Shown here: piece by piece, positions 1 to 48,729 of the stretch | Layout of the letters: the number at the start of each line of letters is the position of its first letter | Numbering within the stretch: position 1 is the first letter of the stretch | Assembly (NCBI GenBank): GCA_946407495.1 | Contig: CAMJOB010000006.1 | Location: 1-48,729, forward strand | Direction of reading: 5' to 3' | Length of the DNA: 48,729 nucleotides | Source of the DNA: an uncultured Bacillota bacterium | GTDB lineage: Bacteria; Bacillota_I; Bacilli_A; RF39; UBA660 | Notes under the pieces: generated by a model | Told to the model about the DNA's origin: nothing | The model's input: the letters and a program-made list of their open reading frames with translations, nothing else | Database searches by the model: none | Translations under genes and position numbers: made by a program

Positions 1-1142
1 TTATAGTCAGTTACATAATTGAATACATGTGGGAATGCTTGAGCTCCATTGTGGTCTGTAATAGCGATTGCTTTATGTCCCCACTTTATAGCTTGTTTAA
101 CTAAATCTACTTCATCACATAGTCCATCCATTTGACTCATCTTTGTATGGGCATGTAATTCTACTCTTTTTTCTTCAGCAGTATCTTTAATACTGTCATC
201 AGTCTTTTCTATTTTAATAATATCTCGAGCATTTAATACTAACTCTTTAGAGAATGGATCATTCTTAGTATAACCTTTAAACTTATACCAATTACCTACT
301 TTAAATTCTTTACAAAGAGTTTTATATTCTTCATCATCTCTAGAGAATACTTTACAATAAATACTATCCGAGAAATCAGTTATCTTTAAAGTAATAATTT
401 TAAAATCTGTTTTTGCAGATTCGAAATAATCTGTTCCAAATATTTGTCCTTCTACAATAACATTATTATCTTCTCCTAATAATGTTTTAATCTTAATAGG
501 ATCTTCTTTTACATTTCTTCCTAATACAGCATTAGGATCTTTTGCTTCACGACGATATTTCTTTTCAGGAGTTGTTTCTTCTTTAGGAGCAGATGTTTCT
601 TTTAAAGCTTTAACATCAACCTTCTCTACTTCTTGCTCTAACTCATTTTGAATATCAGTCATTATATTTTCTTCATGTCTTACAATTACTTCTATATTAA
701 AGTTATATCCTAGTTTACGATAGAAATTCTCTATTGTTGGAAGACATGCTTCTAATCTTTCTTTTTCTACATCATTAGATGTTACTAATACTAAGAAACC
801 ATCTTCTATTTTTAAGCAATCTTCGTATATTTCTAATACTTTTAGAGATTCCTTACATTGCTCTAAGACAAATGGATAATAAGATAGATATGTATTAATA
901 TCTTGATTTTCTATATTCCAAATAATACTTATTTCTTTAGCATTAGGATCTAATTCATTTTTCTTACTTTCTAATTCTTGTAAAATATCTAAAGGTAGTA
1001 AATCTGTTTTATCAATATAAATATTCCAATTACCATTCTTTTTAGACACAACTATTCTAGATATTTTGGCATCATTAAAATATTGATAATGCTCATTATC
1101 AATATTTATTTTATCTAATAAAATCTTAATTTTTTCATCCAT
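1..1142 (-). CDS. polC: DNA polymerase III PolC-type alpha subunit, N-terminal part (cut by window edge)
   Basis: Replicative Gram-positive DNA polymerase; only the first ~380 of about 1,400 residues lie in the window. Reading the minus strand from ATG 1142 gives an N-terminal PolC_N region, then an OB-fold stretch (around residues 210-310, with VLGRNVKEDPIKIKTL and VEGQIFGTDYFES), then the start of the PHP domain (VELHAHTKMSQMDGLCDE, ITDHNGAQAFPHVF), which is diagnostic for PolC. The start is supported by an AGGAAGGTGGGG ribosome site just upstream. The exonuclease and polymerase domains lie beyond the left edge. It probably shares a transcript with the unknown gene 22 bp upstream. Identification is confident because the PHP and OB order is specific to PolC rather than DnaE. 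Confidence 0.95.
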   Translation of the reverse strand, partial: MDEKIKILLDKINIDNEHYQYFNDAKISRIVVSKKNGNWNIYIDKTDLLPLDILQELESKKNELDPNAKEISIIWNIENQDINTYLSYYPFVLEQCKESLKVLEIYEDCLKIEDGFLVLVTSNDVEKERLEACLPTIENFYRKLGYNFNIEVIVRHEENIMTDIQNELEQEVEKVDVKALKETSAPKEETTPEKKYRREAKDPNAVLGRNVKEDPIKIKTLLGEDNNVIVEGQIFGTDYFESAKTDFKIITLKITDFSDSIYCKVFSRDDEEYKTLCKEFKVGNWYKFKGYTKNDPFSKELVLNARDIIKIEKTDDSIKDTAEEKRVELHAHTKMSQMDGLCDEVDLVKQAIKWGHKAIAITDHNGAQAFPHVFNYVTDY

Positions 1143-1164
1143 CGGAACCCCACCTTCCTGTATT

Positions 1165-1986
1165 TTACTTCTTCTTTTCTCTTATAATATAACGTTGATT
1201 ACGTATAATAAATTCAATAAACTCTTCTAAGTTCATATTGATTAATTCTTTTTCATAGGCGTAGTTCTTTACTTCAAAAGCAATCTTATCACGCATCATA
1301 TATTTTACCATATCTTCTTTTTTTACTCCAAGATACATTAACCAATATGGATATATTTGTTTCTTTATACGGTATAGACTAGCACTACCATCTTTGTAGC
1401 AGCTAGTACCTTTTAATTGTGTTGCAAATTCATTTTTGGTAGCTAGTTCTATTACTGCATCTTTTATTTTTAATGAATCTGCTTCTTTTATAGTTACTTC
1501 TTTTTTTAATATTTCGAATAATACATCTACTAGGAAATCTAAATCATTTTGATATACTTTTCCTATTAGTATTCTTCCAAATTCATCTGATAGAATTATT
1601 GTTTCATGAATATTAAAATCTTTATTAATAATGGAACAGTCATATTTTCTAATTGGTTTTCTTAGTACATCATCTAGCAAGTACTTAATTTTCTTTTTAT
1701 TATTATCCCATAGTTTAATCATTGCTACGCGATATTTTTCAGCATCTTTTTTAACTACTTCAAAGTCTTCACAATCTTTAATAATATTGTAGACAGTATC
1801 ATTGTTAGGTATAAAGTTTTTAGGATCTTCTAAGATTAAAATCTTATCTTCAAATACTTTATTATATTGATTTTTATAGTTCTTCCAGATACTTCTTTTA
1901 GTTTCTATTATATTATCGGTTAGAGAACTTTTAAATAATAAGTTCCATGCTAACACGTAATCATTACATTCCATTTTAATATTCAT
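1165..1986 (-). CDS. Hypothetical protein co-transcribed with polC
   Basis: A 273-residue soluble protein of no family I recognise. I start it at ATG 1986 (MNIKMECNDYVLAW): the frame stays open 22 codons further, but that extension runs over the terminator hairpin of the preceding gene, and a GGAAG site sits before ATG 1986. It is mostly helical and charged, with a GTSCYKDGSASLYRIKKQ segment around residue 210 and a Lys-rich C-terminus. There is no signal peptide or membrane segment. It ends 22 bp before polC, so the two are probably one operon and it could act in replication or be a passive passenger. No function is assigned. Confidence 0.75.
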   Translation of the reverse strand: MNIKMECNDYVLAWNLLFKSSLTDNIIETKRSIWKNYKNQYNKVFEDKILILEDPKNFIPNNDTVYNIIKDCEDFEVVKKDAEKYRVAMIKLWDNNKKKIKYLLDDVLRKPIRKYDCSIINKDFNIHETIILSDEFGRILIGKVYQNDLDFLVDVLFEILKKEVTIKEADSLKIKDAVIELATKNEFATQLKGTSCYKDGSASLYRIKKQIYPYWLMYLGVKKEDMVKYMMRDKIAFEVKNYAYEKELINMNLEEFIEFIIRNQRYIIREKKK

Positions 1987-2023
1987 ATGCACACTTCCAT
2001 CATCTAATATAATCATAACACAC

Positions 2024-2058
2024 AAAAAAAAAGTTGAAAATATTTGCTTCAACTTTTT
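2024..2058 (-). terminator. Rho-independent terminator
   Basis: On the minus strand the stem AAAAGTTGAA / TTCAACTTTT is followed by a run of T. It lies directly after the stop of the acidic tail-anchored gene and before the gene starting at 1986. Confidence 0.8.
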
Positions 2059-2061
2059 TAC

Positions 2062-3135
2062 TTACATCTTCCAAATAAAGTATGCAACTACACCAATAAG
2101 TGCTAGTAACAATAAGGCAAAGAAGATTCTTAATCCTATTGGCATTTTTTCTTCAGTAAAACCATCATCCATTTCACCTTCAAAATCTTCTTTAGATAAA
2201 TCCATACTTCTTGTATAGAAGTCTTCATCAGCTCCTGGTATTTTACCAGTATCTTCAGGTTCTTTTTCTAATTCTTCATTTATCTTTTCTAGATCTTCTT
2301 TACTAATCTTTTGAGGCAATGTATTAGTATCTTCTACAGGTTCATCTTCTTTTACATCAGCTTCATCTACTTCTTCAGTAGGTTCATTATCTTCTTCTAC
2401 AACTGGTTCTTCAGTAGTATCTACTGTTACTCTTACTTCAATACTATCCTCATTATCATTTTCTTCGTCACCATCAGGTCTAACTAGTTCGTCATCATCA
2501 TAAGACATTTTAACTGGAGTTGTATTTTTTAATTCTCCTGTATCTTCTGCTTGAGGTTCTACTTTATCCATCATAGAAGTGGCCATTAACTCACTTAATA
2601 GGTCTACACTAGTATTCTTATCAATTTCACCTGCAAGTGTCTTAGAAGCGATTGTATCTATCAAATCATGTAAGTGATCTTCATCAGGATGAGTAAATCT
2701 TTCTTTTCTTTTTTGACGATACTCTTCTAGTTCATCTTTATTTAAATTCATAAGAATATTGTATTTTTCATTTTTTAATTTACGTTTTTCTTCTTTGTCT
2801 AGATCAGTTCTATTTTTTCTAGCTTCTGCCATTACACTGTTAATGTCATAGACTCTATTTTCTTTAACTTTATATATATTTTTAAATTCTTCTAAGTCTC
2901 TTTTTACTTTTGGGTTAGGCATAATACTAGAGTACTCTCTCATTCTTTGATAGTTCTCTCTAGTTTTTTCACCTTGATTCATGTTCCCTAGGTCATATGT
3001 ATAAGTATTGGTTACATCTGTAAGGTTCGCATATCTGGTATTTTTACCAATATTATCATATAGTTCTTGATTTTTATTTGCTCGACTTAATTTAGGTTCT
3101 TGTTCGTCACCTGAATAACGATCCATTCTTCTCAT
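2062..3135 (-). CDS. Acidic C-terminally membrane-anchored protein of unknown function
   Basis: A 357-residue protein with no recognised domain. The first ~170 residues are charged and Arg/Lys-rich (MRRMDRYSGDEQEPKL; RKNRTDLDKEEKRKLKNE). Residues ~195-320 are very rich in Glu and Asp. The last ~20 residues form a single transmembrane segment (IFFALLLLALIGVVAYFIW), so the bulk is probably cytoplasmic and tail-anchored. I chose ATG 3135 because AGAGGG lies 8 nt upstream; a GTG at 3144 would overlap that ribosome site. It has its own terminator. This architecture recalls division or cell-envelope scaffolds in Bacillota, but that is only an analogy. Confidence 0.8.
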   Translation of the reverse strand: MRRMDRYSGDEQEPKLSRANKNQELYDNIGKNTRYANLTDVTNTYTYDLGNMNQGEKTRENYQRMREYSSIMPNPKVKRDLEEFKNIYKVKENRVYDINSVMAEARKNRTDLDKEEKRKLKNEKYNILMNLNKDELEEYRQKRKERFTHPDEDHLHDLIDTIASKTLAGEIDKNTSVDLLSELMATSMMDKVEPQAEDTGELKNTTPVKMSYDDDELVRPDGDEENDNEDSIEVRVTVDTTEEPVVEEDNEPTEEVDEADVKEDEPVEDTNTLPQKISKEDLEKINEELEKEPEDTGKIPGADEDFYTRSMDLSKEDFEGEMDDGFTEEKMPIGLRIFFALLLLALIGVVAYFIWKM

Positions 3136-3199
3136 ACTATGCACCCTCTTATTATAATTTTAGCATAATAAGCGTGAAAACAAAAGTGATAAATATTCC

Positions 3200-3228
3200 T
3201 TTACGTAAAAGGTATTATTAGTTATAAT
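3200..3228 (+). promoter_or_regulatory. Sigma-A-type promoter of the ferredoxin gene
   Basis: TTTACG (3200-3205), 17-bp spacer, TATAAT (3223-3228), ending 22 bp before the ferredoxin ATG. The -10 is a perfect consensus and the -35 matches 4 of 6. Confidence 0.65.
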
Positions 3229-3250
3229 TAATATGAGGAGGAAAACAAAA

Positions 3251-3439
3251 ATGAAAGTAAAAGTTAATCAAGAAGCTTGCATCGGATGCGGAGCTTGTAC
3301 TGCAATTTGTGATGCTGTATTTGAAATGAACGATGAAGGTTTATCAACTGCTAAAGTTGAAACTGTTGAAGAAGCTAATGCTCAAGAAGTTCGTGATGCA
3401 GCTGATTCTTGCCCTACAGGAGCAATCGTAACTGAGTAA
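3251..3439 (+). CDS. Small iron-sulfur ferredoxin
   Basis: A 62-residue soluble electron carrier. It contains CIGCGACTAIC near the N-terminus (CxxCxxC plus a further Cys) and a distal DSCPTGAI, the ligand pattern of a single-cluster [4Fe-4S] ferredoxin of Bacillus/Clostridium type. The internal region is acidic, as expected for such proteins. An in-frame ATG at 3233 exists, but the strong GAGGAGG site sits 8 nt before ATG 3251, so the shorter form is used. It is monocistronic: its own TATAAT promoter lies upstream and a bidirectional terminator downstream. The partner reductase cannot be told from the context. Confidence 0.93.
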   Translation: MKVKVNQEACIGCGACTAICDAVFEMNDEGLSTAKVETVEEANAQEVRDAADSCPTGAIVTE

Positions 3440-3440
3440 T

Positions 3441-3466
3441 AAAAAAAACACCAAATGGTGTTTTTA
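3441..3466. terminator. Bidirectional terminator between ferredoxin and rluB
   Basis: AACACC-AA-ATGGTGTT stem flanked by A-run on the left and T-run on the right; it serves the two convergent genes. Confidence 0.8.
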
Positions 3467-4177
3467 TTTTTTTAAACTATAAATAATAGATACTTCTTTT
3501 GGAGTTAATTTACGATATTCTCCAGAACCTAAGTCATTAAGTTCAAAGATTCCTACACGGATTCTTTTTAATTTGTCTACTAATATTCCAACACTTTCAA
3601 ACATTCTTTTAACTTGATGATTCTTACCTTCATGAATTGTTATTTCTACGATTGAGGAATTTTTTTCTGGATCAGCCTTTTTTAATTTAACACGTGATGG
3701 TTTAACTTTTTGTCCATCTAGTTCTACTCCGTCTTTTAATTTATTGATTTGTTCGCCTTTAATAATACCATTTAGCTTAGCTACATAAACCTTATCTATA
3801 TTACTCTTTGGATGCATTATAATGTTGGCAAAATCTCCATCATTAGTTAATAGAATAACTCCTGTTGTATCATAATCTAATCTACCTACTGGATAGATTC
3901 TAGCAGATGTTTGAATAAGGTCTACTACAGTTCTACGATTCTTATCATCACTAGTAGTAGTTACAACACCTCTTGGTTTATTTAATAAGTAATATTCTTT
4001 TGTCTCTTTAGCTATTGGTTTACCATTAACCATTATTTCATCATTATCTTTAACTTTAGTACCTAATTCAGTTACAACAGTACCATTTACTTTTACTAAT
4101 CCTTCTAGTATCATTTGTTCTGCTTTTCTTCTAGAAGCTATTCCTGAAGCTGCAATTACTTTTTGTAATCTTTCCAT
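3464..4177 (-). CDS. rluB: RluB/RsuA-family rRNA pseudouridine synthase
   Basis: Converts a specific uridine of ribosomal RNA (most likely 23S helix 89) to pseudouridine. The 237 residues are the usual length. An N-terminal S4 RNA-binding domain (residues 1-60: MERLQKVIAASGIASRRKAE) is followed by the catalytic domain with GRLDYDTTGVILLTNDGD around residue 100, where the Asp of RLD is the catalytic nucleophile, and the family motif EGKNHQVKRMF near residue 185. The start has an AGAGGTG site. It is transcribed alone, convergent with the ferredoxin. The choice between RluB and RsuA specificity is by general similarity only. Confidence 0.9.
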   Translation of the reverse strand: MERLQKVIAASGIASRRKAEQMILEGLVKVNGTVVTELGTKVKDNDEIMVNGKPIAKETKEYYLLNKPRGVVTTTSDDKNRRTVVDLIQTSARIYPVGRLDYDTTGVILLTNDGDFANIIMHPKSNIDKVYVAKLNGIIKGEQINKLKDGVELDGQKVKPSRVKLKKADPEKNSSIVEITIHEGKNHQVKRMFESVGILVDKLKRIRVGIFELNDLGSGEYRKLTPKEVSIIYSLKK

Positions 4178-4234
4178 ACTAACACCTCTTTTTAGCGATA
4201 TAAATTATATCATAGTTTTTATTAATCTTCAATC

Positions 4235-4261
4235 ACTTAATCTATTCTTTCGAATACGTTA
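4235..4261 (+). promoter_or_regulatory. Candidate sigma-K-type sporulation promoter
   Basis: AC (4235-4236), 16 bp, then AATACGTTA (4253-4261), against the known mother-cell sigma-K pattern AC-N16-CATAnnnTA. The stretch 4242-4261 matches, at 18 of 20 positions, the block upstream of the CotY/CotZ-type gene (16582-16601). No sigma-A consensus is obvious here. Confidence 0.45.
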
Positions 4262-4280
4262 TAGTGAAGGAGTTGAATAT

Positions 4281-4508
4281 ATGTATTCTTACCCTATTAG
4301 AAATCAATTTCGTGGAGAACAATTCATTCCTGAGAATGATGAAGATAGATTCTTCTGGGCTCCATTTGTTGTAGGAGGACTTGCTGGTACGGCTTTAGGT
4401 TATGGTATAGCCAATAATAACCAAATGAATCATGGATATTACCCTACACCTTATTATCCACCTTATCCTATGTATGTATATCCTACACAAACAACTTATT
4501 ATTTCTAA
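4281..4508 (+). CDS. Small Tyr/Pro-rich protein, putative spore coat component
   Basis: A 75-residue protein with a central Gly-rich hydrophobic stretch (APFVVGGLAGTALGYG, residues ~28-43) and a C-terminal tail dominated by Tyr and Pro (YYPTPYYPPYPMYVYP). Tyr-rich tails of this sort are common in cross-linked spore coat proteins of Bacillota. The start follows GAAGGAG. It is monogenic with a terminator. Its upstream region shares a 20-bp block with the CotY/CotZ-type gene at 16642, which supports mother-cell expression, so coat function is an inference from composition and promoter, not from homology. Confidence 0.75.
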   Translation: MYSYPIRNQFRGEQFIPENDEDRFFWAPFVVGGLAGTALGYGIANNNQMNHGYYPTPYYPPYPMYVYPTQTTYYF

Positions 4509-4540
4509 AAAAAATAATGACTACTGTCATTATTTTATTT
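4507..4540. terminator. Bidirectional terminator
   Basis: AATAATGA-CTAC-TGTCATTATT hairpin with A-run before and T-rich stretch after, between convergent genes. Confidence 0.75.
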
Positions 4541-4850
4541 CGTCTTTTATTTCATCAATATATTTCTTTAATTGTCTTGATTCAGGTCCTAAGATTATTT
4601 TTAATTGATTATCTATTTCAACTATTCCTTTAGCACCTAATTTTTGAATTCCTTCTTTGTTTGCTTTAGTTACATCATTAAGTGTGACAATGAAGCGAGA
4701 CATATTAGATTCAGCAGAAACAATATTTTTCTTTCCACCTAATAGTTCTACTAATTTATTAAAATCAAGACCGGCATCTTTTTGAGTTGCCTTCATTACT
4801 GCTAATAAAATTACAATTAATATAGCTGCTATAATTACATACTTTAACAT
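4530..4850 (-). CDS. Membrane-tethered PTS EIIB-like domain without the active-site cysteine
   Basis: A 106-residue protein: one N-terminal membrane helix (residues ~2-20, YVIIAAILIVILLAVM) and then a domain resembling glucose-family PTS EIIB (FNKLVELLGGKKNI, SRFIVTLNDV, LGAKGIVEIDNQLKIILGPE, KKYIDEI). In true EIIB the motif is DACxTRLR with a phospho-accepting Cys; here the aligned segment is ESNMSRFI, with Asn in place of Cys. It is therefore unlikely to transfer phosphate and may sense or bind instead. ATG 4850 is chosen because GGTGATG precedes it; an upstream TTG would place coding sequence across a TATAAT. It stands alone with no PTS genes nearby. Confidence 0.75.
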   Translation of the reverse strand: MLKYVIIAAILIVILLAVMKATQKDAGLDFNKLVELLGGKKNIVSAESNMSRFIVTLNDVTKANKEGIQKLGAKGIVEIDNQLKIILGPESRQLKKYIDEIKDEIK

Positions 4851-4885
4851 ATCATCACCAATTACATTATACACTAATAAAAACA

Positions 4886-4913
4886 AAAAAACTAGGAATT
4901 TCCTAGTATTTTT
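4886..4913 (-). terminator. Rho-independent terminator of the T7SS island
   Basis: ACTAGGAA/TTCCTAGT perfect palindrome followed on the minus strand by seven T; it abuts the stop codon of the last DUF4176 gene. Confidence 0.85.
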
Positions 4914-5254
4914 TATTGTTCTGGATTATTTTCTTTCATGTATTTTTCTTTGTAGATATCATAACCACCATTTAGAATTTCAGTAAATTCTTTGTATTGG
5001 TCAGTTTCATATCCCATATGAAGAATTTTATCAATATCTTCATGGTTGAACGCATGAATTACATTAGCTTCTACAATTCCTTCTGGATAAGTACATCCAC
5101 CATATTCATAAATTGTTTTCTTTGCTTCAGTCTCTGTACCATCTTTTTGAATTTGTGTTCCTGTAGGAAATACACAGTAACTTGTAATCATAAGTTCTTT
5201 TTTTGCTCCTTTTAGAAGCACTACTGTTCCAATTGGTAAAAATCTTTCTTTCAT
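4913..5254 (-). CDS. DUF4176 family protein (T7SS-associated), copy 2
   Basis: A 113-residue protein beginning MKERFLPIGTVVLLKGAKKE, with YEYGGCTYPEGIVEANVIHAFNH-type core motifs (read here in two parts around residues 48-72). This is the DUF4176 signature, a family of unknown function that recurs in Bacillota type VII secretion substrate operons. It is nearly identical to the copy at 12777-13115, with changes mainly in the C-terminal 40 residues. It lies 21 bp downstream of the 824-residue substrate, parallel to the arrangement in the other module. There is no signal peptide, so it is likely cytosolic, perhaps a chaperone or regulator for the adjacent large protein; that role is inferred from the repeated pairing. 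Confidence 0.88.
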   Translation of the reverse strand: MKERFLPIGTVVLLKGAKKELMITSYCVFPTGTQIQKDGTETEAKKTIYEYGGCTYPEGIVEANVIHAFNHEDIDKILHMGYETDQYKEFTEILNGGYDIYKEKYMKENNPEQ

Positions 5255-5275
5255 ATTACCCCTCCTCTTTCTTTT

Positions 5276-7750
5276 TTAATAATTTTCAACAACTTCGTAT
5301 TCGTTGTTATTGTTATTGTCATTATAATCATTTCCGAAATCATTTTCGAAATCTGAACTAATGATTTCGTAATCTTCATCAGATTCTTCTTGTTCTTCTT
5401 CTTTGTCCTTATCTTTCTTATCCATAATAATTTTTGCACCAATTCCAGCAGCTGCTGCGGCACTTAATGCTGCAGATGTTGGAATAACAAAATTATTTGC
5501 TTTTTCTTCAGTAACTTCTTCTTCATCACTTTCAGCAATACGGATAGTTTCTGTTTTATTTGTTTTATTCTTTGTTATTGAAGAAGCTAATGTTCCTTTT
5601 GTATCTTGTTCTCCGATTGTACCATCACTAGTTACTGCAGAACTTCCACTGAATGAATATCCACTACCTGAATATCCACCACCTCCGTGTGTAGATCCAC
5701 TACTTCCTAGTGTTGTTGTTGAAACATTATTTTGAGCAAGAGAACCTTCAATTTGAGGTTTATTAACTGGATATTTACTACCACCACCAACAACTGCTGT
5801 TGAAGTAGGATATTGATAAGCAGATGGCCCTGTTGCTGGTCCTGTTGAAGTACCACCTACTTTTACACCTGAATCAGAAGTTGTAGTCTTAGTTGTAGTT
5901 GTTGTTGTACTTGTTGTCGGTTTTGTATTTGTTGATTTAATAGTACCAATACTTGTTGCTAAACTACTAGCTGGATTATACGTACTTGTTGTACCTGATG
6001 ATGTGTTACTAAATGATCTTCCTCCACTACCAGTGTTGTGTGTAGGCTCTACTGTAGATGTTGTAGTGTTAGTTGTTGCTTTATTTGTATTATTAATTTT
6101 ATTATTATATTTTTCTGTTTCTGTTTGGATTGCTTTTGTTAATGTTTCTCCAGTTGCTTGACTAACATTTATAGCATGTCCTGTATATGTTGTATTAGTA
6201 GTTACAGCTTTACTACCGTATCTTGCAACATTTTGTGCTGAATTAGTCGAATTATTTGAAGCACCTGAATACTGTGTTTCATAATATGGTTCTATTTTTA
6301 CAGCAGGTTTAGCTAATTCAGCAACTTTTTCTGCGATTTTAACTTTTGCTGCAGTATTTTCATTAGTATTTTTAATAGATTGAAGTGTTTCTGCTCCAAA
6401 TTGAGCACTCAATGGTGCACTAGCTGCAAGTTTATCTACTGCAGGTGGAACAACCTTTATTCCAAAATTACTTAATTGGTTGTATGAATTAGTTGCATAC
6501 GAAGCAGTTCCTCCAACTGATGATGTACCAGTTACCTTATCTCCTAATTCTCCTAAGTCAGCATAGTTGCTAAGATCCTTAACTATCGCATCTTGACTAT
6601 GTGTAAAGTTTTCTGTTTTCAAATTCTTTGCACTTATTTTATCTAGCTCCATTGAAGTCTTTTGCGTAACTTCTCCTTTTCCATAATCCTTGGCTTTTTG
6701 TCCTAATATTTGTTCAGCATCTCCTGAATTATTAAATTCTCCCTCATCTTGAGTATCTATTTTCTTCGCTTGGTCACTGAAAGATTTTATTCTACCATCC
6801 ATTGTTTTAATTTGTTGTTTTACTAATTTCATTTCTGCAACTGTCTCAGTAGATGGATTACTTTCTGCTTTTAGTTTATTATATCGCTCAATTAAATCCT
6901 TTCTTTCATCTTCCATTTTATGAAGGTGATCATTTTTAATTTTATCCCCAATTCTACCAGCAGCATAGGCAATACTACCTTGAATTACGCCTCTTTTAAC
7001 TCCTTGGAATACTGCCTCATTAAATGTCTTCCCTTGAAGTAATGATGTTTCAGTCCCAGAACCTAATCCACCTACACCGGCTACAACTGCATTAATTCCA
7101 GTTTCACCTATGTTAACTATTTTCGTATGTTCGGCAACTCCACCGGCCATTTTACCAATTGCAATATATCCTAATGCAGTTCCAAAACCTTTACAAATAT
7201 TAGCCATTGTACCATTAGCACTCATTGCACTATATTTATTAACAAATTGACCAACACCTGTTTTATCTGTATATAAATTTGACATAATTGAACCAGCAAA
7301 ATCATATTTAATTGCATCAGCAATCACATTTTGTGATGCTGTACCGGCAAAGCAATCAAATATACCACATCCGAAACCGACTAAACTTAAGCAAGCATCT
7401 CCCATATTTTCAAATGCAGCTATAAATCCTTCACCAATTTTTGCAAGTCCCATTCCCATTGTTGCAAATACTTTTTTATACCATGGGGCGTTATTATATT
7501 CTTGAATCTCTGCACATTTTCCTTCAATAGCATTTTTTAATTCATTTATATAATTTCTTCCACTTTCAGGGAATCCACAAATTATCTTTCTATTTTCTCC
7601 GACATCAATATATGCTCCACCTTGAACTTGTGAAAGATAATCAAAACCAGCATTTAATGCAGCTTCAGTTTGTGAAAGTGCACTATACGCTTGCTCTAAT
7701 CTACTTATTGAATTTTTTATTGTTTCTTCTTTATAAACGAATCTTGCCAT
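5276..7750 (-). CDS. Large putative T7SS substrate, class 1, with shared C-terminal anchor module (824 aa)
   Basis: Paralogue of the 723-residue protein at 13130. Residues 1-90 are a helical WXG-like segment ending in EYNNAPWYKKVFATMG. Residues ~95-250 are Gly/Ala-rich and partly hydrophobic, with AGVGGLGSGTE, GKTFNEAVFQGVKRG and ANICKGFGTALGYIAIGK motifs shared with the paralogue. A charged coiled-coil-like stretch (~265-330) and a long Thr/Ser/Asn/Gly low-complexity linker (~500-715) follow, including STHGGGGYSGSGYSF. From residue 719 comes the common module: GTLASSITKN, a hydrophobic IPTSAALSAAAAAGIGAK, then a very acidic, Asn-rich tail. There is no toxin motif. It follows a WXG100-like pair and precedes DUF4176. 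Export by T7SS is inferred from this context. Confidence 0.85.
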   Translation of the reverse strand: MARFVYKEETIKNSISRLEQAYSALSQTEAALNAGFDYLSQVQGGAYIDVGENRKIICGFPESGRNYINELKNAIEGKCAEIQEYNNAPWYKKVFATMGMGLAKIGEGFIAAFENMGDACLSLVGFGCGIFDCFAGTASQNVIADAIKYDFAGSIMSNLYTDKTGVGQFVNKYSAMSANGTMANICKGFGTALGYIAIGKMAGGVAEHTKIVNIGETGINAVVAGVGGLGSGTETSLLQGKTFNEAVFQGVKRGVIQGSIAYAAGRIGDKIKNDHLHKMEDERKDLIERYNKLKAESNPSTETVAEMKLVKQQIKTMDGRIKSFSDQAKKIDTQDEGEFNNSGDAEQILGQKAKDYGKGEVTQKTSMELDKISAKNLKTENFTHSQDAIVKDLSNYADLGELGDKVTGTSSVGGTASYATNSYNQLSNFGIKVVPPAVDKLAASAPLSAQFGAETLQSIKNTNENTAAKVKIAEKVAELAKPAVKIEPYYETQYSGASNNSTNSAQNVARYGSKAVTTNTTYTGHAINVSQATGETLTKAIQTETEKYNNKINNTNKATTNTTTSTVEPTHNTGSGGRSFSNTSSGTTSTYNPASSLATSIGTIKSTNTKPTTSTTTTTTKTTTSDSGVKVGGTSTGPATGPSAYQYPTSTAVVGGGSKYPVNKPQIEGSLAQNNVSTTTLGSSGSTHGGGGYSGSGYSFSGSSAVTSDGTIGEQDTKGTLASSITKNKTNKTETIRIAESDEEEVTEEKANNFVIPTSAALSAAAAAGIGAKIIMDKKDKDKEEEQEESDEDYEIISSDFENDFGNDYNDNNNNNEYEVVENY

Positions 7751-7812
7751 ATGCCCTCCTATGTTTAACTCTAGGGTTGGAGTTTTATTCTTTTTGTTGT
7801 TTTATGTATTGC

Positions 7813-7866
7813 ATAGTAAAGGGAGAAATAACTTTCTCCACTTACTATACACTGCATAAATGCAGT
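7813..7866 (-). promoter_or_regulatory. Tandem RNA hairpins after the WXG100-like pair, copy 2
   Basis: On the minus strand ACTGCAT-TT-ATGCAGT (7851-7866) is followed by a long stem ATAGTAAG / TTTACTAT with an inner GGAGAAA / TTTCTCC (7813-7848). No T-run follows the second hairpin, so it looks more like an mRNA processing, stabilising or partial attenuation element than a full terminator. The single base that differs between the two copies falls in the loop. Confidence 0.6.
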
Positions 7867-7878
7867 ATATATTTTTTA

Positions 7879-8151
7879 TTATTCTCCACTATATTTTAGT
7901 GCAGCTTCTACAGCCATTCTTAAGTTTGTTGCAGATTGTTTCATTTCTGCCATTGCTTCTGGTACGTCTGATCCATAATATTGGCACCAGTTATTTTTTA
8001 CTTCATCTGACCATGTAGTTTCAATTCCATCTGGAATGTTTCTTTTGATTGCTGCATCTAATGTTTCCATACAGCTTTCCATTGTTTCTACAATGCTATC
8101 GATTTGTGCAGCATCTTCTGTTGCTGCTCCTGGAGTAATTGTAATATTCAT
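7879..8151 (-). CDS. WXG100-like T7SS small protein B, copy 2
   Basis: A 90-residue helical-hairpin protein, identical to the product of 15827-16099. Helix 1 (residues ~10-38) carries AAQIDSIVETMESCMETLDA. The central turn has TTWSDEVKNNWCQYYG, so a Trp sits where the WXG motif is expected but WSD replaces WxG. Helix 2 runs from about residue 60 and ends KYSGE. Length, fold pattern and context fit an ESX/WXG100-superfamily secreted small protein. It lies 28 bp downstream of protein A, so A and B probably form a heterodimer in the same transcript. The assignment is by pattern, not by search. Confidence 0.82.
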   Translation of the reverse strand: MNITITPGAATEDAAQIDSIVETMESCMETLDAAIKRNIPDGIETTWSDEVKNNWCQYYGSDVPEAMAEMKQSATNLRMAVEAALKYSGE

Positions 8152-8179
8152 ATCTTAATCAACACCTTTCTTAAAAATT

Positions 8180-8467
8180 CTACTTCATTGAGCTTGCTAA
8201 ATCGCTGATCATACTTGAGAATGATTGTTTTTGCATTCCCATATATTCTTCAGCATCATCAATTGTTTGTGCTAATTTATTAAATATATCTTCCTTTGCT
8301 TGGAATTTGTTTAATAAATCATTTGCTGGATCTCCCATAATGTCACCACTTGTAATTTCGGTAACTAAAGCTTGTAATCTTGCTAAATTACTTTTGTAAT
8401 CTTCTCCTGCTGTTTCTAATGCATTTTTTAAATCTGCTAAACTTTCTTCTTCTACATGAATAGCCAT
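8180..8467 (-). CDS. WXG100-like T7SS small protein A, copy 2
   Basis: A 95-residue protein, identical to the product of 16128-16415. Two helices, residues ~5-38 (EESLADLKNALETAGEDYKS) and ~55-92, are separated by a turn SGDIMGDPAND, where IMG occupies the WXG position and Trp is absent. The size and helix-turn-helix layout match the ESAT-6-like WXG100 superfamily. ATG 8467 follows a strong AGGAGGTG site. It is the first gene after the promoter at 8537-8565 and heads the second T7SS cassette (A, B, 824-aa protein, DUF4176). Confidence 0.82.
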   Translation of the reverse strand: MAIHVEEESLADLKNALETAGEDYKSNLARLQALVTEITSGDIMGDPANDLLNKFQAKEDIFNKLAQTIDDAEEYMGMQKQSFSSMISDLASSMK

Positions 8468-8536
8468 GCTTTCACCTCCTATGGATTTTTAAGAATAATG
8501 CGTTTCGACAATCCGAACCCTTATCCTTATAAATCA

Positions 8537-8565
8537 ATTTTATTATTTTTTTACTTTTTATGCAA
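8537..8565 (-). promoter_or_regulatory. Promoter of T7SS cassette 2
   Basis: On the minus strand TTGCAT (8560-8565), 17-bp spacer, TAAAAT (8537-8542). The leader to the ATG at 8467 is about 60 nt. The other copy has the same -10 and TTGCAA at -35 although the spacer differs. Confidence 0.7.
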
Positions 8566-8596
8566 GGTTTTATAGTAATCTTATACACTTTTTTTA

Positions 8597-8630
8597 TAAA
8601 GAAAAAGGAGATTATTTTTATCTCCTTTTA
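8597..8630 (-). terminator. Terminator of T7SS cassette 1
   Basis: AAAAGGAGAT / ATCTCCTTTT hairpin at and just past the stop of the 418-aa gene, followed on the minus strand by a T-rich stretch; it separates cassette 1 from the promoter of cassette 2. Confidence 0.8.
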
Positions 8631-9884
8631 TTCATCTACAAAGTTAAAATTGTCACTTGGTTTTTCATCGTCATCTTCAAGTTCTTCAATGATTTCTGTT
8701 GAATCTTTAATTCCATATTCAACGTTCATATCATCTTCGCTTCCGTTCCAATCTTCTGATTCAATTTCATCTTTCTTTTCTTCATCATCATCGTCGTCTT
8801 CTTTTCTCCAGTTGTTATTACTATAGTCGATATAAGCTTTGGTTCCAATTCCAGCTGCTGCTGAAGCACTTAATGCTGCTGCAGTTGGGATGATGTAATT
8901 ATTTTCAGTCTTTGTATCATTAGAATTGATTGGTTGATCAAGTTTTTTAACTTTTTCTTTACGAAGATTTGCTGTTGTAATTGAAGAAGCTAATGTTCCT
9001 ACTCCAGCAGCTGCTTTAATCTTATCTTCTTTATCTTTACTATCATCTGAGAAGTCTAATGGTTTTCTATCTCCATCACCTGGAATACCTGGATTTACAG
9101 GTGGTACATATCCATCATCTCGTGTATTTGTATTTCTTGGTGTAGTTGTTGTCTTAATTGGATTTACTGTAATTGTATGAGTTGGTGTTGGTTCAGCTGG
9201 CTTAGTTGATGTTGGTATTGGATTAGTAGTACTCTTTGTTGGTGTTGGTTGTGTTGTAATAGGAGTTGGACTATGTGTTGGAATTTGAGTAATTTCTTTC
9301 TTTTCAAATGCGTCAGTATTAATTTTATTATTACTGTTTCCACCGCCACCTCCACTGTAACCACTAACCTTGTTACCAGAGCCGCCTTTTCCATTAAATT
9401 GATCTAATGTATATTTATTTGCATACTCACCTAATCTTGCATAGTCGTCAAACAAACTGATTCCTTCAGCTGCTGCTGCAAGTTGTCCTGGAGAATATGC
9501 ATCTCTATTATTATAAACATCAATTGCACTTACAGTTGCTTCAATATCTTTTTTTAGACTTGTCATTAATTGTTTTAGTTCTTCAGTATCTTTTTTGAAA
9601 TCATTTACGATTTCTTCTGTATTACTTCCTCCATATGAAGGAATATCTAGATCATATAGTAAGTTATCTTCTGCTAAACAGTTATTTTTAACTACACCAT
9701 AGAAACCATTTAGATTTTGTAAATTATTAATAGCTTGATTACTATTTTCATCTGCTTTTTCTGCAAGTGAAATTAGTTCAGTTAGTTTTTCTAATCCAGC
9801 AGAAACGCTTTCCTTATCACAGTGAACAACACCTTTTGATAAGTTTCCATGGATATATGCTTGCTTTAATTCTTCTTTTGTCAT
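8628..9884 (-). CDS. Putative T7SS substrate, class 2, with shared C-terminal anchor module (418 aa)
   Basis: Paralogue of the 462-residue protein at 10635. The N-terminal ~150 residues are helical with conserved blocks VVHCDKESVSAGLEKL, NLNGFYGVV and CLAEDNLLYDLDIPSYGG, then AAAEGISLFDDYARL. A Gly patch (GYSGGGGGNS) and a Thr/Pro linker (~200-270) follow. The last 123 residues are the common module: GTLASSITTA, IIPTAAALSASAAAGIGTK, then an acidic tail with SEDWNGSEDDMNVEYG, almost the same motif as in the 723-aa protein. ATG 9884 overlaps the TGA of the upstream 207-aa gene as ATGA, so translation is coupled. No signal peptide and no toxin motif are seen. Confidence 0.85.
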   Translation of the reverse strand: MTKEELKQAYIHGNLSKGVVHCDKESVSAGLEKLTELISLAEKADENSNQAINNLQNLNGFYGVVKNNCLAEDNLLYDLDIPSYGGSNTEEIVNDFKKDTEELKQLMTSLKKDIEATVSAIDVYNNRDAYSPGQLAAAAEGISLFDDYARLGEYANKYTLDQFNGKGGSGNKVSGYSGGGGGNSNNKINTDAFEKKEITQIPTHSPTPITTQPTPTKSTTNPIPTSTKPAEPTPTHTITVNPIKTTTTPRNTNTRDDGYVPPVNPGIPGDGDRKPLDFSDDSKDKEDKIKAAAGVGTLASSITTANLRKEKVKKLDQPINSNDTKTENNYIIPTAAALSASAAAGIGTKAYIDYSNNNWRKEDDDDDEEKKDEIESEDWNGSEDDMNVEYGIKDSTEIIEELEDDDEKPSDNFNFVDE

Positions 9885-10504
9885 AGATCCCAACCACTAT
9901 CCTTTCTGCTCCAATCCTTCTTTGTATTGTATGGTGGATTAGTACCATAATAACGATAATAATCTTTTGCTACACATAATTGGAAATCATGAACGAATGG
10001 TGCTCTTTCACCTGCGGCATCAATAAACTCTTGCATTGGAATACGATATGTTCTATCAATTTTATCTATTATTTCATCAATTCTTACTTCATAAGTTTTC
10101 TTATCAACATACAACTTATTCTTTCCTAATTGATCTCTTAATAATTCTAGTTCTGCTGAAATATTTCTAATATCATCAACTACTGATTGATATGTTTGAA
10201 GTTCTTTTCTTACTGAGTCTACATTTACACAATATCCTTCAAGTGCTCCTTCATTAGCTTGTGGTGTATTTTCTCTTATTTTCTTTTTAGCATATCTATC
10301 TGCGTCTTTCCAGTTTCCTTCTCCAAATACTTCACCTAAGTAAGTAATTGGATTCCACATATAAGAGGTTACATAATCATCATATTTCTTTTTTATGTTT
10401 TCATAATAAGTTCTTGGATTATCTGCATCTTCAATAAACTTTTTATATGTAGGTCTATTCATTAATTGAGCACAATAACCGCTGTAGCTTTTATTCATTC
10501 CCAT
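9881..10504 (-). CDS. T7SS-island partner protein of the 418-aa substrate (207 aa)
   Basis: An unrecognised family, paralogous to the 222-aa protein at 12020. Shared blocks are an N-terminal YSGYCAQLMNRPTYKKF-type segment with DADNPRTYYEN, a coiled-coil region (~95-135), YEVRIDEIIDKI, MQEFIDAAGERAPFV and DFQLCVAKDYYRYYG, ending KKDWSRKDSGW. It is soluble and Tyr-rich with no signal peptide. The stop is fused to the start of the 418-aa gene (ATGA), which suggests 1:1 synthesis; a chaperone or co-secreted partner role is inferred from this repeated pairing. It has its own promoter (10536-10564) and an AGGATGTGAT ribosome site. Confidence 0.82.
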   Translation of the reverse strand: MGMNKSYSGYCAQLMNRPTYKKFIEDADNPRTYYENIKKKYDDYVTSYMWNPITYLGEVFGEGNWKDADRYAKKKIRENTPQANEGALEGYCVNVDSVRKELQTYQSVVDDIRNISAELELLRDQLGKNKLYVDKKTYEVRIDEIIDKIDRTYRIPMQEFIDAAGERAPFVHDFQLCVAKDYYRYYGTNPPYNTKKDWSRKDSGWDL

Positions 10505-10535
10505 ATAATCACATCCTATTTTATCTTATAATAAC

Positions 10536-10564
10536 ATTTTACTTGTTTTTTAAGATAATATCAA
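10536..10564 (-). promoter_or_regulatory. Promoter of the 207/418-aa pair
   Basis: Minus strand TTGATA (10559-10564), 17-bp spacer, TAAAAT (10536-10541), 31 bp before ATG 10504. The -10 hexamer is the same as at the other three promoters of the island. Confidence 0.65.
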
Positions 10565-10602
10565 TAATTTATTAATAAGATATCCAAAAAAATGCAAAGA
10601 AA

Positions 10603-10634
10603 AAGTCAATGTAAATTCATTGACTTTATTTTTC
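10603..10634 (-). terminator. Terminator after the 462-aa gene
   Basis: AAAGTCAATG / CATTGACTTT stem with loop AATTTA, followed by TTTTC on the minus strand; immediately after the stop at 10635. Confidence 0.8.
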
Positions 10635-12023
10635 TTATAATTCGTTTTCTTCAATGATAAATCCGTCCATAGAACCTTTTTTATTATCTTCAACTTCCAT
10701 TTGTTTACGGATTTCATCTTTTCCTTGTGTTTTATTAACAACTTCTTCAAGTACAACTCTTTGATTTGTTTTATCTGGTCTACTTTCTTCTCTTTCTTCT
10801 TCATCTTTTTCTTTTGCTTGTTTTACGTATACTTTAGTTCCAATACCAGCTACACTTGCGGCACTTAATGCTGCTGCAGTTGGTAATACGTATTCTTGTT
10901 GTTCATCGGTTGTTGTAGAAGTGTTTTGATTAATTGGTTTATTAATCTTAGAAATAGTTCCAAGTGAACGAGCTTGTGTAGAAGTAATTGATGAAGCTAA
11001 TGCACCTTGTTGTCCTGATGCAGCGATTCCTTTTACTGCTCCTAGTTTAACTTTTTCTGCCTCTTGTTTAGTAACAGTAGCAGTTGTTCCTCCAAAACTG
11101 TATCCTTGTGATGAGAATCCTCCACCACCATGGACAGTACCACTTGTTCCTGTAGTTGTATTTGTTGTTTGTACTTGTTTATTTGTATTACTTTTAATAA
11201 TATCGTCTTTATTGATTTGTTCAACCTTGATGTTTCCATCTCCTGTTGATACTTTTCCAGTAGCTGATTTTTCAAATGTATCTTCTGATTCGCTAGCAAG
11301 ATTTTTATTTTTGCTATCCATGTATTCTTTTTGTACTTCTTCTGGTTTTTTGTATTCAGTAGCTTGTGCTGCTTGGAAACTTGTTGTTTGAACATCTTGA
11401 ACACTCTTAGGAGATGCTGTAGTAGTTACTGCACGTTTTACAGTTCCACCAGCACCACCAGATGATCCTCCTGAAACTTTATTTTTTTGGAATGTGCCAT
11501 TAGCTATCTCTTCTGCAGTTTTTGTTCTTTGTGGAATAGTTGCTCCTAATTCAGGATTTTCTGCAGCAATTCTTTCATAGTCTTCAAATAAACTAATTCT
11601 TGATGCAGCTGCTTTTAGTTCCTCTGCAGAGTATTTATCGCTATTGGCATACATTTCAATAGCTTCTTTTGTATTTACAATATCAGTTCTTAATTTTTCT
11701 ACTGCTTCTTTTGTTTCTGTTGTATAAGTTGGAAAATCATTTAAAATATTTTCTGTATTATCATCTTTTCCCCATGAAGGTATATCTAGATCATATAGAA
11801 CATTATCTTCTGATAGACATCCGCTTTGAACAACACCATAAAACCCATTTAAGCCTTTGAAATCTGAGATACACTTATTAACACTATCAATAATGTCATT
11901 GGCGTTATTTACATATGTTAATAACTTTTCAATTCCTTCATTAACTTCTTTCTCGTCACAATGAAGAACTGTTGTAGCGCAACCTTTAGTAGTGAACGCT
12001 GTATTGAATTGTTCTCTTGTCAT
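10635..12023 (-). CDS. Putative T7SS substrate, class 2, with shared C-terminal anchor module (462 aa)
   Basis: Paralogue of the 418-aa protein. The N-terminal blocks are VLHCDEKEVNEGIEKLL, LNGFYGVVQSGCLSEDN, VLYDLDIPSWG and AAASRISLFEDYERIA. A Gly/Ser patch (KVSGGSSGGAGG) and a Thr/Gln linker follow, then GTVHGGGGFSSQGYSFGG, which is also present in both class 1 proteins. The final 123 residues hold GALASSITST, VLPTAAALSAASVAGIGTK and a charged acidic tail. ATG 12023 overlaps the upstream TGA (ATGA) and follows AGGGGTGG, which I prefer over GTG 12032. No catalytic or toxin motif is apparent. T7SS export is inferred from the neighbours. Confidence 0.85.
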   Translation of the reverse strand: MTREQFNTAFTTKGCATTVLHCDEKEVNEGIEKLLTYVNNANDIIDSVNKCISDFKGLNGFYGVVQSGCLSEDNVLYDLDIPSWGKDDNTENILNDFPTYTTETKEAVEKLRTDIVNTKEAIEMYANSDKYSAEELKAAASRISLFEDYERIAAENPELGATIPQRTKTAEEIANGTFQKNKVSGGSSGGAGGTVKRAVTTTASPKSVQDVQTTSFQAAQATEYKKPEEVQKEYMDSKNKNLASESEDTFEKSATGKVSTGDGNIKVEQINKDDIIKSNTNKQVQTTNTTTGTSGTVHGGGGFSSQGYSFGGTTATVTKQEAEKVKLGAVKGIAASGQQGALASSITSTQARSLGTISKINKPINQNTSTTTDEQQEYVLPTAAALSAASVAGIGTKVYVKQAKEKDEEEREESRPDKTNQRVVLEEVVNKTQGKDEIRKQMEVEDNKKGSMDGFIIEENEL

Positions 12024-12688
12024 TTCGTCCACCCCTTACCAGATCTATCCCAGTTTTTCTTAGTATGATAAACTCCTAGTTTTCCAAAGTAACGATAGTA
12101 ATCTAATTCTACTGCTAGTTGGAAATCTTGAACAAAATCTGCTCTTTCAGTTGCTGAGTCTACAAACTCTTGCATAATTCTTCTATATTTAGTCAATTTT
12201 TCTTTAATTTCATCTATACGTATTTCATAGTTTTTATTATCAACGTACATTCTTTCTTGTCCAACTTGTTCTTTAACTTCTTCTAGGTGATTTAATAATT
12301 GACTCATGTTATCAACTTCAGTTTGAACTCTTTGACATATTCCTTTAATTGCTGCTGAGGAAACAATATATGATCCACAGTTTGTTTTCTTTGGTTCTGC
12401 CTCAATAGTCTTTCTACGAGCTTCTTCTTTTGCAGCTATAAAATTCGTTTGAGAGATATTATTTGTATTAACTGTATTTGTACATTGATTATTTCTATAT
12501 CCATAATCTCCAGAAGCTCTATATAAGTATTGTTTATTTGAATTTATACTCATTAAAAATTGAGTTTGCTTTTGGTTCATATTTTCATATAAAACCTTAG
12601 GTGAATCAGCATCTCTAATAAATTTTTGATATCTTTCTTGTTGCATTAATTGTTGACAATGTGATCCATATGCTCCATCCATGCTCAT
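12020..12688 (-). CDS. T7SS-island partner protein of the 462-aa substrate (222 aa)
   Basis: An unrecognised family, paralogue of the 207-aa protein, sharing YGSHCQQLMQQERYQKF, DADSPKVLYENM, the coiled-coil EVDNMSQLLNHLEEVKEQVG, YEIRIDEIKEKL, MQEFVDSATERADFV and DFQLAVELDYYRYFG. The middle (~45-100) is divergent and Asn-rich. ATG 12688 has AGGAAG at 8 nt; a GTG at 12697 is too close to that site. It ends in an ATGA overlap with the 462-aa gene, so the two are translationally coupled. It probably acts with that product, as a chaperone or a secreted partner, but nothing in the sequence proves which. Confidence 0.82.
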   Translation of the reverse strand: MSMDGAYGSHCQQLMQQERYQKFIRDADSPKVLYENMNQKQTQFLMSINSNKQYLYRASGDYGYRNNQCTNTVNTNNISQTNFIAAKEEARRKTIEAEPKKTNCGSYIVSSAAIKGICQRVQTEVDNMSQLLNHLEEVKEQVGQERMYVDNKNYEIRIDEIKEKLTKYRRIMQEFVDSATERADFVQDFQLAVELDYYRYFGKLGVYHTKKNWDRSGKGWTK

Positions 12689-12716
12689 TCTAATCACTTC
12701 CTATCCTATAATATAT

Positions 12717-12745
12717 ATTTTACTTTTTTTTTACAATTATTACAA
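12717..12745 (-). promoter_or_regulatory. Promoter of the 222/462-aa pair
   Basis: Minus strand TTGTAA (12740-12745), 17-bp A-rich spacer, TAAAAT (12717-12722); ATG at 12688. Confidence 0.65.
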
Positions 12746-12767
12746 CTACTTAAATACTTATTTGACA

Positions 12768-12797
12768 AAAAAAAGACTACTCTTCTGTAGTCTTTCC
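12768..12797 (-). terminator. Terminator after DUF4176 copy 1
   Basis: AAGACTAC-AGAAGA-GTAGTCTT hairpin followed by T-run on the minus strand; the 5' arm lies in the last codons of the gene. Confidence 0.85.
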
Positions 12798-13115
12798 TTC
12801 ATATTTTTGTTTATAGATTTCATATCCTCCATTTAGGATACCAGTAAATTCTTTATATTGATCAGTTTCATATCCAACAAATAGGATTTTATCTATATCA
12901 GCATGGTTAAATGCATGAATTACATTTGCTTCAACAATTCCTTCTGGATATGTACATCCACCATATTCATACATTTTTTTATCTGCTTCTTTTTCTGTAC
13001 CATCCTTTTGGATTTGAGTTCCTGTTGGGAAAATACAGTAACTAGTAATCATTAATTCTTTTTTAGCACCTTTTAGTAAAACAACTGAACCAATTGGTAA
13101 AAATCTTTCTTTCAT
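12777..13115 (-). CDS. DUF4176 family protein (T7SS-associated), copy 1
   Basis: A 112-residue protein, MKERFLPIGSVVLLKGAKKE at the N-terminus, with YEYGGCTYPEG and EANVIHAFNH in the middle: DUF4176, a family found in Bacillota T7SS substrate loci with no known activity. Roughly nine in ten residues match copy 2 (4913-5254); most changes are in the C-terminal third. It starts after AAGGAGGG, 14 bp downstream of the 723-aa protein, the same order as in cassette 2. The stable linkage to class 1 substrates suggests a dedicated accessory function for them. Confidence 0.88.
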   Translation of the reverse strand: MKERFLPIGSVVLLKGAKKELMITSYCIFPTGTQIQKDGTEKEADKKMYEYGGCTYPEGIVEANVIHAFNHADIDKILFVGYETDQYKEFTGILNGGYEIYKQKYEGKTTEE

Positions 13116-13129
13116 AGCTTTAGCCCTCC

Positions 13130-15301
13130 TTATTGTACTTCTTCTAATTCACTTCTATTTGATGCTTCATATTTTTCGATAATTGAATCAGCGCTGTAGC
13201 TGTAATCATCGTCATCATCTAGTGAATTATTATTTTCTGTTCCATAATCAATTCTAATATCATCTTCAGAACCATTCCATTCTTCAGAAGTATATCCGTT
13301 ATTTTCTTCTCCTTCGAATTCTTCATTTTGATTGTTCTTTTGATGATCCATATATGCTTTAGCACCAATTCCTGCTGCTGCAGAAGCACTTAATGCTGCA
13401 GCTGTAGGGATAACATAATTTGCTTTCTCTGAAGTTGATGCTGTAGTATCGATTGGTGAATTGATTTTTAATGTTTCGTTTCTTCTGTTCTTTGTACTTG
13501 AGATAGAAGAAGCTAAAGTTCCTTTTCCAGAAGCAGCTGTTGATGTTCCTGTCTTTGTAGAACTTGTTGTAGTAGTTGATGTACCATCTTTTGAAGTAGA
13601 TCCTCCAAAACTGTATCCAGAACTTGAGTATCCACCACCACCATGTGTGGTACCACTACTTCCTGTGTATGTTGAACCTCCACCAGTGTATGTTGTTCCT
13701 CCTGAACGAGTTGATCCTCCTGTTGATGTACTTCCACCAGTGCTTGTTGTTCCTCCTGTATTTTTTGAAGGATTATTATTTCCTATATATGAGCTTCCAC
13801 CACTTTGTGATCCACTTGATGAATTTCCACCTATATCACTAATTGATCTATAATTTCCTGTAGTAGCTTCATTAGTTGGTGCGTTTGGAACATCTACTGT
13901 TCCAGCACTAACTGGTGTAGCATTATTTGGAGCAGCTGAAACTGTTCCTCCGCCACTTGAAGATCCTCCACCTGAAGAATAACCACTTACTTTTCCACCA
14001 CCAGATGATCCTCCACTTGAAACTGTAGAACCACCACCAGCAGTATTACCGCCAGTTATTCCAGTACCAGGATTTGTTGCAGCTTTTAGTTGAACTCTTT
14101 CTTGTTCAGGTAAAGCTGTTGGCATTTCTATATTTTTAACTGCAACATCTCCTACTCCTGATGTCGCAATTCTTGCATTAGATTCTAATGAAGCTTCTCT
14201 TACTCTAGGAACTAATGCAGTACCTGCCGTTAATACTTGTCCTACAGTATTGCTCTTTGTAGCGACATTTAATGCTCCAGTTCCAACATGTGTTATGGCA
14301 TCTCCTGTCCAGTCTACTGCTTTTCCTAGCATTGTTCTTGCTCCTTCTTCTCCAAGAAGTTTTGTAGTAATTCCTGATGTTTTTTCTACAACTTTAGCTC
14401 CACCATTTTCAACTAAACTTACAGTTTTTTCTCCAACACTACGTACTCCAGACATTTTTTCACTATTAGTCATGAAGTCATCAATTTTATCTGTCATTTT
14501 ATTTTCATAGAAGTTATTTTTTCCAAATTTAGATGAAAGTTTTTCACCAATCTTACCACCAGCATAGGCAAGTGCAGCATCTGTTGCTCCACGTTTAACA
14601 CCATATGCAAAGGATTCATTAAATGATTTACCTTCGATTAATCCTTGCTCTGTACCAGATCCTAATCCTCCAACACCAGCAACGATAGTATTTGCCGTAA
14701 TACTACTTAATCCAGTAGCACCACCTGTAGCAGCAGCTATAGCAACATATCCTACTGCAGTACCAACACCTTTGATGATATTTGCGCATGTACTATCTTT
14801 AGAAAAATAACTATATTTATCAAAATAATTGTTTAAAGGTGACATTACTGTTCCAGCTGCATCAAATTTTACTATTTCTCCACAGGCATTTTGAAAATCT
14901 TTATTAAAGATTCCACCAACGAATCCTACTAAACTTATCGCAGCATCTCCGATACTTTCAACCGCACTTAATAAACCTTCTGTAAATTTAGAAAATGCAA
15001 GACCAATAGAAGAAAATATCTTTTTCCACCAAGGGGCGTTATTGTAATCCTCGATTTCATCTCTTTTACTTTCTATAGCTTTTCTTAAATCATTAATGTA
15101 ATCTTTTCCTTCGTTTGGTAGATTACAAATAACTGTTTTATTTGTACCTAAGTCTATGCATCTACTTACACCTTGTACATTTTGTAATTGTGCAAATGCG
15201 TTTTCTAATGCAGATTCTGTAGTATTTAGTGTTGCAGCGGCATCATTTAATCTGTCGATTGAAGCGTTAACCTTACTAGCTTCATATGTATATCTTCCCA
15301 T
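13130..15301 (-). CDS. Large putative T7SS substrate, class 1, with shared C-terminal anchor module (723 aa)
   Basis: Paralogue of the 824-aa protein. Residues 1-95 are WXG-like helices ending EDYNNAPWWKKIFSSIG. Residues ~95-245 are Gly/Ala-rich with hydrophobic patches and NIIKGVGTAVGYVAIAAA, AGVGGLGSGTE and GKSFNESFAYGVKRGA. From ~400 a long Ser/Gly/Thr linker contains repeated TGGST and SGGGS units and TTHGGGGYSSSGYSFGG. From residue 593 is the common module: GTLASSISST, VIPTAAALSASAAAGIGAK, then an acidic tail with SEEWNGSEDDIRIDYG. There is no nuclease, NADase or lipase motif. It lacks the coiled-coil insertion of the 824-aa paralogue. A surface-anchored or secreted structural role is inferred. 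Confidence 0.85.
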   Translation of the reverse strand: MGRYTYEASKVNASIDRLNDAAATLNTTESALENAFAQLQNVQGVSRCIDLGTNKTVICNLPNEGKDYINDLRKAIESKRDEIEDYNNAPWWKKIFSSIGLAFSKFTEGLLSAVESIGDAAISLVGFVGGIFNKDFQNACGEIVKFDAAGTVMSPLNNYFDKYSYFSKDSTCANIIKGVGTAVGYVAIAAATGGATGLSSITANTIVAGVGGLGSGTEQGLIEGKSFNESFAYGVKRGATDAALAYAGGKIGEKLSSKFGKNNFYENKMTDKIDDFMTNSEKMSGVRSVGEKTVSLVENGGAKVVEKTSGITTKLLGEEGARTMLGKAVDWTGDAITHVGTGALNVATKSNTVGQVLTAGTALVPRVREASLESNARIATSGVGDVAVKNIEMPTALPEQERVQLKAATNPGTGITGGNTAGGGSTVSSGGSSGGGKVSGYSSGGGSSSGGGTVSAAPNNATPVSAGTVDVPNAPTNEATTGNYRSISDIGGNSSSGSQSGGSSYIGNNNPSKNTGGTTSTGGSTSTGGSTRSGGTTYTGGGSTYTGSSGTTHGGGGYSSSGYSFGGSTSKDGTSTTTTSSTKTGTSTAASGKGTLASSISSTKNRRNETLKINSPIDTTASTSEKANYVIPTAAALSASAAAGIGAKAYMDHQKNNQNEEFEGEENNGYTSEEWNGSEDDIRIDYGTENNNSLDDDDDYSYSADSIIEKYEASNRSELEEVQ

Positions 15302-15351
15302 ATTTCCTCCTATTATCCATCTTGTTGTGGTATAAGATTTCTATTCTTTTT

Positions 15352-15386
15352 TTAAACAAAAATTGAAGAAGAAGTGTTTTCTTCTC
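15352..15386 (-). terminator. Candidate partial terminator after the 113-aa gene
   Basis: GAAGAA-AACAC-TTCTTC hairpin followed by CAATTTTTG on the minus strand. It is weak, so the downstream 723-aa gene may be fed by readthrough; no convincing separate promoter was seen for it. Confidence 0.45.
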
Positions 15387-15728
15387 CTATTGTTGATTTT
15401 GACTATTTGCCACTTGTGCTCTATATTCTTGAAGTTCATTATATTGTTGAGACCAAATAGCATTAGCTGTATTTTGAATTGAGTTTGCAAAGTCTATAAT
15501 ACTCTTTTCTACTTGTCCTAGTGCGTCTCTTACTTGATCAAAACTATCTTCCATAGTTTTTCCTTCAACTTCTAGAGCACCTTTTCCACAATATCCTTTA
15601 GCATCATCTACTTTTCCTGCAGATGTTGCGAAGTCATGTGCTGCTTCACAAATTTTAGTGCAAGCTGCTTGAACTCCGTTTACATCAATCATTTGACTTT
15701 CGTCTGTAATTCCATAAGTTTGAGCCAT
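15387..15728 (-). CDS. Third WXG100-like small protein (113 aa), only in cassette 1
   Basis: A helical-hairpin protein of 113 residues: helix 1 about residues 15-40 (NGVQAACTKICEAAHDFATS), a Gly-containing turn (DDAKGYCGKGA, ~42-52), and helix 2 about 55-105 ending Gln/Asn-rich. No WxG is present, but size, layout and position between the WXG100-like pair and the 723-aa protein fit the superfamily. There is no counterpart in cassette 2, where the 824-aa gene follows directly. An AGGTGAT site precedes ATG 15728. Possibly a dedicated partner of the 723-aa protein; the evidence is positional. Confidence 0.7.
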   Translation of the reverse strand: MAQTYGITDESQMIDVNGVQAACTKICEAAHDFATSAGKVDDAKGYCGKGALEVEGKTMEDSFDQVRDALGQVEKSIIDFANSIQNTANAIWSQQYNELQEYRAQVANSQNQQ

Positions 15729-15760
15729 CTATTATCACCTTTTCTTTCTTTATATAGTGT

Positions 15761-15814
15761 ATAGTAAAGGGAGAAATAGCTTTCTCCACTTACTATACAC
15801 TGCATAAATGCAGT
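15761..15814 (-). promoter_or_regulatory. Tandem RNA hairpins after the WXG100-like pair, copy 1
   Basis: Same structure as at 7813-7866: ACTGCAT/ATGCAGT, then ATAGTAAG...TTTACTAT with inner GGAGAAA/TTTCTCC. The loop reads GCTA instead of GTTA. Confidence 0.6.
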
Positions 15815-15826
15815 ATATATTTTTTA

Positions 15827-16099
15827 TTATTCTCCACTATATTTTAGTGCAGCTTCTACAGCCATTCTTAAGTTTGTTGCAGATTGTTTCATTTCTGCCA
15901 TTGCTTCTGGTACGTCTGATCCATAATATTGGCACCAGTTATTTTTTACTTCATCTGACCATGTAGTTTCAATTCCATCTGGAATGTTTCTTTTGATTGC
16001 TGCATCTAATGTTTCCATACAGCTTTCCATTGTTTCTACAATGCTATCGATTTGTGCAGCATCTTCTGTTGCTGCTCCTGGAGTAATTGTAATATTCAT
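15827..16099 (-). CDS. WXG100-like T7SS small protein B, copy 1
   Basis: A 90-residue product identical to that of 7879-8151, with central TTWSDEVKNNWCQYYG turn between two helices. It is the second gene of cassette 1, 28 bp after protein A, and is followed by the hairpin element and the 113-aa WXG-like gene. Nucleotide identity with copy 2 is complete across the gene, so the two loci express the same protein and differ only in what follows. Probably secreted as a dimer with A. Confidence 0.82.
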   Translation of the reverse strand: MNITITPGAATEDAAQIDSIVETMESCMETLDAAIKRNIPDGIETTWSDEVKNNWCQYYGSDVPEAMAEMKQSATNLRMAVEAALKYSGE

Positions 16100-16127
16100 A
16101 TCTTAATCAACACCTTTCTTAAAAATT

Positions 16128-16415
16128 CTACTTCATTGAGCTTGCTAAATCGCTGATCATACTTGAGAATGATTGTTTTTGCATTCCCATATATTCTTCA
16201 GCATCATCAATTGTTTGTGCTAATTTATTAAATATATCTTCCTTTGCTTGGAATTTGTTTAATAAATCATTTGCTGGATCTCCCATAATGTCACCACTTG
16301 TAATTTCGGTAACTAAAGCTTGTAATCTTGCTAAATTACTTTTGTAATCTTCTCCTGCTGTTTCTAATGCATTTTTTAAATCTGCTAAACTTTCTTCTTC
16401 TACATGAATAGCCAT
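16128..16415 (-). CDS. WXG100-like T7SS small protein A, copy 1
   Basis: A 95-residue product identical to that of 8180-8467; helix-turn-helix with GDIMGDP at the turn (Trp of WXG lost). First gene of cassette 1, with an AGGAGGTG site and the promoter at 16485-16513. Together with B it would be the WXG100-type carrier or partner for the larger clients. No secretion machinery gene (EssB, EssC, EsaA types) is within the window, so the apparatus must be encoded elsewhere if the system is functional. Confidence 0.82.
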   Translation of the reverse strand: MAIHVEEESLADLKNALETAGEDYKSNLARLQALVTEITSGDIMGDPANDLLNKFQAKEDIFNKLAQTIDDAEEYMGMQKQSFSSMISDLASSMK

Positions 16416-16484
16416 GCTTTCACCTCCTATGGATTTTTAAGAATAATGCGTTTCGACAATCCGAACCCTTATCCTTATAAATCA

Positions 16485-16513
16485 ATTTTATTATTTTTTC
16501 GCAACTATTGCAA
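16485..16513 (-). promoter_or_regulatory. Promoter of T7SS cassette 1
   Basis: Minus strand TTGCAA (16508-16513), 17-bp spacer, TAAAAT (16485-16490). The spacer differs from copy 2 while both hexamers are conserved. Confidence 0.7.
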
Positions 16514-16573
16514 GGTTTAATTTCAAATTTTACAACTCATATATGATTTTTACTATACTGGGTAAATTCCCAT

Positions 16574-16601
16574 ACTATTTTCTATTCTTTTGAATACATT
16601 A
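16574..16601 (+). promoter_or_regulatory. Candidate sigma-K-type promoter of the coat gene
   Basis: AC (16574-16575), 17 bp, AATACATTA (16593-16601). The block CTATTCTTTYGAATACRTTA is shared with the region upstream of the Tyr-rich gene at 4281, which fits joint mother-cell control. Confidence 0.5.
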
Positions 16602-16641
16602 ATATAGAAATAGTCTTTTCTATTTCTGAGAGGAGGTAATT

Positions 16642-17043
16642 ATGAATTGCGATAATAAAATATGTGGTTGTATTGGTGAAATACTAAATAAGATTCTTTT
16701 ATTACAAAAGAACAACTCTTATGATGATTGTTTTGTTGGATGTGATAAACCTTTTTTAGGACCTAGTCCTAGTGTATTAACTTATAATACTAGACCAATT
16801 ACTCTATTCAATCGTTATACTGGAGAACCTTGGAGTTTTAGTTATACTTCTGGTGAGACTACAGCTAATTCGACTGTATTACGTGTTGAGTGTTTAGATG
16901 ATTGCTGCTGTACTTGTAGAATACTAGGTGCTGGTGAAGCTGAAGGAACTTATACTAATACTAGTGAATTTGTAACAATTGATTTAAACAGTGTTGGTTG
17001 TATTAGATGTTTTGCAGATACCTTTGTTGATGGAATAGCATAA
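16642..17043 (+). CDS. CotY/CotZ-family spore coat protein
   Basis: A 133-residue Cys-rich protein of the outer spore coat/exosporium CotY/CotZ/ExsY family. An N-terminal CDNKICGCIGEILNKILLLQ helix is followed by GCDKPFLGPSP, NTRPITLFNR, TGEPWSFSYT, then VLRVECLDDCCCTCRILGAG, which matches the family pattern of a conserved VDxCCATLRLL-like core. Thirteen or so Cys residues suit disulfide-linked assembly of the coat lattice. It starts after GAGAGGAGG. It is monogenic, with a candidate sigma-K promoter and a terminator, and is convergent with another possible coat gene. I am confident of the family, not of the exact orthologue. Confidence 0.85.
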   Translation: MNCDNKICGCIGEILNKILLLQKNNSYDDCFVGCDKPFLGPSPSVLTYNTRPITLFNRYTGEPWSFSYTSGETTANSTVLRVECLDDCCCTCRILGAGEAEGTYTNTSEFVTIDLNSVGCIRCFADTFVDGIA

Positions 17044-17075
17044 AAAAAATAAGAAGTTTTTCTTATTTTTTTATC
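17042..17075. terminator. Bidirectional terminator
   Basis: AATAAGAA-GTT-TTTCTTATT hairpin flanked by A-run and T-run between two convergent genes. Confidence 0.8.
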
Positions 17076-17341
17076 TTAATATCAACTATTTTATTTATTG
17101 GTATTAGTTTATTATTCTCTGTTAGTATTTCTTTATTTCCTTTAGATATAATTTTTGTATCATAAACATTATCTTCAGTTTCAATTAATACTCTTGTATT
17201 ATAATCTCCTAATCCTGTATGAATACTTCTTAAAGTATCTTCTACATTATTATTTATTTGTTCTTCTACTATACACATTTCTTTATTATTTCTTTTATAT
17301 GATCTATTTGTAGATTGATATATATTTGGTAAACTATTCAT
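17063..17341 (-). CDS. Small protein, possibly GerQ-like coat protein
   Basis: A 92-residue protein. The C-terminal ~60 residues (VEDTLRSIHTGLGDYNTRV, ETEDNVYDTKIISKG, LIPINKIVDIKI) have a small beta-barrel-like layout that resembles, by eye, the conserved core of the spore coat protein GerQ (Glu-Asn-Ile-Leu start, central strand block, closing LIP...YxDxI). The N-terminal 30 residues are Asn/Arg-rich and disordered-looking. It sits next to the CotY/CotZ-type gene and has a perfect sigma-K-like -10 upstream, both consistent with coat function. The similarity is weak and not search-tested. Confidence 0.6.
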   Translation of the reverse strand: MNSLPNIYQSTNRSYKRNNKEMCIVEEQINNNVEDTLRSIHTGLGDYNTRVLIETEDNVYDTKIISKGNKEILTENNKLIPINKIVDIKIKK

Positions 17342-17360
17342 TTTTAATCTCCTTTTGATA

Positions 17361-17388
17361 TATTTTATGTTTTTACAATTATTTTTGA
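17361..17388 (-). promoter_or_regulatory. Possible sigma-K-type promoter
   Basis: Minus strand CATAAAATA (17361-17369) is a perfect CATAnnnTA; TC rather than AC stands 17 bp upstream (17387-17388). In AT-rich DNA such a match can be chance. Confidence 0.3.
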
Positions 17389-17422
17389 ACTATTTTGATA
17401 TAATAATGATTAGGAGGGTTAT

Positions 17423-18547
17423 ATGAAAAGTAAAATTAATGTACGTATTGTTATACCAGTTGTTTTACTTGCAATTATAAGTGTTATTACTATTTATAGT
17501 GCAAGGATATATACTTCACCTACTCTTGGTAACTTAGCATTAAAACAAACAGCATGGTATTTAATAGGTATTGTTTTAGTTATTATTTTATTAAGATTAA
17601 AAAATGAATATATATTTAGGCATACATGGATACTCTATATAATAGGCAATGTTGTACTACTTGGATTACTGTTATTTGGTACACCTATTAATAGTAGTAA
17701 ATGTTGGATTATACTTCCTGGTGTTGGTAGTGTCCAGCCTAGTGAGTTTATGAAGATTATATTAATGCTAGTACTTGCTACTATGATTCACAATTTTAGA
17801 AGTGATTATAAGAACCCTACTGCTTGGGAAGAATTCTTATTTTTAATTAAATCTTTCTTAGTAGTATTACTTCCATCGGTTCTTACTTTCTTAGAGCCTG
17901 ATACTGGTTGTGTACTTATTTATCTAATAATATATGCCTTTATGATATTTGGTTCTGGTATTAGACTTAGATGGTTTATTAGTGCATTTATAGTATTAGC
18001 TTTATTAGTAAGTGGAATCTTGTGGTTATACTTTTATAAAGAAAATACATTTATTAGTATATTTGGTAGTTCTATATATTATCGTTTGGAAAGAATATTT
18101 GATTGGCAAAGTGGATCAGGATTGCAACTTGAGAATGCTTTAGCAGCGATTGGTTCTGCTGGATTATTTGGACATGGTTTTAATAACACTCCTATTTATT
18201 TTCCTGAAGCTTCAACTGACTTTATCTTTGCAGTATATGCTTCTAACTTTGGATTTATTGGAGTACTTGGACTTCTTGGATTAATATTCTATTTAGATTT
18301 ACAAATTATATTACTTGCTAGAAAAAGAATGACTGATACTAATCATTTTATGGTAGCTGGTATTCTTGGAATGCTACTCTTCCAACAAATACAAAATATA
18401 GGAATGACTGTTGGTTTATTACCAATAACTGGTATTACTCTTCCATTTATTTCTTATGGTGGATCTAGTTTATTATCTTATATGTTAATTGTAGGAATAT
18501 TACTTAATGTTTCTAATGAAAGAGAAATGACTTATAGATACAAATAA
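17423..18547 (+). CDS. rodA: SEDS-family peptidoglycan glycosyltransferase (RodA)
   Basis: A 374-residue polytopic membrane enzyme with about ten helices that polymerises lipid II for cell elongation together with a class B PBP. SEDS hallmarks: QPSEFMKI near residue 110, LEPDTGCVLI near 155 (Asp is the catalytic residue of the family), RIFDWQSGSGLQLENALAAIGSAGLFG in two blocks (~213-240), PEASTDFIFAVYASNFG, and the C-terminal GLLPITGITLPFISYGG. Length and PEASTDFIFA favour RodA over FtsW, although SpoVE cannot be excluded in a spore former. The start follows TAGGAGGG. It is monogenic. mreC and mreD lie 4-6 kb away. Confidence 0.88.
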   Translation: MKSKINVRIVIPVVLLAIISVITIYSARIYTSPTLGNLALKQTAWYLIGIVLVIILLRLKNEYIFRHTWILYIIGNVVLLGLLLFGTPINSSKCWIILPGVGSVQPSEFMKIILMLVLATMIHNFRSDYKNPTAWEEFLFLIKSFLVVLLPSVLTFLEPDTGCVLIYLIIYAFMIFGSGIRLRWFISAFIVLALLVSGILWLYFYKENTFISIFGSSIYYRLERIFDWQSGSGLQLENALAAIGSAGLFGHGFNNTPIYFPEASTDFIFAVYASNFGFIGVLGLLGLIFYLDLQIILLARKRMTDTNHFMVAGILGMLLFQQIQNIGMTVGLLPITGITLPFISYGGSSLLSYMLIVGILLNVSNEREMTYRYK

Positions 18548-18575
18548 AAAGACTCTAATTAAGAGTCTTTTTCAT
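18548..18575. terminator. Bidirectional terminator
   Basis: AAAAAGACTCT-AATTA-AGAGTCTTTTT, a strong hairpin between convergent rodA and the glycosyltransferase gene. Confidence 0.9.
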
Positions 18576-19569
18576 TTAATACTTTTTCATATATTTCTTT
18601 TAGTTGTTGACCTATTAAATTGATATCTCTTGCTTGTGCTACTTCGTAAGCTTTCTCACCTAACTTAGGAAGTTCTCCATTCATAATCTTACGAATCTTA
18701 TCTTCGAAACCATCTACATCTTTTGCTTTATACACATGTACTCCATCTTGTAGCCATTCTTCAAAGATTGGAATATCTCTTACAACAGCTGTTGTCTTAC
18801 AAGCGCATGCTTCGATAATTGGAATTCCTTCAGTTTCTTCAAATGTTGGGAATAGATAAACATCACAACCATTTAAAGCTTTCTTGATCATTTCTTGTTC
18901 TACATAACCTGCAAAACATAAATTATCTAGTTTAGTTTTAACTGCATGTCTTACTTCTGATGTTGCAGCTGTTAATGGACTATATCCAAACCAAATAAAT
19001 TTATATTCAGGCATACGTTTAGCTAATTCTACAAAATCAACTATACCTTTTCTTTCAATGTATAATCCTATACCAACAATAATCTTATCATTTTTACTAT
19101 ATCCATAAGCTTTACGGAATTCTTTTCCAGCTTCTTTATCTAATTTAAATTTTTCTAATTCAATCCCATTAGATATAGCATAAATATCTTTTTCAATTCC
19201 ATATCCTTCTAATAATCTTTTGGAATATGGAGTTGGAGTAATAATAACATCTCCTAAACTATAACATGTTGTAATCCACTTCTTGAAAGCAGGAGATATT
19301 TGTTTACAAAAAATAAAACCATTTTTAAAATCTTCTTCTGTACTATGAGCGTGATAAACTATTTTTTTACCTTTTCTTCTAGCAAGTTTAGCAAGTACAT
19401 ATGAGTTTGGCCCATAATAATTTATATGAATAATATCATAATCATCAGATGTAGAAGTTGTATATTCTACTCCAGCAGACTCAAGCGCTTTCATTTGGTG
19501 TTTAATAGCTTTTCCAAGTCCACTTTTAGCGAATAACTTCTCACCTTCTGTATATAATAAAACTTTCAT
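18559..19569 (-). CDS. GT4-family glycosyltransferase, glycolipid type
   Basis: A 336-residue cytosolic or membrane-peripheral GT-B enzyme. The N-terminal half carries KSGLGKAIKHQMKALE (residues ~15-30), HINYYGPNSY and YHAHSTEEDF. The GT4 donor-binding half has ISNGIELEKF, VGIGLYIERKGI, and the ETEGIPIIEACAC motif (residues ~240-253, EX7E-type). The MKVLLYTEGEK...KSGLG opening is typical of the Bacillota diglycosyl-diacylglycerol synthases that make lipoteichoic acid anchors (LafB/BgsA-like); this specificity is inferred from memory of that family. ATG 19569 has a GGTGAT site. It is alone in its transcript, ending in the shared terminator with rodA. Confidence 0.8.
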   Translation of the reverse strand: MKVLLYTEGEKLFAKSGLGKAIKHQMKALESAGVEYTTSTSDDYDIIHINYYGPNSYVLAKLARRKGKKIVYHAHSTEEDFKNGFIFCKQISPAFKKWITTCYSLGDVIITPTPYSKRLLEGYGIEKDIYAISNGIELEKFKLDKEAGKEFRKAYGYSKNDKIIVGIGLYIERKGIVDFVELAKRMPEYKFIWFGYSPLTAATSEVRHAVKTKLDNLCFAGYVEQEMIKKALNGCDVYLFPTFEETEGIPIIEACACKTTAVVRDIPIFEEWLQDGVHVYKAKDVDGFEDKIRKIMNGELPKLGEKAYEVAQARDINLIGQQLKEIYEKVLNEKDS

Positions 19570-19607
19570 TTCTTAAATCACCACTAGCAACATTATAATG
19601 TTTTTCA

Positions 19608-19637
19608 CAAAAAAAGACAAGTTATACTTGTCTTCGG
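19608..19637 (-). terminator. Terminator of the PrsW-like gene
   Basis: AAGACAAGT-ATA-ACTTGTCTT hairpin with T-run on the minus strand. Confidence 0.85.
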
Positions 19638-19645
19638 TAGTCTCA

Positions 19646-20374
19646 TTATCTTACTCTTTTTATTTGTTTCATATTGGCATTACTACTTGCAAGATTTCTT
19701 AATTTCATAAATGAAATAGCAAATAGTATTACAACAAATATATAGAATAATACAGTAAATAATGTGTTGTTTGTAAATACACAGAAGTCATATATACCAT
19801 GAATAACGACTGGTATTAAAATACTTTTTACTAGAGCCATAAATTCTAGATTATCTCTTCTTATATAATGGATCTTAGCAACTGTTAAGTAGTAACTCAT
19901 AAATATTCCATAAGCTACGTGTCCTGGTATAGCAAATAAACCTCTTTGGAACGCTAGATTTACTGAGTTAGCATTTAATACATATATTAAGTTTTCAAAT
20001 GTTGCAAAACCTAGGGCTACAAATACGGCATATACAATAATATCGTATGATTCATCATATTCTTTATTTTTATATCCTAAGATATATATTACAACCCATT
20101 TACATATTTCCTCTACAAAGGCTATTTCTAAGAATACTTTAACGAATAATTCCAGAAAGTTCATAGATTCTGTTGCTTTTGCAAAGAATGGAATTATTAG
20201 TTCCAGTACTTTACTTACACCTAATACCACTAATGAAGATGTAACTCCCATACAGAATAATAAAGCTAATAATGTAACTGGTTCTTTACCTTTATCAATT
20301 TTATAAGTATAGAAACCGATAATAATTGCCGGTAATATTGATACTAAAATTAAAATAATGTCATTTATTTTCAT
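19646..20374 (-). CDS. PrsW-family intramembrane protease
   Basis: A 242-residue membrane protein with about eight helices. It holds the PrsW/CPBP-like motifs: EEICKW (residues ~88-93, catalytic Glu pair), FATFENLIY, AIPGHVAYGIFMSY and VIHGIYDF with the conserved His residues. In Bacillus subtilis PrsW makes the site-1 cut of the anti-sigma factor RsiW; no sigma or anti-sigma gene is near here, so the substrate is unknown. ATG 20374 is preceded by AGGTGA. An upstream in-frame ATG at 20401 overlaps a TATAAT box and is rejected. Confidence 0.85.
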   Translation of the reverse strand: MKINDIILILVSILPAIIIGFYTYKIDKGKEPVTLLALLFCMGVTSSLVVLGVSKVLELIIPFFAKATESMNFLELFVKVFLEIAFVEEICKWVVIYILGYKNKEYDESYDIIVYAVFVALGFATFENLIYVLNANSVNLAFQRGLFAIPGHVAYGIFMSYYLTVAKIHYIRRDNLEFMALVKSILIPVVIHGIYDFCVFTNNTLFTVLFYIFVVILFAISFMKLRNLASSNANMKQIKRVR

Positions 20375-20405
20375 CTTTTCACCTACTTTTACTATAGTCA
20401 TTATA

Positions 20406-20440
20406 GCATAAAAAAAACTTCGTTTAGAAGTCTTTTTTAT
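20406..20440 (-). terminator. Terminator of the YcxB-like gene
   Basis: AAGACTTCTAAACGAAGTTTTTTT on the minus strand: ACTTC / GAAGT stem with T-run, directly after the stop. Confidence 0.7.
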
Positions 20441-20964
20441 TAATATTTGTAGATTGGAATATCCATTCCTTTATCTTTAATTTCTTTTAATAATTTCTTT
20501 TCAATTTCTTTAGGTAGATATACTACAATACTAGAATTATAGAAAATACAAATAATAGTCTTACCAATAACTACACCCTTAATATTTTCTTTAGCAATCG
20601 TTACTGTATTACCATTTGTCTTATCTGCGATGGATTCTTTATTAACTTTTATTTCTCCTTTAATATTATCTTTTTCAGATAAAAGTGTACTAAGGATAAT
20701 TAAGTAATAGAATACATTAGAACAGAATAATACTAAGATAAATGTAGTTCCTATATCTGCAAAATTCTCAATTAAACTTACTGGACAATTAACTGATTTT
20801 AATCCATATCCTATCGCAACTATTAATAATGAACATACTATTAATATTATTGGCATGTTAATTCTTAATTTCTTTCCTTTTAGGATAAAGTGTTTGTTTA
20901 AACTGATTTTTACTAATTCTTTTAAAGTTTGGAATGATTTTTCTAATTCATATTCGATTTTCAT
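20440..20964 (-). CDS. Two-helix membrane protein, YcxB-like
   Basis: A 174-residue protein. Residues ~1-30 are amphipathic and Lys-rich, followed by two membrane helices (~37-55 IILIVCSLLIVAIGYG and ~72-93 FILVLFCSNVFYYLIIL). A cytoplasmic C-terminal domain has KENIKGVVIGKTIICIFYNS and a closing VVYLPKEIEKKLL, the layout of the YcxB-like family of unknown function. A GGAGG site precedes ATG 20964. It has its own terminator and no functional neighbours. Confidence 0.75.
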   Translation of the reverse strand: MKIEYELEKSFQTLKELVKISLNKHFILKGKKLRINMPIILIVCSLLIVAIGYGLKSVNCPVSLIENFADIGTTFILVLFCSNVFYYLIILSTLLSEKDNIKGEIKVNKESIADKTNGNTVTIAKENIKGVVIGKTIICIFYNSSIVVYLPKEIEKKLLKEIKDKGMDIPIYKY

Positions 20965-20997
20965 ATTTGCCTCCTACTATGATTTCATTATAACATA

Positions 20998-21037
20998 AAA
21001 AAGACAAAAAAAAGAACTTTTTCAAGTTCTTTTGATT
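20998..21037 (-). terminator. Terminator after tRNA-Ala
   Basis: AAAAGAACTT-GAA-AAAGTTCTTTT hairpin followed by T-run on the minus strand, 8 bp past the tRNA 3' end. Confidence 0.85.
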
Positions 21038-21043
21038 TTCTTA

Positions 21044-21119
21044 TGGTGGAGCATAGCGGGATCGAACCGCTGACCTCCACGGTGCAAACGTGGCGCTCTC
21101 CCAGCTGAGCTAATGCCCC
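21044..21119 (-). tRNA. tRNA-Ala (UGC), CCA encoded
   Basis: 76 nt on the minus strand. Acceptor GGGGCAT pairs with ATGCTCC (one G-U). The D arm is AGCTCAGCTGGGAGAGC, anticodon stem CCACG/CGTGG with loop TTTGCAC (anticodon TGC), and T arm GCGGTTCGATCCCGC. Discriminator A is followed by an encoded CCA. Confidence 0.97.
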
Positions 21120-21187
21120 ATAAATTCGTCTCTTTCACAAGCGACAAATAGATTATAGCACCTCTATTTTTTAAATGTCAACGATTT

Positions 21188-21946
21188 TTAGTACTTTTTT
21201 GTTAATTTATCGTACTTTTTCCTTAAAAAATCACGTTCTAAGGTATATTTACCCTCTTCTTTTATTAGATGTCTATTATTCTTATAAAAACTATTGGGAT
21301 TGTATATTATTTTACATTTTTTATAATTGATTGGATTTTTATATCTTTCGAATAAGAATTTTTCATATCTTATAGAATTATATTTACTTTCTTTAGTTAC
21401 TTTAAATATTAAAAATAGAATTATTATTATTGAGTTTATTTTTATATTATTTAAGTATATTAGACTTAGAATAATTATTACTAAATAACTTATTGTGATT
21501 GATAGTTTAAATGATGTTTTATAGGGAATTAGTTTTTGTAGAAATAGATTTATTAGTTTTCCACCATCTAGTGGATAAATAGGTAATAAATTAAATATTA
21601 GTATAGCGTAATGATAGATACTTATTGTTGATGCGTAATATGGGAAGGTACGTATTAGAACTAGATATGTAATGTGTTGTATGATTGGTCCATTTATTAA
21701 GATAATTAATTCTTTTAAGATTGAGTAATTTAGAGGTATATCTATTTTGGATAATCCTCCATAGGGATATATTTCTATTTTATCTATATGTAGACCAAAT
21801 AATAATGCAGAATAAAAATGCCCCATTTCATGGAATATTACTAATATTGTTATAAATACTAGTGTATGAAATGAGGCTGTTAAGATACTTAATAATATAA
21901 ATAGATAAGTAAGTTTATGTACTTTAAATATATTTTTTATATTCAA
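21188..21946 (-). CDS. spoIVFB: SpoIVFB-like intramembrane metalloprotease (pro-sigma-K processing)
   Basis: A 252-residue site-2 protease (M50) with about six helices. Zinc-binding HEMGH at residues ~39-43 lies in the second helix, and the second motif is NLLPIYPLDGGK (~121-132, Asp ligand). The C-terminal ~80 residues are basic and cytoplasmic, in place of the CBS domain of the Bacillus enzyme. The start is TTG 21946, embedded in the end of spoIVFA (23-bp overlap) with AAGAAGG upstream. The pairing with the SpoIVFA-like gene and the mreCD context make SpoIVFB the best reading. It implies regulated sigma-K activation during sporulation. Confidence 0.85.
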   Translation of the reverse strand: MNIKNIFKVHKLTYLFILLSILTASFHTLVFITILVIFHEMGHFYSALLFGLHIDKIEIYPYGGLSKIDIPLNYSILKELIILINGPIIQHITYLVLIRTFPYYASTISIYHYAILIFNLLPIYPLDGGKLINLFLQKLIPYKTSFKLSITISYLVIIILSLIYLNNIKINSIIIILFLIFKVTKESKYNSIRYEKFLFERYKNPINYKKCKIIYNPNSFYKNNRHLIKEEGKYTLERDFLRKKYDKLTKKY

Positions 21947-22499
21947 CAGGTTTTCCTTCTTTTTGAAATTCTAGATAGAGTTCATTACTATTAGTTGCTC
22001 CCAATAGTTTACCTTGATCAATATAGTCATATATATTAACATTTATATCTTTTAGATTACCATATATGGCATCTACTCCATCTGTTTGTTCTATTACGAT
22101 ACATTTACCATATTCATCTTTTTCTCCTACAAAAACTACTATTCCTTCTTGGATTGAAGGAACCAAATAATTATCTTCTACTGTTAGTCTTACTCCATTT
22201 TTATCTTTCTTAAGATTTGTATAACTTAGTTTTTCTTTAAATACTGGTTTAGTATTTTTTACTAGATTCTTTGTAGGTATAAAGTCACCAAATAGCGTAT
22301 TATACTCTTCTTTTATTTTCATAAAGTCGATGTTTTCTTCATAGACCTTTTTCTTTATATATTCTTTTAGAGATGGTTGCTGTTTAATACCTATTAAGAT
22401 CATTAGAGTAATTATTGTAGTAATTAGAGATTGATTTAAAAATAATTTTACTTTCTTTTTTAGGACTAATTTTCTTTTTATTGTTGTTTTATTTTCCAT
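21924..22499 (-). CDS. spoIVFA: SpoIVFA-like protein (degenerate LytM/M23 domain)
   Basis: A 191-residue bitopic protein: basic cytoplasmic head (residues 1-20), one membrane helix (~25-42, LITTIITLMILIGI), a linker, then a LytM-like domain (~105-190: VEDNYLVPSIQEGIVVFVG, YGKCIVIEQTDGVDAIYGNL, IDQGKLLGATNSNELYLEF). The zinc ligands of true M23 peptidases are lost (ELYLEF where HLHFE is expected), as in SpoIVFA, which scaffolds and restrains SpoIVFB rather than cutting peptidoglycan. It overlaps spoIVFB by 23 bp. The start has AAAGGAG. Confidence 0.82.
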   Translation of the reverse strand: MENKTTIKRKLVLKKKVKLFLNQSLITTIITLMILIGIKQQPSLKEYIKKKVYEENIDFMKIKEEYNTLFGDFIPTKNLVKNTKPVFKEKLSYTNLKKDKNGVRLTVEDNYLVPSIQEGIVVFVGEKDEYGKCIVIEQTDGVDAIYGNLKDINVNIYDYIDQGKLLGATNSNELYLEFQKEGKPVEYKKYI

Positions 22500-22521
22500 A
22501 TATTTCTCCTTTATTAAAATA

Positions 22522-22545
22522 TATGAAAAAAAAGAATAAATATTC
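22522..22545 (-). terminator. Weak terminator after mreD
   Basis: AGAATA-TTT-ATTCT stem followed by eight T on the minus strand; it separates mreD from spoIVFA. Confidence 0.6.
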
Positions 22546-23051
22546 TAATTAATATCTATTCTTGTTAATTTCTTTGGTAATATCTTTAAGATAAAGTTTA
22601 CTACTTCTAAATATATTACATTTAAAATAATTGAATGAGTTATTTTATAAATTACTTCTTGTGGTGTAATTGGGACTAATTGGAATATTAAGATCATTAA
22701 AGACATTAATAATTCATAGATTATTATTAATCCTATTACATATAAACTATTTTTTATTGGAGCAATATCTAGATTCTTATAAATGGTACGAATTATTAGT
22801 CCAAATAACATAAATACTAAAGCATCATAGAACAATAAATTCGTATATAGTAAATCATAGATAAATCCAGTTATAGCTAAAAGTATAAAATATTCTTTTT
22901 GTTTTTTACGATAGAATGGATAGATTATAAATAAACTTACTATTGTTAACATTGGAGTAAGTATAGATAAATCATTTTCTAGATATGGAAGTAGATTGGT
23001 AAGTAGTCCATCTAAATATAATGAGATAGCAACTATTGTTATTGGTAGCAT
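22545..23051 (-). CDS. mreD: Rod shape-determining protein MreD
   Basis: A 168-residue membrane protein with about five helices and the low sequence conservation usual for MreD: a short N-terminal MLPITIVAISLYLDG, IYPFYRKKQKEYFIL between helices, and a gene start that shares one base with the mreC stop (TAATG). Part of the elongasome that links cytosolic MreB filaments to peptidoglycan synthesis. Identification rests largely on position after mreC. The length is normal for the family. Confidence 0.85.
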   Translation of the reverse strand: MLPITIVAISLYLDGLLTNLLPYLENDLSILTPMLTIVSLFIIYPFYRKKQKEYFILLAITGFIYDLLYTNLLFYDALVFMLFGLIIRTIYKNLDIAPIKNSLYVIGLIIIYELLMSLMILIFQLVPITPQEVIYKITHSIILNVIYLEVVNFILKILPKKLTRIDIN

Positions 23052-23839
23052 TAATCTACTGTTTTAAGTACAGTTACGTAATGAATATTATTAAAGTCTT
23101 GTGTTGTTTTTACATAGACATCATTACTTAAGTTGTACTTATCACTTTCTATTTTTTCTACTGTACCAATATATATTCCTCCTGGGAATACTCCTCCTAA
23201 TCCACTAGTTAGAACTCTATTACCTACTTCAACATGAGCTGTTTTATTAACACCTACTAGTTTTAATAATCCTTTTTCTACATCATAGCCATTTAAGATA
23301 GCGATGTTTTCTCCATCATTCATCTTAATAGATACGCTTACTTTATAATTAGTATCATCTGATGTAATTAGTTTTATTTCTGATGAGTTGTGATAACTCT
23401 TAGATATTTTACCTAATAGACCATCCTTAGTAATAACAGCCATTCCTTCTTTAATACCATCTTTAGTACCTTTATCTATCATCATATTATTAAACCAATA
23501 TGCTTTATTACGAGATAGAATAGTCGCATTTATTGCTTTATAACTAGTTAGAGTACGATTAAGTTCTAATTGTTTTTTTAATTCTGCTATTTCTTTTTCT
23601 AAAGATTCGTTTACGTTTTTTTGAATTAAATAACTCTTACTTTGATCTACATCTTTTTCACTATTAAATAGTTTTAATGGAGAGAATAATACTTCATTAG
23701 CTGTCGTACTAATAGTCTTTAAAATATTCTCTACAAAAGTTATCTTTCTTACGAAGGTAAATGATATTACTAATAGAATAACTACACCTACTATTGATAG
23801 GCTTATCCATAATTTGTTTTTTTGTTTTTTGTGATACAT
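23051..23839 (-). CDS. mreC: Rod shape-determining protein MreC
   Basis: A 262-residue bitopic protein: membrane helix at residues ~10-28 (LWISLSIVGVVILLVISF), coiled coil (~60-95, NESLEKEIAELKKQLELN), then the beta-barrel MreC domain with MMIDKGTKDGIKEGMAVITKDGLLG (two blocks, ~115-140), TSDDTNYKVSV and VLTSGLGGVFPGGIYIG (~208-224), all diagnostic. ATG 23839 has AGGAGG at 8 nt; a TTG one codon earlier is not needed. It is translationally coupled to mreD. mreB, which normally precedes it, is absent here. Confidence 0.93.
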   Translation of the reverse strand: MYHKKQKNKLWISLSIVGVVILLVISFTFVRKITFVENILKTISTTANEVLFSPLKLFNSEKDVDQSKSYLIQKNVNESLEKEIAELKKQLELNRTLTSYKAINATILSRNKAYWFNNMMIDKGTKDGIKEGMAVITKDGLLGKISKSYHNSSEIKLITSDDTNYKVSVSIKMNDGENIAILNGYDVEKGLLKLVGVNKTAHVEVGNRVLTSGLGGVFPGGIYIGTVEKIESDKYNLSNDVYVKTTQDFNNIHYVTVLKTVD

Positions 23840-23865
23840 CAAACGACCCTCCTATTTCATATTCA

Positions 23866-24576
23866 TTATAGTTTATTTTTATTTGATTGAAAAGTTCTAA
23901 TTTCACCATGTTCATAGAAACTATAATAATTATTATTCCCAACTATAATATGATCTATTACAGGTATGCCTTGGAGATTTCCTAAAGAGATTAGATTATT
24001 AGTAAAGTCTAAATCTTCTCTACTTGGAGTTAAATCATTAGATGGATGATTATGAAGTACTACTATACTTGAAGCACTTAACAGATAAGCTTCTTTAAAT
24101 ATCTCTCTTGGATGAGTAACACTCTTATTAATTGTTCCTATAAAGAGAAGTTTTTCTCCAATTAGTTGTTGTTTATTATTGAAATAGATGGCATAAAAAT
24201 ATTCTTGTTTTATATCATAAAATAGATATTTAGTATGTTCATATATTTTTATTGGAGTATTCAGTTTCTTTAAGGGAGTATTCTCCTTTAGAAAGATTCT
24301 TTTACCTAGTTCTATAGTTGCCAATAACTCCATAGCTTTTACTTCACCTATTCCTTTAATACTAGTTAGTGAATTAATTGTTAGATCTTGTAGTTTTGTT
24401 AATGGATATTTCTTTAATAATTCAATAGATAAATCATTTACATTTTTCTTTTTAGTTCCACTTTTTAAAATAATACTTAATAGTTCTACATCACTTAGAT
24501 TAGATACTCCTACTTCTTTTAGTCTTTCTCTAGGACGAGAAGTTATTGGTAAATCTTTTATTTTATAATTACTCAT
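23866..24576 (-). CDS. radC: RadC family JAB-domain protein
   Basis: A 236-residue protein. The N-terminal helical UPF0758 region (LPITSRPRERLKEVG, LSDVELLSIILKSGT, LTSIKGIGEVKAMEL with a helix-hairpin-helix) is followed by a JAB/MPN metalloprotease-like domain with VVLHNHPSNDLTPSREDLDF (residues ~173-192; HxHx10D ligands complete) and PVIDHIIVG. The cellular role is unsettled despite the historic DNA-repair name. It sits directly before mreC, as in Bacillus. The start has AGAGGTG. Confidence 0.93.
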   Translation of the reverse strand: MSNYKIKDLPITSRPRERLKEVGVSNLSDVELLSIILKSGTKKKNVNDLSIELLKKYPLTKLQDLTINSLTSIKGIGEVKAMELLATIELGKRIFLKENTPLKKLNTPIKIYEHTKYLFYDIKQEYFYAIYFNNKQQLIGEKLLFIGTINKSVTHPREIFKEAYLLSASSIVVLHNHPSNDLTPSREDLDFTNNLISLGNLQGIPVIDHIIVGNNNYYSFYEHGEIRTFQSNKNKL

Positions 24577-24612
24577 AAATATACACCTCTATATAGTTAT
24601 TCGTAATTATTT

Positions 24613-25062
24613 TTAGTTTTCCAATTTTTTTTCGTAATTTGATAGAACAACTTCTTCTATTGTGTATACCTCATTTTTACGATTAGTATTTTCTATTAAA
24701 ATATCAAATTCTTTTACATTATTAATGAATTCTTCACTTTCAACTTTTATTTCTTTTAAATATGAAGATACCCCATCTTCTTCATAGAACTTTTTTAATT
24801 TTTCTGCATTATCAAGATTACTTGTAATAGCTAGATAAACGTAATACATATTATCTTTTTCTAATACTAATTTTGGAGATATATCTCTTGTTTCTTTTTG
24901 CATACTATCTTTACTACTATATACCCCTTGTTGGAGACAATAGAATTTATCTTGTTCTTTAAAGACATTTAATATTTTGGGATTAATATTTTTATAGAGA
25001 TGGTTTCCTACTAAGATTCCTCCTATTAGAAATATTAGACATCTAATTATTACTTTTTTCAT
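24613..25062 (-). CDS. SPOR-domain membrane protein, SpoIIB-like
   Basis: A 149-residue protein with an N-terminal membrane helix (residues ~4-20, VIIRCLIFLIGGILVG) and one extracytoplasmic SPOR-like domain (~40-110: FYCLQQGVYSSKDSMQKET, YYVYLAITSNLDNAEKLKKF). SPOR domains bind denuded septal peptidoglycan. In Bacillus subtilis spoIIB, a TM plus SPOR protein of engulfment, lies just before maf-radC-mreB; here the gene lies just before radC. Order and architecture together support a SpoIIB-like role, although this protein is shorter than Bacillus SpoIIB (~330 residues) because its cytosolic part is missing. Confidence 0.7.
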   Translation of the reverse strand: MKKVIIRCLIFLIGGILVGNHLYKNINPKILNVFKEQDKFYCLQQGVYSSKDSMQKETRDISPKLVLEKDNMYYVYLAITSNLDNAEKLKKFYEEDGVSSYLKEIKVESEEFINNVKEFDILIENTNRKNEVYTIEEVVLSNYEKKLEN

Positions 25063-25107
25063 AGTATCACCAATTATAGATTAACTAATAACTGATACGA
25101 AATATGT

Positions 25108-25138
25108 CAAAAAAAGAGGAAGATTATTCTTCTTCCTC
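25108..25138 (-). terminator. Terminator of valS
   Basis: GAGGAAGAAGAATAATCTTCCTC on the minus strand: GAGGAAGA / TCTTCCTC stem followed by seven T. Confidence 0.9.
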
Positions 25139-27535
25139 TAATTCTACTTTAATAATTTTATTTTCTTTACTATCTTTTAGAATTAAATCTTTAATAGTAA
25201 GAGTTGCTTTAAAGTCTTTTTCACATAATTGAAGCGCTTCTTTTAGACTATTTGTTGTTTCTAATTCTAGAGTTGAAACTATAGTTTTTAATGAAACGTT
25301 ATGATTTGTTTTTTCTCCACGTACTTGACTAATTATATCTATAATTGTATCTGCTTCTTTTAATTCTTCTTTGAAGTTATATTCTAATGGAATTATTGTT
25401 GTTGTATGAATTGAATTATTAGTATGATATAACTCTTGGAATATTTCTTCTGTTATATATGGGAAGAATATTGAGAAGTCTTGTAGCAATTTATAAAGTA
25501 AGATATAAACTGTTCTTTGTCCTGAGTAACGTGCACCATCTCCAAATTCCTCTGGTCTATATAATCTATGTTTTACTATTTCAATGTAGTTATCACAGAA
25601 ATTCCAGAAGAATTTTTCTAGTGAGTTTAATGCTAATCCTACTTCATATTCATCTAGATATTTTAGATATTGTTCTTCCATCTCTTGGTATTTATCAATA
25701 ATCCATTTATCTAAATATTCTGTAGGTATAGTATCACTATCTTTATAGTCTTGTAGATGCATTTCAATAAACTTAGATACGTTCCAAATCTTATTTATTA
25801 ATTTCTTTCCTCTTAGTAGAGTTTCATCTGAATAAACTATATCTGTACCTAATCTACCAGTACCTGCCCAATAACGTACAGCATCAGCACTATATTGATC
25901 TATTAATTCAATTGGTTCAACTTTACTATTACCTTTTGATTTAGAAATTTTTTCACCTTTGCTTGCCATAACGAATCCTGAAATCATTACATTTTTCCAT
26001 GGCATTTGACCAAAGTGATAGAAACTCTTAACGATTGTGTAGAAGTCCCAAGTACGAATTATTTCAGAAGCATTAGTTCTTAGAGACATAGGTTTTAGAA
26101 TATCCTCATAGTTTTCTTTTTCTCCATAGCGCATATTAATTAATGGAGTAACTGATGAAGTTGCCCATGTATCCATGATATCTTTATCTGGAATAAATTC
26201 TTTACAATGACATTTAGGACATTCTTTAATAGATGGTTTATCTGTTAATGGATTAACTGGTAAATCTTCTGCTTTGGCAAGAATAGTTTCTCCACAGTCT
26301 TTACAATACCAAACTGGGAATGGTACTCCGAAATATCTTTGTCTTGAGATACACCAATCCCATAAGATATTCTCAACCCATTCTTTATAACGGTTATGCA
26401 TATATGCAGGATGCCATTTAATTTCTTCTCCTATTTTTAAGAAATCATCTTTATGATTCATAATGTCGATGAACCATTGATTCATTACGGCATACTCTAC
26501 TTCTTTTCCACATCTTTCATGAGTTTGAACTTCATGTTCTAAGTCTTCAATGTGGTCAACATATCCACCTTTATCTAAGTCTTCAATAATTTGTTTTCTA
26601 GCTTCTTTAATCTTTAAGCCACCATATGTTGGAATATCTTCTTTAATTCTTCCATCATCAGTGAAAATATATTTAAGTGGTAAATTATATTTTTTCCACC
26701 ATTCAATATCTGTTTGATCTCCGAATGTACAGCACATAACGATACCAGTACCTTTATCCATAGCAACTTTCTCATCTGACATGATTGGTACATCTAATTC
26801 TAATACTGGAATATGAGCAGTCTTACCTATCATATGTTTATTCTTTTCATCATTAGGATTTACAAATACACATACGATTGCAGGTAAAAGTTCTGGACGT
26901 GTTGTAGCGATTATAAATTCTTCATTAGTTTCTTTAACTGTAAATTTAATATAATTAAAAGTTGTTTTTATTGTTTTAGTTTCAAGTTCTGCTTGAGCAA
27001 TTGAAGTTAAGCATTCATTACACCATAGAGCTGGACTTTCTTTATGGTAGCAATGTCCTTTTTCTACTAAGTCTAAGAATGATCTTTGTGATATTTTGAT
27101 TGTTGATGGAGCAACTGTCTTATAATGAATATCCCAATCAGTACTTACACCCATTCTACTGAATAGTTCTTGGAATTCTGCTTCATATTTATCAGTTGTT
27201 TCATAACATAGTTTATTAAACTTTTCTCTTCCTATTTCGTGAGCACGTGCTCCTTGTTCTTTTTCTACTAGTCTTTCACTAGGTAATCCATTGTCATCAA
27301 ATCCAAATGGATAAAATACATTATAGCCTCTTATTCTTTTATATCTCGCAATCATCTCTGTTTGCGTATATGAGAATATATGACCGATATGGATTTTACC
27401 ATTAACTGTTGGTGGTGGTGTATCTATTGAGAATATTTCTCTTTGATCTTGTTTAAATTCATAAATTTTATTTTCTTTCCAATAATTGCGCCACTTTTCT
27501 TCTTTCTCTGTGGCATTATACTTTTTATCTAACAT
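25124..27535 (-). CDS. valS: Valine--tRNA ligase, archaeal-like short type
   Basis: An 803-residue class I synthetase that charges tRNA-Val. HIGH is at residues 49-52 and KISKS at about 527. A zinc motif ALWCNECLTSIAQAELE lies near residue 170 and further CxxC pairs near 420-450 (WYCKDCGE, ECPKCHCKEF). The signature FGFDDNGLPSERLVEKE and the lack of the long C-terminal coiled coil of Bacillus ValRS (about 880 residues) are features of the archaeal/rickettsial ValRS subtype. The CP1 editing region is present (TTRPELLPAIVCVFVNP, KGTGIVMCC). Expression is controlled by the T-box upstream. AAAGGAG precedes ATG 27535. Confidence 0.92.
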   Translation of the reverse strand: MLDKKYNATEKEEKWRNYWKENKIYEFKQDQREIFSIDTPPPTVNGKIHIGHIFSYTQTEMIARYKRIRGYNVFYPFGFDDNGLPSERLVEKEQGARAHEIGREKFNKLCYETTDKYEAEFQELFSRMGVSTDWDIHYKTVAPSTIKISQRSFLDLVEKGHCYHKESPALWCNECLTSIAQAELETKTIKTTFNYIKFTVKETNEEFIIATTRPELLPAIVCVFVNPNDEKNKHMIGKTAHIPVLELDVPIMSDEKVAMDKGTGIVMCCTFGDQTDIEWWKKYNLPLKYIFTDDGRIKEDIPTYGGLKIKEARKQIIEDLDKGGYVDHIEDLEHEVQTHERCGKEVEYAVMNQWFIDIMNHKDDFLKIGEEIKWHPAYMHNRYKEWVENILWDWCISRQRYFGVPFPVWYCKDCGETILAKAEDLPVNPLTDKPSIKECPKCHCKEFIPDKDIMDTWATSSVTPLINMRYGEKENYEDILKPMSLRTNASEIIRTWDFYTIVKSFYHFGQMPWKNVMISGFVMASKGEKISKSKGNSKVEPIELIDQYSADAVRYWAGTGRLGTDIVYSDETLLRGKKLINKIWNVSKFIEMHLQDYKDSDTIPTEYLDKWIIDKYQEMEEQYLKYLDEYEVGLALNSLEKFFWNFCDNYIEIVKHRLYRPEEFGDGARYSGQRTVYILLYKLLQDFSIFFPYITEEIFQELYHTNNSIHTTTIIPLEYNFKEELKEADTIIDIISQVRGEKTNHNVSLKTIVSTLELETTNSLKEALQLCEKDFKATLTIKDLILKDSKENKIIKVELEEEE

Positions 27536-27537
27536 AA

Positions 27538-27597
27538 TTAATCTCCTTTTATTTTTTTATTTTTTTTAGTGTTGTTAATTACGCTAGACTCGTACAT
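27538..27597 (-). CDS. Possible 19-codon leader ORF between T-box and valS
   Basis: MYESSVINNTKKNKKIKGD, preceded by GGAAGGGTGA and stopping 2 bp before the valS ATG, with its last codons lying over the valS ribosome site. A second frame, ATG 27622 to TAG 27584 (MKFIWKGDHVRV, ending with GTA and GTC Val codons), overlaps it. Both could be chance, but the good ribosome site and the stop-start spacing allow translational coupling. Confidence 0.3.
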   Translation of the reverse strand: MYESSVINNTKKNKKIKGD

Positions 27598-27641
27598 GGT
27601 CACCCTTCCAAATAAATTTCATAATATCACTTCTTTCTTAA

Positions 27642-27850
27642 ACAAAAAAAGATGGTACCAAAGGGCGTCAAATGGACGCGGTACCACCTTTTTTAGACTC
27701 AATATTTTAACGGAATAACCGGAATTATTTACTCTTAGTTCAATAATTCTGCTCCTCTGCTACCTTCTGTAATTATCCCTGTTTCTTTCCACCTAGCCAG
27801 AAACTCTCTATAAAGGCATCTTACATACTCCTCAGATTCCTCGCACATAT
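27642..27850 (-). promoter_or_regulatory. T-box riboswitch controlling valS
   Basis: On the minus strand, Stem I has AGTA (GAGGAGTATG) opposite GAA (ACAGAAGG), the loop E pattern, followed by the likely specifier GUA (27761-27763, on the minus strand) for tRNA-Val(UAC). The T-box core GGTGGTACCGCG pairs in the terminator with GGTACCATC (27651-27690), followed by seven T. High uncharged tRNA-Val should favour antitermination. Between the terminator and valS (27541-27641) lie only the short leader frames described separately. Confidence 0.93.
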
Positions 27851-27856
27851 AGGCAA

Positions 27857-27885
27857 ATTATACTACATTTTTTAAAAAAATGCAA
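27857..27885 (-). promoter_or_regulatory. Promoter of the T-box/valS transcript
   Basis: Minus strand TTGCAT (27880-27885), 17-bp spacer, TATAAT (27857-27862). Confidence 0.8.
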
Positions 27886-27917
27886 ATTGTGTGATAGAAT
27901 ACCTATAGGAGGATACT

Positions 27918-28463
27918 ATGGAGTTAGATAAAAGTGTTTTAGGAAAACAAAGAAAGAATGCATTAAATTGGGATGAATTTTTTATAGGAATTGCTAAATT
28001 AGCTGCAGGTAGAAGTAAAGATCCAAGTACACAAGTTGGTGCTTGTATCGTTGGTCATGATAATCGTATTTTATCTATTGGATATAATGGTGCACCTAAC
28101 CATTTCGAAGACGAAAAGTTCCCTTGGGGAAGAGATGGTGAACCTAACGATACTAAATATCCATATGTATGTCATGCAGAGTTAAATGCAATTCTTAATT
28201 ATCCAGGAAGTCGTAAAGATTTGGTTGGAGCAAAAATATATGTAGATTTATTTCCTTGTAATGAATGTGCAAAAGCAATTATTCAATCAGGAATTAAGGA
28301 AGTTGTTTATTTAAGCGATAAGTATGCTGGTACTGATGGAAATAACGCATCTAAGTTATTATTTGATCAATGTGGAATTGAATATAGACAAATGGATGAA
28401 AAATATCAAAAAGTATTACGTGTTTCATTAAAACCAGATGAACCAATTGAATATATAGATTAG
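27918..28463 (+). CDS. dCMP deaminase (ComEB-like)
   Basis: A 181-residue zinc enzyme converting dCMP to dUMP for dTMP synthesis. The deaminase fold is complete: DPSTQVGACIVGHDNRILSIGYNGAP near residues 35-60 (two blocks), catalytic CHAELNAI (~96-103, His zinc ligand and Glu proton shuttle), and PCNECAKAI (~118-126, Cys ligands). The C-terminal region continues DKYAGTDGNNASKLLF, as in eukaryote-like and firmicute dCMP deaminases. A perfect AGGAGG precedes ATG 27918. Monogenic. It pairs logically with thymidine kinase and the deoxyribonucleotidase further along the window. Confidence 0.9.
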   Translation: MELDKSVLGKQRKNALNWDEFFIGIAKLAAGRSKDPSTQVGACIVGHDNRILSIGYNGAPNHFEDEKFPWGRDGEPNDTKYPYVCHAELNAILNYPGSRKDLVGAKIYVDLFPCNECAKAIIQSGIKEVVYLSDKYAGTDGNNASKLLFDQCGIEYRQMDEKYQKVLRVSLKPDEPIEYID

Positions 28464-28486
28464 GTACTTTTTAGTACCTTTTTATT
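28462..28486 (+). terminator. Terminator after dCMP deaminase
   Basis: AGGTACT-TTT-AGTACCT hairpin followed by TTTTTA. Confidence 0.85.
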
Positions 28487-28497
28487 TTGTGTTGTGT

Positions 28498-28503
28498 TAT
28501 AAT
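28498..28503 (+). promoter_or_regulatory. -10 box of the GDPD gene
   Basis: TATAAT 25 bp before ATG 28528; no clear -35 because the terminator of the preceding gene lies upstream. Confidence 0.45.
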
Positions 28504-28527
28504 AGAAAGAGTTTTCGGGGGGATTCT

Positions 28528-29496
28528 ATGAAGAAAGGTGTTCGCAAAATATTCGCATTTACTACTAGCTTTGCTTTAATTGGAACTGGTATTGGTGTGA
28601 CAGTTTGTCATGAGTTATCATATAAGACTGAACGTTCTATCGAAAGATATGTTGAATCTTTTGATGATGATGATTTTAATATTGCTGCTCATCGTGGCTT
28701 TTCATCTTTAGAAGTAGAAAATACCCTACCTTCTATTGAACGTGCTGCTGATGCGAAATATGTTGATTTTATCGAGATGGATGTTCGTCTTACTAAAGAT
28801 GAATATTTAGTTTTATCTCATAATAATGAAGTTACTTTATTAAACGGAAAAGAAATTAAAATTAAAGATACTAAGTATGAGGATCTTGAAAAATATTCAC
28901 TTAAATATGGTACTAATTATATATTCACAATGAAAGATGCTTTATTTAATTATCAAGATGGATCTTTAATACATAAAAGAAAAGCTGCTTTAGATGGTGA
29001 AACTTATTGCGTACCTACTCTAAAAGAAGCATTAAATGCTGTTAAAGATAAGAGAGTTTTACTTGATTTAAAGTTTGAAAATGATAAAGAAGATTTTGCT
29101 GATAGATTATTCTATGAATTAGAAGATTTTGATAAGGATCAAATAATTATTCAAAGTTTAGATCTTGAATCATTAGAATATATGAGAGAGCAACATCCAG
29201 AGTATACTTATCTTGCTTTAATACATCGTAAGAAAGATCTACACTACTTAGATAAATTTGATAATATAGGTATTGAACAAAAACTATTAGGAGAAAAAGA
29301 AGTTCTAAAAGCAATTGATGATCCTGATAGATTTGTCGCAGTATGGACCATTAATAAGATGACTGATGTTAAACGTGCATGTGATACATTAGATGAACAT
29401 TGTGATGATGTACTTTATATTACTGATTATCCTGATGTTACTTCTTATACATTACAAAAAGAGAAAACAAAAAGATTAGTGAAGGAAAAACACTAA
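28528..29496 (+). CDS. Membrane-anchored glycerophosphodiester phosphodiesterase
   Basis: A 322-residue enzyme that hydrolyses glycerophosphodiesters (phospholipid or teichoic acid derived). An N-terminal membrane helix (residues ~7-25, IFAFTTSFALIGTGIGV) puts the TIM barrel outside the cell. The GDPD motif set is complete: AAHRGFSSLEVENTLPSIERA in two parts (~48-68, catalytic HR and E), FIEMDVRLTKDEYLVLSHN (~76-94, ExD...H), DLKFEND and VAVWTINK near the C-terminus. An insertion around residues 130-165 (YQDGSLIHKRKAALDGE) is unusual. The start follows GGGGGGA; the longer frame upstream crosses the TATAAT box and is rejected. Confidence 0.88.
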   Translation: MKKGVRKIFAFTTSFALIGTGIGVTVCHELSYKTERSIERYVESFDDDDFNIAAHRGFSSLEVENTLPSIERAADAKYVDFIEMDVRLTKDEYLVLSHNNEVTLLNGKEIKIKDTKYEDLEKYSLKYGTNYIFTMKDALFNYQDGSLIHKRKAALDGETYCVPTLKEALNAVKDKRVLLDLKFENDKEDFADRLFYELEDFDKDQIIIQSLDLESLEYMREQHPEYTYLALIHRKKDLHYLDKFDNIGIEQKLLGEKEVLKAIDDPDRFVAVWTINKMTDVKRACDTLDEHCDDVLYITDYPDVTSYTLQKEKTKRLVKEKH

Positions 29497-29505
29497 TCTT
29501 TTTTA
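29468..29505. terminator. Bidirectional terminator
   Basis: AAAGATTAGTG / CACTAATCTTT long stem overlapping the last codons of the GDPD gene, with T-run after; the convergent cyclophilin gene uses the same hairpin. Confidence 0.85.
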
Positions 29506-29507
29506 TT

Positions 29508-30203
29508 TTAATCTATTATTTCTGGTTCTGGATAATCTTTACCTTTTGTATCTACTAAAGCTTTTTTAATAGTTAGATTTTTCATTAATTTACCTGTTGA
29601 TGAGTCTTGTACTTGTGATTTATCTAAAATATTTTCTATAGTATCCCATCCATCAATTACTTTACCAAATGCTGCATATTGTCCATCTAGAGTTGAGCAT
29701 TGAGCATCTTCTAAGCAGATAAAGAATTGTGAACCACCTGAATCCATACTAGCACTAGTTCTTGCCATTGAGACAATTCCTTTTAAATGTTTTAAATCAT
29801 TTTCGAAATTATTAGCAGAGAATTCTCCTTTAATAGTATATCCTGGTCCACCACTACCAGTACCTGTTGGGTCTCCTCCTTGTAGAACGAAACCTCTCAT
29901 TAAACGATGCATTGTATTATCATCGTAGTATCCTTTTTTTACTAATGAGATAAAGTTATTAACTGTATTTGGTGCTTTATCTGGATATAATTCCATTACT
30001 ATAGAACCAAAATTATTTATATATATAGCAACTACTGGATTTTCAGTTTCATATTTTAATTTTGCTGTATTACCTTTAACATCATAGTTTATATCATGCA
30101 TAGTTAAAGCCCCTACTTTTTCTTTTTTAAAGCCTAGGGCTGCACTTAAAACTACAACTAAAATTACTGCACCTATTAATAGAATTGTAGAACTATTTTT
30201 CAT
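29508..30203 (-). CDS. Membrane-anchored cyclophilin-type peptidyl-prolyl isomerase
   Basis: A 231-residue protein: signal-anchor helix (residues ~7-24, ILLIGAVILVVVLSAAL), linker, then a cyclophilin domain (~58-215) with ELYPDKAPNTVNNFISL, MHRLMRGFVLQGGDPTGTG (catalytic Arg in HRLM/RGF and QGGD), GIVSMARTSASMDSGGSQFF and DGQYAAFGKVIDG. It should assist folding of exported proteins at the outer face of the membrane. ATG 30203 overlaps the 3' end of the FAD oxidoreductase gene by 11 bp, so the two are co-translated, though a functional link is not obvious. Confidence 0.92.
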   Translation of the reverse strand: MKNSSTILLIGAVILVVVLSAALGFKKEKVGALTMHDINYDVKGNTAKLKYETENPVVAIYINNFGSIVMELYPDKAPNTVNNFISLVKKGYYDDNTMHRLMRGFVLQGGDPTGTGSGGPGYTIKGEFSANNFENDLKHLKGIVSMARTSASMDSGGSQFFICLEDAQCSTLDGQYAAFGKVIDGWDTIENILDKSQVQDSSTGKLMKNLTIKKALVDTKGKDYPEPEIID

Positions 30204-31596
30204 TTTTCTTCTCCTTGTCTAAAATATCTCTTGCGGCAACTAATCCAGTAGCAGCAGCTACTACGATGTTTCCTGCTTTACCAGCACCATCACCAATAAA
30301 GTAGATATCTTCATCTTCTAATTTGAATTGATCATTTGTAGTTATTTCATTTGAGAAGAATTTAATCTCTGGTCCATATAATAAAGTTTCATCATTATTA
30401 ACACCTGGAATAATTTTATCTAGTTTTTCTAATCCTTCTAGAATATTTGTTATTATACGATGTGGTAATACTAAAGCTAAGTCTCCAGCAACACAATCTT
30501 TTAGAGTTGGTTCAATAAATCCTTTTTGAATTCTATCCCAAGTAGATCTTCTACCTTTTCTTAAATCTTTAAGTGATTGAATAATTGGTTTAGAATCACC
30601 TAATACATTAGCAATCTTAGCAATACTTTCACCATATTCTCTTGTATTAGTAACTGGTTCTGTTAGATTTACTCTACTAATAAATGCAAAGTTTGAATTA
30701 TTTGACTTAATATCTTTTAAAGCATGTCCATTTACACAAATATATCCATAATAATTTTCTTTAGCAACAAATCCACCTGGGTTAGTACAGAAGGTACGAA
30801 TTTCATCACCATAAGTATTTGTCTTAATAAAGATTGTTGGGTCATAAATAACATTTGTAATTGGTTCTAGTATTTCTTTTCTTACTTCTACTCTTACACC
30901 AATTTCAATAGATTTAGATAGATATGGAATCTTATACTTATCTGCAAGTTCTTGAATCCATTTAGCACCAGTTCTTCCTGGAGCAACAACTACTTTTCTA
31001 CCTGTTATCTTTTCTTTCTTATTATAGATTACTTCATAACGATATTTATTATTTGTAGTAATTATGTCATTTACATCAGTGTTTTCATATAAGTCTACAC
31101 CATTTTCTTCTAAGAACTTAGAGAAATTATTAATGTATTCTGGTAAGTGATCACTACCTAAATGTTTTTGTTTAATTAAAAGTAATCTAGCCCCTTCAAT
31201 GGCAACCTTACTCTTAATCTTTTCTGCATCTGTCATATCTGATGGGTATACTTCTGCATCCATACCAAATTTAGTAAATATTTCTTCAGTATCGTCAATT
31301 AACTTATATGCATCAGATTCAGGCATATATTTAAATAAGTCACTCTTACCTAGTTTTGGAATAAAGTTTAATTTACCATCCGAGAATGTACCTGCTCCAC
31401 CATATCCTGATAGAATTCTACATGGATTACAGTTAACACATGGTACTTTGTTCTTGTTCATTGGACAAAATCTTCCATCAACTTTTTTTCCTTTGTCTAG
31501 TAATGCAACCTTTAATTTTTTATTCTTTGTAATTAGTTCATAGGCTGTGAATAGTCCTGCTGGACCTGCTCCTATAATTATAACGTCGTATTTCAT
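30193..31596 (-). CDS. FAD-dependent oxidoreductase (COG2509-like)
   Basis: A 467-residue flavoprotein. The N-terminal Rossmann motif is VIIIGAGPAGLFTAYEL (residues ~5-21). A Cys-rich segment follows (RFCPMNKNKVPCVNCNPC, ~52-69), then GYGGAGTFSDGKLNF, the signature of the conserved FAD-dependent dehydrogenase group COG2509. The C-terminal FAD site is IYFIGDGAGKAGNIVVAAATG (two blocks, ~428-448). Substrate unknown. ATG 31596 is preceded by GGGTGAT; 31 further in-frame codons upstream lack a ribosome site. It heads the operon with the cyclophilin and is divergent from the phosphoesterase. Confidence 0.85.
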   Translation of the reverse strand: MKYDVIIIGAGPAGLFTAYELITKNKKLKVALLDKGKKVDGRFCPMNKNKVPCVNCNPCRILSGYGGAGTFSDGKLNFIPKLGKSDLFKYMPESDAYKLIDDTEEIFTKFGMDAEVYPSDMTDAEKIKSKVAIEGARLLLIKQKHLGSDHLPEYINNFSKFLEENGVDLYENTDVNDIITTNNKYRYEVIYNKKEKITGRKVVVAPGRTGAKWIQELADKYKIPYLSKSIEIGVRVEVRKEILEPITNVIYDPTIFIKTNTYGDEIRTFCTNPGGFVAKENYYGYICVNGHALKDIKSNNSNFAFISRVNLTEPVTNTREYGESIAKIANVLGDSKPIIQSLKDLRKGRRSTWDRIQKGFIEPTLKDCVAGDLALVLPHRIITNILEGLEKLDKIIPGVNNDETLLYGPEIKFFSNEITTNDQFKLEDEDIYFIGDGAGKAGNIVVAAATGLVAARDILDKEKKNEK

Positions 31597-31706
31597 ACAC
31601 TTATCACCCAGTTTATAGTTTAACATCTTTTGTAAAGAAGGTAAATAAAATATAAGTAAACTAGTAAGTTTTATTATCTTTTGGTACAATATAATTGGTG
31701 AGGATT

Positions 31707-32627
31707 ATGACTAGAGAAGAGCGTAATGAAGATATACAAAAAGAAATATTTAAAGAAGAGAATCAGGCTAAAGTTAAAAAATGGATGATTCGTACTTTTA
31801 AGTTTCTATTTATAGTTATAGTTTTATTTGTATCTTTCTTCTTCTATAATACGTATGTTGCGACTAGTAGTTTTATCGTAAAAGAGGAACGTATTATTGA
31901 TTCGAAATTACCTGATAATTTTAATGGATTAAAAGTTATTCAATTTTCGGATTTACATTATGGAAGTACGATTGATTCTAAGAAATTAAAAAAAATTGTT
32001 AAAATGATTAATAAGAGAAATCCAGATATTGTTTTATTTACTGGAGATTTAATTTCTAAGAAAAAAGATATAAGTAATAAAGAACAAGAAAAGTTAATTG
32101 AATTATTACATAGTATTAATGCTTCTTTAGGTAAGTATGCAATATATGGTGATGAAGATAATGGAGATAACTACTCTACTATTATGAATCAAAGTGAATT
32201 TACTATATTAAATAATGAATATGAATTAATTTATAATAAAGATAATTCTCCTATATTATTAATGGGTGTTTCTTCTGAAATACAAAAATTAATGGATTTA
32301 AGTAAAGCAATTGGTTATTATTCTACTGAGGGTGCTAATACAGATATTTTCTCTATCGCAATGGTACATGAACCTGATATTACAGATGATTTATTATCTG
32401 AGAGAAAAATTAATTTAATAGTTGCTGGTCACTCACATAATGGATATATTAGAATGCCATATTTAGGTAATCCTTTTAAGATTGAGGGAGCTAAGAAATA
32501 TGATCAAGCCTATTATGATATAAAAGGTACTAAATTATACGTATCTAGTGGATTAGGTACTGAAGGTGAAGGAATAAGAATATTCTGTAGACCAAGTATT
32601 AATTTCTTTAGAATATCAAATAAATAA
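31707..32627 (+). CDS. Membrane-anchored metallophosphoesterase with altered GNHD motif
   Basis: A 306-residue protein of the YkuE-like calcineurin superfamily. Membrane helix at residues ~28-47 (FKFLFIVIVLFVSFFFY), then VIQFSDLHYGS (~74, metal ligands D and H), VLFTGDLIS (~108), KYAIYGDEDNGDN (~140) where GNHD is expected, MVHEPDI and AGHSHNGYIRMP (~235). Loss of the Asn-His pair of GNHD while the other ligands remain points to changed or lost catalysis. ATG 31707 follows GGTGAGG; the upstream TTG is not used. The 110-bp gap before it holds divergent promoters (TACAAT near 31685). Confidence 0.83.
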   Translation: MTREERNEDIQKEIFKEENQAKVKKWMIRTFKFLFIVIVLFVSFFFYNTYVATSSFIVKEERIIDSKLPDNFNGLKVIQFSDLHYGSTIDSKKLKKIVKMINKRNPDIVLFTGDLISKKKDISNKEQEKLIELLHSINASLGKYAIYGDEDNGDNYSTIMNQSEFTILNNEYELIYNKDNSPILLMGVSSEIQKLMDLSKAIGYYSTEGANTDIFSIAMVHEPDITDDLLSERKINLIVAGHSHNGYIRMPYLGNPFKIEGAKKYDQAYYDIKGTKLYVSSGLGTEGEGIRIFCRPSINFFRISNK

Positions 32628-32650
32628 GAGCTGAGGCTCTTTTTATTTTT
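32626..32650. terminator. Bidirectional terminator
   Basis: AAGAGCC / GGCTCTT (written AAGAGCTGAGGCTCTTTTT): short hairpin plus T-run between convergent genes. Confidence 0.7.
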
Positions 32651-33626
32651 GTTCTAATTGTAGTTCCCCTATTTCTTCTTTTCCTAAATATATATGAAGA
32701 GATGCTTTATCATTATCAGTTGAATCTACTATTATTTTTGTTTTTATTTGTTTTTCTTCTAGGGAGGTTAATGGATAATAGAACGAATTGTTTACTTTGT
32801 AGTTATTGTTTATAAGATTTGAAGTTTTATTATATTCATTTTTATCTATTATTTTTATATTGTTGTATTTATTAAAGTAATAATTATATAGGGACTCATG
32901 TGTGTCATAGGAGTTTGGATCATTTAGTGTTACGATAGTTAAATTTAAATTATCTTTTGAGGCTGTTGTTACTAGTGTTTTACCAGCACTAGGTGTATAA
33001 CCATTCTTTCCACCAGTACAATATTTATAATTATTTAGTAGTTTATTACGGTTATACCAAATATATGTTTTTTTATTTGTTTTTATTGTATATTTTTTTG
33101 TTGATGCTATTTCTCTATATATTTTATTTTGATAAGCATATCTACTTAGGAGTGCGTAATCATAGGCAGTTGAATAGTTTTCTGTTTCTTCATCCAGACC
33201 ATGAGAATTATTAAATATTGTTTTATGCATCCCAAGAGAGGCGGATTTATTATTCATTTGTTTTATAAACTCTTCTTCATTATTAAAGACATTGTTTGAA
33301 AGTGTTAACGCTGCATCATTTCCACTTCTTAATATTAATCCATATAAAAGATCTATTACTCTTAATTCTTCCCCTACTTCTATATATGTATTTGTTCCAT
33401 AGGACTTTAGTACTTCTTTGCCTACAGTTATTTTTTTATCTAAGTTTATATTTTCTATTGTTATTATGGCAGTCATTATTTTAGTTATAGAAGCAATAAG
33501 TTTCTTTTCTTTAGCATTATTTTGATATAGAATTCTGCCACTATCTAGGTCCATAACTACGATACTTGTTGATGCGGATACTTGGAACGGAATTATAATT
33601 AGAAATAAAAGGATTATTTTTTTCAT
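32643..33626 (-). CDS. D-alanyl-D-alanine carboxypeptidase (PBP5/DacF type)
   Basis: A 327-residue secreted S11 peptidase that trims the terminal D-Ala of peptidoglycan stems. Signal peptide at residues 1-18 (IILLFLIIIPFQVSAS). Active-site triad motifs: ASITKIMTA (SxxK, ~45), LRSGNDAA (SxN, ~100), and CTGGKNGYTPSAGKTL (KTG-type box, ~205). The C-terminal domain is shortened and I see no clear amphipathic anchor. Length and shape resemble DacF/DacB, which act in sporulation, but a vegetative DacA cannot be ruled out. AGGTGA precedes the ATG. It ends at the hairpin shared with the phosphoesterase. Confidence 0.88.
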   Translation of the reverse strand: MKKIILLFLIIIPFQVSASTSIVVMDLDSGRILYQNNAKEKKLIASITKIMTAIITIENINLDKKITVGKEVLKSYGTNTYIEVGEELRVIDLLYGLILRSGNDAALTLSNNVFNNEEEFIKQMNNKSASLGMHKTIFNNSHGLDEETENYSTAYDYALLSRYAYQNKIYREIASTKKYTIKTNKKTYIWYNRNKLLNNYKYCTGGKNGYTPSAGKTLVTTASKDNLNLTIVTLNDPNSYDTHESLYNYYFNKYNNIKIIDKNEYNKTSNLINNNYKVNNSFYYPLTSLEEKQIKTKIIVDSTDNDKASLHIYLGKEEIGELQLEQK

Positions 33627-33717
33627 AGATTCACCTAAGAAAGTATATGTAGAGTTATTCTAATATTGAACTAAAAGTGTTATAATTAAATCAGTTGTTT
33701 TGAAAGGGAGGATATAT

Positions 33718-35157
33718 ATGGAAAACAGCAAGAAAAAGGTTTCCGCAATTACTTCTCAAGAAGTTGACTTCGCAGCATGGTATACTGACGTTGTTAAAGA
33801 AGCTAAATTGTGTGAATATTCAAGTGTAAAAGGATGTTTAAATTATCTACCAAATGGATATGCTATTTGGGAAAACATTCAAAAAAGATTAGATGCAAAA
33901 TTTAAGGAAACAGGAGTAGAAAATGTTTATCTACCTGTATTAATTCCTGAATCACTTCTTCAAAAGGAGAAGAATCATATTGAGGGATTCGCACCCGAGG
34001 TTGCTTTAGTAACTCGTGGTGGTGGTGAAGAATTAGAAGAGAATTTTGCTATCCGCCCCACTTCTGAAACATTATTCTGTGATATTTGGAAAAACATGGT
34101 AAAGTCTTATCGTGATTTACCACTTGTATGGAATCAATGGAATTCAGTATTCCGTTGGGAAAAAACAACTAGACCATTCTTAAGAAGTAGAGAGTTCTTA
34201 TGGCAAGAAGGACATACATTACATGCTACTGCTGAAGAAGCTGAAGAACGTACTAAGCAAATGCTTAATGTATATTATGATTTTGTTACTCAAGATTTAG
34301 CTATTCCACTAATTGTTGGTAAGAAAACTGATAGTGAAAAATTTGCAGGAGCTGAAGCTACTTATACAATTGAGTCTATGATGAAAGATGGTAAAGCTTT
34401 ACAATCAGGAACTAGTCATTTCTTTGGACATGGTTTCCCTGATGCTTTTGACATTAAATATCTAGATAAAGAAAATAAATTACATAGTGCATATGAAACA
34501 TCTTGGGGAATGTCTACTCGTATTATTGGTGCTTTAATTATGGTTCATGGTGATGATAATGGACTTGTATTACCACCTAGAATTGCCCCTACTCAAGTTA
34601 TGATTGTTCCTATTGCTCAACATAAAGAAGGAGTATTAGATTTTTGTAAGAAACTAGAGAAACATCTTAATAAAGTTGAAATTCGTACTAAGTTAGATGA
34701 TTCTGAAAAATCTCCTGGATTTAAATTTGCAAATCAAGAAGTTCTTGGAATACCTCTTCGTTTAGAGATTGGACCTAAGGAATTAGATGAAGGAAAAATT
34801 ATCTTAGTTCGTCGTGATACTGGTGAGAAATATACTTGTCCTGTTGACGAAGTTGATACTAAGATTTTAGATATCTTTATAATTATGCAAAAAGAAATGT
34901 TTGAGAAAGCTAAGAAGAATCTTAAAACTAATATTAGAACTGCAAAATCAATTCAAGATATGATTGATATAGATAAAGAACATAGTGGATTCATTAAGGC
35001 TATGTGGTGTGGTTCAGAAGAATGTGAAAGTAAGATTAAGGAAGAAACAGGATATGGATCTCGTTGTATTCCTTTTGAACAAGAAACAATTTGTAATCAT
35101 TGTGTCTATTGTGGAAAAGATGCAGATAAAATGGTTATCTGGGGTAAATCTTATTAG
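33718..35157 (+). CDS. proS: Proline--tRNA ligase, archaeal/eukaryotic-type
   Basis: A 479-residue class II synthetase. Motif 2 region VFRWEKTTRPFLRSREFLWQEGHT (two blocks, ~140-165), motif 3 GMSTRIIGALIMVHGDDNGL (~268-287). There is no editing insertion between motifs 2 and 3, and the C-terminus has the zinc-binding extension typical of the short archaeal-like ProRS (MWCGSEECESKIKEETGYG, ICNHCVYCGKDADKMVIWGKSY in parts), ending in the family's C-terminal Tyr. Start ATG 33718 follows GGGAGG; six upstream codons are ignored. Monogenic with a terminator. No T-box is visible in the 90-bp upstream gap. Confidence 0.95.
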   Translation: MENSKKKVSAITSQEVDFAAWYTDVVKEAKLCEYSSVKGCLNYLPNGYAIWENIQKRLDAKFKETGVENVYLPVLIPESLLQKEKNHIEGFAPEVALVTRGGGEELEENFAIRPTSETLFCDIWKNMVKSYRDLPLVWNQWNSVFRWEKTTRPFLRSREFLWQEGHTLHATAEEAEERTKQMLNVYYDFVTQDLAIPLIVGKKTDSEKFAGAEATYTIESMMKDGKALQSGTSHFFGHGFPDAFDIKYLDKENKLHSAYETSWGMSTRIIGALIMVHGDDNGLVLPPRIAPTQVMIVPIAQHKEGVLDFCKKLEKHLNKVEIRTKLDDSEKSPGFKFANQEVLGIPLRLEIGPKELDEGKIILVRRDTGEKYTCPVDEVDTKILDIFIIMQKEMFEKAKKNLKTNIRTAKSIQDMIDIDKEHSGFIKAMWCGSEECESKIKEETGYGSRCIPFEQETICNHCVYCGKDADKMVIWGKSY

Positions 35158-35159
35158 AA

Positions 35160-35197
35160 ATAAAAAAGAGATGAATTATTGTTCATCTCTTTTATTT
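35160..35197. terminator. Bidirectional terminator
   Basis: AAAAGAGATGAA-TTATTG-TTCATCTCTTTT, a strong hairpin between proS and the convergent gene. Confidence 0.9.
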
Positions 35198-35745
35198 TAG
35201 AATGTTCCAGCTAGTTTTTGTAAGTCAGCTTCTAATAAATCCATCATGTGCCATTTACCATCTAATTTATGGAAAGTAAATTCAATACTATATTGTTCTT
35301 TTTCTTGAGTATGTTCCATCTCACTAATCTTGTAGTCTACTTTCTTTTCATTTGTTTTATCTTGTCCGTATAGAGCTAGATAACTAGTTGCTTTATCATA
35401 ACTAGATTTATAATCTAAAACACTAAATTGTACTTTGATTATTGCATCTTCTTCTCCAACATGTTCTTCTGCTATTTCATAATCTAATGCCATATATTGA
35501 CTCTTAATAATTTCTTTATATTTTTTCTTTTGAGCATCAGTTATTTCATCATCAAATGGATACTTGATATTTTTAACAATCTCACTATCACAATTCTTAT
35601 ATTTATTCATGTATTCTTTAGTTAAATCTATTGGTGTTTTAGTATGTCCACCTTTTAGTAATAGACATATCCCAACTACTCCTAATACTATGACAACTAA
35701 GGCAATTATACCTGCTATTAATAGTTTTTTATTTTTCTTTGGCAT
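35197..35745 (-). CDS. Hypothetical signal-anchored protein
   Basis: A 182-residue protein, positively charged start (MPKKNKK) then one membrane helix (residues ~8-30, LLIAGIIALVVIVLGVVGIC) and an extracytoplasmic domain of ~150 residues. The exported part has a DUF4878/NTF2-like feel (DLTKEYMNKYKNCDSEIV at the front, VQFSVLDYKSSY in the middle, closing FTFHKLDGKWHMMDLLE), a pattern common in small lipoprotein-like proteins of Bacillota. That fold guess is by eye only. AGAGGAGG precedes ATG 35745. It is monogenic. Confidence 0.75.
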   Translation of the reverse strand: MPKKNKKLLIAGIIALVVIVLGVVGICLLLKGGHTKTPIDLTKEYMNKYKNCDSEIVKNIKYPFDDEITDAQKKKYKEIIKSQYMALDYEIAEEHVGEEDAIIKVQFSVLDYKSSYDKATSYLALYGQDKTNEKKVDYKISEMEHTQEKEQYSIEFTFHKLDGKWHMMDLLEADLQKLAGTF

Positions 35746-35831
35746 TTTAATCCTCCTCTTATATTCTTTTTATGATTATTTCTTTTGTACTTTATTATTA
35801 ATTTAATTATACTAGATATTTATTTCTTTTA

Positions 35832-35870
35832 AAACAAAAATAAAAGAATTTGTATGAAATCCTTTTATTT
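35832..35870 (-). terminator. Possible terminator of the dxs operon
   Basis: AAAAGGATT / AATTCTTTT imperfect hairpin with T-rich run on the minus strand after the stop at 35865. Confidence 0.5.
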
Positions 35871-36620
35871 TTTTATTTTTAATTTTGCTTTAGTTTGAGA
35901 CTCAATTCCATAATCTTTATATAATTCGTTTGTTTTCTCATTTTTAAAACTCTTGTTTATATCTCCAATTACTTGGAACAGTTCATTATATCCTCTTTTT
36001 AAATATGAATATACTGGTGTTAGATGCATTTTTATGTCTGAATCAAATATTACTACTCTACCATCTTTTAGTGTCCCCATAACTTGATTTGCTGGGTCTA
36101 GAAGTATAGTACTATCTCCAACATCTACTAGAGTTACTGAATGATTTGGTTTTATATTGTGTTTTTCTAAGAAACAGTCATAGGCATTAATACATAAATT
36201 CTCATCTGTTTCCATTTTTACATCTATTTTTCTTGCATTATATGAACTATTTAATTTATTTAGTTTAGCTGCTAGATCATCTGCCATGTTTGAGCAATCA
36301 CCAAACTTATTATCATATATAAATAGTCTTTCATAACCAAATGGGATATCATCCATTTTTTTATAGGTATATTCTTTTTGAATATCATCCATTAGTTTTA
36401 CAAACACATCTAAATCACTCATTGTATTTAAATCAAATTCTTTAGCATAGTCATTTAAGTGTTTGTTATAGCTATCTAGTAGATTACTATTATACATTTG
36501 ACTTGCTTTAGTTTTGATGTTTGCGTTTAGTGTTGGAAATGTTGCTAGTCCAACAACTAATGTTAGATTAATACCTATTAATATACCTTTTACTTTTTCA
36601 CGATTCTTTTCTTTTGCCAT
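35865..36620 (-). CDS. Secreted or membrane-anchored transglutaminase-like protein
   Basis: A 251-residue protein with a basic head, a membrane helix (residues ~12-28, ILIGINLTLVVGLATF) and a papain-like transglutaminase-type core: FGDCSNMADDLAAKLN (~107-122, catalytic Cys), KPNHSVTLVDVGD (~157, catalytic His) and STILLDPANQ (~172, Asp). The triad appears intact, so it may be a cysteine protease or cross-linking enzyme of the cell surface. It starts 1 bp after the dxs stop and so shares its transcript; no functional link to isoprenoid synthesis is known to me. Confidence 0.75.
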   Translation of the reverse strand: MAKEKNREKVKGILIGINLTLVVGLATFPTLNANIKTKASQMYNSNLLDSYNKHLNDYAKEFDLNTMSDLDVFVKLMDDIQKEYTYKKMDDIPFGYERLFIYDNKFGDCSNMADDLAAKLNKLNSSYNARKIDVKMETDENLCINAYDCFLEKHNIKPNHSVTLVDVGDSTILLDPANQVMGTLKDGRVVIFDSDIKMHLTPVYSYLKRGYNELFQVIGDINKSFKNEKTNELYKDYGIESQTKAKLKIKK

Positions 36621-36621
36621 A

Positions 36622-38472
36622 TTATAGTCCTTTTATGTCTTCTATTATTTTTTCGTTATTTAATTTATATTTCTTTTCTAATTCTTCTGGTGTACCATGA
36701 GGAATAAACTTATCTTTATAACCATAGTATAGACCTTTTACATTTAATTCTTCTTCAGCGATTAATTCTTTTATTGTAGAACATAATCCACCTAGAATTG
36801 TTGAGTCTTCTATTACTACTACTTTTTTTGTTTTTTCAATAGATTCTTTTACTTGATTTCTATCGAATGGTTTTAAGTAACGTGCATTTATTACTTCTGA
36901 ATTTATATTATCTTTTTCTAGCTCTTTTGATACTTCATATGCTTTTGAGACAGTTTTCCCAATACCAATTATTGTGATGTCATTACCTTCTTTTAAGATT
37001 TCTGATTTACCTAATTGAAGTCTTTTATTTGATTCAAAAGTAATACTTGATTCTCCACCTCTTGGGAATCTTATAACTACTGGTCTTTTTAAATCAATTG
37101 CTTGATCCATCATCATTTCTAATTCTTTAAAGTTTTTAGGGCACATGATAATTAGATTTGGAACTGCTCTAAAGAATGACATATCAAATATACCTTGATG
37201 TGTTTCACCATCTGCTCCTACTATTCCTGCTCTATCTACACACATAACTACTGGTAAGTTTTGTGCACATACATCATGTATGACTTGGTCATAGGCTCTT
37301 TGATAGAATGATGAATAGATATTTACAAATGGTATCATTCCTTCTTTAGCTAGTCCTGCTGCAAATGTAATGGCATGTTGTTCAGCAATTCCTACATCAT
37401 AGAAACGTTCTGGATAGGTTTCAGCAAATAACCCTAAGCCTGTACCATCTCTCATAGCAGCAGTGATTGCGACTATCTTTTTATTATGTTTAGCCATAGA
37501 GACTAATTTTTCTCCAAATGCCTTAGAATAATCTTTTTTCTTTTTACCTGTTGTTTCTCCACTTTCAATATCAAAAGGTCCTACTCCATGGAATTTAGAA
37601 GGATTATCTTCTGCCGGCTTATATCCTTTTCCTTTTTTTGTAAGTACATGGATTAATACTGGTTCATCAAAAGCTTTTGCTTTTTCTAATAATTGCTCTA
37701 ACGATTCTATATTATGTCCATCTACTGGTCCTAGATACTTTATACCAATCTCTTCAAAATACATTCCAGGAACAAATACTTGTTTTACTGCGTCTTTTCC
37801 TTTTTTAACTATTTTAGTAATTGGTTTTCCTAGAAGTGGAATACTAGAAATAATTTTTCTACCTTTTTTATTTGTTTTACGATAAGTCTTTTTTGTTCGT
37901 AATCTAGTAAGTAATTTATTCATACCACTTATGTTTTTTGAAATACTCATTTCATTATCGTTTAAGACAATAATCATTTTAGTTTGAGTACATCCTACGT
38001 GGTTAAGTGCTTCTAAGGCCATTCCACCAGTTAGTGCTCCATCACCGATTACAGCTATTACGTTATTATCTTTTCCTTTTAAATCTCTTGCTTTAGCCAT
38101 ACCCATGGCAGCGGAAATAGAAGTTGAACTATGTCCTGTATTAAAGCAATCAGTTTCAGATTCACTTGTTTTAGGAAAACCTGATATACCATTTAGTTTT
38201 CTAATTTGTTTTAAGGCATCTTTTCTACCATTTAATATCTTATGTATGTAGCATTGATGTCCTACATCCCAAATGATTTTATCTTTTTTTACATCAAAAA
38301 CACTTTCTAGCGCAATTGTTAATTCAACTACACCAAGATTACTTGCTAGATGTCCTCCATTTTTGGAAGTTACTTCTACTAAATAATCACGTATTTCTTG
38401 TGCTAGAATCTTTTTTTCTTTTATATTTAACTTCTTAATATCATTAGTTTTATTTATAAGCTCTAGTGCCAT
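36622..38472 (-). CDS. dxs: 1-deoxy-D-xylulose-5-phosphate synthase
   Basis: A 616-residue TPP enzyme, the first step of the MEP isoprenoid pathway (pyruvate plus glyceraldehyde 3-phosphate to DXP). Family blocks in order: HLASNLGVVELTIAL (~40), GHQCYIHKILNGR, FNTGHSSTSISAAMGMA (~108-124), the TPP/Mg motif VIGDGALTGGMALEALN (~140-156), PVDGHNIE, then the pyrimidine-binding domain with DVGIAEQHAITFAAGLA (~363) and CVDRAGIVGADGETHQG (~410), and the C-terminal transketolase domain. Length is normal. The start has a GGTGAT site. It is first in an operon with the transglutaminase-like gene. Confidence 0.97.
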   Translation of the reverse strand: MALELINKTNDIKKLNIKEKKILAQEIRDYLVEVTSKNGGHLASNLGVVELTIALESVFDVKKDKIIWDVGHQCYIHKILNGRKDALKQIRKLNGISGFPKTSESETDCFNTGHSSTSISAAMGMAKARDLKGKDNNVIAVIGDGALTGGMALEALNHVGCTQTKMIIVLNDNEMSISKNISGMNKLLTRLRTKKTYRKTNKKGRKIISSIPLLGKPITKIVKKGKDAVKQVFVPGMYFEEIGIKYLGPVDGHNIESLEQLLEKAKAFDEPVLIHVLTKKGKGYKPAEDNPSKFHGVGPFDIESGETTGKKKKDYSKAFGEKLVSMAKHNKKIVAITAAMRDGTGLGLFAETYPERFYDVGIAEQHAITFAAGLAKEGMIPFVNIYSSFYQRAYDQVIHDVCAQNLPVVMCVDRAGIVGADGETHQGIFDMSFFRAVPNLIIMCPKNFKELEMMMDQAIDLKRPVVIRFPRGGESSITFESNKRLQLGKSEILKEGNDITIIGIGKTVSKAYEVSKELEKDNINSEVINARYLKPFDRNQVKESIEKTKKVVVIEDSTILGGLCSTIKELIAEEELNVKGLYYGYKDKFIPHGTPEELEKKYKLNNEKIIEDIKGL

Positions 38473-38517
38473 TATATCACCTGTCCATACGAATACTTAT
38501 TATATCAAATTATATGC

Positions 38518-38556
38518 AATAAAAAAAGAATACTTGGTTTTATAAGTATTCCTTTA
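38518..38556 (-). terminator. Terminator of the XRE regulator gene
   Basis: AGGAATACTTATAAAACCAAGTATTC: GAATACTT / AAGTATTC stem then seven T on the minus strand. Confidence 0.85.
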
Positions 38557-38559
38557 CAG

Positions 38560-38820
38560 TTATCTATTCTTTGGAACTTTACGTTTTTCTAGTGGTCCTC
38601 TATCTATTAATAGTTGATCTATTGGTACTCCTAAAACATCAGCGATATTCTCAATAAAATCTATTCTTGTATTTCTGTGTCCATTTTCTAGATTAGATAC
38701 ATAAGTTACAGTGGTACCTAGTTCTTCTGCAAACTCTTCTTGTGACCAATTGTTTTGTAATCTAAAATAGACAATATTATTTGCTAATATTCTTCTTGCA
38801 TCAGTATAATTCTTATTCAT
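38560..38820 (-). CDS. XRE-family helix-turn-helix regulator
   Basis: An 86-residue DNA-binding protein with one Cro/C1-type HTH (residues ~10-65: LANNIVYFRLQNNWSQEEFA, TTVTYVSNLENGHRNTRI, IADVLGVPIDQLL). There is no effector or dimerisation domain beyond a short basic tail (LEKRKVPKNR). I start at ATG 38820 because AAGGAAG lies 8 nt upstream; the longer frame has no ribosome site. Its target is not evident: genes on both sides have their own terminators. Confidence 0.88.
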   Translation of the reverse strand: MNKNYTDARRILANNIVYFRLQNNWSQEEFAEELGTTVTYVSNLENGHRNTRIDFIENIADVLGVPIDQLLIDRGPLEKRKVPKNR

Positions 38821-38897
38821 GTTACATCTTCCTTTACTTACTACTAATGTAATAAGACGTGACATTTTGAACCATACCAACTATGTAGTAAGTTATT

Positions 38898-38929
38898 AAA
38901 AAAGAGAAAGAATTGGTTTCTTTCTCTAT
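38898..38929 (-). terminator. Terminator of the MmcQ-EVE gene
   Basis: AGAGAAAGAAACCAATTCTTTCTCT: stem AGAGAAAGAA / TTCTTTCTCT with T-run on the minus strand. Confidence 0.85.
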
Positions 38930-39963
38930 TGTTTGTCTAAATATTCTTTTAGTTTTTTAGGCATGTATCTTGGACCTCGAATAGTAGTTACTCCATACTC
39001 TTTCAAGGTTTTTAAAGGACATATTTTTTTATCATATTCTTTTATTTTCTCTATTTTCATTACGTGACTCATATTGACATTAGAATCACTATATTCGTAT
39101 GGAATGTTTACTTCAATTGCTTTTGTTTTATATCTAAGTGCCGATACTGGTGAACCTACATATAAGTAAACTATATCCCCTACTTTTACATCGCTACTTT
39201 GTTTCCAATGTAGAACATTATGTTTTTTAAATTCTCCTTCTACATCATAGAACTTTGGATTTGCCGGTACTATCCACTCATTCTTTAATAAAGCACCTGT
39301 TGTACCTGCTGAGTATGCATAACTTTCTTCTATTTGTTGCATGATTTCTCGATCATCTAATCTATTATCTAGTGGAATTGTAATCCAATACTTTTTATTC
39401 ATATGGTAAGCTGGAAAATACTTCTTTGTCTTAATTAATTCTTTTATTTTATTTTCATTTAGTTTGACGTTTAATACATCAATTTTCCCTTCACCATCAT
39501 TAATCTTATCTTTACCTATATTCATTATGATTCCATACCACTTCTTAGTATCTTTGTTTTTATATACACCACAGTCTGGTGTTTCATCCCATTCATAGTA
39601 TGGCTCATCTTGGTACTTGTTATAGATTAAGTCTGCTATACGATTTGCTTGATCATTGATAAATCTCTTTTTATTAAAACAGTTTTTTCTTATATCTTTA
39701 AGTATTTTTTCGTACTCTTCTCTTATTGTATTTGCAAATGTACCTACATTATTTTCTATTCTAAAGTTTGTATATTCTTCTTGTAGATCTAAATCTATTA
39801 CTTTACCTGAGATAGAAGTTTTATCTATAGAGATGATTGCTTTAAATGTATCTAAGAATATTTTGTTATAAATATATTGGTTGTTTTCTTTTATAAAACC
39901 ATACTTTATAATTTTTTCTTCGTTTGGTATATAACGCTTAAATATTTCATTTTCTATATTCAT
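38926..39963 (-). CDS. MmcQ/YjbR-like domain fused to an EVE-like domain
   Basis: A 345-residue two-domain protein. The N-terminal ~200 residues follow the MmcQ/YjbR (DUF419, CyaY-like fold) plan: an extended lead-in, then YYEWDETPDCGVYKNKDTKKW, IIMNIGKDKI, VLNVKLNENKIKELI and a closing AYHMNKKYWITIPLD. The C-terminal ~135 residues resemble an EVE/PUA-like nucleic-acid reader: NEWIVPANPKFYDVEGEF, LHWKQSSDVKVGDIVYLYVG, and a terminal RGPRYMPKKLKEYL. EVE domains read modified bases in defence and RNA contexts. ATG 39963 follows AGGTGA. It is monogenic and lies between the XRE gene and the fibre operon. Confidence 0.72.
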   Translation of the reverse strand: MNIENEIFKRYIPNEEKIIKYGFIKENNQYIYNKIFLDTFKAIISIDKTSISGKVIDLDLQEEYTNFRIENNVGTFANTIREEYEKILKDIRKNCFNKKRFINDQANRIADLIYNKYQDEPYYEWDETPDCGVYKNKDTKKWYGIIMNIGKDKINDGEGKIDVLNVKLNENKIKELIKTKKYFPAYHMNKKYWITIPLDNRLDDREIMQQIEESYAYSAGTTGALLKNEWIVPANPKFYDVEGEFKKHNVLHWKQSSDVKVGDIVYLYVGSPVSALRYKTKAIEVNIPYEYSDSNVNMSHVMKIEKIKEYDKKICPLKTLKEYGVTTIRGPRYMPKKLKEYLDKQ

Positions 39964-40009
39964 TGGAATCACCTACATATATAGTATAGTAGTATTTTTA
40001 TTATTTAGT

Positions 40010-40034
40010 CAAAAAAAAGAGACTTATGTCTCTA
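40010..40034 (-). terminator. Terminator of the fibre operon
   Basis: GGTAGAGACATAAGTCTCT: AGAGAC / GTCTCT stem, eight T on the minus strand, at the stop of the DUF5305 gene. Confidence 0.85.
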
Positions 40035-41303
40035 CCATTTTAGTAGTTCAGTCTCTTCTTTTTCTTCTTTTTTATCTTCTTCTTGTGGTTCTTCTTGATG
40101 CTTTTCTTCTACTACTTCTTCTTCAACTTGAGGTTTAATATTTTTATTTTCTTCTACTTCTGCATTTTCAGTTGTGATAGATTCATTCTTATCAAGTTCT
40201 TCTTTTTCAAGGAATGCTCTTGTTAATCTAAATTTATATAGAGTATCATCTTTTACGATGATGAAGAAACATTTCTCATTTGGAATAACTTCATAGAATA
40301 AAATTGGTGCATTTAAGTTTTCTGCAGCATCTACCATTTCACTGAATTTTTGTGGGTAGAATTTATTTTGATATTTCTTTTCGTTGATTGATGAAGTTCC
40401 TGTTACGATTAGTCGATCGAATTCTCTTAAGATTCTATCAACTGTAATATTATAAATATTATTTGATTTATATTCTTTATAATATTTTCTTCCTTGGATA
40501 AATCCTGGAACACATAGTGCTAATAAAACTATTGCTACTACGAATCCTGGAATATTAGTAATAGTGTTACCTGTTGATGTTGATAAAGTTCCTGTATTGT
40601 TAATGTTCTCGGTATCTATTGTTATATCTACTGTTTGTAGAGATAAAGGAATAGTAATTTGTAGTTTGTTATCTTTTTGGATTTTATCATCATCTTTATC
40701 GTAATCACCATATACATTTAAGTCCATAGCAACTACTAATTGAGCATTTACAGATAGTCCGTAATCACTCTTGTATCTACTTACAATATTATTATATTTA
40801 TTGTAGTCGATATCAATATCTTCGTTAATTACGAAGTTATTTGAGCTTACAGTTTGATTTTCTTCGGGGATAAGATCCTCTTCCCTAGAATATAAAACCT
40901 TATCTGGATTTTCTCTATCTAGTATTTGCAATGTACCTGTAATCTTATAATTATATGAATAATTTACATTTTGATTAGAATGTACTTCATAATTGAACTT
41001 TGTGTTAATTGTTTTGATTAAGCTAGCTACGTATTTCATACCACTTTGTAAGTAGTCTGTTTCGTAGTATTGATTATCTTTTAAGTAAACCGTATAATCT
41101 GCAGTTCCAATCTCATTGTATCGAACATTTATTTTTTTACCATTAATACTAACGGAATCAAATAATAAATATCCTCCAGCAATAAGTGCAATAAAAGATG
41201 TAACTAAGAATACAAAATATAGTACTCTTGTTCTTTTATTTTTTGGAATTCGATTTACAAGATACATCTTATCTGTACTGAAATATTTTATTTTTTCTTT
41301 CAT
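40032..41303 (-). CDS. DUF5305-like membrane protein of the fibre operon
   Basis: A 423-residue protein. A short cytosolic head is followed by a membrane helix (~26-47, VLYFVFLVTSFIALIAGGYL), an extracytoplasmic beta-rich domain (~50-255: NVNYSYNYKITGTLQI, SVNAQLVVAMDLNVYGD, LQITIPLSLQTVDITID), a second helix (~262-282, GFVVAIVLLALCVPG), and a cytosolic part ending in a strongly acidic Glu-rich tail. This two-helix layout matches DUF5305, a family often found beside SipW-type signal peptidases. The start (GGAAGGGG site) overlaps the SipW-like gene end by 4 bp, so they are translationally coupled. Probably an accessory for assembly or export of the fibre proteins. Confidence 0.78.
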   Translation of the reverse strand: MKEKIKYFSTDKMYLVNRIPKNKRTRVLYFVFLVTSFIALIAGGYLLFDSVSINGKKINVRYNEIGTADYTVYLKDNQYYETDYLQSGMKYVASLIKTINTKFNYEVHSNQNVNYSYNYKITGTLQILDRENPDKVLYSREEDLIPEENQTVSSNNFVINEDIDIDYNKYNNIVSRYKSDYGLSVNAQLVVAMDLNVYGDYDKDDDKIQKDNKLQITIPLSLQTVDITIDTENINNTGTLSTSTGNTITNIPGFVVAIVLLALCVPGFIQGRKYYKEYKSNNIYNITVDRILREFDRLIVTGTSSINEKKYQNKFYPQKFSEMVDAAENLNAPILFYEVIPNEKCFFIIVKDDTLYKFRLTRAFLEKEELDKNESITTENAEVEENKNIKPQVEEEVVEEKHQEEPQEEDKKEEKEETELLKW

Positions 41304-42451
41304 ATTCCCCTTCCTCTCATTAATTGATTTAACCATACTGTTGGATAACCAATTAGTGGTATTCTTCCTTTTACTACTCCGACAACATCTTCGTTTGTAA
41401 CTACCCAGTCATCAACTGAGTTATTTGGATTATCACCTTTTGTGGTGATTTGATATTTTATGCCATGGACATCAATATCTATAATTCTATGTGTATATAC
41501 TGAATCATCTATTCTGAATACTAGTATATCTCCAACTTTTAGTTTATCTAAATGTTCACTGTAGGATTTGTCTATTAGGATTGCATCTCCTACTCTAATT
41601 GTTGGTTCCATAGATCCACTACCAACAGCGGTTGTCGCAAAACGGAAGGCATTACTGTTCAATATTATTATTATTGCCATAATAATGGACGTAATTACCG
41701 TTATCACTTTACTCTTTAGACTATTCTGATCACGAATGTCTACTTTTTCTTTTTTGCCAAATCTATTATTAATGATTGTTTCCATTAATACAGGAATTAA
41801 GAATAATAAAACTGATTGTAAATAAATGTTCAAGTTTGGTTGAATTGGTAATATATATTGATATAAACTAATTATTAATGCATAAGTCCAACATGGTTCA
41901 TATCCATATTCTGTTGAGAACTTAGTAAGCATTATGTTTTTTGATGCCATAGGTATGATTACTGACATAATCATTTCTTCTGCACCCATGAATGTTTTTA
42001 CATCATATAGATGAACTGCAAGCGAAGCATCAAGTAATGTTGTTAGGACTATTACCATAGTCCTTATTTTCTTTGTGCTTCCACTTTTCTTTAATATGTT
42101 ATATCTCAATAGTTCGGTAGTAAAAATTTGAATTGATACTGGAACTATATTCCTTAATAATACCCAAAAATTTGTACTATATGGTGATTTTACAAATCCT
42201 ATAAATATTCCTAAACCATATAGCATAATTAGAAAGGCAGTTGTATAAACGGCTACTGCCTTAATTATTTCTTTACGATTTACTTTTTTATTAACTTCGA
42301 ATCCTAGCATATAATAGGAAAGTGCTAGCATTCCAATCAAAAATAATATAATTGTATAATCATTAAAAATGTTCTTTACAAAGATATTTAGAATTAGGAT
42401 TAAAGATCCGACGATTTCAAAGATTAATAGTTTCTTTTCACTTTCTTTCAT
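41300..42451 (-). CDS. SipW-type signal peptidase I with extended N-terminal membrane domain
   Basis: A 383-residue protein. The first ~240 residues hold about eight membrane helices of unknown role. The C-terminal ~140 residues are an ER/SipW-type (S26B) signal peptidase: a helix, then GSGSMEPTIRVGDAILI (~285-301, catalytic Ser), VGDILVFRIDD, and SVYTHRIIDID (catalytic His replacing the Lys of bacterial type I enzymes), TKGDNPNNSVDDW. SipW-type enzymes process TasA and TapA in Bacillus. It follows two TasA/camelysin-like genes, its likely substrates. ATG 42451 has AGAGGG at 9 nt and is preferred over GTG 42460. Confidence 0.85.
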   Translation of the reverse strand: MKESEKKLLIFEIVGSLILILNIFVKNIFNDYTIILFLIGMLALSYYMLGFEVNKKVNRKEIIKAVAVYTTAFLIMLYGLGIFIGFVKSPYSTNFWVLLRNIVPVSIQIFTTELLRYNILKKSGSTKKIRTMVIVLTTLLDASLAVHLYDVKTFMGAEEMIMSVIIPMASKNIMLTKFSTEYGYEPCWTYALIISLYQYILPIQPNLNIYLQSVLLFLIPVLMETIINNRFGKKEKVDIRDQNSLKSKVITVITSIIMAIIIILNSNAFRFATTAVGSGSMEPTIRVGDAILIDKSYSEHLDKLKVGDILVFRIDDSVYTHRIIDIDVHGIKYQITTKGDNPNNSVDDWVVTNEDVVGVVKGRIPLIGYPTVWLNQLMRGRGI

Positions 42452-42493
42452 CCTTTTCACCCTCTTTTAAATATTATGTAAAAGATTAACTAA

Positions 42494-43081
42494 TTAATTT
42501 GCTTCTTGATATGTAACTGTTACAGCTAAGTTTGTGATTTGAACATCATTTACTGGTAACAAATCTGGATTATCAAAGTTGTTATACTTTAGTTCTAGTA
42601 CCATATGTTGTACACCACCATTTGCAGGTATTTCTTGTCCTACTGCTACTGGTGTACCGTTTTCATTTTTTAATGTGTACGTTAATTTTGCTAATACGTT
42701 TGCTTCATCTTGTGCTTTATTACTTCCAGAACCAGTTACTATTGGTGTTGGAATAGTTACAGATGAAACAACTGCTTTAAATGTTCCTGTATTTTTTACT
42801 TCAAATCCTATAACAGCTGCATCTCCTGGTGATTTAAATGTCGCTGTATAATTACCAATTGTTGTTCCACTAACAGAAGGTACAGTTACTACTGCAGATC
42901 CAGATGGTGTTAATTGTAATGATTCATCATCTAGATGTACATCCCAGTTTTGTTTTCTTACAACACCCACACCATTTATAGATAGTGTTTTACTAAATGT
43001 TGCATATGTAATAGTTATCATTATAACTATCGCAATTACTAGAACAACTCCTCCTATTAATCCTTTTTTTCTGTTTGTCAT
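42494..43081 (-). CDS. TasA/camelysin-like secreted fibre protein 2
   Basis: A 195-residue exported protein. A signal peptide (residues ~7-27, GLIGGVVLVIAIVIMITITYA) is followed by TFSKTLSINGVGVV and a beta-rich mature domain (WDVHLDDESL, TTIGNYTATFKSPGDAAVIGFEVKN in parts, GTFKAVVSSVTIPTP, NLAVTVTYQEAN at the end). The plan (short signal, immunoglobulin-like sandwich, adjacent SipW) is that of TasA, CalY and related biofilm fibres. It is about half identical to fibre protein 1 and next to it. A GAGGTGAT site precedes ATG 43081. Whether it forms fibres is inferred from family. Confidence 0.82.
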   Translation of the reverse strand: MTNRKKGLIGGVVLVIAIVIMITITYATFSKTLSINGVGVVRKQNWDVHLDDESLQLTPSGSAVVTVPSVSGTTIGNYTATFKSPGDAAVIGFEVKNTGTFKAVVSSVTIPTPIVTGSGSNKAQDEANVLAKLTYTLKNENGTPVAVGQEIPANGGVQHMVLELKYNNFDNPDLLPVNDVQITNLAVTVTYQEAN

Positions 43082-43114
43082 ATTATCACCTCGATTTAAG
43101 TATTATTATTTTTA

Positions 43115-43705
43115 CTAACTAGCTTGTTGATATGTTAATGATACAGCTAGGTTAGAAATAGTAACATCATTTTGTGGTAATAGTGTTGCATCATTAAATG
43201 TTTGATAAGTAAGAATTAACTTCATAGTTTTTTCTCCACCATTTTTAGCAAGTGTTTGTCCAACAGCTACTGCACTGTTATCATTATTTAGTAATTGGTA
43301 AGATAATTTACCAGATACATTAGCTTCATCATTTGCTTTGTTAGTACCAGTTCCTGTTACTGTAGGTGTTGGTACATTAACTGATGAAATACTTGCATTG
43401 AAAGTACCACTATTAACAACTTTGAAAGTATATGTAACAGAGTCTCCAGGTGTAGAGAATGTTGCAGTATAGTTTCCAATTGAAGTTGCATTTACTGTAG
43501 GTACAGTTGCTGTTGCAGTTCCTGTTGTACTCTTTTGTAGAGATGATGTATCAAAATGGATATCCCATTTTTGTGCATTTACGGTACCTGCACCATTGAT
43601 ATTTAATGTTTTGTTAAATGTTGCATATGTAATACTAATCATTGCAACAAGAGCTAGTGTTAATACAACCCCACCCATAATTCCATATGTTCTTCTTCTT
43701 TCCAT
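43115..43705 (-). CDS. TasA/camelysin-like secreted fibre protein 1
   Basis: A 196-residue paralogue of the previous protein, first gene of the operon. The signal peptide is GIMGGVVLTLALVAMISITYA, cut probably after TYA (two blocks, residues ~9-29), then TFNKTLNINGAGTV. The mature domain shares TSIGNYTATFSTPGDS, GTFNASISSVNVPTPTVTG and NLAVSLTYQQAS with its neighbour. It has almost no Cys and is rich in Thr/Asn, as expected for an extracellular fibre subunit. ATG 43705 follows GAGGAAG; the ATG at 43726 has no ribosome site. Confidence 0.82.
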   Translation of the reverse strand: MERRRTYGIMGGVVLTLALVAMISITYATFNKTLNINGAGTVNAQKWDIHFDTSSLQKSTTGTATATVPTVNATSIGNYTATFSTPGDSVTYTFKVVNSGTFNASISSVNVPTPTVTGTGTNKANDEANVSGKLSYQLLNNDNSAVAVGQTLAKNGGEKTMKLILTYQTFNDATLLPQNDVTISNLAVSLTYQQAS

Positions 43706-43779
43706 AATTTCTTCCTCTTCCTTCATATTTATATTTGAGTTAGGTCCTATTCCTATTTTAGATACCTACCCTTATATTG

Positions 43780-43785
43780 ATTATA
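43780..43785 (-). promoter_or_regulatory. Probable -10 box of the fibre operon
   Basis: Minus strand TATAAT, about 75 bp before ATG 43705. No good -35 is visible; the position expected for it lies in a T-run next to the hairpin at 43803-43833. Confidence 0.4.
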
Positions 43786-43796
43786 TATGATTTTTG

Positions 43797-43833
43797 AAAA
43801 AAAAACTATATTTTTTACATTTTTTCATAGTTT
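43797..43833 (-). terminator. Terminator-like hairpin upstream of the fibre operon
   Basis: AAACTAT (43827-43833) and ATAGTTT (43803-43809) on the minus strand form a stem with a 17-nt A-rich loop, followed by nine T. It points toward the fibre genes and not after any gene in that orientation except the nucleotidase terminated at 43889-43923. Confidence 0.4.
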
Positions 43834-43888
43834 AATATATATTTTTTTATTATATATATTTTTATTGTTCAATTATGTCGACTTTTGT

Positions 43889-43923
43889 ATAAAAAAAGAA
43901 AGATTTTTATCTCTTTCTTAATA
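43889..43923 (-). terminator. Terminator of the nucleotidase gene
   Basis: AAGAAAGAGATAAAAATCTTTCTT: AAGAAAGA / TCTTTCTT stem then seven T on the minus strand. Confidence 0.85.
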
Positions 43924-44482
43924 CTTTTTCGACCTCTTTCCAATTATCTACTCTTACTAATCCTTGGATTTCTAATTCTTCATCAGATATTTTTTTATTT
44001 CTTGTTTCTGTAAATAATAGTTTAAGATCACAATTATCTAAATTCTTTGGTCTATCATCTATTCCAACATCAAAATGCATTTTTGTTTTATGCGTTGAAA
44101 AAATAATATTATTTGGTTCAATGAATGGAAAGAAATGAGTTAGATATTCATATTTATATTTAAGTGTGTGTGCTGCATCGATTACATTATTTTTCCAAAC
44201 ATATGCTGTTACGATATATAATTCATAATATTCTTTTAATGCTTTTAATACTTCTATTGAATCTGGAAGTGGATCAATAAAAGAACCATCTTTATTTTTA
44301 TATATATTTTCATATTGATACTTTTCAATAAATTCTGCTTCACGATCTTTTAATAGATCTTGTTTATAATATGATGGGAATTTTGAATAATCAATTTTAC
44401 CTAGAAATTCATCCATGAATTCTTGAAATCTTCCAATTACTAAAACATCATCCATGTCTATAAATAAACTTTTCTTTTCCAT
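43907..44482 (-). CDS. 5'(3')-deoxyribonucleotidase-like HAD phosphatase
   Basis: A 191-residue HAD-superfamily enzyme of the NT5C type that dephosphorylates deoxyribonucleoside monophosphates. Motif 1 FIDMDDVLV (residues ~7-15, nucleophile and acid Asp), motif 2 ELYIVTAYVWKN (~87, Thr), motif 3/4 THKTKMHFDVGIDDRPKNL (~133-150, Lys and Asp pair). The cap insertion between motifs 1 and 2 has the length usual for NT5C. The start has AGGAGG. With dCMP deaminase and thymidine kinase also in this window it would help balance dNTP precursors. Confidence 0.85.
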   Translation of the reverse strand: MEKKSLFIDMDDVLVIGRFQEFMDEFLGKIDYSKFPSYYKQDLLKDREAEFIEKYQYENIYKNKDGSFIDPLPDSIEVLKALKEYYELYIVTAYVWKNNVIDAAHTLKYKYEYLTHFFPFIEPNNIIFSTHKTKMHFDVGIDDRPKNLDNCDLKLLFTETRNKKISDEELEIQGLVRVDNWKEVEKVLRKR

Positions 44483-44528
44483 ATTGTACCTCCTAAGTAG
44501 TGCTTTTTATTATATCAAATTTTTATCA

Positions 44529-44557
44529 ACAAAAAAAGTGGATTTCTCCACTTTTGA
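44529..44557 (-). terminator. Terminator of the SDR gene
   Basis: AAAAGTGGA-GAAA-TCCACTTTT with T-run on the minus strand. Confidence 0.9.
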
Positions 44558-44563
44558 TTATCA

Positions 44564-45322
44564 TTAAACTGCTGTATATCCGCCATCGATTGGCATAATT
44601 AATCCAGTTACATAGCTTGCTTCATCACTAGCTAAGAATAATGCTCCTGCATTTAATTCACCTTCATGTCCATATCTTCCTAGTGGAACTGTTGCTTTCA
44701 TGTATGCAGTAAATTCAGGTGTAACTAATGTGTCATGAGTTAATTCAGTATCGAAATAACCTGGGCAAATTGCATTACATGTAATATTGTATTTAGCTAA
44801 TTCTGCAGCTACAGCTCTAGTAAAGTTTACTACTCCACCTTTTGATGAATGGTATGCAACTGTATCTAGTGCAGTGTTACCAACTAATCCATACATTGAA
44901 GCAATGTTAATGATTCTTCCGTAATTATTTTTCTTCATAATATTAGCAAATGCTCTTGTCATTTTGAATACTGAAGTTTGGTCTGTTGCAATTGTGAAAT
45001 CCCATTCTTCATCAGTCATATTTAGAACACCAGCATTCTTTGCAGATCCTGCACAGTTAACTAAAATATCAACTTTACCAAATTCTTTTTCTGCAGCAGC
45101 TGCAGCAGCGTTGATATCTTCAGTATTAGTAACGTCACATTTAACTGGTAATACTTTTACTCCTTCTTTTTCTAATTCAGCTTTTAGTTCTTCAAGTCTT
45201 TCAATTCTTCTTGCTAAAATAACTAGATCTGCTCCTTGTTTAGCAAATCCTTTTGCCATTTGTTTTCCAAGTCCTGAACTTGCTCCTGTAATAACGGCAA
45301 CTCTTCCTTTTAAATTAAACAT
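44564..45322 (-). CDS. Short-chain dehydrogenase/reductase, gluconate 5-dehydrogenase-like
   Basis: A 252-residue classical SDR. Cofactor motif TGASSGLGKQMAKGF (residues ~12-26), LVILARRIERLEEL with Arg at the NADP-discriminating position, NCAGSAKNAG (~88, NNAG variant), catalytic Ser in IINIASMYG (~140), YHSSKGG (~157, Tyr and Lys), and NAICPGYFDTELT (~184). The overall pattern recalls gluconate 5-dehydrogenase and similar sugar-acid oxidoreductases more than FabG, but the substrate cannot be fixed from sequence. An AGGAGG site precedes ATG 45322. No sugar-acid pathway genes are adjacent. Confidence 0.87.
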   Translation of the reverse strand: MFNLKGRVAVITGASSGLGKQMAKGFAKQGADLVILARRIERLEELKAELEKEGVKVLPVKCDVTNTEDINAAAAAAEKEFGKVDILVNCAGSAKNAGVLNMTDEEWDFTIATDQTSVFKMTRAFANIMKKNNYGRIINIASMYGLVGNTALDTVAYHSSKGGVVNFTRAVAAELAKYNITCNAICPGYFDTELTHDTLVTPEFTAYMKATVPLGRYGHEGELNAGALFLASDEASYVTGLIMPIDGGYTAV

Positions 45323-45390
45323 ATTTATTATCCTCCTACTCTTTCATTCTACCATAATAATTTATGCTTGTTTTTATTTTTAATGTTAAT

Positions 45391-45993
45391 TTACATTTTT
45401 TGTCTAGTTAATACTAATTCTCTATTTTTCATATAACATTTTCCACATAGTGGTCTATATTCTACGTTACTTTGCGATCCATCTATTAATACTGAATCAC
45501 CTTCTAATGTGAACTCATCATTTACAAATCGAGCATTAAATCTTGCTTTGCTTCCACATTCACAAATTGTATATAATTCCTCAAGTTCATCAGCTAATTC
45601 TATTAGTCTTTTACTACCTTCAAATAACTCACTTTGAAAATCTGTTTTTAAACCATAACAGATTACTGGAATTTCATATTTTTTTGTAACATACCATAGT
45701 TCTTCTACTTGTTGGCTACTTAAAAATTGTGCTTCATCAACTAGAATGCAATCTATATTTTCTTCTTGCCATTTCTTATAATATGGTTTAAATGACTCTT
45801 CATGATCTATTAGTATATCGACGGGTCTTCTTATTCCTAATCTTGATTCTAATTTATCATCCGCTTTTGTATCTATACTTGACTTTATTACTACAACTTT
45901 TTTACCTTTTTCATTATAATTATGTGCTACTTGCATTAATGCTGTGCTTTTTCCACAGTTCATAGCTCCATATCTAAAATATAACTTTTTCAT
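45391..45993 (-). CDS. tdk: Thymidine kinase
   Basis: A 200-residue type II thymidine kinase of the salvage pathway. P-loop GAMNCGKSTALM (residues ~9-20), Walker B-like DCILVDEAQFL (~80-90), lasso region with VICYGLKTDFQSELFEGSKRL (two blocks), and a structural zinc site formed by ICECGSKA (~143) and PLCGKCYM (~183). Length and motif order are standard. GGTGGAGG precedes ATG 45993. Apparently monogenic; the gap to the SDR gene holds only an AT-rich imperfect palindrome. Confidence 0.95.
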   Translation of the reverse strand: MKKLYFRYGAMNCGKSTALMQVAHNYNEKGKKVVVIKSSIDTKADDKLESRLGIRRPVDILIDHEESFKPYYKKWQEENIDCILVDEAQFLSSQQVEELWYVTKKYEIPVICYGLKTDFQSELFEGSKRLIELADELEELYTICECGSKARFNARFVNDEFTLEGDSVLIDGSQSNVEYRPLCGKCYMKNRELVLTRQKM

Positions 45994-46052
45994 ACAACTT
46001 TACCCTCCACCTTAAGAATAACAAAAACTTTAATCATTGTCTAATATTTTTA

Positions 46053-46087
46053 CACAAAAAAAGCAAAGCATTTTATGCTTTTGCTTC
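46053..46087 (-). terminator. Terminator of the 564-aa gene
   Basis: AAAAGCATAAAATGCTTT: AAAGCAT / ATGCTTT stem then GCTTTTTTT on the minus strand, overlapping the last codons. Confidence 0.8.
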
Positions 46088-47767
46088 TTTCTTTCTCCAT
46101 GATTTTAGTTCTTCTTTATATGTATTAATTAGAACTTTATAATAATTCTTTTCTTTTTCTTCTAGTGGTAAATTATCTACCATAGATGGTTCAGCTTGTT
46201 TAATTGAATTTAAGAAATCACTATAGTTATAATCTGGAATTGCTACATCTATTTCTTTTAGATTTTCAATATTTTCTAGTAAATAGATAATTGCACAATT
46301 ATAAACAGTTAAGTATTTTTTACATATTTGATACATGTCATTATAACCAATTGTTCCATTATTATTTGTATATCCATTTTCTCTTACTTTATCATAATCT
46401 AATCCTAGACTATTCATATCTTGAATTTCTTTATATACCTTATTCATAATGTGAATAATTCTATTATATACAAATGCTTTATTTTCTTCTTCTAAAGCTT
46501 CAGTTGTAAGATTTTCTAGACATCCATGAGCAATTTGACTAATTAAGATATCATCTATAATTTCACTTCTACATGTTTCAATATTTTTTGTATCTTTAGA
46601 AACTAAATCTAAAAATCCTTTCATTTCTCCATTTCTATTAAAGATATGTAATAGTAATAGATTTTTAGAAATTTCTTCTGGATTATTGTGAATAACTTCT
46701 TTTAGTTTTAAATAGATAAAATCTTCTCTACTATATTTTCTTTTTTCTTTGTCTACTCTAAAATCATAGCAATTAGTTGCTTTACGACTTGTGTTTTCTC
46801 TTCTTTCTAAGATTCCTTTAAACTTAATTTGTAGACTATATTCATCGTAGAATCTTTCTGCAAATTCATAACCTTTTTCTTCTGCATCTTTTTCTATTTC
46901 ATTTACTCGGTAATTAATCTTTTTACAAATATATTTTTCAGTAGATTCATATTTTTCAAATAATTTATTTGTGATCCATGATAGAGCTAAAGCATGATCT
47001 TTATTATTTGTAGCATAGTAATCTTGAATGTTATGTTCCGTTAAATGACATACAAATTGAATAAAAGATGGTAAGTCTTCTAAGGATTCACTTATTTTAT
47101 TAATATATATTAAATTATTTGTATAATAACCATTTTGATTTCCTTTGCATTCTCCAATATAAACGTCTGCATCTGTTAGTCCGTCAGTCATCCAATTGTT
47201 TATGTATTTTGCTAAGAATTTTAATTCACTTCTTTGGTATTCAGAAGTTTTCTTATTATCACGTAGCATCTTTTCAATATATTTACTTTGTGCATTAACT
47301 AAACTACTTTCATCTGTATCAATATTTCTACAGAAGAATTCCATAAGCATACTTTTTTCAGTAGAAGTAGCATTTCCTTCAATTGCTTTTGTAGAAATTT
47401 CTTTAAGATTATAATCTTTGAATTTCTTAACTATTTCATCTTTTAAATCTGGAGGACATAATCCCTTCATGTTTTCATCTTTAGTTAATTCACTATCATA
47501 ATATTTTCTTGGAGAACTGATAAGAAGACTATAATACTCTCTTAAATATGGCATCATATTAGAGATAATTTTTCTTTGTTCTTCTGTAATATTTTGGTTA
47601 TCTACGTTATTAATATATTTTATAATATAGTTTTCATTTGCATACGTCTTTAAAATTTCGTTAGTATCAATTGACTTTCTAATAGGTGTTACTTGTAAAC
47701 CATCAACGAAGTTTCGTTTTAGGTTTTCTTCACCCACAAGGTCAATAATATTTTGTTTGTACTCCAT
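46073..47767 (-). CDS. Large hypothetical protein with scrambled metalloprotease-like motif
   Basis: A 564-residue soluble, mostly helical protein that I do not recognise as a named family. Around residues 230-310 the layout LPSFIQFVCHLTEHNIQDYY ... NEIEKDAEEKGYEFAERF resembles metallopeptidases of the type HExxHxxQ...ExxAxxxG, but the HExxH is rearranged to HLTEH, so zinc ligands may be altered. The rest is charged helices with no membrane segment, signal peptide or other motif. It has a good ribosome site (AAGGATGTG) and a terminator, and is divergent from the nuclease gene. It could be an inactive peptidase derivative or an unrelated scaffold. Confidence 0.7.
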   Translation of the reverse strand: MEYKQNIIDLVGEENLKRNFVDGLQVTPIRKSIDTNEILKTYANENYIIKYINNVDNQNITEEQRKIISNMMPYLREYYSLLISSPRKYYDSELTKDENMKGLCPPDLKDEIVKKFKDYNLKEISTKAIEGNATSTEKSMLMEFFCRNIDTDESSLVNAQSKYIEKMLRDNKKTSEYQRSELKFLAKYINNWMTDGLTDADVYIGECKGNQNGYYTNNLIYINKISESLEDLPSFIQFVCHLTEHNIQDYYATNNKDHALALSWITNKLFEKYESTEKYICKKINYRVNEIEKDAEEKGYEFAERFYDEYSLQIKFKGILERRENTSRKATNCYDFRVDKEKRKYSREDFIYLKLKEVIHNNPEEISKNLLLLHIFNRNGEMKGFLDLVSKDTKNIETCRSEIIDDILISQIAHGCLENLTTEALEEENKAFVYNRIIHIMNKVYKEIQDMNSLGLDYDKVRENGYTNNNGTIGYNDMYQICKKYLTVYNCAIIYLLENIENLKEIDVAIPDYNYSDFLNSIKQAEPSMVDNLPLEEKEKNYYKVLINTYKEELKSWRKKEAKA

Positions 47768-47872
47768 CCCTTTTCACATCCTTATCATAATTATAACAAA
47801 TATTTCAATTTTTTTCGATTTTTTTTATGAAAATATTATTTTTTTTCGAATAATATATTGAGGTGTATTTTT

Positions 47873-48613
47873 ATGAACAAAGATATTATGTTATTGTATG
47901 ACAAATTTATTAAGATTAAAAAGATGGGTTTTGTTAGATCAATGAGATCTGGCCCTACTGGCATTGGTTATACTTTTGAGACTTTACTAGGTAAAAATGA
48001 GGATAAATTAATTAGTCCAGACTTTGGTAGTGTTGAGATTAAAACAATGACTATTTTAAGTAGAAGAAAGCTTCATCTATTTAATGCTACTCCAGATGGG
48101 GACTTAGCTTTGCCTATAAAAAGAATTCTATATCTTCTAGGTTATCCAGATAGGCAAAATCCGACATTTAAAGTCTTTAATATGGACGTTAATGCTAAGA
48201 GGTATACATGGATAGGATACTATAAAAAGATAAAACTATACGTGAATAAGCATGATAAAAAGATAGAATTATTTGCTTGGCGTTCTAATGGACAAATGAT
48301 AGATGTTCAAACATCATGGTCATATTCATTACTAGAAGAAAGATTAAAACAAAAATTAAAATATTTAGCTATTGTTGAAGCTGAGAAAAAAGTTATAAAT
48401 GGTATTTATTATTATCACTATAAAAGAATATCTTTTTACGAATTAAAAAACTTTAAGAAGTTTATTAAACTAATAAAAAAAGGTAAAATTAAAATTACCT
48501 TTAAGATTAGTACTATAAGGGATGGCGAAAGAATTGGAGAAATTCATGATCATGGAACAGATTTTTCCATATTGTTTAAAGATATTCCAAAGTTATATAA
48601 AAGAATCTATTAA
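47873..48613 (+). CDS. MvaI/BcnI-family restriction endonuclease-like protein, solitary
   Basis: A 246-residue nuclease. The N-terminal half has SGPTGIGYTFETLLG (residues ~27-41), then ISPDFGSVEIKTMTI (~51-65), the PD-(E/D)xK catalytic set of the MvaI/BcnI family (D and ExK), and HLFNATPDGD. The C-terminus has IHDHGTDFSILF. MvaI and BcnI nick CC(W/S)GG-type sites, and the family is related to the mismatch-repair nuclease MutH. No methyltransferase is next to it: the 5' neighbour is the divergent 564-aa gene and the 3' neighbour is a tRNA. ATG 47873 follows GAGGTG; an upstream in-frame start is not needed. Confidence 0.82.
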   Translation: MNKDIMLLYDKFIKIKKMGFVRSMRSGPTGIGYTFETLLGKNEDKLISPDFGSVEIKTMTILSRRKLHLFNATPDGDLALPIKRILYLLGYPDRQNPTFKVFNMDVNAKRYTWIGYYKKIKLYVNKHDKKIELFAWRSNGQMIDVQTSWSYSLLEERLKQKLKYLAIVEAEKKVINGIYYYHYKRISFYELKNFKKFIKLIKKGKIKITFKISTIRDGERIGEIHDHGTDFSILFKDIPKLYKRIY

Positions 48614-48637
48614 ATGGGACCTGGGGTGCAGGTTAAA

Positions 48638-48672
48638 AAGAAAAGACCTATATTTCTATAGATCTTTTTATT
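48638..48672. terminator. Terminator between nuclease gene and tRNA-Pro
   Basis: AAAAAGA(C/T)CTATA-TTTC-TATAGATCTTTTT, near-perfect stem flanked by A-run and T-run. Confidence 0.85.
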
Positions 48673-48678
48673 CATAAA

Positions 48679-48729
48679 TGGTCGGGAAGACAGGATTTGA
48701 ACCTGCAACCCCTTGGTCCCAAACCAAGT
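48679..48729 (-). tRNA. tRNA-Pro (UGG), 3' part, cut by window edge
   Basis: On the minus strand the visible part begins in the anticodon stem: CTTGG/CCAAG with loop TTTGGGA (anticodon TGG), variable region, T arm GCAGGTTCAAATCCTGT, acceptor 3' strand CTTCCCG, discriminator A and encoded CCA. The 5' third lies beyond the right edge. Confidence 0.93.

Follow-up and report, generated by a model that had tools for sequence, protein, structure and literature searches.

Introduction

What does a restriction endonuclease do in a chromosome where no methylase stands beside it? Restriction enzymes of this solitary kind remain puzzling, since an active one would be expected to be lethal to its host. 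In the available part of the survey by Ershova et al. (2012), 272 such genes are counted, 116 of which are left once distant methylases and gene fragments have been assigned (PMC3488263), and the gene studied here resembles them in being a restriction endonuclease gene without an adjacent methylase. It lies near the end of the window, by which we mean the whole stretch of DNA analysed (48,729 nucleotides). The window is one entire contig, ending inside a tRNA-Pro gene, from a genome that is 68% complete (1.14-Mb assembly, 52 contigs). The features that bear on the question are these:

47860 to 47865, plus strand: likely ribosome-binding site (GAGGTG), 7 nt 5' of the ATG, read from the sequence
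47873 to 48613, plus strand: solitary MvaI/BcnI-type (PD-(D/E)XK) nuclease of 246 aa, from the ATG at 47873 to the stop codon at 48613
48615 to 48634, plus strand: inverted, degenerate tRNA-Pro copy, equalled by 0 of 5000 dinucleotide shuffles; the alignment spans 48615-48638
48641 to 48669, no strand assigned: terminator-like hairpin between the convergent genes, probably bidirectional, read by eye
48679 to 48729, minus strand: 3' portion of tRNA-Pro(TGG), truncated where the contig stops; the Rfam tRNA match covers 48682-48729

An in-frame TTG at 47858 is a candidate alternative start for the nuclease. The tRNA-Pro was missed by ARAGORN and found by Rfam, whose matches in the window amount to one T-box and two tRNAs; the T-box leader lies at 27658-27850 on the minus strand (123 bits).

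Results and Discussion

An MvaI-type nuclease, far closer to restriction enzymes than to MutH

The protein is confirmed as a member of the PF15515 family by a full-domain profile match, a catalytic D...ExK and an MvaI fold. The Pfam match to MvaI_BcnI (PF15515) covers residues 10-242 with an E-value of 3e-36 and 126 bits against a cut-off of 25, and a profile built from 60 relatives finds R.MvaI at 4e-64 and R.BcnI at 3e-15. The AlphaFold2 model (pLDDT 94, pTM 0.89) superposes on the MvaI-DNA complex 2oaa with a TM-score of 0.89 in Foldseek, and its six top structural matches are MvaI and BcnI, both of them DNA enzymes. The earlier note had described the catalytic motif as intact, and so it is: D50, E55 and K57 are unchanged in all 60 alignment rows of relatives. 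The fold and the catalytic D/E/K are thus common to the nuclease, R.MvaI (CC|WGG; PDB 2oa9/2oaa) and R.BcnI, and a C-terminal HDHGTxF stretch is common to the nuclease and MvaI. Unlike those two enzymes, the nuclease has no linked methylase and is found recurrently beside tRNA genes, often with an inverted piece of the tRNA. A role in mismatch repair, suggested earlier from kinship with MutH, finds little to stand on. MutH shares a distant similarity of fold, but it is only a weak structural match (Foldseek E 0.078, TM 0.36) and the nuclease is far closer to MvaI and BcnI, which led us to reject a MutH-like repair nickase.

No linked methylase and no added avoidance of CCWGG in carriers

The solitary status of the gene, also asserted in the earlier note, was upheld at several scales. 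In the window, the neighbours of the nuclease are the tRNA-Pro and, upstream on the opposite strand, a 564-aa ORF with no match over a curated cut-off, so that no methyltransferase adjoins it. A methyltransferase just outside the window, which would lie beyond the contig end in the tRNA, appears unlikely from the relatives: in most of them a tRNA-Pro comes next 3' of the nuclease, in many cases with more tRNAs after it. In the whole genome of the window, 68% complete as it is, there is no match to PF00145 or PF01555. As far as these two families go, the linked cognate methyltransferase of a Type II R-M system was not found.

We searched for the same two families in 56 hand-picked near-complete carriers of the nuclease (two of them with 7% contamination), in genome G323 and in 23 non-carriers. 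At E <= 1e-10, PF01555 was found in 25/56 carriers and PF00145 in 21/56; 36 had either and 20 neither, although in two of these 20 (G114 and G214) PF01555 does match weakly and over a short length, yet above the Pfam cut-off. Among non-carriers, strong matches were found in 15/23 for PF00145 and 5/23 for PF01555. Leaving aside the canonical R-M locus of G323, the closest strong methylase match on the contig of a nuclease copy is about 15 kb away (G242).

It could be argued that the nuclease belongs to an ordinary R-M system with its methylase elsewhere in the genome, and the 36 near-complete carriers with a strong match to one of the two families agree with this. Against it stand the 20 with neither PF00145 nor PF01555 at that level, and the existence of canonical MvaI-type R-M loci of the same class. 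Two of these, L202 and L064, lie beside a C5 methylase (for L064, the ORF is identified as such because of the PF00145 match at G323:C16), a third, L203, lies beside a methylase-like ORF, and none of the three has a tRNA in the stretch covered. We consider ordinary restriction very improbable.

Neither do the carriers bear the mark of an unprotected MvaI activity. CCWGG occurs at 0.67 of its Markov expectation in carriers and non-carriers alike, with 23 sites in the window, so avoidance relative to non-carriers, which would have been a sign of such activity, was rejected. With CCWGG no rarer in carriers, the specificity of the nuclease is not simply that of MvaI, or the enzyme is held in check. 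Judged from site counts, the frequency of CCWGG argues against unchecked cutting of this sequence without a methylase.

A recurrent address beside tRNA genes

PF15515 matches are present in 111/386 genomes of the same family (107 over the cut-off) and in 0/14 control genomes; a phylum-wide sample of 392 genomes, some of them of the same family, gave 12, with 10 over the cut-off. We read the surroundings of 113 copies, after excluding seven weak or N-terminal-only rows and merging two pairs of adjacent pieces. Of these copies, 72 are convergent with a tRNA-Pro at no more than 400 bp from its 3' end (71 with anticodon TGG, one read as CGG) and 3 more lie within 1.1 kb of a tRNA-Pro. Another 9 follow tRNA-Leu(TAG) in the same direction within 400 bp, with 2 more within 1.3 kb, and 5 are located 5' of a tRNA-Arg or tRNA-Ala gene. 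For 8 copies, the window included, the contig ends less than 300 bp downstream, and for 6 it starts less than 700 bp upstream. No tRNA is in range of another 7, and the last copy is the canonical R-M locus. The address was recovered in a replicate, a scan of named genome contigs that yielded 80 loci, 40 of them new with respect to the first sample by a 60-base test. Among the new loci, 33 lie within 600 bp of a tRNA-Pro; in the remaining 7, two contigs end in tRNA-Pro, two have a truncated tRNA-Pro end, two are at 1.3-1.5 kb from a tRNA-Pro and one is beside tRNA-Arg. On the other side of the nuclease, upstream, 41 loci show neighbours of differing size and direction, though several genomes have the same ones.

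The named records come from metagenome assemblies, many of them from animal guts, and carry labels such as Bacilli, Erysipelotrichaceae, Tenericutes, Clostridia and similar. A phage origin of the nuclease was rejected: there were 0 matches in 50,697 phage records, and the six relatives on viral contigs have no tRNA in the stretch covered, which in one case stops at a contig edge. Plasmid relatives are remote (27-37% identity, 14 records).

Several peculiarities of these loci deserve mention. The nuclease gene of L163 (G049) sits inside a tRNA cluster, between tRNA-Phe and tRNA-Arg, and the orientation of a tRNA-Ala/tRNA-Pro pair with respect to the nuclease is reversed from L133 (G353) to L058 (G061), which come from two species of the same genus. 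In L089 and L097, ORF ends abutting the tRNA-Pro resemble, by eye, the C termini of tyrosine recombinases. A longer protein also exists: a 467-aa ORF (L195:2068-3471, G367) has a weak PF15515 match confined to its N terminus, and frames of 478-494 aa with similar N-terminal matches occur in G034, G038, G057 and G293.

Kept by selection, gained or lost as a unit

The earlier note had read the place next to a tRNA gene as fitting an acquired gene. The place itself recurs across the host family, as described above, but recent acquisition is not generally indicated, because the copies of a genus mostly fall together and the gene is under purifying selection. Indeed, dN/dS lies between 0.07 and 0.21 in 15 close pairs. 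In a nuclease tree covering 105 of the 113 copies, a single branch sets the main-lineage copies of a genus apart from all others in 19 of the 25 genera that have at least two; the genus of the window is one of the six exceptions. Rapid horizontal spread is not evident.

Empty sites were found in five genera (G193/G061; G142 and G381/G246; G136 and G378/G318; G314/G131; G182/G048), where the tRNA-Pro flank of the non-carrier continues into the gene that is the upstream neighbour of the nuclease in the carrier. The unit is thus a discrete stretch of about 1 kb between terminator and neighbour that is gained or lost. Discrete presence and absence between relatives is what a homing endonuclease would leave, and simple loss fits too. 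Loss by deletion is weakly hinted at by 16 bases in the flank of G142 that match the G323 relic.

An inverted piece of the tRNA next to the nuclease

In many loci, the stretch from the stop codon of the nuclease to the terminator-like hairpin contains a degenerate tRNA-Pro copy, spanning about positions 30-55. In the main lineage its tRNA sense lies on the nuclease strand, and it is therefore inverted with respect to the tRNA gene. In the window it reads TGGGACCTGGGGTGCAGGTT (48615-48634) and covers the anticodon loop, the 3' side of the anticodon stem, the variable loop and the start of the T-stem; the antisense match is null there, 986 of 1000 shuffles being as good. Across loci, a sense match to tRNA-Pro at p<0.02 was obtained in 42/71 and an antisense match in 0/71, with p-values that treat loci singly even though those of one genus are not independent. 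When flanks of equal length (150 nt) were compared, the inverted piece was found at p<0.02 in 39/72 carriers versus 2/34 non-carriers (Fisher 5e-7), the controls being consensus-leaning, since they are the best matches to one tRNA-Pro sequence (34 of 36 testable). Copies in direct orientation were found in 1/72 and 0/34. In the replicate, 22/33 loci have the inverted tRNA-Pro piece. It went undetected in 33/72 carrier flanks and 11/33 replicate loci.

Three other explanations for the piece were discarded. As a general feature of tRNA-Pro flanks it would have to be common in controls, where it was seen in only 2/34, one of these being locus L076. As a known RNA family it should be visible to Rfam, which gives only tRNAs in seven loci. 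As the repeat of a far-end attachment site it should have a partner in the 5' flank, where matches to tRNA-Pro are at chance level (p<0.02 for 3/72 in sense and 1/72 in antisense, by single-base and not dinucleotide shuffles, as also in the tests of the second clade with tRNA-Leu and of the 5'-side loci described below).

Integration at tRNA-Pro enters a further explanation, in which mobile elements of the host family use the 3' ends of these genes as attachment sites. The nuclease would then be directed against arriving elements with tRNA-like sequence, and the piece would act as a decoy or a regulatory site. PADLOC does label the nuclease a Type II REase, and tRNA-Pro ends of 17 nt at displaced copies (L035, L054, L221 and L287, by eye) suggest later insertions. 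The piece, however, comes from about positions 30-55 of the tRNA and these attachment-like remnants from its final 17 nt, and the lack of relatives among the phage records and of tRNAs beside the viral-contig copies also tells against such a role. We deem it quite unlikely. The remnants are worth describing for themselves: by eye, L035 and L054 have a truncated tRNA-Pro end of about 17 nt 3' of the nuclease gene, shorter ones are found in L132 and L150, and L221 and L287 have a tRNA-Pro 3' end of about 17 nt behind the nuclease gene without the remaining tRNA. They suggest attachment remnants of elements that later inserted at tRNA-Pro.

The piece also exists without an adjoining gene at three tRNA loci, two of tRNA-Pro (L076 and L334) and one of tRNA-Leu (L322). 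The last is from G030, which has a nuclease copy at its tRNA-Pro, and its piece is found behind the tRNA-Leu in apparently non-coding DNA. L076 and L334 come from two species of one genus, and the nuclease is absent from that place. What is found there (L076:1752-2765 in G100, and L334 in G220) is an Abi_2/AbiD-like gene convergent with tRNA-Pro, with the inverted piece between the two. Abi_2 (PF07751) is itself an oddity: it occurs in 347/372 genomes of the same family versus 1/14 controls, none of those over the cut-off, and such near-universality in the host family is unexpected for a presumed abortive-infection gene.

The piece follows the tRNA of its host

The match of each piece to the core of its own host was summed over 74 loci, which between them have 22 different tRNA-Pro cores. 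The sum was 1626, compared with a mean of 1432 (sd 22) when cores were permuted, and 0/5000 permutations did as well. In 40 hosts the core departs from the consensus; there the piece is closer to the host's core in 21 cases and to the consensus in 7, with 12 ties. The inverted piece follows each host's own tRNA sequence. One genus illustrates this well: its nucleases branch as (G216,(G092,G367)) with support of 99 and 98, and both tRNA and piece read CCTAGG in G216 and CCTAAGGG in G092 and G367.

The match is almost never perfect, as 1/59 fragments is free of lesions over positions 31-51. In 38 fragments of the first sample, 28 lesions fall at tRNA positions 39-40 versus 13.3 expected (0/5000), and in the replicate, where 26 of 33 loci entered and 21 fragments were over the score limit, 11 do versus 6.9 expected (346/5000), the top two-position peak being at 46-47. 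We treat the peak at 39-40 as a lead, because the site was selected once the data had been inspected. The two positions make up the CC in GGGACCAAGG, and this CC could correspond to that of the CC|WGG of MvaI.

A second clade with another tRNA

The nuclease tree contains a second clade of 16 rows (SH-aLRT 98), in which the piece is found after tRNA-Leu and ahead of the start codon of the nuclease. It is an inverted copy of the tRNA(CAT) found upstream of tRNA-Leu, and not of the nearer tRNA-Leu. Where both tRNAs are in view, it was detected in 10/11 loci versus 2/26 controls (Fisher 2e-6; 26 of 30 tRNA-Leu control loci were testable), and matches in direct orientation were found in 1/11 versus 0/26. 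Similarly, L042 and L133, where the nuclease gene is 5' of the tRNA, have inverted pieces of the 5' halves of tRNA-Arg and tRNA-Ala. L061, L163 and L180 have no such piece of their adjacent tRNA, and L061 has a direct-orientation resemblance to tRNA-Pro.

The orientation of these pieces bears on the possibility that the system works at the level of RNA, with a protein acting on tRNA or on RNA-DNA hybrids and a transcribed piece that restrains it as a tRNA mimic, much like a toxin and its RNA antitoxin. In the main lineage the piece is indeed in sense behind the nuclease gene and before a terminator-like hairpin, and the available part of one report has MvaI and BcnI able to cut RNA/DNA hybrids, in the case of MvaI on the DNA strand (PMC7337904). 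But in the second clade, and in L042 and L133, the nuclease strand carries the piece in antisense, and the six best structural matches are DNA enzymes. An RNA-level system appears improbable.

The piece could keep up with the tRNA in two ways. Template switching across inverted repeats is a known mutational route that homogenises imperfect ones, according to the parts available of three sources (PMC8604942, PMC7202029, PMC3820800). It could renew the piece, and so could selection for matching. If renewal by template switching is all there is, the locus may be a matter of inertia: an ancient gene vertically kept at tRNA-Pro, accompanied by a functionless by-product of repair. Such an account would agree with the one-sided branching in 19 of 25 genera, with the homogenising effect just cited and with the three loci where the piece has no adjoining gene. 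It is harder to reconcile with gene-free tRNA flanks that mostly lack the piece (present in 2/34 and 2/26), with a second clade that draws on tRNA(CAT) instead of the nearer tRNA-Leu, and with the uneven distribution of imperfections in the first sample. We regard it as rather unlikely.

A resident nuclease aimed at tRNA genes?

The reading that we tentatively put forward from these sequence comparisons is that of a resident nuclease acting on tRNA-gene DNA, with the inverted piece as a cleavage-resistant counterpart or scar; we hold it as possible, with some doubt. A restriction enzyme of MvaI type would have given rise to a free-standing nuclease that settled at the flank of a tRNA gene in a host family made up mostly of gut bacteria, the home sites being tRNA-Pro(TGG) for the main lineage and the tRNA(CAT)-tRNA-Leu(TAG) pair for the second clade. 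There it would recognise DNA inside the tRNA gene, perhaps the CC at positions 39-40 and its surroundings, and behave as a resident, homing-like or locus-guarding enzyme in the manner of SegB from phages. The inverted piece would then be a cleavage-resistant counterpart of the target, or its scar; its likeness to the tRNA would be restored by copying between the two arms of the inverted repeat or maintained by selection. The enzyme might also act on tRNA genes while they are transcribed, given that MvaI and BcnI are described as cutting RNA/DNA hybrids in the part of the source already cited (PMC7337904).

A nuclease aimed at the tRNA is supported by the recurrent tRNA location in the first sample and the replicate, by the enrichment of the inverted piece in carrier flanks in both clades and the replicate, by a piece that tracks the host tRNA and whose first-sample lesions cluster at 39-40, and by purifying selection, empty sites and the precedent of SegB. 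It is weakened by the fact that the host tRNA gene keeps the putative target sequence without known protection. It is also weakened by the loci in which the piece is undetected (33/72 and 11/33) and the three where it is gene-free, by a lesion peak that is post hoc and weaker in the replicate, with the top peak elsewhere, by the lack of evident rapid horizontal spread, and by a CCWGG frequency no lower in carriers.

One can go further and imagine a two-part system at the tRNA locus, in which a nuclease aimed at tRNA-gene DNA or at an RNA-DNA hybrid is paired with a cis-encoded, cleavage-resistant inverted mimic that co-evolves with the host tRNA and sets the target or the immunity, one clade having been retargeted from tRNA-Pro to tRNA(CAT). 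We think this unlikely; if true, it would be a tRNA-gene-addressed nuclease system of a kind for which we found no description.

Relation to known systems and significance

Two endonucleases of tRNA loci invite comparison. I-Ssp6803I, a homing endonuclease of the PD-(D/E)XK fold, belongs to an intron in a tRNA gene of a cyanobacterium, and is hence another case of a restriction-enzyme fold employed at a tRNA gene; it differs in sitting in a group I intron, whereas the tRNA flanked by our nuclease is uninterrupted. SegB is a free-standing homing endonuclease of the GIY-YIG class, a fold unrelated to that of the nuclease, and it is phage-borne whereas the nuclease is chromosomal. For the nuclease, homing-like behaviour is a proposal. 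In T4-like phages, according to the portion of the source available, SegB co-localises with tRNA genes and cuts inside them (PMC13096335). The nuclease shares the place beside tRNA genes, while cutting within them is a property of SegB and putative for the nuclease; no host-following inverted tRNA piece is described for SegB in that portion (PMC13096335).

As for solitary restriction enzymes, the terms tRNA, MvaI and CCWGG are absent from the main text of Ershova et al. (2012), as far as its available part goes (PMC3488263). Likewise, the open-access matches listed, in the parts available, hold no description of an MvaI-type nuclease linked to a tRNA and accompanied by an inverted piece, which suggests that the nuclease and its tRNA-linked piece form an undescribed tRNA-linked nuclease unit.

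What we describe is a large lineage of solitary nucleases that purifying selection maintains, that return to one kind of genomic site and that are accompanied by a sequence tracking the host's tRNA. The recurrent address and the companion sequence make the role of a restriction fold without a methylase directly testable, and the 22 variants of the tRNA-Pro core, each with its own nucleases, are a natural set from which the recognition of the enzyme may be worked out. If the nuclease is aimed at tRNA genes, it would be a chromosomal PD-(D/E)XK counterpart of the tRNA-locus endonucleases of phages.
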